DNA from: Strigamia acuminata
Lineage: Eukaryota; Arthropoda; Chilopoda; Geophilomorpha; Linotaeniidae
DNA length: 64,000 nucleotides
NCBI GenBank assembly: GCA_949358305.1
Contig: CASHSZ010000092.1
Location: 62,001-126,000, forward strand
Reading direction: 5' to 3'
This document shows positions 1-64,000 of this stretch, piece after piece. The translations under genes and the position numbers were made by a program. Within the stretch, counting starts at the first letter, position 1, and every line of letters begins with the position of its first letter. The notes under the pieces were generated by a model. That model saw only the letters and a list, made by a program, of their open reading frames with translations, searched no databases and was not told where the DNA came from.

Positions 1-387
1 TTTTGACAATATTTGACCCAACAACTGCGCCACGTTCCAGGTGCCGGTTTAGGCATTTTAGACCCGTTTTAGACCGTTTTAGATGGCGAAAACGTTCTCT
101 CCATCATTTTCTACCCCTGGGTGAGGTTTTCAGCGTTCATGATTGATGAAAAAGCTGTTTTCTAACTAGCTGTCCCATTGCTAGTTTTGGCGTCAGGTTT
201 TAGCAACCTTCCGATCCGACTCTGTCGTCTGCACGACCTCCAAGACCGTTTTAGGGTTAATTTGAGTCAAATAATTCATTCTGGGGGTTGTTTTGGGTTT
301 TTTACAAGTGTGTTTTTGTAGTTTTTATTGGTTTCAAACATTGTCAATTCTTTATACAAGTGTAACTTTCATTTCTCTGTATTTTGA

Positions 388-411
388 GAACTTTGCATTG
401 CAGCAAAGTTC
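388..411. other. Perfect hairpin in U module
   Basis: GAACTTTGC and GCAAAGTTC form a 9-bp stem around a 6-nt ATTGCA loop. The same hairpin lies in the other three U copies. No function is known. Confidence 0.7.
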
Positions 412-496
412 ATTTCTTGCCCCTTAATTATTGTGTAATTGTTGGTTTTCAAGCCCGTTTTTTAACAATAACTTTATTTGAAGTGCCTATTGTTTC

Positions 497-518
497 AGGC
501 ACGTGCTTCCACGTGCCT
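497..518. other. Hairpin with paired CACGTG (E-box/G-box) cores
   Basis: AGGCACGTG and CACGTGCCT form a 9-bp stem with loop CTTC, so each arm carries CACGTG. Further copies lie at 2183-2204, 12225-12246 and 13911-13932. In the right-arm copies an AATAAA directly precedes the hairpin on the + strand. It could be a bHLH factor site or an RNA 3'-end structure; the sequence alone does not decide. Confidence 0.7.
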
Positions 519-675
519 TTTATTGTTGAGCAATTTCTTGGGCAGTTGCGCTCCTGTTGCTAGCATTGCCGCGCGTTCTCCGCGCGCGTACTCGCGTTTC
601 GCATCACACACATTCGGATTCGATGGCCTATCGCGGCGGCACATTGTGTGGCATAGCGCGGCAGGTTGCAATTGC

Positions 676-1089
676 TAATGCTACGGTCGACGGCGATTCG
701 CATGCGCTATCCGCTGCATCAAACCCCAAATACCGATCAAAAATCGCAGAAAACACTAATCCCGACCCAAAAACCGCCAAAATTACCCTCAACACACGCC
801 AACAACCTTCCACCACTTAAATTACACCGGAAAAAAACAATTTCAAACCGAAAAATCAACAAAAAAGGCCAAAAAAATATTGCAAACAAAGAGAAAAGAT
901 CAATTATCGAGGCAAATCCCCACCACAAAACAACGCATCGCCGGTATACACTTAAGCGTACAGTGCACAACACTACTGTTTATTTTCAATGATCCAATAA
1001 ATAAAATTTGAAACAAAGTTGAGTGGAATTGTACGTTTCTTGTATATTAAAGTTTTTATTTTGTTTGTTTACACTTAATTTTTTTTTTC
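676..1089 (+). repeat. M module, left copy (non-coding)
   Basis: This segment lies between U and S and has its inverted copy at 13340-13753. It is A-rich on this strand and ends in a poly-T stretch near 1080-1090. An AATAAATAAA motif lies at 996-1005. A 108-codon open frame (666-992) is Lys/Asn/Thr-rich through composition alone and matches no family I know. Confidence 0.6.
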
Positions 1090-1686
1090 CATCATAGAAT
1101 GGCGACTCGATACTTTTGTAGCTCGAATTCACTTCGTAAACGTGGTCGGTGTTCATCACGCGTCAATGCGCTCGTGCAATAGTATAGGCGCGCATACGAT
1201 TTGATGCGCGCAAAACTTGCAAAACTTGCACGGAATTTGGGCAATTTTTGACAAATTTCAGCAGATTTTTGCCTGTATTTGACAAATTTCAGAAGATTTT
1301 TGCCTATATTTGACAAATTTCAGAAGATTTCCTCAATCCTCAAACATTTGCTGAAATTTCTCATAAAATTTCTAAAATTAATTGAAATTTGTCTGAAATT
1401 TGTCTGGAATTTGTCAAATATTGTCAAAAATCCGTGGAAATTTGTCAAATACTGGCAAAAATCCATGTAAATTTGTCAAAAATTGCCATAATTCGGTGCA
1501 AATTGTGTTAGATATTGGAAAAATTTATTTTAACGCTTCCAACGCGCCAGTAAATCGCGCGTGCACACGCATGGATTTTTTGTCATAGTTGGATGCGCGC
1601 AAACCTCACGTAACTTGCGCCAAAATTTGGCAATTTTTGACAAATTTCAGCAGATTTTTGCCAGTATTTGACAAATTTCCACTGAT
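1090..1686 (+). repeat. S module, left copy, with degenerate 31-bp tandem repeats
   Basis: The motif TTTGACAAATTTCAG recurs every 31 bp at 1247, 1278 and 1309. It then degenerates through 1330-1480 and reappears at 1630-1690. The module is inverted at 12743-13339, and a further partial copy in that orientation lies at 14429-14905. Between repeat blocks is a GC-rich patch (CGCGCGTGCACACGC near 1555). It is A/T-rich and non-coding. Confidence 0.75.
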
Positions 1687-2363
1687 TTTTGACAATATTT
1701 GACCCAACAACTGCGCCACGTTCCAGGCGCCGGTTTAGGCATTTTAGACCCGTTTTAGACCGTTTTAGATGGCGAAAACGTTCTCTCCATCATTTTCTAC
1801 CCCTGGGTGAGGTTTTCAGCGTTCATAATTGATGAAAAAGCTGTTTTCTAACTAGCTGTCCCATTGCTAGTTTTGGCGTCAGGTTTTAGCAACCTTCCGA
1901 TCCGACTCTGTCGTCTGCACGACCTCCAAGACTGTTTTAGGGTTAATTTGAGTCAAATAATTCATTCTGGGTGTTGTTTTGGGTTTTTTACAAGTGTGTT
2001 TTTGTAGTTTTTATTGGTTTCAAACATTGTCAATTCTTTATACAAGTGTAACTTTCATTTCTCTGTATTTTGAGAACTTTGCATTGCAGCAAAGTTCATT
2101 TCTTGCCCCTTAATTATTGTGTAATTGTTGGTTTTCAAGCCCGTTTTTTAACAATAACTTTATTTGAAGTGCCTATTGTTTCAGGCACGTGCTTCCACGT
2201 GCCTTTTATTGTTGAGCAATTTCTTGGGCAGTTGCGCTCCTGTTGCTAGCATTGCCGCGCGTTCTCCGCGCGCGTACTCGCGCGTTTCGCATCACACACA
2301 TTCGGGTTCAATGGCCTATCGCGGCGGCACATTGTGTGGCATAGCGCGGCACGTTGCAATTAC
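1687..2363 (+). repeat. U module, copy 2 (inner left)
   Basis: This is the direct repeat of 1-675, with a 2-bp insertion near 2280 (CGCGCG instead of CGCG) and scattered substitutions. Similarity stops at about 2363, where the sequence turns into TTACGTGACG instead of the M module. Its inverted partner is 12066-12742. Confidence 0.85.
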
Positions 2364-2480
2364 GTGACGTGGCACGTTGCTGTTACGTGACGCGATAGCC
2401 AGTATTTAAGCAGGGGATTCCATCATCGTTTACACAAATGCGCATTGCAACGTGGAGGCGCATTCGAGTCCTTTTCCCAA
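2359..2480 (+). promoter_or_regulatory. Promoter-like segment pointing into the hairpin array
   Basis: Two TTACGTGACG motifs (2360-2369 and 2383-2392, CRE/bZIP-like) sit just upstream of a TATA-like TATTTAAG at 2403-2410. A start site around 2430-2440 would follow at the usual distance. Transcription would enter the 56-bp hairpin array. The mirror copy (11949-12070) points toward it from the other arm. This is an inference from motifs and spacing only; no transcript evidence is available here. Confidence 0.4.
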
Positions 2481-2552
2481 GCGTTGAAAAAGGACAAAAC
2501 TCGTATTCGATTCGAAAGCGAATCGAATACGATTTTTGTCCTTTTTCAACGC
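2481..2552. repeat. 72-bp near-perfect hairpin at the array edge
   Basis: GCGTTGAAAAAGGACAAAA at the left end pairs with its reverse complement at the right end. The inner CGTATTCGATTCG pairs with CGAATCGAATACG around a short AAAG apex. About 34 bp are paired with one or two mismatches. It is the first and longest hairpin of the array; the mirror copy is 11877-11948. Confidence 0.85.
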
Positions 2553-2819
2553 AAAATTGTATTCGATTCGCTTTCGAATCGAATACGAGTTTTGCCCTTC
2601 TTCAACGCGAAATCGTATTCGACTCGCTTTCGAGTCGAATGCGAATTTTTCCCTTCTTCAACGCGAAATCGTATTCGACTCGTTTTCGAGTCGAGTACGA
2701 GTTTTGCCCTTCTTCAACGCGAAATCGTATTCGACTCGTTTTCGAGTCGAATACGAGTTTTGCCCTTCTTCAACGCGAAATCGTATTCGACTCGTTTTCG
2801 AGTCGAGTACGAGTTTTGC
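2553..2819 (+). repeat. 56-bp hairpin repeat array, left part (before Copia)
   Basis: These are tandem 56-bp units beginning CCCTTCTTCAACGCG. Each contains TCGTATTCGACTCG, a TTTT loop and CGAGTCGAATACGA (14-bp stem, sometimes one mismatch). A unit has eight CpGs. The array is interrupted at 2820 by Copia and resumes at 10015. The units near 2560-2660 are more diverged (TTCGATTCG, TTTTTCCC variants). Open frames run through in several phases because the unit has no stop codons and 56 is not a multiple of 3; they are not genes. Confidence 0.9.
2815..2819. repeat. Target-site duplication of Copia, left copy (TTTGC)
   Basis: TTTGC directly precedes the LTR here and directly follows the other LTR at 10015-10019. 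A 5-bp duplication is normal for Copia. Both copies come from the GAGTTTTGCCC junction of a 56-bp unit. Confidence 0.92.
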
Positions 2820-3355
2820 TGTAGGCAGAGAATGCGCAAAATATCGGTGTAAACCGATTGAAAGCGTGAATTGGCGCTGTGCGACCCGCACAGACGTTAA
2901 CGATACGACGCGTATCGTTTCGGAAATGCGCGCGGCCTAATGCCGCTTATATGCGCTAGCAAGAAGCACTAAAGGTGCTTTAAATCAAACACAATGAGTA
3001 AAACAATAAAAACGGTTTAATTAAATAGTAATACATTACAAATAGGTATCCAAACAGGTGGGAAAGCAGCTAAGTCATACACGGCTGTGTATGACGCCAT
3101 CTTGGATGAAAAAGCAATGGGTAGTGGCACCTAGTGCCGGGAATTTACATTAAGTTTGAACAAATCATTTGATAATAGGACAAATCCTAGCATAAAGTGA
3201 TAAAAGTATGGAATTACATACGGGACAGCGCAAAACGAATGGTAACATCGAAATCAATTAAATAATAACAAAGATGCGCTGTATACCTAAACACAAAGGG
3301 AAAACTAGGAAATAACAAATGTATTCATCGATACAAAATGGTCTTTTGACCAACA
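2820..3355 (-). repeat. Copia 3' LTR
   Basis: It is bounded by TGTTGG...CTACA in element orientation (TGTAGG at 2820 and CCAACA at 3355 on the + strand), giving the canonical TG...CA ends. It matches 9479-10014 at a constant offset of 6659. The inner part contains a short inverted repeat around ACGATACGACGCGTATCGT (2899-2917). Confidence 0.95.
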
Positions 3356-3367
3356 AATCCCCTCTTC
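3356..3367 (-). other. Copia polypurine tract
   Basis: In element orientation GAAGAGGGGATT lies immediately before the TGTTGG start of the 3' LTR. This is the expected site and composition for the plus-strand primer. Confidence 0.85.
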
Positions 3368-3565
3368 GATGGAAATATTTATCAGGGGACAAGATGAACG
3401 TAAACTGGAATTACAGTTGATAATCGTCGAGAAAAAAAAGATGATAAAGTCGAACCATCGGGCCGGGTACTGTCGTGGTTATCACTTAACTAAGCTCGGT
3501 ATTCCCACAGAAACCCGATGATCCTCGAAGTCGGGTGAAAAGAAACTAGGAATGTCACGATAAGT
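3368..3565 (-). other. Copia 3' untranslated stretch
   Basis: These ~200 bp separate the pol stop codon from the polypurine tract. No frame or structure stands out. Confidence 0.6.
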
Positions 3566-6500
3566 TTATGCTCGGAAGATCTTCGAAATCAATGATCGTA
3601 AACGTTCCGAAGATAGCCACTTTGTGAATATGTCGGCGGTATTAGCTTCGCCGGCTACCTTTCGAAGATCGAAGACTCCCGCAGTAAACCACTCCCTGAG
3701 CCAGTGAAACTTCACGCGAATATGCTTCGTCTTCGCGTTCTCGATATCATTAGATGTGAATTGAATCGAGGCCAGGGCGTCCGAATACACGATAGGTCGG
3801 GATAGACGATTGAGAATCGGGAATTCGGTGTACACGCTGTCGAGCCAGAAAATCTCCTTCACGCACTCAACCAGGGCGATAAATTCAGCTTCCATGGTTG
3901 AGCACGCTACGGTCGACTGTTTGCGACAGGACCAGCCAATAGGGACATTTCCAACGTATACGATGTATCCTCCGAAGCTCAATGATGTCTCCGGATCGCT
4001 TGCCCACGACGCGTCGGTAAATGCAGATAGTTGACTAGAAGAGCAACCGGATAACTCGACGCAAAGCTCCGCAGTGTTTGCCACGTACTGCAGAACCTGT
4101 AACAGGGCGCGGATGTGGGTTCGATTATAGCACGTGTTGTACTGTGCCAAAGCGATGACGGAATAGAGTATGTCGGGACGAGTTCTCGATGCCAAAAACA
4201 GAAGTGAACCGATTAGAGATCGGTATGGAAAATCTTCCAAGTTTTCGGTCGATCCTCTAACGAGTGTCGTTCCCGGGGTCACTGGTGTCTTGACGAGATT
4301 ATTGGTCGACGCCCCGAATTTCTTAACCAGTTTGGCGATATAAGCACGTTGCGTTATGAACGTGCGTCCGGCGTCGCGGATAAACTCGACGCCTAATAAC
4401 TTCGTGATTGGACCGAGGTTGACTATATCGAATTTCGAAGAGATGAGACGGATTAGCTGATTAAAAACGCTGTCGGACGCGTAAAACACGACGATATCGT
4501 CCACGTAGACCAGCATAACAGCTGTATTCCCGAACACGTAAACACAATTACATGCTGGCAGTCTTCGAAATCCGAGGGCCCGAAGTGTCTCGTCAAGTTT
4601 CTCGAACCATTGTCTCCCGGATTGGTGGAGGCCGTAAAGCGATTTGAGAAGAAGCCACACGTTATTTGGATCAGTGCATGTGGCACCTGCAGGGATTCTC
4701 ATGTATACGTTATGCTTTAATTCCCCGTACAGGTACGCACCTTTCACGTCGAGGTGGGCGTCCTGCCAACCACGCAATACGACGAGAAGACAGAAAAACA
4801 GACGGATCAATATGAAGTTCACGACTGGGCTAAACACCTCATCAAAATCGACTCCGAGGGTTTGATAAAAACCTTGTGCTACTAAGCGTGCTCGGTATCG
4901 GGTGACGGTTCCGGCTGCATCGGTTTTGAGTTTAAAAATCCACTTGCAGCCAAGAATAGTGGTGTCGGGTGGTCGGGGAACTTCTTTATAGATTTCTCGC
5001 TCTTTGAACATATCGAGTTCCTCTCCGATTGCTTCACGCCATTTCGGAGCGTCGTTGAACTTGGGAATTTCGGCGAATGAAGCCGGCTCGGTTCGGCACA
5101 GATGAGCCGCATGACGAACGCCCGGAAGAGTTGGCAATTTGTGTTCGAGATTACCGAAGAAAAACAGTCCGGGGTCGTAATCAATATTGTTCAACATACA
5201 ATACTCCTCGATGTCGTGATAAGATCTTAGACGGATCTTCGGAGTTGGAAAATAATAGACATCAATTAAGATCTTCCCGGGTTTTTGATCCTTTCTCAGG
5301 TGTTCCTCGCGTACCCATTCACGGCACTCGCCATCTCCACCGACGAATCGCCACTTATGAGTAGTGTGGCGCGCAGTCGCTGGTGAATTGGGATCGGGGT
5401 CGAAAATTTGCAACCCTTGCGCAGCCTGATCATCAACACGTTGCTGACGACGCGTCGTAATAAATCTCGGCGTCGGTACCGGTGTTTCACGGGGAAGAGA
5501 AGGCGCTGCCGATCGCTGAGGTGATGGCGGAGCGGATGTACGAGGAGTTGTCGGAGGCGATGGTCGTGCCGATTGTTCCGCTGACGCATCAACGTGTTCG
5601 GATGTTTCCGGATAAATTGACAATTCGTCCATCTCTCGGATGTCGTGGTCCGTATCACGTTCCTCTTCATATGAAATATGATGGGATTGTCGAAGAGACG
5701 CAGAACCCGGAGGTAAGGTCGCACATAAATCCAGCAATGCCCGTTCCGGAGTTGTCGGTGGTGGTATGTGGATGTGCGGAAAAGCCAGAGGCGTGTGCAT
5801 CGAAGCGGATGCCGTCGACACACGTTCGGAATCGTTCGCAGAATGTTCTGACGCCTCGGAATCAGATCCTTTCGGCCACTGATGGTAATGTAGGTTATCA
5901 TCAAATGTAACGGTTTGCTGTCCGGGACCAGTAAACGATTGTTGCGGCTGCTGCGTCGAAATTTTGATGGATTTCCGATACGACTGCCGCTCATCGATCT
6001 TAACGTGAATAGATTCGTAGACTTGGTTGTCAGTTGGGTTCCAAATTCTGTATCCACGGGTCCCTGAAGCGTAGCCGACTAAATATCCCTCCCAGGCCCG
6101 CGGATCCAGCTTCTTGCGTCCTGGTGCGGTGTAGTGCACCCAGCACTTGGAACCGACTTTTCGTAGATGTCGTAACGAAAGGGCTCTCTGTCGCCAAAGG
6201 ATATACGGAACTTGATTGTTAAGTCGAGAATGAGGGCTCCGATTCTTGATGTAGGCAAACGTGACCGCTAGCTCGGCCCAGAGCGCCTCCGGCAACTTAG
6301 TCTCGGATAAGACTGCACGAAAGTTGTCGGCCATTGTCCGGTTTATGCGCTCGGCCGTGCCGTTCATCTGTGGTGACGACGGATTTGTCCGTTGACCTTG
6401 GATGCCCTTGGCTTGTAGATATCGGAGAAACTCGTTTGACATAAACTCTCCGCCTCGATCAGTCCGAATCGCTTTTATTTGCGTGTCCTGGATTCTCTCA

Positions 6501-8569
6501 ACTCGAGCAACGAAGTCCTTAAAGGTTGCGAAAACCTGCGATTTCTGGGCTAGCGGTATAATCCAGCAATAGCGTGTTGCGTCGTCGATGACGGTAAGGA
6601 CAAAACGTGCTCCTCCAAACGATGGAACTGGGGCTGGCCCCCAAATATCCATGTGGAGAAGGTCCAAAGGCTTCGTAGTCGAGGGATTAGGATCAGGCTT
6701 ATGAGAAGCTTTTGTCGATTTGGCTATTCTGCAGTCGTTGCAGGCCAATTCCCTGCTCACTTCCCCTGGTGACATTCCGTAAACTTGGTCGTTTGCGGCC
6801 AATAGCTTCATTCCATTCGTATGAAGGTGGCCAAGACGGCTATGCCATAAGCCGGTGGCGTCCTTGACGGAGGCTGGATTGGCGATGACCTTCTTTTTAG
6901 GTTGAGACGGGTTGCCAAGGGGAGGAAAGGAATTTGCATTTGGAATTGCAATAGGAGTTGCCGTTGGGATTGACTGTAGGGCATTCGCATAGGAAGGAAG
7001 GGTGGTCAAATCGTTGTGGATTTGAGTAGGGATAGGAGGAGGAATCGGATTGGTTGGAATGGGAGCTTGTTGGACGGGAATTTGCTTCACGGGTTCAACT
7101 AGCGGCATTTCAATCCGAAAATCCGTAATTTCTCGTTGCTGTCCTTTTCCCTTTTTCGGTTTGGGAATTTTAATGAAATCCTCTTCCGTAGTCACGTACA
7201 TTTGCGGCGGTAGCGTTGGAGTCGGTTGTACAGTGGGAGAAACCGTTGTCGCAAATGTCGGATTTGTACACAAACCGTCCACATAATAAAGACCTCCTCT
7301 CTCCTTTGCACGAATAAGAGGGCTGCGAATGTCCGATTCGTAAACATGTATCTCACTATTGAAAATGTGGATATGATGTCGCGCCTTGTCTATCTTCGAA
7401 ACCGAAATCAAGTTTGCCTCGAAATTCGGCGCGTAAAGGACGTTTGTTAAATTCACGGTGCACCGGGTCTTATCGATCGCCATTAGCAAACGAACCGTTC
7501 CTTTTCCCGTCACTTGGGACTTTCCCTGTCCCAACTCGATGTCGAATGGAATGACATCGGTGAACTCGGTGAAACCGGCACGCACGTGAGATACGTGATC
7601 TGTAGCGCCGCAATCCAGAATCCACTCATTGGATTGCATAAAATGAGCGACTGGACGTTGGATAACCTGCGGCGCATTGACAAAATATGTCCCCTCTCGG
7701 TGTGGATGCGAGCTTTCTCGGGGACGCGCGTTGTTGGCCTTCGCAGCAGCGTTCTTGTTGCGCCGGCGACTCTTGCTCCGAGAATTACGTTGGAGTGAAA
7801 CCGTAGGTTGTCCCTGTTGTTGACGGGGTGGACGTGGACATCGGTTCGCGTAATGTCCGAGCTGGTCGCAATTAAAACACTTCACTGTCGAGATATCACG
7901 AGGTCCGGATTTATTTCGGGGTCGGAATTGTCCCTTCATAGACGTGTGAGCTGATGATTGGCTCGTTCCGAGCAACCCGATGGATTTGAGCCGCATGTGC
8001 TCGGAAATCAGCTGCTCGGCGACATCCTTCGGCGTGAATTGGGGATCCGGCCAGTGGTATATGGCAAATGTTGCCTGAGCATATTCAGGCGGCAGACACT
8101 TCAAATACTGGTATGCGTGGTGAACCGGGCTAATAATCTCGTTGACATCGCTTAGTTGCCGCACGTAATTGTCGACGCGGGCAATGAAGTCCGGCATATC
8201 TTCGCCAGGTTGGAGTTGGAGGCTGAGAAACTCCCAGCGCATCGCCGCTTGACGGGCTCTAGAGCTGGGTGCGTAGGTTTTCGCCAACTTGTCCCACGCC
8301 TCCTTTGGCGTGTTACAGGTTTCCAAAACTGTACGCTTGGCGGGGCTCACATGGATGTATATGTGGCCTAGGGCCTTGTCCTTCTTCACCATAAAGCGAT
8401 CAAGTTCTTTTGGCGTCAGGGTGGCAATGTGCTCTGCCTCCTTATCCTCCGTTACGTGACGCCAAAGCCCTTCCGATTTTAAGAGAAACTGCATCGACAA
8501 TCGCCATTGTTCATAATTGTCGACACCGAGAACCGGAATTAAACTGTTCGAGTTGGCCGCTTTCTGCAT
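3566..8569 (-). CDS. gag-pol: Copia Gag-Pol polyprotein with MBD-like insert
   Basis: This 1667-residue frame encodes capsid, protease, integrase and reverse transcriptase/RNase H for the cytoplasmic particle and nuclear integration. Domains in order: Copia-type Gag (about 1-200); zinc knuckle CX2CX4HX4C (C231, C234, H239, C244); protease with DCGA at 319-322, where most relatives have DSGA or DTGA; Pro-rich linker (435-560); integrase HHCC (H576, H581, C610, C613) and D641, D704, E740 (exact DX35E); Ser/Pro-rich linker (870-1060); MBD-like segment (1081-1139); reverse transcriptase with DVKGAYL (D1274) and YVDD (1355-1358); RNase H with D1519, E1560, D1597 and D1646. Gag and Pol share one frame, as is usual in Copia. 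At 1667 residues it is longer than the usual 1300-1450, because of the linkers and the insert. ATG 8569 is the first after an in-frame UGA at 8611-8609 and gives a typical Copia Gag start. All catalytic residues looked for are present. Confidence 0.97.
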   Translation of the reverse strand: MQKAANSNSLIPVLGVDNYEQWRLSMQFLLKSEGLWRHVTEDKEAEHIATLTPKELDRFMVKKDKALGHIYIHVSPAKRTVLETCNTPKEAWDKLAKTYAPSSRARQAAMRWEFLSLQLQPGEDMPDFIARVDNYVRQLSDVNEIISPVHHAYQYLKCLPPEYAQATFAIYHWPDPQFTPKDVAEQLISEHMRLKSIGLLGTSQSSAHTSMKGQFRPRNKSGPRDISTVKCFNCDQLGHYANRCPRPPRQQQGQPTVSLQRNSRSKSRRRNKNAAAKANNARPRESSHPHREGTYFVNAPQVIQRPVAHFMQSNEWILDCGATDHVSHVRAGFTEFTDVIPFDIELGQGKSQVTGKGTVRLLMAIDKTRCTVNLTNVLYAPNFEANLISVSKIDKARHHIHIFNSEIHVYESDIRSPLIRAKERGGLYYVDGLCTNPTFATTVSPTVQPTPTLPPQMYVTTEEDFIKIPKPKKGKGQQREITDFRIEMPLVEPVKQIPVQQAPIPTNPIPPPIPTQIHNDLTTLPSYANALQSIPTATPIAIPNANSFPPLGNPSQPKKKVIANPASVKDATGLWHSRLGHLHTNGMKLLAANDQVYGMSPGEVSRELACNDCRIAKSTKASHKPDPNPSTTKPLDLLHMDIWGPAPVPSFGGARFVLTVIDDATRYCWIIPLAQKSQVFATFKDFVARVERIQDTQIKAIRTDRGGEFMSNEFLRYLQAKGIQGQRTNPSSPQMNGTAERINRTMADNFRAVLSETKLPEALWAELAVTFAYIKNRSPHSRLNNQVPYILWRQRALSLRHLRKVGSKCWVHYTAPGRKKLDPRAWEGYLVGYASGTRGYRIWNPTDNQVYESIHVKIDERQSYRKSIKISTQQPQQSFTGPGQQTVTFDDNLHYHQWPKGSDSEASEHSANDSERVSTASASMHTPLAFPHIHIPPPTTPERALLDLCATLPPGSASLRQSHHISYEEERDTDHDIREMDELSIYPETSEHVDASAEQSARPSPPTTPRTSAPPSPQRSAAPSLPRETPVPTPRFITTRRQQRVDDQAAQGLQIFDPDPNSPATARHTTHKWRFVGGDGECREWVREEHLRKDQKPGKILIDVYYFPTPKIRLRSYHDIEEYCMLNNIDYDPGLFFFGNLEHKLPTLPGVRHAAHLCRTEPASFAEIPKFNDAPKWREAIGEELDMFKEREIYKEVPRPPDTTILGCKWIFKLKTDAAGTVTRYRARLVAQGFYQTLGVDFDEVFSPVVNFILIRLFFCLLVVLRGWQDAHLDVKGAYLYGELKHNVYMRIPAGATCTDPNNVWLLLKSLYGLHQSGRQWFEKLDETLRALGFRRLPACNCVYVFGNTAVMLVYVDDIVVFYASDSVFNQLIRLISSKFDIVNLGPITKLLGVEFIRDAGRTFITQRAYIAKLVKKFGASTNNLVKTPVTPGTTLVRGSTENLEDFPYRSLIGSLLFLASRTRPDILYSVIALAQYNTCYNRTHIRALLQVLQYVANTAELCVELSGCSSSQLSAFTDASWASDPETSLSFGGYIVYVGNVPIGWSCRKQSTVACSTMEAEFIALVECVKEIFWLDSVYTEFPILNRLSRPIVYSDALASIQFTSNDIENAKTKHIRVKFHWLREWFTAGVFDLRKVAGEANTADIFTKWLSSERLRSLISKIFRA
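5153..5329 (-). other. MBD-like (methyl-CpG-binding) domain in Copia Pol
   Basis: Residues 1081-1139 align without gaps to the MBD core at its two ends. W1085, R1087 and R1092-K1093 match MeCP2 W104, R106 and R111-K112. After a 1-residue length difference around G1098-K1099, DVY (D1103, Y1105) matches D121 and Y123. R1115-S1116 matches R133-S134, with the same 10-residue distance from the tyrosine. A DP plus aromatic motif (D1132-P1133, then FFF) resembles the DPNDFDF end of the fold. The four residues that read methyl-CpG in MeCP2 are thus all present. It lies after integrase and a low-complexity linker, a place comparable to chromodomains in chromoviruses. The fold and function are inferred from manual alignment. 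Confidence 0.72.
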
Positions 8570-9459
8570 CGTAGATCGATTCGCGAAGAGCGTAACACAA
8601 CGCGAAAATCACACTGACTCAGAGAGAGGCGCTGAAATGTCGCACAAGATTGGAGCACTTTTCACAATTTTCACAATTCGGAGCACTTCACTGCACGGTT
8701 CCCTCGGTGTTCGAGGCGAAAAACCACAAATTGGGCAATTCCTTCTGAAGGAATCAAATAACCTCCGGTTGCCAGTCTGAGAGGGTCCGATCGGCTTCCT
8801 GGAGCCGCGGGAAACCTCACTTGTACCACGACAAGCACAACCGGAGAATACGTGTAAGCTTGACCGGACTCGATCCAAGGGCAAACACGATTCTAAAGGA
8901 ACCCCCAAAAGCCTTAATAATATCTTAAAATTAACAATAGTATTTCGACAGAAGGAGAAATAGGTGAATCGATCGCGGTTGCGATCCTCGTGCAAATGAA
9001 GGCACGGCGCAGTTTTCTCGAAAAACTGGAAAAAGCGCAAATTCGGATTGAAAAATCCGAATTTCTTCTCGATAAATCGAGGCTCTTCGTCCGGAAAATA
9101 ATAGATCGACGATACTGTGCATACGCCGGGGTATACACAGCGGAATTCGATCCGTTTCTCGTTGAAAAACGTCGCTTCGACGTTGGCGAAGCGAAAATCG
9201 ACGTGAAATCTGCAAAAAGAAAGAATTTCTCTCGAAATTCGCGAATCCCGCGGAATTTCGGAGAAAATTAGACAAATAATGGTGTGATTGACGACCCTGG
9301 TCGTCTGTGAACGTCGATAAAACGTCGGCGTCGCAGGCGAGACGAAAATCGAGACAAAATGGCCGCCGAAAATCTGAAAATAAAAATATCGGCGCAAATT
9401 CGCGAATTTCGCGAAAAAACGTCGATAAATTAGGCGAATGGAGTGGTTGTTTAACCAAC
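8570..9459 (-). other. Long Copia 5' leader
   Basis: About 900 nt lie between PBS and gag ATG. An open frame of 313 codons begins in the 5' LTR (9550) and runs to a UGA at 8611-8609. It is in the same frame as gag-pol, and only 13 sense codons separate that UGA from the gag ATG. A second minus-strand frame (9461-8931) is also open, so the openness may partly reflect composition. No domain is recognisable in the leader frame. Confidence 0.55.
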
Positions 9460-9477
9460 AACCATCCTCTGCTACCA
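9460..9477 (-). other. Copia primer-binding site (initiator tRNA-Met)
   Basis: TGGTAGCAGAGGATGGTT begins one nucleotide after the end of the 5' LTR. It is complementary to 18 nt at the 3' end of metazoan-type initiator tRNA-Met, including CCA. Copia elements commonly use this tRNA, although many use an internal fragment. Confidence 0.9.
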
Positions 9478-9478
9478 A

Positions 9479-10014
9479 TGTAGGCAGAGAATGCGCAAAA
9501 TATCGGTGTAAACCGATTGAAAGCGTGAATTGGCGCTGTGCGACCCGCACAGACGTTAACGATACGACGCGTATCGTTTCGGAAATGCGCGCGGCCTAAT
9601 GCCGCTTATATGCGCTAGCAAGAAGCACTAAAGGTGCTTTAAATCAAACACAATGAGTAAAACAATAAAAACGGTTTAATTAAATAGTAATACATTACAA
9701 ATAGGTATCCAAACAGGTGGGAAAGCAGCTAAGTCATACACGGCTGTGTATGACGCCATCTTGGATGAAAAAGCAATGGGTAGTGGCACCTAGTGCCGGG
9801 AATTTACATTAAGTTTGAACAAATCATTTGATAATAGGACAAATCCTAGCATAAAGTGATAAAAGTATGGAATTACATACGGGACAGCGCAAAACGAATG
9901 GTAACATCGAAATCAATTAAATAATAACAAAGATGCGCTGTATACCTAAACACAAAGGGAAAACTAGGAAATAACAAATGTATTCATCGATACAAAATGG
10001 TCTTTTGACCAACA
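9479..10014 (-). repeat. Copia 5' LTR
   Basis: It is the same 536 bp as 2820-3355 with TG...CA ends. It should carry promoter and polyadenylation signals in minus orientation, but I could not place a TATA box or AATAAA with confidence. Confidence 0.95.
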
Positions 10015-10019
10015 TTTGC
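10015..10019. repeat. Target-site duplication of Copia, right copy (TTTGC)
   Basis: It is identical to 2815-2819 and directly abuts the CCAACA end of the LTR. The interrupted 56-bp unit resumes here. Confidence 0.92.
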
Positions 10020-10350
10020 CCTTCTTCAACGCGAAATCGTATTCGACTCGTTTTCGAGTCGAGTACGAGTTTTGCCCTTCTTCAACGCGAAATCGTATTC
10101 GACTCGTTTTCGAGTCGAATACGAGTTTTGCCCTTCTTCAACGCGAAATCGTATTCGACTCGTTTTCGAGTCGAGTACGAGTTTTGCCCTTCTTCAACGC
10201 GAAATCGTATTCGACTCGTTTTCGAGTCGAATACGAGTTTTGCCCTTCTTCAACGCGAAATCGTATTCGACTCGTTTTCGAGTCGAGTACGAGTTTTGCC
10301 CTTCTTCAACGCGAAATCGTATTCGACTCGTTTTCGAGTCGAATACGAGA
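10015..10350 (+). repeat. 56-bp hairpin repeat array, left part (after Copia)
   Basis: Six tandem units start at 10019, 10075 and every 56 bp onward. Their second stem arm alternates strictly between GAGTCGAGTACGAG and GAGTCGAATACGAG, so the effective repeat is a 112-bp dimer. Confidence 0.93.
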
Positions 10351-11334
10351 TAGTCGATGACCCGTTCCCGGACTTTGACTCGTACGACTCGTATTCGAGA
10401 TGTATTCGAGATGTATTCGAGATGTATTCGAATCGTATTCGAGTCGCATTCGAGATGGTCGATGATTTCCACTCGCTCGTATACGCGTTGTATACGAGCT
10501 CGTATTTTGATCGTAATCGTAAACGAATCGTTTACAAGTCGTATACAAGTTGTATACGACGTGTATACACCTCGTATACGAACGAAGTTTGGAAAATCCA
10601 CCGGATACTTACTACGACATGAAAACACATAGTAGTCACATACGTCTTATTTGGAAATTGTGTTTTCACAAACTTCGTTCGTATACGAGGTGTATACACG
10701 TCGTATACAACTTGTATACGACTTGTAAACGATTCGTTTACGAATACGATCAAAATACGAACTCGTAACAACTCGAATACGAATCAAAGTCCGGGAAACA
10801 AAAATCGACCATCTCGTATACGACTCGTATTCGAGATGTATTCGAGATGTATTCGAATCGTATTCGAGTCGCATTCGAGATGGTCGATGATTTCCACTCG
10901 CTCGTATACGCGTTGTATACGAGCTCGTATTTTGATCGTAATCGTAAACGAATCGTTTACAAGTCGTATACAAGTTGTATACGACGTGTATACACCTCGT
11001 ATACGAACGAAGTTTGGAAAATCCACCGGATACTTACTACGACATGAAAACACATAGTAGTCACATACGTCTTATTTGGAAATTGTGTTTTCACAAACTT
11101 CGTTCGTATACGAGGTGTATACACGTCGTATACAACTTGTATACGACTTGTAAACGATTCGTTTACGATTACGATCAAAATACGAGCTCGTATACAACGC
11201 GTATACGAGCGAGTGGAAATCATCGACCATCTCGAATGCGACTCGAATACGATTCGAATACATCTCGAATACATCTCGAATACATCTCGAATACGAGTCG
11301 TACGAGTCAAAGTCCGGGAACGGGTCATCGACTA
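10351..11334. repeat. Palindromic core of the foldback element (tandemly doubled hairpin)
   Basis: The core is built as a, loop, partial a', then a, loop, a'. Arm a is 10357-10590 and about 10800-11015. The same 79-bp loop occurs at 10591-10669 and 11016-11094 (offset 425). Arm a' is 10670 to about 10790, shortened, and 11095-11328, complete. The arms are made of short TCGTATAC, GTATACGA and ATTCGAGATGT permutations with many CpGs. The second hairpin is almost perfect over more than 200 bp per arm. Short open frames here come from this repetition and are not credible genes. Confidence 0.85.
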
Positions 11335-11876
11335 TCTCGTATTCGACTCGAAAACGAGTCGAATACGATTTCGCGTTGAAGAAGGGCAAAACTCGTATTC
11401 GACTCGAAAACGAGTCGAATACGATTTCGCGTTGAAGAAGGGCAAAACTCGTACTCGACTCGAAAACGAGTCGAATACGATTTCGCGTTGAAGAAGGGCA
11501 AAACTCGTATTCGACTCGAAAACGAGTCGAATACGATTTCGCGTTGAAGAAGGGCAAAACTCGTACTCGACTCGAAAACGAGTCGAATACGATTTCGCGT
11601 TGAAGAAGGGCAAAACTCGTACTCGACTCGAAAACGAGTCGAATACGATTTCGCGTTGAAGAAGGGCAAAACTCGTATTCGACTCGAAAACGAGTCGAAT
11701 ACGATTTCGCGTTGAAGAAGGGCAAAACTCGTACTCGACTCGAAAACGAGTCGAATACGATTTCGCGTTGAAGAAGGGAAAAATTCGCATTCGACTCGAA
11801 AGCGAGTCGAATACGATTTCGCGTTGAAGAAGGGCAAAACTCGTATTCGATTCGAAAGCGAATCGAATACAATTTT
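11335..11876 (-). repeat. 56-bp hairpin repeat array, right arm
   Basis: This is the inverted counterpart of 2553-2819 plus 10015-10350, with no Copia insertion. About nine units are present, with the same 14-bp stems and the G/A alternation less regular than on the left. The outermost units carry the same diverged TTCGATTCG and GGGAAAAATTCGC variants as the left edge. Confidence 0.9.
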
Positions 11877-11948
11877 GCGTTGAAAAAGGACAAAAATCGT
11901 ATTCGATTCGCTTTCGAATCGAATACGAGTTTTGTCCTTTTTCAACGC
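11877..11948. repeat. 72-bp near-perfect hairpin, right copy
   Basis: This is the mirror of 2481-2552, with the same stem and the same AAAG/CTTT apex. Confidence 0.85.
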
Positions 11949-12070
11949 TTGGGAAAAGGACTCGAATGCGCCTCCACGTTGCAATGCGCATTTGTGTAAA
12001 CGATGATGGAATCCCCTGCTTAAATACTGGCTATCGCGTCACGTAACAGCAACGTGCCACGTCACGTAAT
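11949..12070 (-). promoter_or_regulatory. Promoter-like segment, right arm, pointing inward
   Basis: On the minus strand TATTTAAG lies at 12026-12019, behind two TTACGTGACG motifs. This is the mirror of 2359-2480. With both copies active, transcription would converge on the palindromic core. Confidence 0.4.
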
Positions 12071-12742
12071 TGCAACGTGCCGCGCTATGCCACACAATGT
12101 GCCGCCGCGATAGGCCATTGAACCCGAATGTGTGTGATGCGAAACGCGCGAGTACGCGCGCGGAGAACGCGCGGCAATGCTAGCAACAGGAGCGCAACTG
12201 CCCAAGAAATTGCTCAACAATAAAAGGCACGTGGAAGCACGTGCCTGAAACAATAGGCACTTCAAATAAAGTTATTGTTAAAAAACGGGCTTGAAAACCA
12301 ACAATTACACAATAATTAAGGGGCAAGAAATGAACTTTGCTGCAATGCAAAGTTCTCAAAATACAGAGAAATGAAAGTTACACTTGTATAAAGAATTGAC
12401 AATGTTTGAAACCAATAAAAACTACAAAAACACACTTGTAAAAAACCCAAAACAACACCCAGAATGAATTATTTGACTCAAATTAACCCTAAAACAGTCT
12501 TGGAGGTCGTGCAGACGACAGAGTCGGATCGGAAGGTTGCTAAAACCTGACGCCAAAACTAGCAATGGGACAGCTAGTTAGAAAACAGCTTTTTCATCAA
12601 TTATGAACGCTGAAAACCTCACCCAGGGGTAGAAAATGATGGAGAGAACGTTTTCGCCATCTAAAACGGTCTAAAACGGGTCTAAAATGCCTAAACCGGC
12701 GCCTGGAACGTGGCGCAGTTGTTGGGTCAAATATTGTCAAAA
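12066..12742 (-). repeat. U module, copy 3 (inner right)
   Basis: This is the inverted partner of 1687-2363. It shares that copy's private features against the outer U copies (CGCGCG insertion, ATTATGAACG variant), so inner pairs with inner and outer with outer. Confidence 0.85.
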
Positions 12743-13339
12743 ATCAGTGGAAATTTGTCAAATACTGGCAAAAATCTGCTGAAATTTGTCAAAAATTGCC
12801 AAATTTTGGCGCAAGTTACGTGAGGTTTGCGCGCATCCAACTATGACAAAAAATCCATGCGTGTGCACGCGCGATTTACTGGCGCGTTGGAAGCGTTAAA
12901 ATAAATTTTTCCAATATCTAACACAATTTGCACCGAATTATGGCAATTTTTGACAAATTTACATGGATTTTTGCCAGTATTTGACAAATTTCCACGGATT
13001 TTTGACAATATTTGACAAATTCCAGACAAATTTCAGACAAATTTCAATTAATTTTAGAAATTTTATGAGAAATTTCAGCAAATGTTTGAGGATTGAGGAA
13101 ATCTTCTGAAATTTGTCAAATATAGGCAAAAATCTTCTGAAATTTGTCAAATACAGGCAAAAATCTGCTGAAATTTGTCAAAAATTGCCCAAATTCCGTG
13201 CAAGTTTTGCAAGTTTTGCGCGCATCAAATCGTATGCGCGCCTATACTATTGCACGAGCGCATTGACGCGTGATGAACACCGACCACGTTTACGAAGTGA
13301 ATTCGAGCTACAAAAGTATCGAGTCGCCATTCTATGATG
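12743..13339 (-). repeat. S module, right copy
   Basis: This is the inverted partner of 1090-1686. The 31-bp repeats read AATTTGTCAAATA-GGCAAAAATC in this orientation. Confidence 0.75.
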
Positions 13340-13753
13340 GAAAAAAAAAATTAAGTGTAAACAAACAAAATAAAAACTTTAATATACAAGAAACGTACAA
13401 TTCCACTCAACTTTGTTTCAAATTTTATTTATTGGATCATTGAAAATAAACAGTAGTGTTGTGCACTGTACGCTTAAGTGTATACCGGCGATGCGTTGTT
13501 TTGTGGTGGGGATTTGCCTCGATAATTGATCTTTTCTCTTTGTTTGCAATATTTTTTTGGCCTTTTTTGTTGATTTTTCGGTTTGAAATTGTTTTTTTCC
13601 GGTGTAATTTAAGTGGTGGAAGGTTGTTGGCGTGTGTTGAGGGTAATTTTGGCGGTTTTTGGGTCGGGATTAGTGTTTTCTGCGATTTTTGATCGGTATT
13701 TGGGGTTTGATGCAGCGGATAGCGCATGCGAATCGCCGTCGACCGTAGCATTA
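13340..13753 (-). repeat. M module, right copy
   Basis: This is the inverted partner of 676-1089, including the A-rich end and the T-rich tract near 13550-13600. No coding signature is visible. Confidence 0.6.
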
Positions 13754-14428
13754 GCAATTGCAACCTGCCGCGCTATGCCACACAATGTGCCGCCGCGATA
13801 GGCCATCGAATCCGAATGTGTGTGATGCGAAACGCGAGTACGCGCGCGGAGAACGCGCGGCAATGCTAGCAACAGGAGCGCAACTGCCCAAGAAATTGCT
13901 CAACAATAAAAGGCACGTGGAAGCACGTGCCTGAAACAATAGGCACTTCAAATAAAGTTATTGTTAAAAAACGGGCTTGAAAACCAACAATTACACAATA
14001 ATTAAGGGGCAAGAAATGAACTTTGCTGCAATGCAAAGTTCTCAAAATACAGAGAAATGAAAGTTACACTTGTATAAAGAATTGACAATGTTTGAAACCA
14101 ATAAAAACTACAAAAACACACTTGTAAAAAACCCAAAACAACCCCCAGAATGAATTATTTGACTCAAATTAACCCTAAAACGGTCTTGGAGGTCGTGCAG
14201 ACGACAGAGTCGGATCGGAAGGTTGCTAAAACCTGACGCCAAAACTAGCAATGGGACAGCTAGTTAGAAAACAGCTTTTTCATCAATCATGAACGCTGAA
14301 AACCTCACCCAGGGGTAGAAAATGATGGAGAGAACGTTTTCGCCATCTAAAACGGTCTAAAACGGGTCTAAAATGCCTAAACCGGCGCCTGGAACGTGGC
14401 GCAGTTGTTGGGTCAAATATTGTCAAAA
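13754..14428 (-). repeat. U module, copy 4 (outer right)
   Basis: This is the inverted partner of 1-675 and ends level with the window's first base. Unlike the left arm, its outer flank can be seen, and it is another S copy. Confidence 0.85.
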
Positions 14429-14905
14429 ATCAGTGGAAATTTGTCAAATACTGGCAAAAATCTGCTGAAATTTGTCAAAAATTGCCAAATTTTGGCGCAA
14501 GTTACGTGAGGTTTGCGCGCATCCAACTATGACGAAAAATCCACGCGTGTGCACGCGCGATTTACTGGCGCGTTGGAAGCGTTAAAATAAATTTTTCCAA
14601 TATCTAACACAATTTGCACCGAATTATGGCAATTTTTGACAAATTTACATGGATTTTTGCCAGTATTTGACAAATTTCCACGGATTTTTGACAATATTTG
14701 ACACATTCAAGACAAATTTCAGACAGATTTCAATTAATTTTAGAAAATGTTTGAGAAATATCAGCAAATGTTTGAGGATTGAGGAAATCTGCTGAAATTT
14801 GTCAAATATAGACAAAAATCTGCTGAAATTTGTCAAATATAGACAAAAATCTGCTGAAATTTGTAAAAAATTGCCCAAATTCGGTGCAAGTTTTGCAAGT
14901 TTGCA
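14429..14905 (-). repeat. S module, outermost copy, with probable element edge
   Basis: It matches 12743-13210 with a few substitutions and small indels. Similarity fades at about 14,905 (GCAAGTTTTGCAAGTTTGC), where unrelated sequence begins. This may be the right end of the foldback element. Its left counterpart lies outside the window. Confidence 0.6.
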
Positions 14906-15674
14906 AACAGCAACAAGAATGATGTATTTAATAATTGTTTTTGCATTAGATATGTGTTTAATTCGTTTTACCTCGGTTTGTACGGTTCTTGCGCGTAGTG
15001 CGCACGTTCAACACGCGGCCACGCGCGTACATCGCGCGTGTTGCGAGCAGGACGCAACAAAAGTTTGAGAGACTCGCATTTTACCAAGTCCCCAACTTAT
15101 TTTACAGTTTTAGTTTAGCTTACCAACTCGCTTGGTAATTTCTGGATCCTGTTTAAGTGTTTCGTCGGGTTTTGAGCCCATAAACCCGTCTTTTTCCTTG
15201 GTAAGCGATTGCGTCGTCTGCTCAGAGCAACTGGCTTTAAGCGGAGATCGCTTACACGAGTCTGGAATGAGCGCTTATCACCGCATTCGGCTCCAGTCTT
15301 CGTTTCTCGTTGAAAGTTAGCTTGTTGATTCGGGTTTTGGGCGACATTGACTAAAAAGACCTCGGGAATCGTTCCCACCACTCGGTTTAGTCGTTTTCGA
15401 GACCCACAACCTCGAAAACGAAGTTAGAAGTGGCTCAAGGCCACTAGCGTGTCTGGCAGATAGCCATTTTGGTGATTTACGGGCGTCGGGCCCTTGTTCT
15501 TTGTTTCCCGCCTTTGCTCCTTTGTTTTTATTTGGTATTCAAGGTTCCTAAGCCTACAGTAGATTGGGATTAAATTCCCATGAAGATTTATTAAGTATTC
15601 ATTGGTAAAAACGAATATTTCCGCCGGCGCGTTTCTCTCATAGGTTTCGGTTCGCTCGAATCTCATTTTTGAGC
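14906..15674 (+). other. Unassigned stretch with an LTR-like head at 15039
   Basis: From 15039 the sequence TGTTGCGAGCAGGACGCAAC, followed by AAAAG and GACTCGC, resembles the first ~45 bp of the LTR at 46045, with small indels. It then diverges. No LTR end, PBS or coding region could be placed. The rest shows nothing recognisable. Confidence 0.4.
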
Positions 15675-15975
15675 GACCCAGCGAATGCGCCAAGTTACAG
15701 GCGCCAGCTTAGCAGTTTTAGACTCGTTTTCGACCGTTCTAGTGTCAAAAAACGCGTAGAGCACATTTTGCGACCTTTGGAAGTGCTTTTCCGACACCTA
15801 AGTGGTCGGAAAAGTGCTCTTCTGAGTTAAGACTCCTTTTGGCATTTTAGCGTCAGCATAAGAAATTCCTCAAACTTTTATTGAAATCTCTCAAAAATTT
15901 CTAAAATTAATTGAAATTTGTCTGAAAATTGTCAAATATTGGCAAAAATCTGCAGAAATTTGTCAAATACGCGAT
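15675..15975 (+). repeat. Diverged U and S fragments
   Basis: 15675-15760 resembles U positions 21-95 (GCGCCA, AGGCGCC, TTTTAGAC, CGTTTT). 15860-15975 carries the S motif TTGTCAAATATTGGCAAAAATC. The orientation differs from the neighbouring right arm and the similarity is clearly lower, so this is an older copy of the same family. Confidence 0.5.
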
Positions 15976-16362
15976 CGCATTGCGACAGAAAGTCGTTTAC
16001 GACTCCAATACGCACCCGTGCGTGTTTGTATCGCAACACGAAACTCAAACGCGCCACCGCGTTGCAAGACAACCAAATTTACAAACGCAAACGCGCATTT
16101 GAGACAAAAACGAGTTTATTTTATTCACTCTCGCTTGATCCCCCTTCATCGCGCCTCGTTGCTCCTGTGAAAAAAATATATGAGAATGCACAGAAATGAA
16201 CCTTCCAATACTTACATGAAAATTGGCAACCTTGACACAAAACAGTCTATCGACACTCCCAACACCACCCCGGACATTTTTCGGAAGAGTATGGTCCACC
16301 CGGAATTCCCAGAATAGTCACCCCCAAAATGCGGATTTCGCGGAAGCCAATCCGCGAAAAGG
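15976..16362. other. Unassigned non-coding stretch
   Basis: Nothing recognisable was found. A short hairpin (GCGGATT and AATCCGC, 16331-16355) lies just before the truncated LTR begins. It may mark the junction that removed the LTR end. Confidence 0.35.
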
Positions 16363-17398
16363 TTAAAACCTATGTACATTTGTTCTTAAAACATAAATAG
16401 AATTTAGACAAAATAAAGCAATGAAACCAAGGCAAAACTCAATCTAAAATATACTTAACAATTAACAAAGCAAAAAGAAGATTAACAACCAATGGCAAGG
16501 CAGCCTACCTCAATACTCATCTCTGCACTTGTTTGTAAAGTTAAGTGAAATTAACAAATGTACAGTTAAAACACTTCTATAAAATCACAAAGTATTAAAA
16601 TAAATATTGCTACCCAGCTTGCTATGTTCTAGGAAAATCTCCCAGCAGTGCTCAAACACAAAGAGAACCGCTCCTTTCCAAAATGGCGGCCAGGCAGTTG
16701 CTAACTGCCGTGAATGAGAGCAGAAACGAGTCAAACAGACTTCCAGGGTCGACCAAGGCATGACAACAGCGCTGGGACTTCCAAACTCAGTGTGGGGACG
16801 TTGCAGGGAAGCCAAACGAGGCGTTTCCTGGTCTCTCTCTCTCCCGAACACGATCCCAATGCGCTCATGTGCACTCAAATGCCAAGGACACCCAAAACCG
16901 TTTGTTTCTTGCTGTCCCACGTCTCCAATGAGCATCAAAACACTAAAACATCCAGCAAAGGTTAGCAACCGTCAAAACAATATGTAAAACCTCTTTAAAA
17001 CTAATAAATACACAGTTTCCTGAATCCAGTTGACCTATGCTATGGCGATTATGCTGAGAATATACACTCAGCTCATTCACAAGTGTACTGGAACCCGAAC
17101 CGAACACAAAAACGTCTCAAAAGCAAATAACAGAGGTAAACAACTAATAACAAATACTAAAACAACCACAAAACGATCAAAGACATATCCCCTGACCAAT
17201 TCCAGGTGCGATCGACAACACGACAACCGCCGAGGTCTGCTCTGCATGCGACCGTCGATCAAAACCGGCAACTGGACATCTCAGATATGTCCCAAACTCA
17301 TGGTCAAAACTATGGACTAAAATTAAAAAGATCTTCTACCATTTTCAGAGGTGAAACGCGAGTCTTCTAATCTTTTTGTTGCGTCCTTGCTCGCAACA
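16363..17398 (-). repeat. 3' LTR of the LARD-like element, truncated
   Basis: It matches 23393-24428 and lacks the last ~470 bp (the part with AATAAA and U5). The break is at TTAAAACC; the preceding sequence is unrelated. Confidence 0.85.
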
Positions 17399-19785
17399 TC
17401 GCTCCCGGCCGAAAAAGGAAGAGAGCAGCCGCCCTGAAGGAACCGCACCCAAGAAGAAAAGACCGAGCAGCTTGACTTTCACCTTGCCTATATCTTTTGG
17501 CAAGAATCCACAACGAATCATAGAACCCCTTTTCCCAAACGAAAATATATTGACTCTTCTGTTAACAATACATTAACACGAACAGGAGCGGGTCCCTTGA
17601 GACGAGAAGACCCTAGGCATACTGCAAAATAACAGAACTCTAACTTGCAACTCGTAATACAAAGAAACGACTAACAATCACAAAAAAAAAGGAGCTTGTC
17701 TCTCCCATAAAGATTGACCTGCAGTCAACCTTGGGAAACTGAGACCCACAACCAAGGGGGTCAGTCAAAGACAAGACACCACTAAACCACGAATAACCTT
17801 AAAGCTAAATTAACAAACCTACTTCTCATACACTTCCTTTAAGAGGTAGTTTGAATCCTCAGACAAAATTCGCTTCTAAAGACACCGACGCACGCAAGCA
17901 CCTGAGCTCAGCCATTGATCCAATCAGGAAGCCTGCCAAAGTTGACATCAAACTGAAACGAAAATGCCGCAGAAAGCTAAAGAAAATTCCTATCTAACTA
18001 AACAAAGACAACCAATTCACCGTTGGGACACCAAGCGACCAACCTAAACAGGCGATCAACTCACGACTTGATGACAAACAATCAGCCAAGCCATCGACCG
18101 TCCAATCAGGCGGCAACTCACCGCAAAGGTAAACTCGTGCCCAATTTCCTTTAAACTAAAATATCTTCAACTAGAAAGAACTAAACTAAACTGTGTAATG
18201 AACCAAAAAACCAATTGGAACCAATAACGCGCAATGTCAAAGAACACACCCCCAGTCTAAATACACTTGAAAAATTAAGAAAATTGTGCTCACTTTTAAA
18301 AACAGTTACCCGTTGACATTGCAGAAAACAAAACCCCTCCCTTAGTGAAATCTCCATTCAAACCTCTCTAGAACTCTCACAACGAGAAGCGGCCACTTAA
18401 ATTTAAGACAGGTAACTTCAATCGTGCCCCACCCGACTATTAGTACAAAATCTTTTCTCATTTTTTTTCTACTACAAGCAGGGCTCTGCTAAACTAACGC
18501 AAGACAAGCCAAAAATTTGAATCTAAGAGCACAACACATAATTCCCTTTTTTAACAAAAAACTAGGGGTATCCCCTGACACCGCGAATTATCCTCAATGC
18601 TTTCTCTTCAATTCGACCTTCTCTCTGGCTAATATCTCAGCTAAACCTTCCTTTCTATCATAACCCATTTTCCTCCCGACAGAAAAAGAAAGCTGCCACG
18701 GCGTTTAAACCACTAATGCCAGAGCCAAAAAAGCTTGGAAAAAACAACACCTGTGGATTTCTTTGTGAGAGAAAGCCACTTTTTAAAGGTAAAAACTATG
18801 AATTAACTAACCTTTGACTAACTAAGCTTTTGTTTCAGAAGACTTCCGCGAGTATCTGACACGCCACTAACCCAAACCCCATGGACGTGTGACCGTCAGA
18901 CTCGTCGCAAAAAGCTCTGAACTCAAACACTAAAAAAAAAAGACTAATTACTAATTTCTACTATATCGTCGCCTCTACGTCCTCCTATCGGAAGCTAGCC
19001 CAAGGGAACTCGAAATCACGACTTACTCTTTAGATCTAACCCTCGACCTTTTCTCTCAGGAACCCCAAAAAAAACAGTTGTGCACCTGTGTTCAGCCAAA
19101 ACACTTGTGCTTCTGTGCTCAAAACTTTGGGTAGGAGGGGGCGTGAAAACAAGTTGCGATCCGCTCAACCTTGATCGCACATCTCCCAATGCTTGACGCA
19201 TTTGACGAATTAACTGACTCAATTTCGTGCATAGGTAAAAGAAACCCGGATCCAAAGGAGGAGAAGACTTCCTTGCACAATCTAAGTACCAAGGCAAAGC
19301 TTACTGCCTATCTCGGAGGAGCAATGGACAAGACTGAAAGTTGAACAGTGCGCAGAAGCTCAGGAGAACGTGAGCAACAGGAATTAAAGTATGGTGAAGA
19401 AGCTCACCCTCTAAAACCGATTAGCTCCTCGTGTATTGGGTCCAATAACACGAGTGTCCACCAGAGAACCGACACGCTCAAAAAACTGTTCCGTTCCATC
19501 CCCCGCGAGACCGAAACTATGCCCCGACTGACGAGGACCCTCAAGAACTTTACCCCATGCACCCTGAGTGAGTATACGAAACTAAACCTAAAAAAGGAGC
19601 GCCTGGCTCTGCATAAAAGAGAAAAGAATATAGAATCCCTGGCCCTTTCTCACATCAAGGTTGTTGGACTCGCACCTTGTCACTAAGGGCGAGTGTACCC
19701 TGTCCTTGAACAACCGAGAAAGTGAAAGAACTCTGCTTCTGGGCTCCTAACCTTTCACTAACCCTAATGCTTGCACAAAAGTGCT

Positions 19786-19934
19786 TGCTTAAGCCTGATA
19801 GACTGAACTATCAATTGCTTAAGAACCTCCAATTCGCTTAAGCCTGACTGACTGAACTATCATCCGCTTAAAAAACCTCTTAATTGCTTAAGTCTGACGG
19901 ACTTAACTATCATCCGCTTAAGACTCTCTAATTG
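19786..19934. repeat. Three ~50-bp tandem repeats
   Basis: GCTTAAGYCTGAYNGACT recurs at 19787, 19836 and 19886, each followed by AACTATC. The units are imperfect. Confidence 0.7.
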
Positions 19935-19940
19935 CTTTTT

Positions 19941-20110
19941 CTATGGGTTTGTTGGGCCACCGTTAACCAACTAAAGCCTTTTTCTTTGGGTTTGTTGGGC
20001 CACCGTTAACCAACTAAACGTTTTTTTCTTTGGGTTTGTTGGGCCACCGTTAACCAACTAAACGTTTTTTTTTTTCCAACTCGGGGTTCGACGGACCAAC
20101 TGTTAACCGA
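19941..20110. repeat. 43-44-bp tandem repeats
   Basis: GGGTTTGTTGGGCCACCGTT followed by AACCAACTAAA starts at 19945, 19988 and 20032. A fourth, diverged unit (ACGGACCAACTGTTAACCGAC) follows. Poly-T spacers grow from unit to unit. Confidence 0.8.
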
Positions 20111-22890
20111 CTAAAGCCCTTTTTCTATTGTTCAGTTCGACTGACTTTGGTTAGCAGTGCAAAAATGAACCTATGCAAGTGACCCTTAACTCAACACTCA
20201 CATGTTAATGCTAATTCCCTATCCAACGCGACTCTTGTAACGAGATCTCTCATGCTTATCACGTTACACATTGCAACGTCACGAGGCTGCTTTGGGAATT
20301 TGAGGGTTGACTGACGAACGCCCCGCCCTATCGACGTACTTCAACAACCTCTCTTTTCTGTTTTGACAAATAAGACTTATCTCTCTTTGGCTCTTTCTAA
20401 CCTTAATCCGAACCAACGGGGCTTATTGTCCTCTTTCTTCTCCTACTGCCACTCTGACTGCAAGGCAATAGGCCTTGGCCCTTTGAACCCCAGTCCCAGA
20501 ATGTATCCAAGAACTGAGTGTGGGACAACACTGGAATCCATTGTGAGTGGACTACTTAACTATGCTATAACTAAATTCCCTAAGAAACAAATTCGGAAAA
20601 CTATCTTAACTTAAACCGCAGGAACAACAAGTCTTCAAAAGAGAGAGAAGTGCTGAGTTTCTCTTTCCAAAAATGAAATTCTACAACATCCTCAAACACT
20701 ACCTCTCTCGCTGGCTTTGCTGACCAACCATTGTTCCATTCGTCAATGCGGCACTCTGCTCCGCCAACCGCAAATGGCCTAGTGCCAAATGGGTGCTCGA
20801 ACAAGCAGGTCAACTAATCGCACAAAAAAACCCGAATATGTAACTTTCTATTTCTTATAGAGACAACTTTCAATAAAAATAAATTTAAAGACTGTTAACC
20901 TCTAATATCTAAATTCTACAACTGTGGAGTCTCGAAAAATGCTCTTACAACCCTGATCTGATCAATTAAGCGCCCTTATACCCCTTCCAACCACACAATG
21001 TGCAAGGTGGAGACTGCACTTACTATCATCAATTGTCTCGAATTTGAAAGACTGACTCTAATGGGCGGTCGTTTCACCCTGAACAAGCCCCACCATACAG
21101 TGACTAACTTTCCAAAAAGGGGGTACCCACCCAACTGATCCACAAGCGCCCTCGCAAAGAGGCTTGGTGGCTGCGAATTTAACAAGCAATTTTCTCCAAA
21201 ACTCTGAAAACTAACTTATAACTAAAAGGTTTACACTAAGAAAAATAATGACGAACCCAGTAACGTATCCAAACATCTTAACCAAATTGTGGACGCACTA
21301 AAACGAGATTTGGCTTGCTTAAAGCAGTCGTTCTGCCCTAAATCCCAAAAAACAACCGAAAAAACGAGCTTACTCCAATCACAAACTACAGGTACAACAA
21401 GCTGGCAGTGGGAACGTCTACAAATTCTTAGCAGTAACTTCTCAAAAAACCTTTTATCACAAAATGAAACTGATTGGAGGACTGATTTCTAACTTTCCGC
21501 CTTCTCTTTCCAAACAGCTAGTGTGGCTTCTCTTATCTCAACCCACGCACAGGTAATTCTAAAAACCTCACACACCAAAACTTGCTTAAAAACTGCGAAA
21601 TAACGCGGAAATTCCCCAAAACAGACTCAAAACACTTCTACGGGTGGTCAGCCCACTGAAAGGTTGTCGGACAAACACGGCAGCCCTTTGAGGCGGAATC
21701 CTTCGCCTCCACTCTCCCACACAACCCAAATAGCAGGCTGAGTGTATTAAAGGAGAAGGAGCGACCACTCGCTTGCGACAACCAAAAAACCAAGCAAACG
21801 AGCGCGGGACCTCTTTCCAACAAGCCTCAAACCTGGCGGCTCCGCAGCAGTCCGAAACCCTCGCAGTTCACAATAGAACTGACCGCACAAACTTAATCAA
21901 CTCTTAAACTTAACAAAATTCTTTTACTTAAACTACTAACAAAGAACAAAAGAAAAAAGACGAATTGGCTTGAAACTTTGCTGCAGTCAAGCAACCATTG
22001 TCCAGCTCCTTGAGCTTGTCTTGGCTGGTGATATGATTCGTCTTTGCTGATTGGCACTCTTTTTCTCAACATTGTGACTTGTACTCTCGATCTTGGGCCC
22101 GAACTGTGGGCTCCCTTTCAATGACGAAACTTGACCAAACAAGCTGCTTTCTCCTCTGCTCTGATGGCAAGCGTCCACCTTCCTGTACAGCTGGGTGACT
22201 TGTCCCTTGGCCCGTCTGCGCCAACCAACAGTCAACCTACATCTTGGACAGTTCAGGCGCTGTGCAGATGTGGAATCATCGTGCTTGACGTGTGGAAACC
22301 ACAGCTGCATGCATCTCCATCTCGCCTGATGAGACCAAAACCTTGCGTCGCCCTTCACTGTCGACCACTTGATGACAAAGCGCATATTGGAACTTCTAAG
22401 AATCAAAGACAACTGTAATGTCCCGCCCAACATGACTGACTCTTGTGTAAACTCAACAACAGGTGAGCCAACACTTAAACTAACTTAAGTCAAACAAGAA
22501 AAAACTCCCCTGCTTAAAGCAGTTATAATGGAGTCAAAACGCACTTAAAGTAAAATTACAAAGCAAAAAAATGTACACACTATCCTCCCCCCAAGAGGGC
22601 ACAACCAATCACCCAGTAACAGCCCACCAAAAACACTAAGCATAAACAACTAAATGTTCTTCTTCTTCAGGCAGCTGTCCAACTTGCACATTGCGTTGTG
22701 TTGACGACTTGGCAGACTCAGGACGTCAATGGCCGCTCTCACGTGACTCTCTGGCGTGCGCACTTGATGCAGGTCGCTCACAGAACCAGCTGCACAAACG
22801 AACCAACTGGCACGCACCAAACCACTTGAATCACTTGCTGAACGTCCAAATGACCTCTTTTCCATGCGCGCTGTACACACGCGCACGAAA

Positions 22891-22909
22891 TCCTGGAATC
22901 ACGGCACCA
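22891..22909 (-). other. Candidate primer-binding site of the LARD-like element
   Basis: TGGTGCCGTGATTCCAGGA begins 13 nt after the LTR end. It starts with TGG as expected for pairing with a tRNA CCA end. The TGGTGCCG start resembles PBS sequences of some BEL/Pao and Ty3-type elements. I cannot assign the tRNA, and the 13-nt gap is longer than usual. Confidence 0.45.
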
Positions 22910-22922
22910 AAAAACAGCTCCC

Positions 22923-24428
22923 TGTAGCAAACAACCTTGGATCTCACAGGAAAAGACTGGCGAATTGGTCACCAAACTCTGGAAACCGCCCGAGACTGTA
23001 TAGTGGATGATGAAACAAGTTGAATTCTCAGCCCAAGTTGTAGGCCTAAATGCATCTGGAGAAATTAGGCCCAACTGCATTTAGTTGAAGTGATTAAAGC
23101 AGCTCTCTGGATACTGGGGAAAAAACCTTGTGCCTTCAGTGAGGAGGAGAGCATGCAAAACTCTCTACTCACTCATTATCATGTTTCTTGTAGCAGAAAA
23201 CCAGATCAGAAATGATTCACCCAAAGCAGAGTAAAAACACATCAACTGGCTTTATTCTTAACAACAGATAACAACTATTGCTTCTTTAGCAACCTACTCT
23301 AACAACAGTGCGCCTAGCAACTAAATCATAGCAACAACAAGCTACAATGCAATGATGCAACAATGGCGTAATTCAATCTGAACTAAAATAGCTTAAAACC
23401 TATGTACATTTGTTCTTAAAACATAAATAGAATTTAGACAAAATAAAGCAATGAAACCAAGGCAAAACTCAATCTAAAATATACTTAACAATTAACAAAG
23501 CAAAAAGAAGATTAACAACCAATGGCAAGGCAGCCTACCTCAATACTCATCTCTGCACTTGTTTGTAAAGTTAAGTGAAATTAACAAATGTACAGTTAAA
23601 ACACTTCTATAAAATCACAAAGTATTAAAATAAATATTGCTACCCAGCTTGCTATGTTCTAGGAAAATCTCCCAGCAGTGCTCAAACACAAAGAGAACCG
23701 CTCCTTTCCAAAATGGCGGCCAGGCAGTTGCTAACTGCCGTGAATGAGAGCAGAAACGAGTCAAACAGACTTCCAGGGTCGACCAAGGCATGACAACAGC
23801 GCTGGGACTTCCAAACTCAGTGTGGGGACGTTGCAGGGAAGCCAAACGAGGCGTTTCCTGGTCTCTCTCTCTCCCGAACACGATCCCAATGCGCTCATGT
23901 GCACTCAAATGCCAAGGACACCCAAAACCGTTTGTTTCTTGCTGTCCCACGTCTCCAATGAGCATCAAAACACTAAAACATCCAGCAAAGGTTAGCAACC
24001 GTCAAAACAATATGTAAAACCTCTTTAAAACTAATAAATACACAGTTTCCTGAATCCAGTTGACCTATGCTATGGCGATTATGCTGAGAATATACACTCA
24101 GCTCATTCACAAGTGTACTGGAACCCGAACCGAACACAAAAACGTCTCAAAAGCAAATAACAGAGGTAAACAACTAATAACAAATACTAAAACAACCACA
24201 AAACGATCAAAGACATATCCCCTGACCAATTCCAGGTGCGATCGACAACACGACAACCGCCGAGGTCTGCTCTGCATGCGACCGTCGGTCAAAACCGGCA
24301 ACTGGACATCTCAGATATGTCCCAAACTCATGGTCAAAACTATGGACTAAAATTAAAAAGATCTTCTACCATTTTCAGAGGTGAAACGCGAGTCTTCTAA
24401 TCTTTTTGTTGCGTCCTTGCTCGCAACA
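22923..24428 (-). repeat. 5' LTR of the LARD-like element, complete
   Basis: It is 1506 bp and is the reverse complement of the solo LTRs at 46045-47550 and 50963-52468, with the same length. Its outer end abuts satellite at TAAG (24429), the same junction as the solo LTRs. Its inner end abuts the internal region. Confidence 0.92.
23251..23256 (-). promoter_or_regulatory. Polyadenylation signal AATAAA in LTR
   Basis: AATAAA in element orientation; the counterparts are at 47217-47222 and 52135-52140. It lies about 330 bp before the LTR end, which suggests the R/U5 boundary follows shortly. The truncated LTR at 16363 lacks it. Confidence 0.6.
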
Positions 24429-24432
24429 TAAG
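24429..24432. repeat. Target-site duplication TAAG (CTTA), surviving side
   Basis: TAAG abuts the LTR end here. The solo LTRs in the right arm have the reverse complement CTTA on both sides. The second copy for this element was lost with its truncated 3' end. Confidence 0.8.
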
Positions 24433-24990
24433 TTTTAGCAACACCCAAGCAATAAATTTTGAAAAAAAAATTTTGAGCTCATTTCACATCGCAGTTGACT
24501 TAGCACAAACACCACAAGTCCAATGTCTCTGAATGTTCAGAAATAGTGTTTAAACCTTAGTAGAAGGCTCCAATGTAAGTTTTAGAAACATCCAACCGAT
24601 GATTTGGGAGAATAGACTTTTGATCTCATCACAGTTGACTTAGCACAAACACCACAAGACCAATGTCTCTGAATGTTCAGAAATAGTGTTTAAACCTTAG
24701 TAGAAGGCTCCAATGTAAGTTTTAGAAACATTCAACCGATGATTTGGGAGAATAGACTTTTGATCTCATCACAGTTGACTTAGCACAAACACCATAAGAC
24801 CAATGTCTCTGAATGTTCAGAAATAGTGTTTAAACCTTAGTAGAAGGCTCCAATGTAAGTTTTAGAAACATCCAACCGATGATTTGGGAGAATAGACTTT
24901 TGATCTCATCACAGTTGACTTAGCACAAACACCACAAGACCAATGTCTCTGAATGTTCAGAAATAGTGTTTAAACCTTAGTAGAAGCCTT

Positions 24991-26402
24991 CAATCTAAGT
25001 TTTAGCAACACCCAAGCAATAAATTTTGAAAAAAAAATTTTGAGCTTATTTCACATCGCAGTTGACTTAGCACAAACACCACAAGTCCAATGTCTCTGAA
25101 TGTTCAGAAATAGTGTTTAAACCTTAGTAGAAGGCTCCAATGTAAGTTTTAGAAACATCCAACCGATGATTTGGGAGAATAGACTTTTGATCTCATCACA
25201 GTTGACTTAGCACAAACACCACAAGACCAATGTCTCTGAATGTTCAGAAATAGTGTTTAAACCTTAGTAGAAGGCTCCAATGTAAGTTTTAGAAACATTT
25301 AACCGATGATTTGGGAGAATAGACTTTTGATCTCATCACAGTTGACTTAGCACAAACATCACAAGACCAATGTCTCTGAATGTTCAGAAATAGTGTTTAA
25401 ACCTTAGTAGAAGGCTCCAATGTAAGTTTTAGAAACATCCAACCGATGATTTGGGAGAATAGACTTTTGATCTCATCACAGTTGACTTAGCATAAACACC
25501 ACAAGACCAATGTCTCTGAATGTTCAGAAATAGTGTTTAAACCTTAGTAGAAGCCTTCAATGTAAGTTTTAGCAACATCCAAGCAATGATTTGGGAGAAT
25601 AGACTTTTGATCTCATCACAGTTACTTAGCACAAACACCACAAGTCCAATGTCTCTGTATGTTCAGAAATAGTGTTTAAACCTTAGTAGAAGCCTTCAAT
25701 CTAAGTTTTAGCAACACCCAAGCAATAAATTTTGAAAAAAAAATTTTGAGCTCATTTCACATCGCAGTTGACTTAGCACAAACACCACAAGTCCAATGTC
25801 TCTGAATGTTCAGAAATAGTGTTTAAACCTTAGTAGAAGGCTCCAATGTAAGTTTTAGAAACATCCAACCGATGATTTGGGAGAATAGACTTTTGATCTC
25901 ATCACAGTTGACTTAGCACAAACACCACAAGACCAATGTCTCTGAATGTTCAGAAATAGTGTTTAAACCTTAGTAGAAGGCTCCAATGTAAGTTTTAGAA
26001 ACATTTAACCGATGATTTGGGAGAATAGACTTTTGATCTCATCACAGTTGACTTAGCACAAACATCACAAGACCAATGTCTCTGAATGTTCAGAAATAGT
26101 GTTTAAACCTTAGTAGAAGGCTCCAATGTAAGTTTTAGAAACATCCAACCGATGATTTGGGAGAATAGACTTTTGATCTCATCACAGTTGACTTAGCATA
26201 AACACCACAAGACCAATGTCTCTGAATGTTCAGAAATAGTGTTTAAACCTTAGTAGAAGCCTTCAATGTAAGTTTTAGCAACATCCAAGCAATGATTTGG
26301 GAGAATAGACTTTTGATCTCATCACAGTTACTTAGCACAAACACCACAAGTCCAATGTCTCTGTATGTTCAGAAATAGTGTTTAAACCTTAGTAGAAGCC
26401 TT
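24991..26402 (+). repeat. Tandem duplication of a 706-bp five-monomer block
   Basis: The block B-A-A-A-C occurs at 24991-25696 and 25697-26402. The rare variants AACATCACAAG and AGCATAAACACC sit at the same places in both. The right arm of the inverted duplication has this block once, which accounts exactly for a 706-bp shift between the arms. Confidence 0.85.
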
Positions 26403-29400
26403 CAATCTAAGTTTTAGCAACACCCAAGCAATAAATTTTGAAAAAAAAATTTTGAGCTCATTTCACATCGCAGTTGACTTAGCACAAACACCACAAGTCC
26501 AATGTCTCTGAATGTTCAGAAATAGTGTTTAAACCTTAGTAGAAGGCTCCAATGTAAGTTTTAGAAACATCCAACCGATGATTTGGGAGAATAGACTTTT
26601 GATCTCATCACAGTTGACTTAGCACAAACACCACAAGACCAATGTCTCTGAATGTTCAGAAATAGTGTTTAAACCTTAGTAGAAGGCTCCAATGTAAGTT
26701 TTAGAAACATTTAACCGATGATTTGGGAGAATAGACTTTTGATCTCATCACAGTTGACTTAGCACAAACACCACAAGACCAATGTCTCTGAATGTTCAGA
26801 AATAGTGTTTAAACCTTAGTAGAAGGCTCCAATGTAAGTTTTAGAAACATCCAACCAATGATTTGGGAGAATAGACTTTTGATCTCATCACAGTTGACTT
26901 AGCACAAACACCACAAGACCAATGTCTCTGAATGTTCAGAAATAGTGTTTAAACCTTAGTAGAAGGCTCCAATGTAAGTTTTAGAAACATCCAACCGATG
27001 ATTTGGGAGAAAAGACTTTTGATCTCATCACAGTTGACTTAGCACAAACACCACAAGACCAATGTCTCTGAATGTTCAGAAATAGTGTTTAAACCTTAGT
27101 AGAAGGCTCCAATGTAAGTTTTAGAAACATCCAACCAATGATTTGGGAGAATAGACTTTGGATCTCATCACAGTTGACTTAGCACAAACACCACAAGTCC
27201 AATGTCTCTGAATGTTCAGAAATAGTGTTTAAACCTTAGTAGAAGCCTTCAATATAAGTTTTAGCAACACCCAAGCATTAAATTTTGAAAAAAAAATTTT
27301 GAGCTCATTTCACATCGCAGTTGACTTAGCACAAACACCACAAGACCAATGTCTCTGAATGTTCAGAAATAGTGTTTAAACCTTAGTAGAAGCCTTCAAT
27401 ATAAGTTTTAGCAACACCCAAGCAATAAATTTTGAAAAAAAAATTTTGAGCTCATTTCACATCGCAGTTGACTTAGCACAAACACCACAAGACCAATGTC
27501 TCTGAATGTTCAGAAATAGTGTTTAAACCTTAGTAGAAGGCTCCAATGTAAGTTTTAGAAACATCCAACCGATGATTTAAGAGAATAGACTTTTGATCTC
27601 ATCACAGTTGACTTAGCACAAACACCACAAGACCAATGGTTCTGAATGTTTAGAAATAGTGTTTAAACCTTAGTAGAAGCCTTCAATGTAAGTTTTAGCA
27701 ACACCCAAGCAATAAATTTTGAAAAAAAAATTTTGAGCTTATTTCACATCGCAGTTGACTTAGCACAAACACCACAAGTCCAATGTCTCTGAATGTTCAG
27801 AAATAGTGTTTAAACCTTAGTAGAAGGCTCCAATGTAAGTTTTAGAAACATCCAACCGATGATTTGGGAGAATAGACTTTTGATCTCATCACAGTTGACT
27901 TAGCACAAACACCACAAGACCAATGTCTCTGAATGTTCAGAAATAGTGTTTAAACCTTAGTAGAAGGCTCCAATGTAAGTTTTAGAAACATTTAACCGAT
28001 GATTTGGGAGAATAGACTTTTGATCTCATCACAGTTGACTTAGCACAAACATCACAAGACCAATGTCTCTGAATGTTCAGAAATAGTGTTTAAACCTTAG
28101 TAGAAGGCTCCAATGTAAGTTTTAGAAACATCCAACCGATGATTTGGGAGAATAGACTTTTGATCTCATCACAGTTGACTTAGCACAAACACCACAAGAC
28201 CAATGTCTCTGAATGTTTAGAAATAGTGTTTAAACCTTAGTAGAAGCCTTCAATGTAAGTTTTAGCAACACCCAAGCAATAAATTTTGAAAAAAAAATTT
28301 TGAGCTTATTTCACATCGCAGTTGACTTAGCACAAACACCACAAGACCAATGTCTCTGAATGTTCAGAAATAGTGTTTAAACCTTAGTAGAAGGCTCCAA
28401 TGTAAGTTTTAGAAACATCCAACCGATGATTTGGGAGAATAGACTTTTGATCTCATCACAGTTGACTTAGCACAAACACCACAAGACCAATGTCTCTGAA
28501 TGTTTAGAAATAGTGTTTAAACCTTAGTAGAAGCCTTCAATGTAAGTTTTAGCAACACCCAAGCAATAAATTTTGAAAAAAAAATTTTGAGCTTATTTCA
28601 CATCGCAGTTGACTTAGCACAAACACCACAAGACCAATGTCTCTGAATGTTCAGAAATAGTGTTTAAACCTTAGTAGAAGGCTCCAATGTAAGTTTTAGA
28701 AACATCCAACCGATGATTTGGGAGAATAGACTTTTGATCTCATCACAGTTGACTTAGCACAAACACCACAAGACCAATGTCTCTGAATGTTCAGAAATAG
28801 TGTTTAAACCTTAGTAGAAGCCTTCAATCTAAGTTTTAGCAACACCCAAGCAATAAATTTTGAAAAAAAAATTTTGAGCTCATTTCACATCGCAGTTGAC
28901 TTAGCACAAACACCACAAGTCCAATGTCTCTGAATGTTCAGAAATAGTGTTTAAACCTTAATAGAAGGCTCCAATGTAAGTTTTAGAAACATCCAACCGA
29001 TGATTTGGGAGAATAGACTTTTGATCTCATCACAGTTGACTTAGCACAAACACCACAAGACCAATGTCTCTGAATGTTTAGAAATAGTGTTTAAACCTTA
29101 GTAGAAGCCTTCAATGTAAGTTTTAGCAACACCCAAGCAATAAATTTTGAAAAAAAAATTTTGAGCTTATTTCACATCGCAGTTGACTTAGCACAAACAC
29201 CACAAGACCAATGTCTCTGAATGTTCAGAAATAGTGTTTAAACCTTAGTAGAAGGCTCCAATGTAAGTTTTAGAAACATCCAACCGATGATTTGGGAGAA
29301 TAGACTTTTGATCTCATCACAGTTGACTTAGCACAAACACCACAAGACCAATGTCTCTGAATGTTCAGAAATAGTGTTTAAACCTTAGTAGAAGCCTTCA

Positions 29401-30150
29401 ATCTAAGTTTTAGCAACACCCAAGCAATAAATTTTGAAAAAAAAATTTTGAGCTCATTTCACATCGCAGTTGACTTAGCACAAACACCACAAGTCCAATG
29501 TCTCTGAATGTTCAGAAATAGTGTTTAAACCTTAATAGAAGGCTCCAATGTAAGTTTTAGAAACATCCAACCGATGATTTGGGAGAATAGACTTTTGATC
29601 TCATCACAGTTGACTTAGCACAAACACCACAAGACCAATGTCTCTGAATGTTCAGAAATAGTGTTTAAACCTTAGTAGAAGGCTCCAATGTAAGTTTTAG
29701 AAACATTTAACCGATGATTTGGGAGAATAGACTTTTGATCTCATCACAGTTGACTTAGCACAAACACCACAAGACCAATGTCTCTGAATGTTCAGAAATA
29801 GTGTTTAAACCTTAGTAGAAGGCTCCAATGTAAGTTTTAGAAACATCCAACCAATGATTTGGGAGAATAGACTTTTGATCTCATCACAGTTGACTTAGCA
29901 CAAACACCACAAGACCAATGTCTCTGAATGTTCAGAAATAGTGTTTAAACCTTAGTAGAAGGCTCCAATGTAAGTTTTAGAAACATCCAACCGATGATTT
30001 GAGAGAAAAGACTTTTGATCTCATCACAGTTGACTTAGCACAAACACCACAAGACCAATGTCTCTGAATGTTCAGAAATAGTGTTTAAACCTTAGTAGAA
30101 GGCTCCAATGTAAGTTTTAGAAACATCCAATTAATGATTTGGGAGAATAG

Positions 30151-32416
30151 ACTTTGGATCTCATCACAGTTGACTTAGCACAAACACCACAAGTCCAATG
30201 TCTCTGAATGTTCAGAAATAGTGTTTAAACCTTAGTAGAAGCCTTCAATATAAGTTTTAGCAACACCCAAGCATTAAATTTTGAAAAAAAAATTTTGAGC
30301 TCATTTCACATCGCAGTTGACTTAGCACAAACACCACAAGACCAATGTCTCTGAATGTTCAGAAATAGTGTTTAAACCTTAGTAGAAGCCTTCAATATAA
30401 GTTTTAGCAACACCCAAGCAATAAATTTTGAAAAAAAAATTTTGAGCTCATTTCACATCGCAGTTGACTTAGCACAAACACCACAAGACCAATGTCTCTG
30501 AATGTTCAGAAATAGTGTTTAAACCTTAGTAGAAGGCTCCAATGTAAGTTTTAGAAACATCCAACCGATGATTTAGGAGAATAGACTTTTGATCTCATCA
30601 CAGTTGACTTAGCACAAACACCACAAGACCAATGTCTCTGAATGTTTAGAAATAGTGTTTAAACCTTAGTAGAAGCCTTCAATGTAAGTTTTAGCAACAT
30701 CCAAGCAATGATTTGGGAGAATAGACTTTTGATCTCATCACAGTTACTTAGCACAAACACCACAAGTCCAATGTCTCTGTATGTTCAGAAATAGTGTTTA
30801 AACCTTAGTAGAAGCCTTCAATCTAAGTTTTAGCAACACCCAAGCAATAAATTTTGAAAAAAAAATTTTGAGCTCATTTCACATCGCAGTTGACTTAGCA
30901 CAAACACCACAAGTCCAATGTCTCTGAATGTTCAGAAATAGTGTTTAAACCTTAATAGAAGGCTCCAATGTAAGTTTTAGAAACATCCAACCGATGATTT
31001 GGGAGAATAGACTTTTGATCTCATCACAGTTGACTTAGCACAAACACCACAAGACCAATGTCTCTGAATGTTCAGAAATAGTGTTTAAACCTTAGTAGAA
31101 GGCTCCAATGTAAGTTTTAGAAACATTTAACCGATGATTTGGGAGAATAGACTTTTGATCTCATCACAGTTGACTTAGCACAAACACCACAAGACCAATG
31201 TCTCTGAATGTTCAGAAATAGTGTTTAAACCTTAGTAGAAGGCTCCAATGTAAGTTTTAGAAACATCCAACCAATGATTTGGGAGAATAGACTTTTGATC
31301 TCATCACAGTTGACTTAGCACAAACACCACAAGACCAATGTCTCTGAATGTTCAGAAATAGTGTTTAAACCTTAGTAGAAGGCTCCAATGTAAGTTTTAG
31401 AAACATCCAACCGATGATTTGGGAGAATAGACTTTTGATCTCATCACAGTTGACTTAGCATAAACACCACAAGACCAATGTCTCTGAAAGTTCAGAAATA
31501 GTGTTTAAACCTTAGTAGAAGCCTTCAATGTAAGTTTTAGCAACATCCAAGCAATGATTTGAGAGAATAGACTTTTGATCTCATCACAGTTACTTAGCAC
31601 AAACACCACAAGTCCAATGTCTCTGTATGTTCAGAAATAGTGTTTAAACCTTAGTAGAAGCCTTCAATCTAAGTCTTAGCAACACCCAAGCAATAAATTT
31701 TGAAAAAAAAATTTTGAGCTCATTTCACATCGCAGTTGACTTAGCACAAACACCACAAGTCCAATGTCTCTGAATGTTCAGAAATAGTGTTTAAACCTTA
31801 GTAGAAGGCTCCAATGTAAGTTTTAGAAACATCCAACCGATGATTTGGGAGAATAGACTTTTGATCTCATCACAGTTGACTTAGCACAAACACCACAAGA
31901 CCAATGTCTCTGAATGTTCAGAAATAGTGTTTAAACCTTAGTAGAAGGCTCCAATGTAAGTTTTAGAAACATTTAACCGATGATTTGGGAGAATAGACTT
32001 TTGATCTCATCACAGTTGACTTAGCACAAACACCACAAGACCAATGTCTCTGAATGTTCAGAAATAGTGTTTAAACCTTAGTAGAAGGCTCCAATGTAAG
32101 TTTTAGAAACATCCAACCAATGATTTGGGAGAATAGACTTTTGATCTCATCACAGTTGACTTAGCACAAACACCACAAGACCAATGTCTCTGAATGTTCA
32201 GAAATAGTGTTTAAACCTTAGTAGAAGGCTCCAATGTAAGTTTTAGAAACATCCAACCGATGATTTGAGAGAAAAGACTTTTGATCTCATCACAGTTGAC
32301 TTAGCACAAACACCACAAGACCAATGTCTCTGAATGTTCAGAAATAGTGTTTAAACCTTAGTAGAAGGCTCCAATGTAAGTTTTAGAAACATCCAATTAA
32401 TGATTTGGGAGAATAG
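30151..32416 (+). repeat. Higher-order repeat unit, 2266 bp (16-mer)
   Basis: It is measured between two copies of the private variant ACTTTGGATC. It contains 10 A, 4 B and 2 C monomers (1400 + 588 + 278 bp). The same unit with the same order recurs at 35111-37376. It carries AATTAATGATT, TTTGAGAGAAAAG, GCATTAAATT and TGAAAGTTC as further private variants. Confidence 0.9.
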
Positions 32417-33410
32417 ACTTTGGATCTCATCACAGTTGACTTAGCACAAACACCACAAGTCCAATGTCTCTGAATGTTCAGAAATAGTGTTTAAACCTTA
32501 GTAGAAGCCTTCAATATAAGTTTTAGCAACACCCAAGCATTAAATTTTGAAAAAAAAATTTTGAGCTCATTTCACATCGCAGTTGACTTAGCACAAACAC
32601 CACAAGACCAATGTCTCTGTATGTTCAGAAATAGTGTTTAAACCTTAGTAGAAGCCTTCAATCTAAGTCTTAGCAACACCCAAGCAATAAATTTTGAAAA
32701 AAAAATTTTGAGCTCATTTCACATCGCAGTTGACTTAGCACAAACACCACAAGTCCAATGTCTCTGAATGTTCAGAAATAGTGTTTAAACCTTAGTAGAA
32801 GGCTCCAATGTAAGTTTTAGAAACATCCAACCGATGATTTGGGAGAATAGACTTTTGATCTCATCACAGTTGACTTAGCACAAACACCACAAGACCAATG
32901 TCTCTGAATGTTCAGAAATAGTGTTTAAACCTTAGTAGAAGGCTCCAATGTAAGTTTTAGAAACATTTAACCGATGATTTGGGAGAATAGACTTTTGATC
33001 TCATCACAGTTGACTTAGCACAAACACCACAAAACCAATGTCTCTGAATGTTCAGAAATAGTGTTTAAACCTTAGTAGAAGGCTCCAATGTAAGTTTTAG
33101 AAACATCCAACCAATGATTTGGGAGAATAGACTTTTGATCTCATCACAGTTGACTTAGCACAAACACCACAAGACCAATGTCTCTGAATGTTCAGAAATA
33201 GTGTTTAAACCTTAGTAGAAGGCTCCAATGTAAGTTTTAGAAACATCCAACCGATGATTTGAGAGAAAAGACTTTTGATCTCATCACAGTTGACTTAGCA
33301 CAAACACCACAAGACCAATGTCTCTGAATGTTCAGAAATAGTGTTTAAACCTTAGTAGAAGGCTCCAATGTAAGTTTTAGAAACATCCAATTAATGATTT
33401 GGGAGAATAG
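32417..33410 (+). repeat. Deleted higher-order repeat, 994 bp (7-mer)
   Basis: Five A and two B monomers. It equals the 16-mer minus nine monomers (1272 bp). The monomer at 32512-32658 is a hybrid: its start is the GCATTAAATT B variant and its end carries TGTATG, typical of C. This is an in-register unequal exchange. Confidence 0.85.
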
Positions 33411-35110
33411 ACTTTGGATCTCATCACAGTTGACTTAGCACAAACACCACAAGTCCAATGTCTCTGAATGTTCAGAAATAGTGTTTAAACCTTAGTAGAA
33501 GCCTTCAATATAAGTTTTAGCAACACCCAAGCATTAAATTTTGAAAAAAAAATTTTGAGCTCATTTCACATCGCAGTTGACTTAGCACAAACACCACAAG
33601 ACCAATGTCTCTGAATGTTCAGAAATAGTGTTTAAACCTTAGTAGAAGCCTTCAATATAAGTTTTAGCAACACCCAAGCAATAAATTTTGAAAAAAAAAT
33701 TTTGAGCTCATTTCACATCGCAGTTGACTTAGCACAAACACCACAAGACCAATGTCTCTGAATGTTCAGAAATAGTGTTTAAACCTTAGTAGAAGGCTCC
33801 AATGTAAGTTTTAGAAACATCCAACCGATGATTTAGGAGAATAGACTTTTGATCTCATCACAGTTGACTTAGCACAAACACCACAAGACCAATGTCTCTG
33901 AATGTTTAGAAATAGTGTTTAAACCTTAGTAGAAGCCTTCAATGTAAGTTTTAGCAACATCCAAGCAATGATTTGGGAGAATAGACTTTTGATCTCATCA
34001 CAGTTACTTAGCACAAACACCACAAGTCCAATGTCTCTGTATGTTCAGAAATAGTGTTTAAACCTTAGTAGAAGCCTTCAATCTAAGTTTTAGCAACACC
34101 CAAGCAATAAATTTTGAAAAAAAAATTTTGAGCTCATTTCACATCGCAGTTGACTTAGCACAAACACCACAAGTCCAATGTCTCTGAATGTTCAGAAATA
34201 GTGTTTAAACCTTAATAGAAGGCTCCAATGTAAGTTTTAGAAACATCCAACCGATGATTTGGGAGAATAGACTTTTGATCTCATCACAGTTGACTTAGCA
34301 CAAACACCACAAGACCAATGTCTCTGAATGTTCAGAAATAGTGTTTAAACCTTAGTAGAAGGCTCCAATGTAAGTTTTAGAAACATTTAACCGATGATTT
34401 GGGAGAATAGACTTTTGATCTCATCACAGTTGACTTAGCACAAACACCACAAGACCAATGTCTCTGAATGTTCAGAAATAGTGTTTAAACCTTAGTAGAA
34501 GGCTCCAATGTAAGTTTTAGAAACATCCAACCAATGATTTGGGAGAATAGACTTTTGATCTCATCACAGTTGACTTAGCACAAACACCACAAGACCAATG
34601 TCTCTGAATGTTCAGAAATAGTGTTTAAACCTTAGTAGAAGGCTCCAATGTAAGTTTTAGAAACATCCAACCGATGATTTGGGAGAATAGACTTTTGATC
34701 TCATCACAGTTGACTTAGCATAAACACCACAAGACCAATGTCTCTGAAAGTTCAGAAATAGTGTTTAAACCTTAGTAGAAGGCTCCAATGTAAGTTTTAG
34801 AAACATCCAACCAATGATTTGGGAGAATAGACTTTTGATCTCATCACAGTTGACTTAGCACAAACACCACAAGACCAATGTCTCTGAATGTTCAGAAATA
34901 GTGTTTAAACCTTAGTAGAAGGCTCCAATGTAAGTTTTAGAAACATCCAACCGATGATTTGAGAGAAAAGACTTTTGATCTCATCACAGTTGACTTAGCA
35001 CAAACACCACAAGACCAATGTCTCTGAATGTTCAGAAATAGTGTTTAAACCTTAGTAGAAGGCTCCAATGTAAGTTTTAGAAACATCCAATTAATGATTT
35101 GGGAGAATAG
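33411..35110 (+). repeat. Deleted higher-order repeat, 1700 bp (12-mer)
   Basis: Eight A, three B and one C monomer: the 16-mer minus four monomers (566 bp). The TGAAAGTTC monomer near 34745 is joined straight to an A monomer instead of to C. Confidence 0.85.
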
Positions 35111-37376
35111 ACTTTGGATCTCATCACAGTTGACTTAGCACAAACACCACAAGTCCAATGTCTCTGAATGTTCAGAAATAGTGTTTAAACCTTAGTAGAA
35201 GCCTTCAATATAAGTTTTAGCAACACCCAAGCATTAAATTTTGAAAAAAAAATTTTGAGCTCATTTCACATCGCAGTTGACTTAGCACAAACACCACAAG
35301 ACCAATGTCTCTGAATGTTCAGAAATAGTGTTTAAACCTTAGTAGAAGCCTTCAATATAAGTTTTAGCAACACCCAAGCAATAAATTTTGAAAAAAAAAT
35401 TTTGAGCTCATTTCACATCGCAGTTGACTTAGCACAAACACCACAAGACCAATGTCTCTGAATGTTCAGAAATAGTGTTTAAACCTTAGTAGAAGGCTCC
35501 AATGTAAGTTTTAGAAACATCCAACCGATGATTTAGGAGAATAGACTTTTGATCTCATCACAGTTGACTTAGCACAAACACCACAAGACCAATGTCTCTG
35601 AATGTTTAGAAATAGTGTTTAAACCTTAGTAGAAGCCTTCAATGTAAGTTTTAGCAACATCCAAGCAATGATTTGGGAGAATAGACTTTTGATCTCATCA
35701 CAGTTACTTAGCACAAACACCACAAGTCCAATGTCTCTGTATGTTCAGAAATAGTGTTTAAACCTTAGTAGAAGCCTTCAATCTAAGTTTTAGCAACACC
35801 CAAGCAATAAATTTTGAAAAAAAAATTTTGAGCTCATTTCACATCGCAGTTGACTTAGCACAAACACCACAAGTCCAATGTCTCTGAATGTTCAGAAATA
35901 GTGTTTAAACCTTAATAGAAGGCTCCAATGTAAGTTTTAGAAACATCCAACCGATGATTTGGGAGAATAGACTTTTGATCTCATCACAGTTGACTTAGCA
36001 CAAACACCACAAGACCAATGTCTCTGAATGTTCAGAAATAGTGTTTAAACCTTAGTAGAAGGCTCCAATGTAAGTTTTAGAAACATTTAACCGATGATTT
36101 GGGAGAATAGACTTTTGATCTCATCACAGTTGACTTAGCACAAACACCACAAGACCAATGTCTCTGAATGTTCAGAAATAGTGTTTAAACCTTAGTAGAA
36201 GGCTCCAATGTAAGTTTTAGAAACATCCAACCAATGATTTGGGAGAATAGACTTTTGATCTCATCACAGTTGACTTAGCACAAACACCACAAGACCAATG
36301 TCTCTGAATGTTCAGAAATAGTGTTTAAACCTTAGTAGAAGGCTCCAATGTAAGTTTTAGAAACATCCAACCGATGATTTGGGAGAATAGACTTTTGATC
36401 TCATCACAGTTGACTTAGCATAAACACCACAAGACCAATGTCTCTGAAAGTTCAGAAATAGTGTTTAAACCTTAGTAGAAGCCTTCAATGTAAGTTTTAG
36501 CAACATCCAAGCAATGATTTGAGAGAATAGACTTTTGATCTCATCACAGTTACTTAGCACAAACACCACAAGTCCAATGTCTCTGTATGTTCAGAAATAG
36601 TGTTTAAACCTTAGTAGAAGCCTTCAATCTAAGTCTTAGCAACACCCAAGCAATAAATTTTGAAAAAAAAATTTTGAGCTCATTTCACATCGCAGTTGAC
36701 TTAGCACAAACACCACAAGTCCAATGTCTCTGAATGTTCAGAAATAGTGTTTAAACCTTAGTAGAAGGCTCCAATGTAAGTTTTAGAAACATCCAACCGA
36801 TGATTTGGGAGAATAGACTTTTGATCTCATCACAGTTGACTTAGCACAAACACCACAAGACCAATGTCTCTGAATGTTCAGAAATAGTGTTTAAACCTTA
36901 GTAGAAGGCTCCAATGTAAGTTTTAGAAACATTTAACCGATGATTTGGGAGAATAGACTTTTGATCTCATCACAGTTGACTTAGCACAAACACCACAAGA
37001 CCAATGTCTCTGAATGTTCAGAAATAGTGTTTAAACCTTAGTAGAAGGCTCCAATGTAAGTTTTAGAAACATCCAACCAATGATTTGGGAGAATAGACTT
37101 TTGATCTCATCACAGTTGACTTAGCACAAACACCACAAGACCAATGTCTCTGAATGTTCAGAAATAGTGTTTAAACCTTAGTAGAAGGCTCCAATGTAAG
37201 TTTTAGAAACATCCAACCGATGATTTGAGAGAAAAGACTTTTGATCTCATCACAGTTGACTTAGCACAAACACCACAAGACCAATGTCTCTGAATGTTCA
37301 GAAATAGTGTTTAAACCTTAGTAGAAGGCTCCAATGTAAGTTTTAGAAACATCCAATTAATGATTTGGGAGAATAG
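35111..37376 (+). repeat. Higher-order repeat unit, 2266 bp, second full copy
   Basis: It has the same length and monomer order as 30151-32416, and the private variants are at the same offsets. Confidence 0.9.
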
Positions 37377-40300
37377 ACTTTGGATCTCATCACAGTTGAC
37401 TTAGCACAAACACCACAAGTCCAATGTCTCTGAATGTTCAGAAATAGTGTTTAAACCTTAGTAGAAGCCTTCAATATAAGTTTTAGCAACACCCAAGCAT
37501 TAAATTTTGAAAAAAAAATTTTGAGCTCATTTCACATCGCAGTTGACTTAGCACAAACACCACAAGACCAATGTCTCTGAATGTTCAGAAATAGTGTTTA
37601 AACCTTAGTAGAAGCCTTCAATATAAGTTTTAGCAACACCCAAGCAATAAATTTTGAAAAAAAAATTTTGAGCTCATTTCACATCGCAGTTGACTTAGCA
37701 CAAACACCACAAGACCAATGTCTCTGAATGTTCAGAAATAGTGTTTAAACCTTAGTAGAAGGCTCCAATGTAAGTTTTAGAAACATCCAACCGATGATTT
37801 AGGAGAATAGACTTTTGATCTCATCACAGTTGACTTAGCACAAACACCACAAGACCAATGTCTCTGAATGTTTAGAAATAGTGTTTAAACCTTAGTAGAA
37901 GCCTTCAATGTAAGTTTTAGCAACATCCAAGCAATGATTTGGGAGAATAGACTTTTGATCTCATCACAGTTACTTAGCACAAACACCACAAGTCCAATGT
38001 CTCTGTATGTTCAGAAATAGTGTTTAAACCTTAGTAGAAGCCTTCAATCTAAGTTTTAGCAACACCCAAGCAATAAATTTTGAAAAAAAAATTTTGAGCT
38101 TATTTCACATCGCAGTTGACTTAGCACAAACACCACAAGTCCAATGTCTCTGAATGTTCAGAAATAGTGTTTAAACCTTAGTAGAAGGCTCCAATGTAAG
38201 TTTTAGAAACATCCAACCGATGATTTGGGAGAATAGACTTTTGATCTCATCACAGTTGACTTAGCACAAACACCACAAGACCAATGTCTCTGAATGTTCA
38301 GAAATAGTGTTTAAACCTTAGTAGAAGGCTCCAATGTAAGTTTTAGAAACATCCAACCGATGATTTAGGAGAATAGACTTTTGATCTCATCACAGTTGAC
38401 TTAGCACAAACACCACAAGACCAATGTCTCTGAATGTTTAGAAATAGTGTTTAAACCTTAGTAGAAGCCTTCAATGTAAGTTTTAGCAACACCCAAGCAA
38501 TAAATTTTGAAAAAAAAATTTTGAGCTTATTTCACATCGCAGTTGACTTAGCACAAACACCACAAGACCAATGTCTCTGAATGTTCAGAAATAGTGTTTA
38601 AACCTTAGTAGAAGGCTCCAATGTAAGTTTTAGAAACATCCAACCGATGATTTGGGAGAATAGACTTTTGATCTCATCACAGTTGACTTAGCACAAACAC
38701 CACAAGACCAATGTCTCTGAATGTTCAGAAATAGTGTTTAAACCTTAGTAGAAGGCTCCAATGTAAGTTTTAGAAACATTCAACCGATGATTTGGGAGAA
38801 TAGACTTTTGATCTCATCACAGTTGACTTAGCACAAACACCACAAGACCAATGTCTCTGAATGTTCAGAAATAGTGTTTAAACCTTAGTAGAAGGCTCCA
38901 ATGTAAGTTTTAGAAAGATCCAACCAATGATTTGGGAGAATAGACTTTTGATCTCATCACAGTTGACTTAGCACAAACACCACAAGACCAATGTCTCTGA
39001 ATGTTCAGAAATAGTGTTTAAACCTTAGTAGAAGGCTCCAATGTAAGTTTTAGAAACATCCAACCGATGATTTGGGAGAATAGACTTTTGATCTCATCAC
39101 AGTTGACTTAGCACAAACACCACAAGACCAATGTCTCTAAATGTTCAGAAATAGTGTTTAAACCTTAGTAGAAGGCTCCAATGTAAGTTTTAGAAACATT
39201 CAACCGATGATTTGGGAGAATAGACTTTTGATCTCATCATAGTTGACTTAGCACAAACACCATAAGACCAATGTCTCTGAATGTTCAGAAATAGTGTTTA
39301 AACCTTAGTAGAAGGCTCCAATGTAAGTTTTAGAAACATCCAACCGATGATTTGGGAGAATAGACTTTTGATCTCATCACAGTTGACTTAGCACAAACAC
39401 CACAAGACCAATGTCTCTGAATGTTCAGAAATAGTGTTTAAACCTTAGTAGAAGCCTTCAATGTAAGTTTTAGCAACATCCAAGCAATGATTTGGGAGAA
39501 TAGACTTTTGATCTCATCACAGTTACTTAGCACAAACACCACAAGTCCAATGTCTCTGTATGTTCAGAAATAGTGTTTAAACCTTAGTAGAAGCCTTCAA
39601 TATAAGTTTTAGCAACACCCAAGCATTAAATTTTGAAGAAAAAAATTTTGAGCTCATTTCACATCGCAGTTGACTTAGCACAAACACCACAAGACCAATG
39701 TCTCTGAATGTTCAGAAATAGTGTTTAAACCTTAGTAGAAGCCTTCAATCTAAGTTTTAGCAACACCCAAGCAATAAATTTTGAAAAAAAAATTTTGAGC
39801 TCATTTCACATCGCAGTTGACTTAGCACAAACACCACAAGTCCAATGTCTCTGAATGTTCAGAAATAGTGTTTAAACCTTAGTAGAAGGCTCCAATGTAA
39901 GTTTTAGAAACATCCAACCGATGATTTGGGAGAATAGACTTTTGATCTCATCACAGTTGACTTAGCACAAACACCACAAGACCAATGTCTCTGAATGTTC
40001 AGAAATAGTGTTTAAACCTTAGTAGAAGGCTCCAATGTAAGTTTTAGAAACATTTAACCGATGATTTGGGAGAATAGACTTTTGATCTCATCACAGTTGA
40101 CTTAGCACAAACACCACAAGACCAATGTCTCTGAATGTTCAGAAATAGTGTTTAAACCTTAGTAGAAGGCTCCAATGTAAGTTTTAGAAACATCCAACCA
40201 ATGATTTGGGAGAATAGACTTTTGATCTCATCACAGTTGACTTAGCACAAACACCACAAGACCAATGTCTCTGAATGTTCAGAAATAGTGTTTAAACCTT

Positions 40301-40925
40301 AGTAGAAGGCTCCAATGTAAGTTTTAGAAACATCCAACCGATGATTTGGGAGAATAGACTTTTGATCTCATCACAGTTGACTTAGCACAAACACCACAAG
40401 ACCAATGTCTCTGAATGTTCAGAAATAGTGTTTAAACCTTAGTAGAAGGCTCCAATGTAAGTTTTAGAAACATCCAACCAATGATTTGGGAGAATAGACT
40501 TTTGATCTCATCACAGTTGACTTAGCACAAACACCACAAGACCAATGTCTCTGAATGTTCAGAAATAGTGTTTAAACCTTAGTAGAAGGCTCCAATGTAA
40601 GTTTTAGAAACATCCAACCGATGATTTGGGAGAATAGACTTTTGATCTCATCACAGTTGACTTAGCACAAACACCACAAGACCAATGTCTCTGAATGTTC
40701 AGAAATAGTGTTTAAACCTTAGTAGAAGGCTCCAATGTAAGTTTTATAACATTTAACCGATGATTTGGGAGAATAGACTTTTGATCTCATCACAGTTGAC
40801 TTAGCACAAACACCACAAGACCAATGTCTCTGAATGTTCAGAAATAGTGTTTAAACCTTAGTAGAAGGCTCCAATGTAAGTTTTAGAAACATCCAACCAA
40901 TGATTTGGGAGAATAGACTTTTGAT

Positions 40926-40927
40926 CT
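40926..40927. other. Polarity switch of the satellite array
   Basis: Forward monomers stop inside GACTTTTGATCT, and reverse monomers start inside CTTACATTGG. CT is shared by both sides. Neither half-monomer is complete, so the joint lies inside a monomer. No filler or mobile-element sequence lies at the joint. Confidence 0.95.
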
Positions 40928-43900
40928 TACATTGGAGCCTTCTACTAAGGTTTAAACACTATTTCTGAACATTCAGAGACATTGGTCTTGTGGTGTTTGT
41001 GCTAAGTCAACTGTGATGAGATCAAAAGTCTATTCTCCTAAATCATCGGTTGGATGTTTCTAAAACTTACATTGGAGCCTTCTACTAAGGTTTAAACACT
41101 ATTTCTGAACATTCAGAGACATTGGTCTTGTGGTGTTTGTGCTAAGTCAACTGTGATGAGATCAAAAGTCTATTCTCCCAAATCATCGGTTGGATGTTTC
41201 TAAAACTTACATTGGAGCCTTCTACTAAGGTTTAAACACTATTTCTGAACATTCAGAGACATTGGACTTGTGGTGTTTGTGCTAAGTCAACTGCGATGTG
41301 AAATAAGCTCAAAATTTTTTTTTCAAAATTTATTGCTTGGGTGTTGCTAAAACTTAGATTGAAGGCTTCTACTAAGGTTTAAACACTATTTCTGAACATA
41401 CAGAGACATTGGACTTGTGGTGTTTGTGCTAAGTAACTGTGATGAGATCAAAAGTCTATTCTCCCAAATCATTGCTTGGATGTTGCTAAAACTTACATTG
41501 AAGGCTTCTACTAAGGTTTAAACACTATTTCTAAACATTCAGAGACATTGGTCTTGTGGTGTTTGTGCTAAGTCAACTGTGATGAGATCAAAAGTCTATT
41601 CTCCTAAATCATCGGTTGGATGTTTCTAAAACTTACATTGGAGCCTTCTACTAAGGTTTAAACACTATTTCTGAACATTCAGAGACATTGGTCTTGTGGT
41701 GTTTGTGCTAAGTCAACTGCGATGTGAAATGAGCTCAAAATTTTTTTTTCAAAATTTATTGCTTGGGTGTTGCTAAAACTTATATTGAAGGCTTCTACTA
41801 AGGTTTAAACACTATTTCTGAACATTCAGAGACATTGGTCTTGTGGTGTTTGTGCTAAGTCAACTGCGATGTGAAATGAGCTCAAAATTTTTTTTTCAAA
41901 ATTTAATGCTTGGGTGTTGCTAAAACTTATATTGAAGGCTTCTACTAAGGTTTAAACACTATTTCTGAACATTCAGAGACATTGGACTTGTGGTGTTTGT
42001 GCTAAGTCAACTGTGATGAGATCCAAAGTCTATTCTCCCAAATCATTAATTGGATGTTTCTAAAACTTACATTGGAGCCTTCTACTAAGGTTTAAACACT
42101 ATTTCTGAACATTCAGAGACATTGGTCTTGTGGTGTTTGTGCTAAGTCAACTGTGATGAGATCAAAAGTCTTTTCTCTCAAATCATCGGTTGGATGTTTC
42201 TAAAACTTACATTGGAGCCTTCTACTAAGGTTTAAACACTATTTCTGAACATTCAGAGACATTGGTCTTGTGGTGTTTGTGCTAAGTCAACTGTGATGAG
42301 ATCAAAAGTCTATTCTCCCAAATCATTGGTTGGATGTTTCTAAAACTTACATTGGAGCCTTCTACTAAGGTTTAAACACTATTTCTGAACATTCAGAGAC
42401 ATTGGTCTTGTGGTGTTTGTGCTAAGTCAACTGTGATGAGATCAAAAGTCTATTCTCCCAAATCATCGGTTAAATGTTTCTAAAACTTACATTGGAGCCT
42501 TCTACTAAGGTTTAAACACTATTTCTGAACATTCAGAGACATTGGTCTTGTGGTGTTTGTGCTAAGTCAACTGTGATGAGATCAAAAGTCTATTCTCCCA
42601 AATCATCGGTTGGATGTTTCTAAAACTTACATTGGAGCCTTCTACTAAGGTTTAAACACTATTTCTGAACATTCAGAGACATTGGACTTGTGGTGTTTGT
42701 GCTAAGTCAACTGCGATGTGAAATGAGCTCAAAATTTTTTTTTCAAAATTTATTGCTTGGGTGTTGCTAAGACTTAGATTGAAGGCTTCTACTAAGGTTT
42801 AAACACTATTTCTGAACATTCAGAGACATTGGTCTTGTGGTGTTTGTGCTAAGTCAACTGCGATGTGAAATGAGCTCAAAATTTTTTTTTCAAAATTTAT
42901 TGCTTGGGTGTTGCTAAAACTTACATTGAAGGCTTCTACTAAGGTTTAAACACTATTTCTAAACATTCAGAGACATTGGTCTTGTGGTGTTTGTGCTAAG
43001 TCAACTGTGATGAGATCAAAAGTCTATTCTCCCAAATCATCGGTTGGATGTTTCTAAAACTTACATTGGAGCCTTCTACTAAGGTTTAAACACTATTTCT
43101 GAACATTCAGAGACATTGGTCTTGTGATGTTTGTGCTAAGTCAACTGTGATGAGATCAAAAGTCTATTCTCCCAAATCATCGGTTAAATGTTTCTAAAAC
43201 TTACATTGGAGCCTTCTACTAAGGTTTAAACACTATTTCTGAACATTCAGAGACATTGGTCTTGTGGTGTTTGTGCTAAGTCAACTGTGATGAGATCAAA
43301 AGTCTATTCTCCCAAATCATCGGTTGGATGTTTCTAAAACTTACATTGGAGCCTTCTACTAAGGTTTAAACACTATTTCTGAACATTCAGAGACATTGGA
43401 CTTGTGGTGTTTGTGCTAAGTCAACTGCGATGTGAAATAAGCTCAAAATTTTTTTTTCAAAATTTATTGCTTGGGTGTTGCTAAAACTTACATTGAAGGC
43501 TTCTACTAAGGTTTAAACACTATTTCTAAACATTCAGAACCATTGGTCTTGTGGTGTTTGTGCTAAGTCAACTGTGATGAGATCAAAAGTCTATTCTCTT
43601 AAATCATCGGTTGGATGTTTCTAAAACTTACATTGGAGCCTTCTACTAAGGTTTAAACACTATTTCTGAACATTCAGAGACATTGGTCTTGTGGTGTTTG
43701 TGCTAAGTCAACTGCGATGTGAAATGAGCTCAAAATTTTTTTTTCAAAATTTATTGCTTGGGTGTTGCTAAAACTTATATTGAAGGCTTCTACTAAGGTT
43801 TAAACACTATTTCTGAACATTCAGAGACATTGGTCTTGTGGTGTTTGTGCTAAGTCAACTGCGATGTGAAATGAGCTCAAAATTTTTTTTTCAAAATTTA

Positions 43901-46044
43901 ATGCTTGGGTGTTGCTAAAACTTATATTGAAGGCTTCTACTAAGGTTTAAACACTATTTCTGAACATTCAGAGACATTGGACTTGTGGTGTTTGTGCTAA
44001 GTCAACTGTGATGAGATCCAAAGTCTATTCTCCCAAATCATTGGTTGGATGTTTCTAAAACTTACATTGGAGCCTTCTACTAAGGTTTAAACACTATTTC
44101 TGAACATTCAGAGACATTGGTCTTGTGGTGTTTGTGCTAAGTCAACTGTGATGAGATCAAAAGTCTTTTCTCCCAAATCATCGGTTGGATGTTTCTAAAA
44201 CTTACATTGGAGCCTTCTACTAAGGTTTAAACACTATTTCTGAACATTCAGAGACATTGGTCTTGTGGTGTTTGTGCTAAGTCAACTGTGATGAGATCAA
44301 AAGTCTATTCTCCCAAATCATTGGTTGGATGTTTCTAAAACTTACATTGGAGCCTTCTACTAAGGTTTAAACACTATTTCTGAACATTCAGAGACATTGG
44401 TCTTGTGGTGTTTGTGCTAAGTCAACTGTGATGAGATCAAAAGTCTATTCTCCCAAATCATCGGTTAAATGTTTCTAAAACTTACATTGGAGCCTTCTAC
44501 TAAGGTTTAAACACTATTTCTGAACATTCAGAGACATTGGTCTTGTGGTGTTTGTGCTAAGTCAACTGTGATGAGATCAAAAGTCTATTCTCCCAAATCA
44601 TCGGTTGGATGTTTCTAAAACTTACATTGGAGCCTTCTACTAAGGTTTAAACACTATTTCTGAACATTCAGAGACATTGGACTTGTGGTGTTTGTGCTAA
44701 GTCAACTGCGATGTGAAATGAGCTCAAAATTTTTTTTTCAAAATTTATTGCTTGGGTGTTGCTAAAACTTAGATTGAAGGCTTCTACTAAGGTTTAAACA
44801 CTATTTCTGAACATACAGAGACATTGGACTTGTGGTGTTTGTGCTAAGTAACTGTGATGAGATCAAAAGTCTATTCTCCCAAATCATTGCTTGGATGTTG
44901 CTAAAACTTACATTGAAGGCTTCTACTAAGGTTTAAACACTATTTCTGAACATTCAGAGACATTGGTCTTGTGGTGTTTATGCTAAGTCAACTGTGATGA
45001 GATCAAAAGTCTATTCTCCCAAATCATCGGTTGGATGTTTCTAAAACTTACATTGGAGCCTTCTACTAAGGTTTAAACACTATTTCTGAACATTCAGAGA
45101 CATTGGTCTTGTGATGTTTGTGCTAAGTCAACTGTGATGAGATCAAAAGTCTATTCTCCCAAATCATCGGTTAAATGTTTCTAAAACTTACATTGGAGCC
45201 TTCTACTAAGGTTTAAACACTATTTCTGAACATTCAGAGACATTGGTCTTGTGGTGTTTGTGCTAAGTCAACTGTGATGAGATCAAAAGTCTATTCTCCC
45301 AAATCATCGGTTGGATGTTTCTAAAACTTACATTGGAGCCTTCTACTAAGGTTTAAACACTATTTCTGAACATTCAGAGACATTGGACTTGTGGTGTTTG
45401 TGCTAAGTCAACTGCGATGTGAAATAAGCTCAAAATTTTTTTTTCAAAATTTATTGCTTGGGTGTTGCTAAAACTTAGATTGAAGGCTTCTACTAAGGTT
45501 TAAACACTATTTCTGAACATTCAGAGACATTGGTCTTGTGGTGTTTGTGCTAAGTCAACTGTGATGAGATCAAAAGTCTATTCTCCCAAATCATCGGTTG
45601 GATGTTTCTAAAACTTACATTGGAGCCTTCTACTAAGGTTTAAACACTATTTCTGAACATTCAGAGACATTGGTCTTATGGTGTTTGTGCTAAGTCAACT
45701 GTGATGAGATCAAAAGTCTATTCTCCCAAATCATCGGTTGAATGTTTCTAAAACTTACATTGGAGCCTTCTACTAAGGTTTAAACACTATTTCTGAACAT
45801 TCAGAGACATTGGTCTTGTGGTGTTTGTGCTAAGTCAACTGTGATGAGATCAAAAGTCTATTCTCCCAAATCATCGGTTGGATGTTTCTAAAACTTACAT
45901 TGGAGCCTTCTACTAAGGTTTAAACACTATTTCTGAACATTCAGAGACATTGGACTTGTGGTGTTTGTGCTAAGTCAACTGCGATGTGAAATGAGCTCAA
46001 AATTTTTTTTTCAAAATTTATTGCTTGGGTGTTGCTAAAACTTA
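40928..46044 (-). repeat. Satellite array, reverse polarity, segment 1
   Basis: The same A, B and C monomers occur on the minus strand. Read from the LTR inward (46044 downward) the order of variants equals that of 24429 upward, apart from the extra 706-bp block on the left. The match continues at least to the rare CCAATGGTTCTG monomer (27635 and 43540). Confidence 0.97.
46041..46044. repeat. Target-site duplication CTTA of solo LTR 1
   Basis: CTTA lies on both sides of the LTR (46041-46044 and 47551-47554). An uninterrupted satellite monomer has it once (AAAACTTATATTG). Confidence 0.88.
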
Positions 46045-47550
46045 TGTTGCGAGCAAGGACGCAACAAAAAGATTAGAAGACTCGCGTTTCACCTCTGAAA
46101 ATGGTAGAAGATCTTTTTAATTTTAGTCCATAGTTTTGACCATGAGTTTGGGACATATCTGAGATGTCCAGTTGCCGGTTTTGACCGACGGTCGCATGCA
46201 GAGCAGACCTCGGCGGTTGTCGTGTTGTCGATCGCACCTGGAATTGGTCAGGGGATATGTCTTTGATCGTTTTGTGGTTGTTTTAGTATTTGTTATTAGT
46301 TGTTTACCTCTGTTATTTGCTTTTGAGACGTTTTTGTGTTCGGTTCGGGTTCCAGTACACTTGTGAATGAGCTGAGTGTATATTCTCAGCATAATCGCCA
46401 TAGCATAGGTCAACTGGATTCAGGAAACTGTGTATTTATTAGTTTTAAAGAGGTTTTACATATTGTTTTGACGGTTGCTAACCTTTGCTGGATGTTTTAG
46501 TGTTTTGATGCTCATTGGAGACGTGGGACAGCAAGAAACAAACGGTTTTGGGTGTCCTTGGCATTTGAGTGCACATGAGCGCATTGGGATCGTGTTCGGG
46601 AGAGAGAGAGACCAGGAAACGCCTCGTTTGGCTTCCCTGCAACGTCCCCACACTGAGTTTGGAAGTCCCAGCGCTGTTGTCATGCCTTGGTCGACCCTGG
46701 AAGTCTGTTTGACTCGTTTCTGCTCTCATTCACGGCAGTTAGCAACTGCCTGGCCGCCATTTTGGAAAGGAGCGGTTCTCTTTGTGTTTGAGCACTGCTG
46801 GGAGATTTTCCTAGAACATAGCAAGCTGGGTAGCAATATTTATTTTAATACTTTGTGATTTTATAGAAGTGTTTTAACTGTACATTTGTTAATTTCACTT
46901 AACTTTACAAACAAGTGCAGAGATGAGTATTGAGGTAGGCTGCCTTGCCATTGGTTGTTAATCTTCTTTTTGCTTTGTTAATTGTTAAGTATATTTTAGA
47001 TTGAGTTTTGCCTTGGTTTCATTGCTTTATTTTGTCTAAATTCTATTTATGTTTTAAGAACAAATGTACATAGGTTTTAAGCTATTTTAGTTCAGATTGA
47101 ATTACGCCATTGTTGCATCATTGCATTGTAGCTTGTTGTTGCTATGATTTAGTTGCTAGGCGCACTGTTGTTAGAGTAGGTTGCTAAAGAAGCAATAGTT
47201 GTTATCTGTTGTTAAGAATAAAGCCAGTTGATGTGTTTTTACTCTGCTTTGGGTGAATCATTTCTGATCTGGTTTTCTGCTACAAGAAACATGATAATGA
47301 GTGAGTAGAGAGTTTTGCATGCTCTCCTCCTCACTGAAGGCACAAGGTTTTTTCCCCAGTATCCAGAGAGCTGCTTTAATCACTTCAACTAAATGCAGTT
47401 GGGCCTAATTTCTCCAGATGCATTTAGGCCTACAACTTGGGCTGAGAATTCAACTTGTTTCATCATCCACTATACAGTCTCGGGCGGTTTCCAGAGTTTG
47501 GTGACCAATTCGCCAGTCTTTTCCTGTGAGATCCAAGGTTGTTTGCTACA
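46045..47550 (+). mobile_element. Solo LTR of the LARD-like element, copy 1
   Basis: It is 1506 bp with TGTTGC...GCTACA ends, AATAAA at 47217-47222 and satellite on both sides. A short stem (TTGCG and CGCAA) lies at its very start. An open frame of 127 codons (46475-46858) occurs in all LTR copies but has no recognisable product. LTR-LTR recombination is the usual origin of solo LTRs. Confidence 0.93.
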
Positions 47551-50500
47551 CTTATATTGAAGGCTTCTACTAAGGTTTAAACACTATTTCTGAACATTCA
47601 GAGACATTGGTCTTGTGGTGTTTGTGCTAAGTCAACTGCGATGTGAAATGAGCTCAAAATTTTTTTTTCAAAATTTAATGCTTGGGTGTTGCTAAAACTT
47701 ATATTGAAGGCTTCTACTAAGGTTTAAACACTATTTCTGAACATTCAGAGACATTGGACTTGTGGTGTTTGTGCTAAGTCAACTGTGATGAGATCCAAAG
47801 TCTATTCTCCCAAATCATTGGTTGGATGTTTCTAAAACTTACATTGGAGCCTTCTACTAAGGTTTAAACACTATTTCTGAACATTCAGAGACATTGGTCT
47901 TGTGGTGTTTGTGCTAAGTCAACTGTGATGAGATCAAAAGTCTTTTCTCCCAAATCATCGGTTGGATGTTTCTAAAACTTATATTGGAGCCTTCTACTAA
48001 GGTTTAAACACTATTTCTGAACATTCAGAGACATTGGTCTTGTGGTGTTTGTGCTAAGTCAACTGTGATGAGATCAAAAGTCTATTCTCCCAAATCATTG
48101 GTTGGATGTTTCTAAAACTTACATTGGAGCCTTCTACTAAGGTTTAAACACTATTTCTGAACATTCAGAGACATTGGTCTTGTGGTGTTTGTGCTAAGTC
48201 AACTGTGATGAGATCAAAAGTCTATTCTCCCAAATCATCGGTTGGATGTTTCTAAAACTTACATTGGAGCCTTCTACTAAGGTTTAAACACTATTTCTGA
48301 ACATTCAGAGACATTGGTCTTGTGGTGTTTGTGCTAAGTCAACTGCGATGTGAAATAAGCTCAAAATTTTTTTTTCAAAATTTATTGCTTGGGTGTTGCT
48401 AAAACTTACATTGAAGGCTTCTACTAAGGTTTAAACACTATTTCTAAACATTCAGAACCATTGGTCTTGTGGTGTTTGTGCTAAGTCAACTGTGATGAGA
48501 TCAAAAGTCTATTCTCCTAAATCATCGGTTGGATGTTTCTAAAACTTACATTGGAGCCTTCTACTAAGGTTTAAACACTATTTCTGAACATTCAGAGACA
48601 TTGGTCTTGTGGTGTTTGTGCTAAGTCAACTGCGATGTGAAATGAGCTCAAAATTTTTTTTTCAAAATTTATTGCTTGGGTGTTGCTAAAACTTATATTG
48701 AAGGCTTCTACTAAGGTTTAAACACTATTTCTGAACATTCAGAGACATTGGTCTTGTGGTGTTTGTGCTAAGTCAACTGCGATGTGAAATGAGCTCAAAA
48801 TTTTTTTTTCAAAATTTAATGCTTGGGTGTTGCTAAAACTTATATTGAAGGCTTCTACTAAGGTTTAAACACTATTTCTGAACATTCAGAGACATTGGAC
48901 TTGTGGTGTTTGTGCTAAGTCAACTGTGATGAGATCCAAAGTCTATTCTCCCAAATCATTGGTTGGATGTTTCTAAAACTTACATTGGAGCCTTCTACTA
49001 AGGTTTAAACACTATTTCTGAACATTCAGAGACATTGGTCTTGTGGTGTTTGTGCTAAGTCAACTGTGATGAGATCAAAAGTCTTTTCTCCCAAATCATC
49101 GGTTGGATGTTTCTAAAACTTACATTGGAGCCTTCTACTAAGGTTTAAACACTATTTCTGAACATTCAGAGACATTGGTCTTGTGGTGTTTGTGCTAAGT
49201 CAACTGTGATGAGATCAAAAGTCTATTCTCCCAAATCATTGGTTGGATGTTTCTAAAACTTACATTGGAGCCTTCTACTAAGGTTTAAACACTATTTCTG
49301 AACATTCAGAGACATTGGTCTTGTGGTGTTTGTGCTAAGTCAACTGTGATGAGATCAAAAGTCTATTCTCCCAAATCATCGGTTAAATGTTTCTAAAACT
49401 TACATTGGAGCCTTCTACTAAGGTTTAAACACTATTTCTGAACATTCAGAGACATTGGTCTTGTGGTGTTTGTGCTAAGTCAACTGTGATGAGATCAAAA
49501 GTCTATTCTCCCAAATCATCGGTTGGATGTTTCTAAAACTTACATTGGAGCCTTCTACTAAGGTTTAAACACTATTTCTGAACATTCAGAGACATTGGAC
49601 TTGTGGTGTTTGTGCTAAGTCAACTGCGATGTGAAATGAGCTCAAAATTTTTTTTTCAAAATTTATTGCTTGGGTGTTGCTAAAACTTAGATTGAAGGCT
49701 TCTACTAAGGTTTAAACACTATTTCTGAACATACAGAGACATTGGACTTGTGGTGTTTGTGCTAAGTAACTGTGATGAGATCAAAAGTCTATTCTCCCAA
49801 ATCATTGCTTGGATGTTGCTAAAACTTACATTGAAGGCTTCTACTAAGGTTTAAACACTATTTCTGAACATTCAGAGACATTGGTCTTGTGGTGTTTATG
49901 CTAAGTCAACTGTGATGAGATCAAAAGTCTATTCTCCCAAATCATCGGTTGGATGTTTCTAAAACTTACATTGGAGCCTTCTACTAAGGTTTAAACACTA
50001 TTTCTGAACATTCAGAGACATTGGTCTTGTGATGTTTGTGCTAAGTCAACTGTGATGAGATCAAAAGTCTATTCTCCCAAATCATCGGTTAAATGTTTCT
50101 AAAACTTACATTGGAGCCTTCTACTAAGGTTTAAACACTATTTCTGAACATTCAGAGACATTGGTCTTGTGGTGTTTGTGCTAAGTCAACTGTGATGAGA
50201 TCAAAAGTCTATTCTCCCAAATCATCGGTTGGATGTTTCTAAAACTTACATTGGAGCCTTCTACTAAGGTTTAAACACTATTTCTGAACATTCAGAGACA
50301 TTGGACTTGTGGTGTTTGTGCTAAGTCAACTGCGATGTGAAATAAGCTCAAAATTTTTTTTTCAAAATTTATTGCTTGGGTGTTGCTAAAACTTAGATTG
50401 AAGGCTTCTACTAAGGTTTAAACACTATTTCTGAACATTCAGAGACATTGGTCTTGTGGTGTTTGTGCTAAGTCAACTGTGATGAGATCAAAAGTCTATT

Positions 50501-50962
50501 CTCCCAAATCATCGGTTGGATGTTTCTAAAACTTACATTGGAGCCTTCTACTAAGGTTTAAACACTATTTCTGAACATTCAGAGACATTGGTCTTATGGT
50601 GTTTGTGCTAAGTCAACTGTGATGAGATCAAAAGTCTATTCTCCCAAATCATCGGTTGAATGTTTCTAAAACTTACATTGGAGCCTTCTACTAAGGTTTA
50701 AACACTATTTCTGAACATTCAGAGACATTGGTCTTGTGGTGTTTGTGCTAAGTCAACTGTGATGAGATCAAAAGTCTATTCTCCCAAATCATCGGTTGGA
50801 TGTTTCTAAAACTTACATTGGAGCCTTCTACTAAGGTTTAAACACTATTTCTGAACATTCAGAGACATTGGACTTGTGGTGTTTGTGCTAAGTCAACTGC
50901 GATGTGAAATGAGCTCAAAATTTTTTTTTCAAAATTTATTGCTTGGGTGTTGCTAAAACTTA
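47551..50962 (-). repeat. Satellite array, reverse polarity, segment 2
   Basis: It is 3412 bp: 24 monomers (16 A, 7 B, 1 C = 3408 bp) plus the 4-bp target duplication. The monomer order repeats that found upstream of solo LTR 1. The CATTCAGAACC monomers at 43531, 48449 and 53367 are spaced exactly 4918 bp. Confidence 0.96.
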
Positions 50963-52468
50963 TGTTGCGAGCAAGGACGCAACAAAAAGATTAGAAGACT
51001 CGCGTTTCACCTCTGAAAATGGTAGAAGATCTTTTTAATTTTAGTCCATAGTTTTGACCATGAGTTTGGGACATATCTGAGATGTCCAGTTGCCGGTTTT
51101 GACCGACGGTCGCATGCAGAGCAGACCTCGGCGGTTGTCGTGTTGTCGATCGCACCTGGAATTGGTCAGGGGATATGTCTTTGATCGTTTTGTGGTTGTT
51201 TTAGTATTTGTTATTAGTTGTTTACCTCTGTTATTTGCTTTTGAGACGTTTTTGTGTTCGGTTCGGGTTCCAGTACACTTGTGAATGAGCTGAGTGTATA
51301 TTCTCAGCATAATCGCCATAGCATAGGTCAACTGGATTCAGGAAACTGTGTATTTATTAGTTTTAAAGAGGTTTTACATATTGTTTTGACGGTTGCTAAC
51401 CTTTGCTGGATGTTTTAGTGTTTTGATGCTCATTGGAGACGTGGGACAGCAAGAAACAAACGGTTTTGGGTGTCCTTGGCATTTGAGTGCACATGAGCGC
51501 ATTGGGATCGTGTTCGGGAGAGAGAGAGACCAGGAAACGCCTCGTTTGGCTTCCCTGCAACGTCCCCACACTGAGTTTGGAAGTCCCAGCGCTGTTGTCA
51601 TGCCTTGGTCGACCCTGGAAGTCTGTTTGACTCGTTTCTGCTCTCATTCACGGCAGTTAGCAACTGCCTGGCCGCCATTTTGGAAAGGAGCGGTTCTCTT
51701 TGTGTTTGAGCACTGCTGGGAGATTTTCCTAGAACATAGCAAGCTGGGTAGCAATATTTATTTTAATACTTTGTGATTTTATAGAAGTGTTTTAACTGTA
51801 CATTTGTTAATTTCACTTAACTTTACAAACAAGTGCAGAGATGAGTATTGAGGTAGGCTGCCTTGCCATTGGTTGTTAATCTTCTTTTTGCTTTGTTAAT
51901 TGTTAAGTATATTTTAGATTGAGTTTTGCCTTGGTTTCATTGCTTTATTTTGTCTAAATTCTATTTATGTTTTAAGAACAAATGTACATAGGTTTTAAGC
52001 TATTTTAGTTCAGATTGAATTACGCCATTGTTGCATCATTGCATTGTAGCTTGTTGTTGCTATGATTTAGTTGCTAGGCGCACTGTTGTTAGAGTAGGTT
52101 GCTAAAGAAGCAATAGTTGTTATCTGTTGTTAAGAATAAAGCCAGTTGATGTGTTTTTACTCTGCTTTGGGTGAATCATTTCTGATCTGGTTTTCTGCTA
52201 CAAGAAACATGATAATGAGTGAGTAGAGAGTTTTGCATGCTCTCCTCCTCACTGAAGGCACAAGGTTTTTTCCCCAGTATCCAGAGAGCTGCTTTAATCA
52301 CTTCAACTAAATGCAGTTGGGCCTAATTTCTCCAGATGCATTTAGGCCTACAACTTGGGCTGAGAATTCAACTTGTTTCATCATCCACTATACAGTCTCG
52401 GGCGGTTTCCAGAGTTTGGTGACCAATTCGCCAGTCTTTTCCTGTGAGATCCAAGGTTGTTTGCTACA
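50963..52468 (+). mobile_element. Solo LTR of the LARD-like element, copy 2
   Basis: It is the same 1506 bp as 46045-47550 at an offset of 4918. I saw no difference, and the flanking CTTA and satellite monomers are the same. It is a passenger of a tandem duplication, not a second insertion. Confidence 0.93.
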
Positions 52469-54889
52469 CTTATATTGAAGGCTTCTACTAAGGTTTAAAC
52501 ACTATTTCTGAACATTCAGAGACATTGGTCTTGTGGTGTTTGTGCTAAGTCAACTGCGATGTGAAATGAGCTCAAAATTTTTTTTTCAAAATTTAATGCT
52601 TGGGTGTTGCTAAAACTTATATTGAAGGCTTCTACTAAGGTTTAAACACTATTTCTGAACATTCAGAGACATTGGACTTGTGGTGTTTGTGCTAAGTCAA
52701 CTGTGATGAGATCCAAAGTCTATTCTCCCAAATCATTGGTTGGATGTTTCTAAAACTTACATTGGAGCCTTCTACTAAGGTTTAAACACTATTTCTGAAC
52801 ATTCAGAGACATTGGTCTTGTGGTGTTTGTGCTAAGTCAACTGTGATGAGATCAAAAGTCTTTTCTCCCAAATCATCGGTTGGATGTTTCTAAAACTTAT
52901 ATTGGAGCCTTCTACTAAGGTTTAAACACTATTTCTGAACATTCAGAGACATTGGTCTTGTGGTGTTTGTGCTAAGTCAACTGTGATGAGATCAAAAGTC
53001 TATTCTCCCAAATCATTGGTTGGATGTTTCTAAAACTTACATTGGAGCCTTCTACTAAGGTTTAAACACTATTTCTGAACATTCAGAGACATTGGTCTTG
53101 TGGTGTTTGTGCTAAGTCAACTGTGATGAGATCAAAAGTCTATTCTCCCAAATCATCGGTTGGATGTTTCTAAAACTTACATTGGAGCCTTCTACTAAGG
53201 TTTAAACACTATTTCTGAACATTCAGAGACATTGGTCTTGTGGTGTTTGTGCTAAGTCAACTGCGATGTGAAATAAGCTCAAAATTTTTTTTTCAAAATT
53301 TATTGCTTGGGTGTTGCTAAAACTTACATTGAAGGCTTCTACTAAGGTTTAAACACTATTTCTAAACATTCAGAACCATTGGTCTTGTGGTGTTTGTGCT
53401 AAGTCAACTGTGATGAGATCAAAAGTCTATTCTCCTAAATCATCGGTTGGATGTTTCTAAAACTTACATTGGAGCCTTCTACTAAGGTTTAAACACTATT
53501 TCTGAACATTCAGAGACATTGGTCTTGTGGTGTTTGTGCTAAGTCAACTGCGATGTGAAATGAGCTCAAAATTTTTTTTTCAAAATTTATTGCTTGGGTG
53601 TTGCTAAAACTTATATTGAAGGCTTCTACTAAGGTTTAAACACTATTTCTGAACATTCAGAGACATTGGTCTTGTGGTGTTTGTGCTAAGTCAACTGCGA
53701 TGTGAAATGAGCTCAAAATTTTTTTTTCAAAATTTAATGCTTGGGTGTTGCTAAAACTTATATTGAAGGCTTCTACTAAGGTTTAAACACTATTTCTGAA
53801 CATTCAGAGACATTGGACTTGTGGTGTTTGTGCTAAGTCAACTGTGATGAGATCCAAAGTCTATTCTCCCAAATCATTGGTTGGATGTTTCTAAAACTTA
53901 CATTGGAGCCTTCTACTAAGGTTTAAACACTATTTCTGAACATTCAGAGACATTGGTCTTGTGGTGTTTGTGCTAAGTCAACTGTGATGAGATCAAAAGT
54001 CTTTTCTCCCAAATCATCGGTTGGATGTTTCTAAAACTTACATTGGAGCCTTCTACTAAGGTTTAAACACTATTTCTGAACATTCAGAGACATTGGTCTT
54101 GTGGTGTTTGTGCTAAGTCAACTGTGATGAGATCAAAAGTCTATTCTCCCAAATCATTGGTTGGATGTTTCTAAAACTTACATTGGAGCCTTCTACTAAG
54201 GTTTAAACACTATTTCTGAACATTCAGAGACATTGGTCTTGTGGTGTTTGTGCTAAGTCAACTGTGATGAGATCAAAAGTCTATTCTCCCAAATCATCGG
54301 TTAAATGTTTCTAAAACTTACATTGGAGCCTTCTACTAAAGTTTAAACACTATTTCTGAACATTCAGAGACATTGGTCTTGTGGTGTTTGTGCTAAGTCA
54401 ACTGTGATGAGATCAAAAGTCTATTCTCCCAAATCATCGGTTGGATGTTTCTAAAACTTACATTGGAGCCTTCTACTAAGGTTTAAACACTATTTCTGAA
54501 CATTCAGAGACATTGGACTTGTGGTGTTTGTGCTAAGTCAACTGCGATGTGAAATGAGCTCAAAATTTTTTTTTCAAAATTTATTGCTTGGGTGTTGCTA
54601 AAACTTAGATTGAAGGCTTCTACTAAGGTTTAAACACTATTTCTGAACATACAGAGACATTGGACTTGTGGTGTTTGTGCTAAGTAACTGTGATGAGATC
54701 AAAAGTCTATTCTCCCAAATCATTGCTTGGATGTTGCTAAAACTTACATTGAAGGCTTCTACTAAGGTTTAAACACTATTTCTGAACATTCAGAGACATT
54801 GGTCTTGTGGTGTTTATGCTAAGTCAACTGTGATGAGATCAAAAGTCTATTCTCCCAAATCATCGGTTGGATGTTTCTAAAACTTACAT

Positions 54890-55729
54890 TGGAGCCTTCT
54901 ACTAAGGTTTAAACACTATTTCTGAACATTCAGAGACATTGGTCTTGTGGTGTTTGTGCTAAGTCAACTGTGATGAAATCAAAAGTCTATTCTCCCAAAT
55001 CATTGGTTGGATGTTTCTAAAACTTACATTGGAGCCTTCTACTAAGGTTTAAACACTATTTCTGAACATTCAGAGACATTGGTCTTGTGGTGTTTGTGCT
55101 AAGTCAACTGTGATGAGATCAAAAGTCTATTCTCCCAAATCATCGGTTAAATGTTTCTAAAACTTACATTGGAGCCTTCTACTAAGGTTTAAACACTATT
55201 TCTGAACATTCAGAGACATTGGTCTTGTGGTGTTTGTGCTAAGTCAACTGTGATGAGATCAAAAGTCTATTCTCCCAAATCATCGGTTGGATGTTTCTAA
55301 AACTTACATTGGAGCCTTCTACTAAGGTTTAAACACTATTTCTGAACATTCAGAGACATTGGTCTTGTGGTGTTTGTGCTAAGTCAACTGTGATGAAATC
55401 AAAAGTCTATTCTCCCAAATCATTGGTTGGATGTTTCTAAAACTTACATTGGAGCCTTCTACTAAGGTTTAAACACTATTTCTGAACATTCAGAGACATT
55501 GGTCTTGTGGTGTTTGTGCTAAGTCAACTGTGATGAGATCAAAAGTCTATTCTCCCAAATCATCGGTTAAATGTTTCTAAAACTTACATTGGAGCCTTCT
55601 ACTAAGGTTTAAACACTATTTCTGAACATTCAGAGACATTGGTCTTGTGGTGTTTGTGCTAAGTCAACTGTGATGAGATCAAAAGTCTATTCTCCCAAAT
55701 CATCGGTTGGATGTTTCTAAAACTTACAT
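54890..55729 (-). repeat. 420-bp trimer tandem duplication in satellite
   Basis: Three A monomers (TGATGAAATC/ATTGGTTGG, CGGTTAAATG, CGGTTGGATG variants) occur twice in a row at a 420-bp offset. The edges are approximate. Confidence 0.7.
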
Positions 55730-55840
55730 TGGAGCCTTCTACTAAGGTTTAAACACTATTTCTGAACATTCAGAGACATTGGACTTGTGGTGTTTGTGCT
55801 AAGTCAACTGCGATGTGAAATAAGCTCAAAATTTTTTTTT

Positions 55841-58696
55841 CAAAATTTGTTGCTTGGGTGTTGCTAAAACTTAGATTGAAGGCTTCTACTAAGGTTTAAA
55901 CACTATTTCTGAACATTCAGAGACATTGGTCTTGTGGTGTTTGTGCTAAGTCAACTGTGATGAGATCAAAAGTCTATTCTCCCAAATCATCAGTTGGATG
56001 TTTCTAAAACTTACATTGGAGCCTTCTACTAAGGTTTAAACACTATTTCTGAACATTCAGAGACATTGGACTTGTGGTGTTTGTGCTAAGTCAACTGCGA
56101 TGTGAAATGAGCTCAAAATTTTTTTTTCAAAATTTATTGCTTGGGTGTTGCTAAAACTTATATTGAAGGCTTCTACTAAGGTTTAAACACTATTTCTGAA
56201 CATTCAGAGACATTGGTCTTGTGGTGTTTGTGCTAAGTCAACTGCGATGTGAAATGAGCTCAAAATTTTTTTTTCAAAATTTAATGCTTGGGTGTTGCTA
56301 AAACTTATATTGAAGGCTTCTACTAAGGTTTAAACACTATTTCTGAACATTCAGAGACATTGGACTTGTGGTGTTTGTGCTAAGTCAACTGTGATGAGAT
56401 CCAAAGTCTATTCTCCCAAATCATTGGTTGGATGTTTCTAAAACTTACATTGGAGCCTTCTACTAAGGTTTAAACACTATTTCTGAACATTCAGAGACAT
56501 TGGTCTTGTGGTGTTTGTGCTAAGTCAACTGTGATGAGATCAAAAGTCTTTTCTCCCAAATCATCGGTTGGATGTTTCTAAAACTTATATTGGAGCCTTC
56601 TACTAAGGTTTAAACACTATTTCTGAACATTCAGAGACATTGGTTTTGTGGTGTTTGTGCTAAGTCAACTGTGATGAGATCAAAAGTCTATTCTCCCAAA
56701 TCATTGGTTGGATGTTTCTAAAACTTACATTGGAGTCTTCTACTAAGGTTTAAACACTATTTCTGAACATTCAGAGACATTGGTCTTGTGGTGTTTGTGC
56801 TAAGTCAACTGTGATGAGATCAAAAGTCTATTCTCCCAAATCATCGGTTAAATGTTTCTAAAACTTACATTGGAGCCTTCTACTAAGGTTTAAACACTAA
56901 TTCTGAACATTCAGAGACATTGGTCTTGTGGTGTTTGTGCTAAGTCAACTGCGATGTGAAATGAGCTCAAAATTTTTTTTTCAAAATTTATTGCTTGGGT
57001 GTTGCTAAAACTTAGATTGAAGGCTTCTACTAAGGTTTAAACACTATTTCTGAACATACAGAGACATTGGTCTTGTGGTGTTTGTGCTAAGTCAACTGTG
57101 ATGAGATCAAAAGTCTATTCTCCCAAATCATCGGTTGGATGTTTCTAAAACTTACATTGGAGCCTTCTACTAAGGTTTAAACACTATTTCTGAACATTCA
57201 GAGACATTGGACTTGTGGTGTTTGTGCTAAGTCAACTGCGATGTGAAATAAGCTCAAAATTTTTTTTTCAAAATTTGTTGCTTGGGTGTTGCTAAAACTT
57301 AGATTGAAGGCTTCTACTAAGGTTTAAACACTATTTCTGAACATTCAGAGACATTGGTCTTGTGGTGTTTGTGCTAAGTCAACTGTGATGAGATCAAAAG
57401 TCTATTCTCCCAAATCATCGGTTGGATGTTTCTAAAACTTACATTGGAGCCTTCTACTAAGGTTTAAACACTATTTCTGAACATTCAGAGACATTGGACT
57501 TGTGGTGTTTGTGCTAAGTCAACTGCGATGTGAAATGAGCTCAAAATTTTTTTTTCAAAATTTATTGCTTGGGTGTTGCTAAAACTTATATTGAAGGCTT
57601 CTACTAAGGTTTAAACACTATTTCTGAACATTCAGAGACATTGGTCTTGTGGTGTTTGTGCTAAGTCAACTGCGATGTGAAATGAGCTCAAAATTTTTTT
57701 TTCAAAATTTAATGCTTGGGTGTTGCTAAAACTTATATTGAAGGCTTCTACTAAGGTTTAAACACTATTTCTGAACATTCAGAGACATTGGACTTGTGGT
57801 GTTTGTGCTAAGTCAACTGTGATGAGATCCAAAGTCTATTCTCCCAAATCATTGGTTGGATGTTTCTAAAACTTACATTGGAGCCTTCTACTAAGGTTTA
57901 AACACTATTTCTGAACATTCAGAGACATTGGTCTTGTGGTGTTTGTGCTAAGTCAACTGTGATGAGATCAAAAGTCTTTTCTCCCAAATCATCGGTTGGA
58001 TGTTTCTAAAACTTATATTGGAGCCTTCTACTAAGGTTTAAACACTATTTCTGAACATTCAGAGACATTGGTTTTGTGGTGTTTGTGCTAAGTCAACTGT
58101 GATGAGATCAAAAGTCTATTCTCCCAAATCATTGGTTGGATGTTTCTAAAACTTACATTGGAGTCTTCTACTAAGGTTTAAACACTATTTCTGAACATTC
58201 AGAGACATTGGTCTTGTGGTGTTTGTGCTAAGTCAACTGTGATGAGATCAAAAGTCTATTCTCCCAAATCATCGGTTAAATGTTTCTAAAACTTACATTG
58301 GAGCCTTCTACTAAGGTTTAAACACTAATTCTGAACATTCAGAGACATTGGTCTTGTGGTGTTTGTGCTAAGTCAACTGCGATGTGAAATGAGCTCAAAA
58401 TTTTTTTTTCAAAATTTATTGCTTGGGTGTTGCTAAAACTTAGATTGAAGGCTTCTACTAAAGTTTAAACACTATTTCTGAACATACAGAGACATTGGAC
58501 TTGTGGTGTTTGTGCTAAGTAACTTTGATGAGATCAAAAGTCTATTCTCCCAAATCATTGCTTGGATGTTGCTAAAACTTACATTGAAGGCTTCTACTAA
58601 GGTTTAAACACTATTTCTGAACATTCAGAGACATTGGTCTTGTGGTGTTTATGCTAAGTCAACTGTGATGAGATCAAAAGTCTATTCTCCCAAATC
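55841..58696 (-). repeat. 1428-bp decamer tandem duplication in satellite
   Basis: Three independent rare variants recur at exactly 1428 bp, equal to ten monomers (6 A + 4 B). The outer end of the second copy is less certain. Confidence 0.75.
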
Positions 58697-61600
58697 ATCG
58701 GTTGGATGTTTCTAAAACTTACATTGGAGCCTTCTACTAAGGTTTAAACACTATTTCTGAACATTCAGAGACATTGGTCTTGTGGTGTTTGTGCTAAGTC
58801 AACTGTGATGAGATCAAAAGTCTATTCTCCCAAATCATTGGTTGGATGTTTCTAAAACTTACATTGGAGCCTTCTACTAAGGTTTAAACACTATTTCTGA
58901 ACATTCAGAGACATTGGTCTTGTGGTGTTTGTGCTAAGTCAACTGTGATGAGATCAAAAGTCTATTCTCCCAAATCATCGGTTGGATGTTTCTAAAACTT
59001 ACATTGGAGCCTTCTACTAAGGTTTAAACACTATTTCTGAACATTCAGAGACATTGGACTTGTGGTGTTTGTGCTAAGTCAACTGCGATGTGAAATGAGC
59101 TCAAAATTTTTTTTTCAAAATTTATTGCTTGGGTGTTGCTAAAACTTAGATTGAAGGCTTCTACTAAGGTTTAAACACTATTTCTGAACATACAGAGACA
59201 TTGGACTTGTGGTGTTTGTGCTAAGTAACTGTGATGAGATCAAAAGTCTATTCTCCCAAATCATTGCTTGGATGTTGCTAAAACTTACATTGAAGGCTTC
59301 TACTAAGGTTTAAACACTATTTCTGAACATTCAGAGACATTGGTCTTGTGGTGTTTATGCTAAGTCAACTGTGATGAGATCAAAAGTCTATTCTCCCAAA
59401 TCATCGGTTGGATGTTTCTAAAACTTACATTGGAGCCTTCTACTAAGGTTTAAACACTATTTCTGAACATTCAGAGACATTGGTCTTGTGGTGTTTGTGC
59501 TAAGTCAACTGTGATGAGATCAAAAGTCTATTCTCCCAAATCATTGGTTGGATGTTTCTAAAACTTACATTGGAGCCTTCTACTAAGGTTTAAACACTAT
59601 TTCTGAACATTCAGAGACATTGGTCTTGTGGTGTTTGTGCTAAGTCAACTGTGATGAGATCAAAAGTCTATTCTCCCAAATCATCGGTTAAATGTTTCTA
59701 AAACTTACATTGGAGCCTTCTACTAAGGTTTAAACACTATTTCTGAACATTCAGAGACATTGGACTTGTGGTGTTTGTGCTAAGTCAACTGCGATGTGAA
59801 ATAAGCTCAAAATTTTTTTTTCAAAATTTATTGCTTGGGTGTTGCTAAAACTTAGATTGAAGGCTTCTACTAAGGTTTAAACACTATTTCTGAACATTCA
59901 GAGACATTGGTCTTGTGGTGTTTGTGCTAAGTCAACTGTGATGAGATCAAAAGTCTATTCTCCCAAATCATCGGTTGGATGTTTCTAAAACTTACATTGG
60001 AGCCTTCTACTAAGGTTTAAACACTATTTCTGAACATTCAGAGACATTGGTCTTATGGTGTTTGTGCTAAGTCAACTGTGATGAGATCAAAAGTCTATTC
60101 TCCCAAATCATCGGTTGAATGTTTCTAAAACTTACATTGGAGCCTTCTACTAAGGTTTAAACACTATTTCTGAACATTCAGAGACATTGGTCTTGTGGTG
60201 TTTGTGCTAAGTCAACTGTGATGAGATCAAAAGTCTATTCTCCCAAATCATCGGTTGGATGTTTCTAAAACTTACATTGGAGCCTTCTACTAAGGTTTAA
60301 ACACTATTTCTGAACATTCAGAGACATTGGACTTGTGGTGTTTGTGCTAAGTCAACTGCGATGTGAAATGAGCTCAAAATTTTTTTTTCAAAATTTATTG
60401 CTTGGGTGTTGCTAAAACTTAGATTGAAGGCTTCTACTAAGGTTTAAACACTATTTCTGAACATACAGAGACATTGGACTTGTGGTGTTTGTGCTAAGTA
60501 ACTGTGATGAGATCAAAAGTCTATTCTCCCAAATCATTGCTTGGATGTTGCTAAAACTTACATTGAGGGCTTCTACTAAGGTTTAAACACTATTTCTGAA
60601 CATTCAGAGACATTGGTCTTGTGGTGTTTATGCTAAGTCAACTGTGATAAGATCAAAAGTCTATTCTCCCAAATCATCGGTTGGATGTTTCTAAAACTTA
60701 CATTGGAGCCTTCTACTAAGGTTTAAACACTATTTCTGAACATTCAGAGACATTGGTCTTGTGGTGTTTGTGCTAAGTCAACTGCGATGTGAAATGAGCT
60801 CAAAATTTTTTTTTCAAAATTTCTTGCTTGGGTGTTGCTAAAACTTATATTGAAGGCTTCTACTAAGGTTTAAACACTATTTCTGAACATTCAGAGACAT
60901 TGGACTTGTGATGTTTGTGCTAAGTCAACTGTGATGAGATCCAAAGTCTATTCTCCCAAATCATTGGTTGGATGTTTCTAAAACTTACATTGGAACCTTC
61001 TACTAAGGTTTAAACACTATTTCTGAACATTCAGAGACATTCGTCTTGTGGTGTTTGTGCTAAGTCAACTGTGATGAGATCAAAAGTCTATTCTCCCAAA
61101 TCATCGGTTAAATGTTTCTAAAACTTACATTGGAGCCTTCTACTAAGGTTTAAACACTATTTCTGAACATTCAGAGACATTGGTCTTGTGGTGTTTGTGC
61201 TAAGTCAACTGTGATGAGATCAAAAGTCTTTTCTCCCAAATCATCGGTTGGATGTTTCTAAAACTTACATTGGAGCCTTCTACTAAGGTTTAAACACTAT
61301 TTCTGAACATTCAGAGACATTGGTCTTGTGGTGTTTGTGCTAAGTCAACTGTGATGAGATCAAAAGTCTATTCTCCCAAATCATTAGTTGGATGTTTCTA
61401 AAACTTACATTGGAGCCTTCTACTAAGGTTTAAACACTATTTCTGAACATTCAGAGACATTGGACTTGTGGTGTTTGTGCTAAGTCAACTGCGATGTAAA
61501 ATGAGCTCAAAATTTTTTTTTCAAAATTTATTGCTTGGGTGTTGCTAAAACTTAGATTGAAGGCTTCTACTAAGGTTTAAACACTATTTCTGAACATACA

Positions 61601-64000
61601 GAGACATTGGACTTGTGGTGTTTGTGCTAAGTAACTGTGATGAGATCAAAAGTCTATTCTCCCAAATCATTGCTTGGATGTTGCTAAAACTTACATTGAA
61701 GGCTTCTACTAAGGTTTAAACACTATTTCTGAACATTCAGAGACATTGGTCTTGTGGTGTTTATGCTAAGTCAACTGTGATGAGATCAAAAGTCTATTCT
61801 CCCAAATCATCGGTTGGATATTTCTAAAACTTACATTGGAGCCTTCTACTAAGGTTTAAACACTATTTCTGAACATTCAGAGACATTGGTCTTATGGTGT
61901 TTGTGCTAAGTCAACTGTGATGAGATCAAAAGTCTATTCTCCCAAATCATCGGTTGAATGTTTCTAAAACTTACATTGGAGCCTTCTACTAAGGTTTAAA
62001 CACTATTTCTGAACATTCAGAGACATTGGTCTTGTGGTGTTTGTGCTAAGTCAACTGTGATGAGATCAAAAGTCTATTCTCCCAAATCATCGGTTGGATG
62101 TTTCTAAAACTTACATTGGAGCCTTCTACTAAGGTTTAAACACTATTTCTGAACATTCAGAGACATTGGTCTTGTGGTGTTTGTGCTAAGTCAACTGCGA
62201 TGTGAAATAAGCTCAAAATTTTTTTTTCAAAATTTATTGCTTGGGTGTTGCTAAAACTTACATTGAAGGCTTCTACTAAAGTTTAAACACTATTTCTAAA
62301 CATTCAGAGACATTGGTCTTGTGGTGTTTGTGCTAAGTCAACTGTGATGAGATCAAAAGTCTATTCTCCTAAATCATCTGTTGGATGTTTCTAAAACTTA
62401 CATTGGAGCCTTCTACTAAGGTTTAAACACTATTTCTGAACATTCAGAGACATTGGTCTTGTGGTGTTTGTGCTAAGTCAACTGCGATGTGAAATGAGCT
62501 CAAAATTTTTTTTTCAAAATTTATTGCTTGGGTGTTGCTAAAACTTATATTGAAGGCTTCTACTAAGGTTTAAACACTATTTCTGAACATTCAGAGACAT
62601 TGGTCTTGTGGTGTTTGTGCTAAGTCAACTGCGATGTGAAATGAGCTCAAAATTTTTTTTTCAAAATTTAATGCTTGGGTGTTGCTAAAACTTATATTGA
62701 AGGCTTCTACTAAGGTTTAAACACTATTTCTGAACATTCAGAGACATTGGTCTTGTGGTGTTTGTGCTAAGTCAACTGTGATGAGATCAAAAGTCTATTC
62801 TCCCAAATCATCGGTTAAATGTTTCTAAAACTTACATTGGAGCCTTCTACTAAGGTTTAAACACTATTTCTGAACATTCAGAGACATTGGTCTTGTGGTG
62901 TTTGTGCTAAGTCAACTGTGATGAGATCAAAAGTCTATTCTCCCAAATCATCGGTTGGATGTTTCTAAAACTTACATTGGAGCCTTCTACTAAGGTTTAA
63001 ACACTATTTCTGAACATTCAGAGACATTGGACTTGTGGTGTTTGTGCTAAGTCAACTGCGATGTGAAATGAGCTCAAAATTTTTTTTTCAAAATTTATTG
63101 CTTGGGTGTTGCTAAAACTTAGATTGAAGGCTTCTACTAAGGTTTAAACACTATTTCTGAACATTCAGAGACATTAGTCTTGTGGTGTTTGTGCTAAGTC
63201 AACTGTGATGAGATCAAAAGTCTATTCTCCCAAATCATCGGTTGGATGTTTCTAAAACTTACATTGGAGCCTTCTACTAAGGTTTAAACACTATTTCTGA
63301 ACATTCAGAGACATTGGTCTTGTGGTGTTTGTGCTAAGTCAACTGCGATGTGAAATAAGCTCAAAATTTTTTTTTCAAAATTTATTGCTTGGGTGTTGCT
63401 AAAACTTACATTGAAGGCTTCTACTAAGGTTTAAACACTATTTCTAAACATTCAGAGACATTGGTCTTGTGGTGTTTGTGCTAAGTCAACTGTGATGAGA
63501 TCAAAAGTCTATTCTCCTAAATCATCGGTTGGATGTTTCTAAAACTTACATTGGAGCCTTCTACTAAGGTTTAAACACTATTTCTGAACATTCAGAGACA
63601 TTGGTCTTGTGGTGTTTGTGCTAAGTCAACTGCGATGTGAAATGAGCTCAAAATTTTTTTTTCAAAATTTATTGCTTGGGTGTTGCTAAAACTTACATTG
63701 GAGCCTTCTACTAAGGTTTAAACACTATTTCTGAACATTTAGAGACATTGGTCTTGTGGTGTTTATGCTAAGTCAACTGTGATGAGATCAAAAGTCTATT
63801 CTCCCAAATCATCGGTTGGATGTTTCTAAAACTTACATTGGAGCCTTCTACTAAGGTTTAAACACTATTTCTGAACATTCAGAGACATTGGTCTTATGGT
63901 GTTTGTGCTAAGTCAACTGTGATGAGATCAAAAGTCTATTCTCCCAAATCATCGGTTGAATATTTCTAAAACTTACATTGGAGCCTTCTACTAAGGTTTA

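Follow-up and report, generated by a model that had tools for sequence, protein, structure and literature searches.

Structure of the Copia element

The window, by which we mean the whole stretch of 64,000 nucleotides analysed here, contains an intact Copia element (2820-10014), encoded on the minus strand in a single frame of 1667 aa that runs from 8569 to 3566. Features of the element and its flanks are given below by window position.

2501..2819, no strand: left part of a 56-bp CpG-rich satellite, the insertion target
2815..2819, no strand: left target-site duplication TTTGC (flank sequence before the element)
2820..3355, minus: 3' LTR, 536 bp, identical to the 5' LTR (edge comparison)
3566..8569, minus: Gag-Pol polyprotein, one frame, 1667 aa (ORF)
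4277..4996, minus: reverse transcriptase RVT_2, residues 1192-1431 (E 3.7e-57)
5126..5323, minus: methyl-CpG-binding domain (MBD), residues 1083-1148 (profile, alignment, predicted fold)
5978..6187, minus: SH3-like part of integrase, residues 795-864 (E 5.4e-25)
6371..6880, minus: integrase, gag_pre-integrs (residues 564-618) and rve core (632-733) (Pfam match)
7382..7624, minus: Pol_BBD / protease region, residues 316-396 (E 1.5e-16)
7835..7882, minus: CCHC zinc knuckle, residues 230-245 (22.3 bits)
7985..8494, minus: gag (Retrotran_gag_2), residues 26-195 (E 1.1e-27)
9462..9477, minus: probable primer-binding site TGGTAGCAGAGGATGG (same motif after the LTR in L120 and L121)
9479..10014, minus: 5' LTR, 536 bp (edge comparison)
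10015..10019, no strand: right target-site duplication TTTGC (flank sequence after the element)
10015..10349, no strand: right part of the 56-bp CpG-rich satellite, CpG observed/expected (o/e) 2.77

The order of domains in Pol (gag_pre-integrs, rve, then RVT_2), together with the LTRs and the 5-bp target-site duplication (TSD), is that of Ty1/Copia elements, and the element itself is CpG-rich (o/e 1.38). The motif TGGTAGCAGAGGATGG at 9462..9477 we take to be the complement of the 3' end of initiator tRNA-Met. The original prediction had put an MBD-like domain at 5153..5329; these coordinates are right, and the coding frame there is that of the minus strand, the plus strand being interrupted by stops. 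The domain (1083-1148) lies between the SH3-like part of integrase (795-864) and RVT_2 (from 1192), a position in which a targeting module would be placed. This arrangement, also part of the prediction, is found in uninterrupted frames, and several Copia families of the genome share it.

CpG-rich satellites with units of 56 and 425 bp (o/e ∼2.7) occupy 2501-2819, 10015-11928 and 10388-11208 of the window, and the same satellites were hit by the window element and, elsewhere, by an element of family C (insertion site C04). A 140-bp satellite fills 39 kb (24487-64000) with a switch of orientation near 40926; it is strongly CpG-depleted (o/e 0.22), and the left part of the window mostly is not. 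Two further segments recur as stop-to-stop frames, namely 530-989, which is found inverted and identical at 13440-13899, and 16588-17317, which is found directly repeated with small differences at 23618-24347.

Residues 1083-1148 are a methyl-CpG-binding domain

All residues that had been named in support of an MBD (W1085, R1087, R1092-K1093, G1098-K1099, D1103-V-Y1105 and R1115-S1116) are present in the translation, followed by DYDPGLFFF, and the spacings claimed for them (W-R 7, R-D 11, Y-R 10) are correct. We take R1092, D1103, Y1105 and R1115 to stand at the places of R111, D121, Y123 and R133 of MeCP2, whose numbering is used below. In MeCP2, R111, D121 and R133 contact the CpG.

The window copy alone stays under the Pfam threshold. 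Neither the whole polyprotein nor a 190-aa piece of it matched PF01429 at E ≤ 1, a 110-aa segment scored 13.9 bits (E 0.043) against a cut-off of 21, and as a single sequence the segment had no match among PDB sequences. These results would be expected if a disordered linker between integrase and reverse transcriptase resembled an MBD by chance. However, sister elements score above the cut-off. Matches to PF01429 at E ≤ 1 were obtained for all 14 aligned segments (14/14), in which W1085, R1087, R1092, D1103, R1115 and S1116 are invariant. When the genome from which the window comes (237.5 Mb in 157 contigs) was searched with PF01429 and 150 of 1092 first-look candidates were scored, all 150 places exceeded the cut-off, 149 of them with E < 1e-8. 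Moreover, a leave-family-out profile, for which the window and its nearest relative L058 were set aside and 12 rows from other families used, reached 41.1 bits at residues 1083-1148 of the whole window polyprotein, whereas the best of 1000 shuffled segments reached 6.8 bits, compared with 41-47 for real ones. The predicted fold resembles MBD structures, and for one of the sister copies a match to an MBD2 of known structure was obtained at 5e-12. The profile scores lead us to reject chance resemblance, to which we give a negligible probability.

Thus, residues 1083-1148 are an MBD, although a divergent one in the window copy, of the MBD1/MBD2/MBD4/MeCP2 type, an identity that is established by the sister elements and not by the window copy alone. 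The central claim of the prediction is in this respect borne out by sequence profile, predicted fold and, as described next, purifying selection.

Families, tyrosine variants and constraint

We translated 28 loci (L001-L008, L039-L058), 27 from the PF01429 genome search and one from a search with the window segment. By our own reading 27 of the 28 are Copia-like frames, including L002, which has a stop and was judged by its likeness to L001, and L006, which is a frame of 166 aa only. The other, L057, is a 57-aa open exon of what its sequence suggests to be a BAZ2-like host gene. The 14 aligned segments comprise the window family A and groups A' (L058), B, C, D, E, F, G and H, i.e. nine groups, or eight families if A and A' are merged, the grouping being based on sequence and frame length.

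The place of Tyr123 is occupied by tyrosine in A, A', E, F, G and H, by isoleucine in B, by valine in C and by tryptophan in D; B, C and D keep R111, D121 and R133 (segments L005, L008, L042, L045, L047, L052 and L054). These three families are among the commonest in the PF01429 genome search. Tyr123 is needed for the methyl selectivity of MBDs, and mammalian MBD3, which has Phe instead of Tyr at this place, has lost that selectivity. Families B, C and D form a natural series of variants in this respect.

Including the window's own, 37 places are 100% identical over a 180-aa query, and 35 of these have open frames of 1676-1686 aa, the frames of the remaining two being of 901 and 3432 aa. The identical LTRs and these 37 identical places show recent activity of the window family. 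In all 10 aligned copies (groups A, A', B, C, D, E and F) the MBD continues directly into conserved reverse transcriptase, which most likely dates the capture of the domain before the families; identity of the joint piece to the window is 44-83%.

Where measurable, the MBD is under purifying selection. In six of ten pairs, those with unsaturated dS, dN/dS over the MBD was 0.04-0.10, and that of the upstream linker in the same six pairs was 0.14-0.31; the pairs share sequences and are not independent. The segment of L058 begins three residues late (53 codons); its MBD dS is saturated and was excluded. For the reverse transcriptase, dN/dS was 0.57 for L003-L004 and 0.16 for L054-L049, the frames of the latter pair ending early. 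The proposed comparison with sister elements came out in favour of the domain: the segment recurs in related Copia of the genome (about eight families) with open frames, and its frameshifting or decay in all sisters is rejected by the 35 of 37 open frames and the low dN/dS of the MBD. In viral contigs, 8 pattern matches to possible relatives were obtained and 0 were confirmed.

Insertion sites are CpG-dense

Among 20 other copies of the window family, both edges and a 5-bp TSD were found in 16, and an edge was not found in 4. The 17 sites so defined (these 16 and the window) contain 7.9 CpG per 100 bp compared with 4.1 in 20 random loci (p = 3e-4), and their GC content is 0.515 compared with 0.388 (p = 1e-4); the mean CpG o/e of the same sites (1.21) did not differ from that of the 20 random loci (p = 0.39). 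For families B and C, 8 of 10 copies were usable, with TSDs that are less certain because shifts of up to 3 bases were allowed in the search for them. Their flanks contain 8.1 CpG per 100 bp (p = 0.009), at a CpG o/e of 1.76 compared with 0.98 (p = 0.001), and at these 8 sites GC was not different from random loci. One right flank (site B06) lies inside a tandem neighbour element, and the other seven sites average ∼7.8 CpG per 100 bp.

Sites A01, A05, C01, C04 and that of the window lie in CpG-rich tandem repeats, and A03, of the window family, lies in a CpG-poor one (3.0 CpG per 100 bp). Sites A13, A17, C01, C03 and B07 are in or beside older Copia copies; of the 20 random loci, two are in Copia (R13, R19), and R18 is in the 140-bp satellite. 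CpG density is mildly peaked around the site, falling from 8.2 to 7.1 per 100 bp over 450 bp. As the comparison is with random loci and not with the flanks of other Copia, the CpG density of the flanks may reflect the compartment only.

MBD-Copia and other Copia differ in chromosomal distribution

A reference list was compiled of 226 places from the PF01429 and window-segment searches (224 distinct, on ten contigs), which leaves out small contigs, rows at or near 80% identity, the first PF01429 rows and the host exon. These places crowd into certain terminal sixths and contig C13. Rich sixths were defined by rule as those in which the density of the 224 places is 2x (or 1.5x) its mean or higher; they make up 19.8% (22.9%) of the length. 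Two test sets of MBD-bearing copies and two sets of other Copia were then counted. The first test set consists of the 59 rows of the F families that cover the MBD in the listed part of 165 matches, less one already in the reference list, and leaves out partial rows, rows near 40% identity and small contigs. The second comprises 131 of 150 rows, what remains after removal of 16 that lie on other contigs and of the three closest to the query. Family X is a Copia class of ∼204-207 bits, mostly with frames of 1368-1373 aa, and family Y has mostly 1388-aa frames; one row on C13, at 203.9 bits, was left out of X and entered the 137 rows of all other Copia on the ten contigs.

In the 2x (1.5x) rich sixths we found 32 (38) of 58 places of the first MBD set and 58 (68) of 131 of the second, compared with 3 (3) of 54 for family X and 19 (20) of 137 for all other Copia. 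In other words, 20-23% of the length holds 44-66% of the two MBD sets, but 6% and 14-15% of the other Copia. The bias is already present in young copies: 17 of 30 copies of the window family with 100% identity lie in terminal sixths or C13, compared with 12 of 72 of families X and Y (p = 9e-5), where 36.6% would be expected by length. None of the 137 other Copia is within 3 kb of a listed MBD place, and the absence of an MBD among other Copia was verified in one copy of family X, whose linker (L160) is without the domain.

Two earlier tests are superseded by this rule-based recount. A fixed-region test gave 73 of 226 compared with 10 of 145 (p = 2e-9), with regions picked on the same data; regions chosen by eye gave 44 of 59, 73 of 131 and 17 of 30 compared with 3 of 54, and were picked after the lists were known. 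The recount gives lower fractions than the earlier tests, in the same direction. MBD-Copia and other Copia therefore differ strongly in chromosomal distribution, bearing in mind that the two kinds of families differ in more than the MBD.

Contig C13 (10.3 Mb) carries many MBD-Copia copies, a number of which have diverged or have shortened frames, compared with only 2 of the listed other Copia. This contig could represent a chromosome that is heterochromatic, non-recombining or of the B type. The 140-bp satellite is found at C1:65.87 and 66.01 Mb, at the MBD-rich end of C1, and also at C8:7.62 Mb, which is not in a rich sixth. The telomere-repeat motif TTAGG has 18,915 matches genome-wide compared with 21 in a reversed control, and the pattern was not found in the individual loci fetched.

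Methylated targets are not favoured

The original prediction went further and had the domain lead integration to methylated DNA. The host can probably methylate CpG, as judged from its DNA_methylase, DNMT1-RFD and MBD2/3 matches. DNA_methylase matches occur in five regions, with DNMT1-RFD beside three of them and at one further place, and a host MBD2/3 gene is represented by an MBD_C match and an MBD exon. By these matches and the TTAGG repeats, the genome is probably arthropod and has a DNMT1 family. Three loci combine RFD and methylase in a DNMT1-like manner (C3:35.92 Mb, C3:32.74 Mb and C1:11.84 Mb); the wasp Nasonia has three DNMT1 genes. In many insects 5mC is found in gene bodies and not in transposons.

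At third codon positions of 17 diverged copies, CpG-to-TpG changes were found at 80 of 527 CpG compared with 306 of 918 other sites, i.e. there was no excess. In 12 close pairs, which share sequences, the counts were 64 of 1084 CpG and 213 of 2098 other C/G sites. These counts speak against germline methylation of the element copies, if only weakly, since the copies partly belong to other subfamilies under selection.

It is therefore doubtful, if conceivable, that the domain binds symmetrically methylated CpG and so leads integration to methylated DNA. For such binding speak the counterparts of R111, D121, Y123 and R133, all present in the window copy, the tyrosine kept in six of the nine groups, and the methylase and RFD matches of the host. 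Against it, old copies have no CpG-to-TpG excess, the flanks (mean o/e 1.21 and 1.76) are not depleted in CpG as DNA methylated in the germ line should be, and the tyrosine is replaced by I, V or W in three families. A fuller form of the same idea, in which the integrase of a Copia clade reads methylated CpG through the captured MBD and some families later shifted to CpG in general by replacing the tyrosine, strikes us as similarly improbable. The indirect evidence leans against methylated targets, and the claim is not supported so far. We do not favour a tether that depends on methylation, though one may exist; a tether to CpG-containing DNA as such fits better, because there is no CpG-to-TpG excess and the targets are on average not CpG-depleted.

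DISCUSSION

A Copia clade acquired an MBD and kept it in about eight families, where it most likely tethers integration to CpG-dense, heterochromatin-like DNA; we give this reading a probability of roughly 0.6. Lying between the integrase core and reverse transcriptase, the MBD would become a C-terminal tail of integrase after proteolysis, if processing occurs as we suppose, and could then hold the integration complex to satellites, older Copia copies and certain chromosome ends. This role is suggested by analogy with the targeting domains of Ty1 and Ty5. Of the proposal that the segment is a targeting module, the different chromosomal distribution and the CpG-dense flanks stand as results, and that the distribution depends on the MBD, through binding of CpG-containing DNA, is what we infer from them.

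Alternatively, a genuine MBD may do no steering. It might bind the element's own methylated or CpG-rich cDNA or copies, or recruit host corepressors, and so regulate expression or protect the cDNA, with the pattern arising from other parts of integrase or from selection, which could by itself produce such a distribution. The distribution is a correlation, the element is CpG-rich, and the MBD is a segment of Pol that is only presumably left on integrase by proteolysis, all of which agree with a domain of this kind. However, the place of the MBD behind integrase matches that of the targeting modules of Ty5 and chromoviruses, and young, identical copies of the window family are already biased. 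We consider the absence of steering rather unlikely, and prefer the tether to CpG-dense DNA.

As far as the open-access literature shows, a retrotransposon with the DNA-methylation reader domain of animals was not known: no MBD in a retrotransposon was found in that literature, and the statement that no Copia lineage with an MBD has been described held up there. An earlier description under a repeat name is possible, since Repbase, subscription papers and other eukaryote genomes were outside the search. The genome offers a natural experiment, with intact CpG-reading families, families that lost the tyrosine and other Copia side by side in different distributions. Direct use of 5mC marks by transposons thereby becomes a testable question, and the filling of chromosome ends and satellites by one class of elements may in part be explained.

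Comparison with known systems

Retroelements are known to direct their integration through histone readers, the chromodomains, or, in Ty1 and Ty5, through contacts with proteins. In the chromoviruses of the Ty3/Gypsy group, a chromatin reader of host type is attached to Pol at its integrase end, and the whole clade has kept it; the targeting domain of Ty5 is in the C-terminal part of integrase, and the chromodomain of chromoviruses is at the corresponding place. MBD-Copia resemble chromoviruses in having a chromatin-reader domain at the integrase end of Pol throughout a clade, but chromoviruses belong to another superfamily (reverse transcriptase before integrase) and read histone methylation, while the domain of MBD-Copia is by its sequence a putative reader of CpG-containing DNA. 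With MBD2, MBD1, MBD4 and MeCP2 the Copia domain shares the sequence profile, the predicted fold, R111, D121 and R133, and Tyr123 in six of nine groups. It differs from them in being part of a retrotransposon polyprotein and in the loss of Tyr123 in three families, and from MeCP2 in that the window family has an additional residue between R111 and D121.

In the accessible part of one account of Ty5, a targeting domain of integrase binds Sir4, and integration is into heterochromatin (PMC7175516). Like MBD-Copia, Ty5 belongs to the Copia elements (Pseudoviridae), carries a module in integrase and is biased to heterochromatin and chromosome ends; unlike them, it uses six residues that bind the protein Sir4 (PMC7175516, same part), whereas MBD-Copia have a folded domain of ∼60 residues that is predicted to bind DNA. 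Excerpts of another paper describe that swapping targeting domains between Ty1 and Ty5 retargets insertion (PMC11054761).

Chromodomains and a DnaQ-like exonuclease are named as well-known accessory domains of LTR elements in the available text of PMC6338049, from which the MBD is absent, and a survey of plant LTR elements, in the part accessible, reports no domain gain in Copia-type elements and env-like genes in some Copia (PMC9289625). In the accessible text of PMC8616336, MBD refers to host proteins. Retrotransposons of dinoflagellates and charophytes carry DNMT domains, with Copia there being without one, and the available main text never mentions MBD or methyl-CpG (PMC5890265). In both cases a retroelement has captured part of the CpG-methylation machinery, but as far as that text goes those elements carry the writer, a methyltransferase (PMC5890265), whereas the Copia described here carry an MBD.
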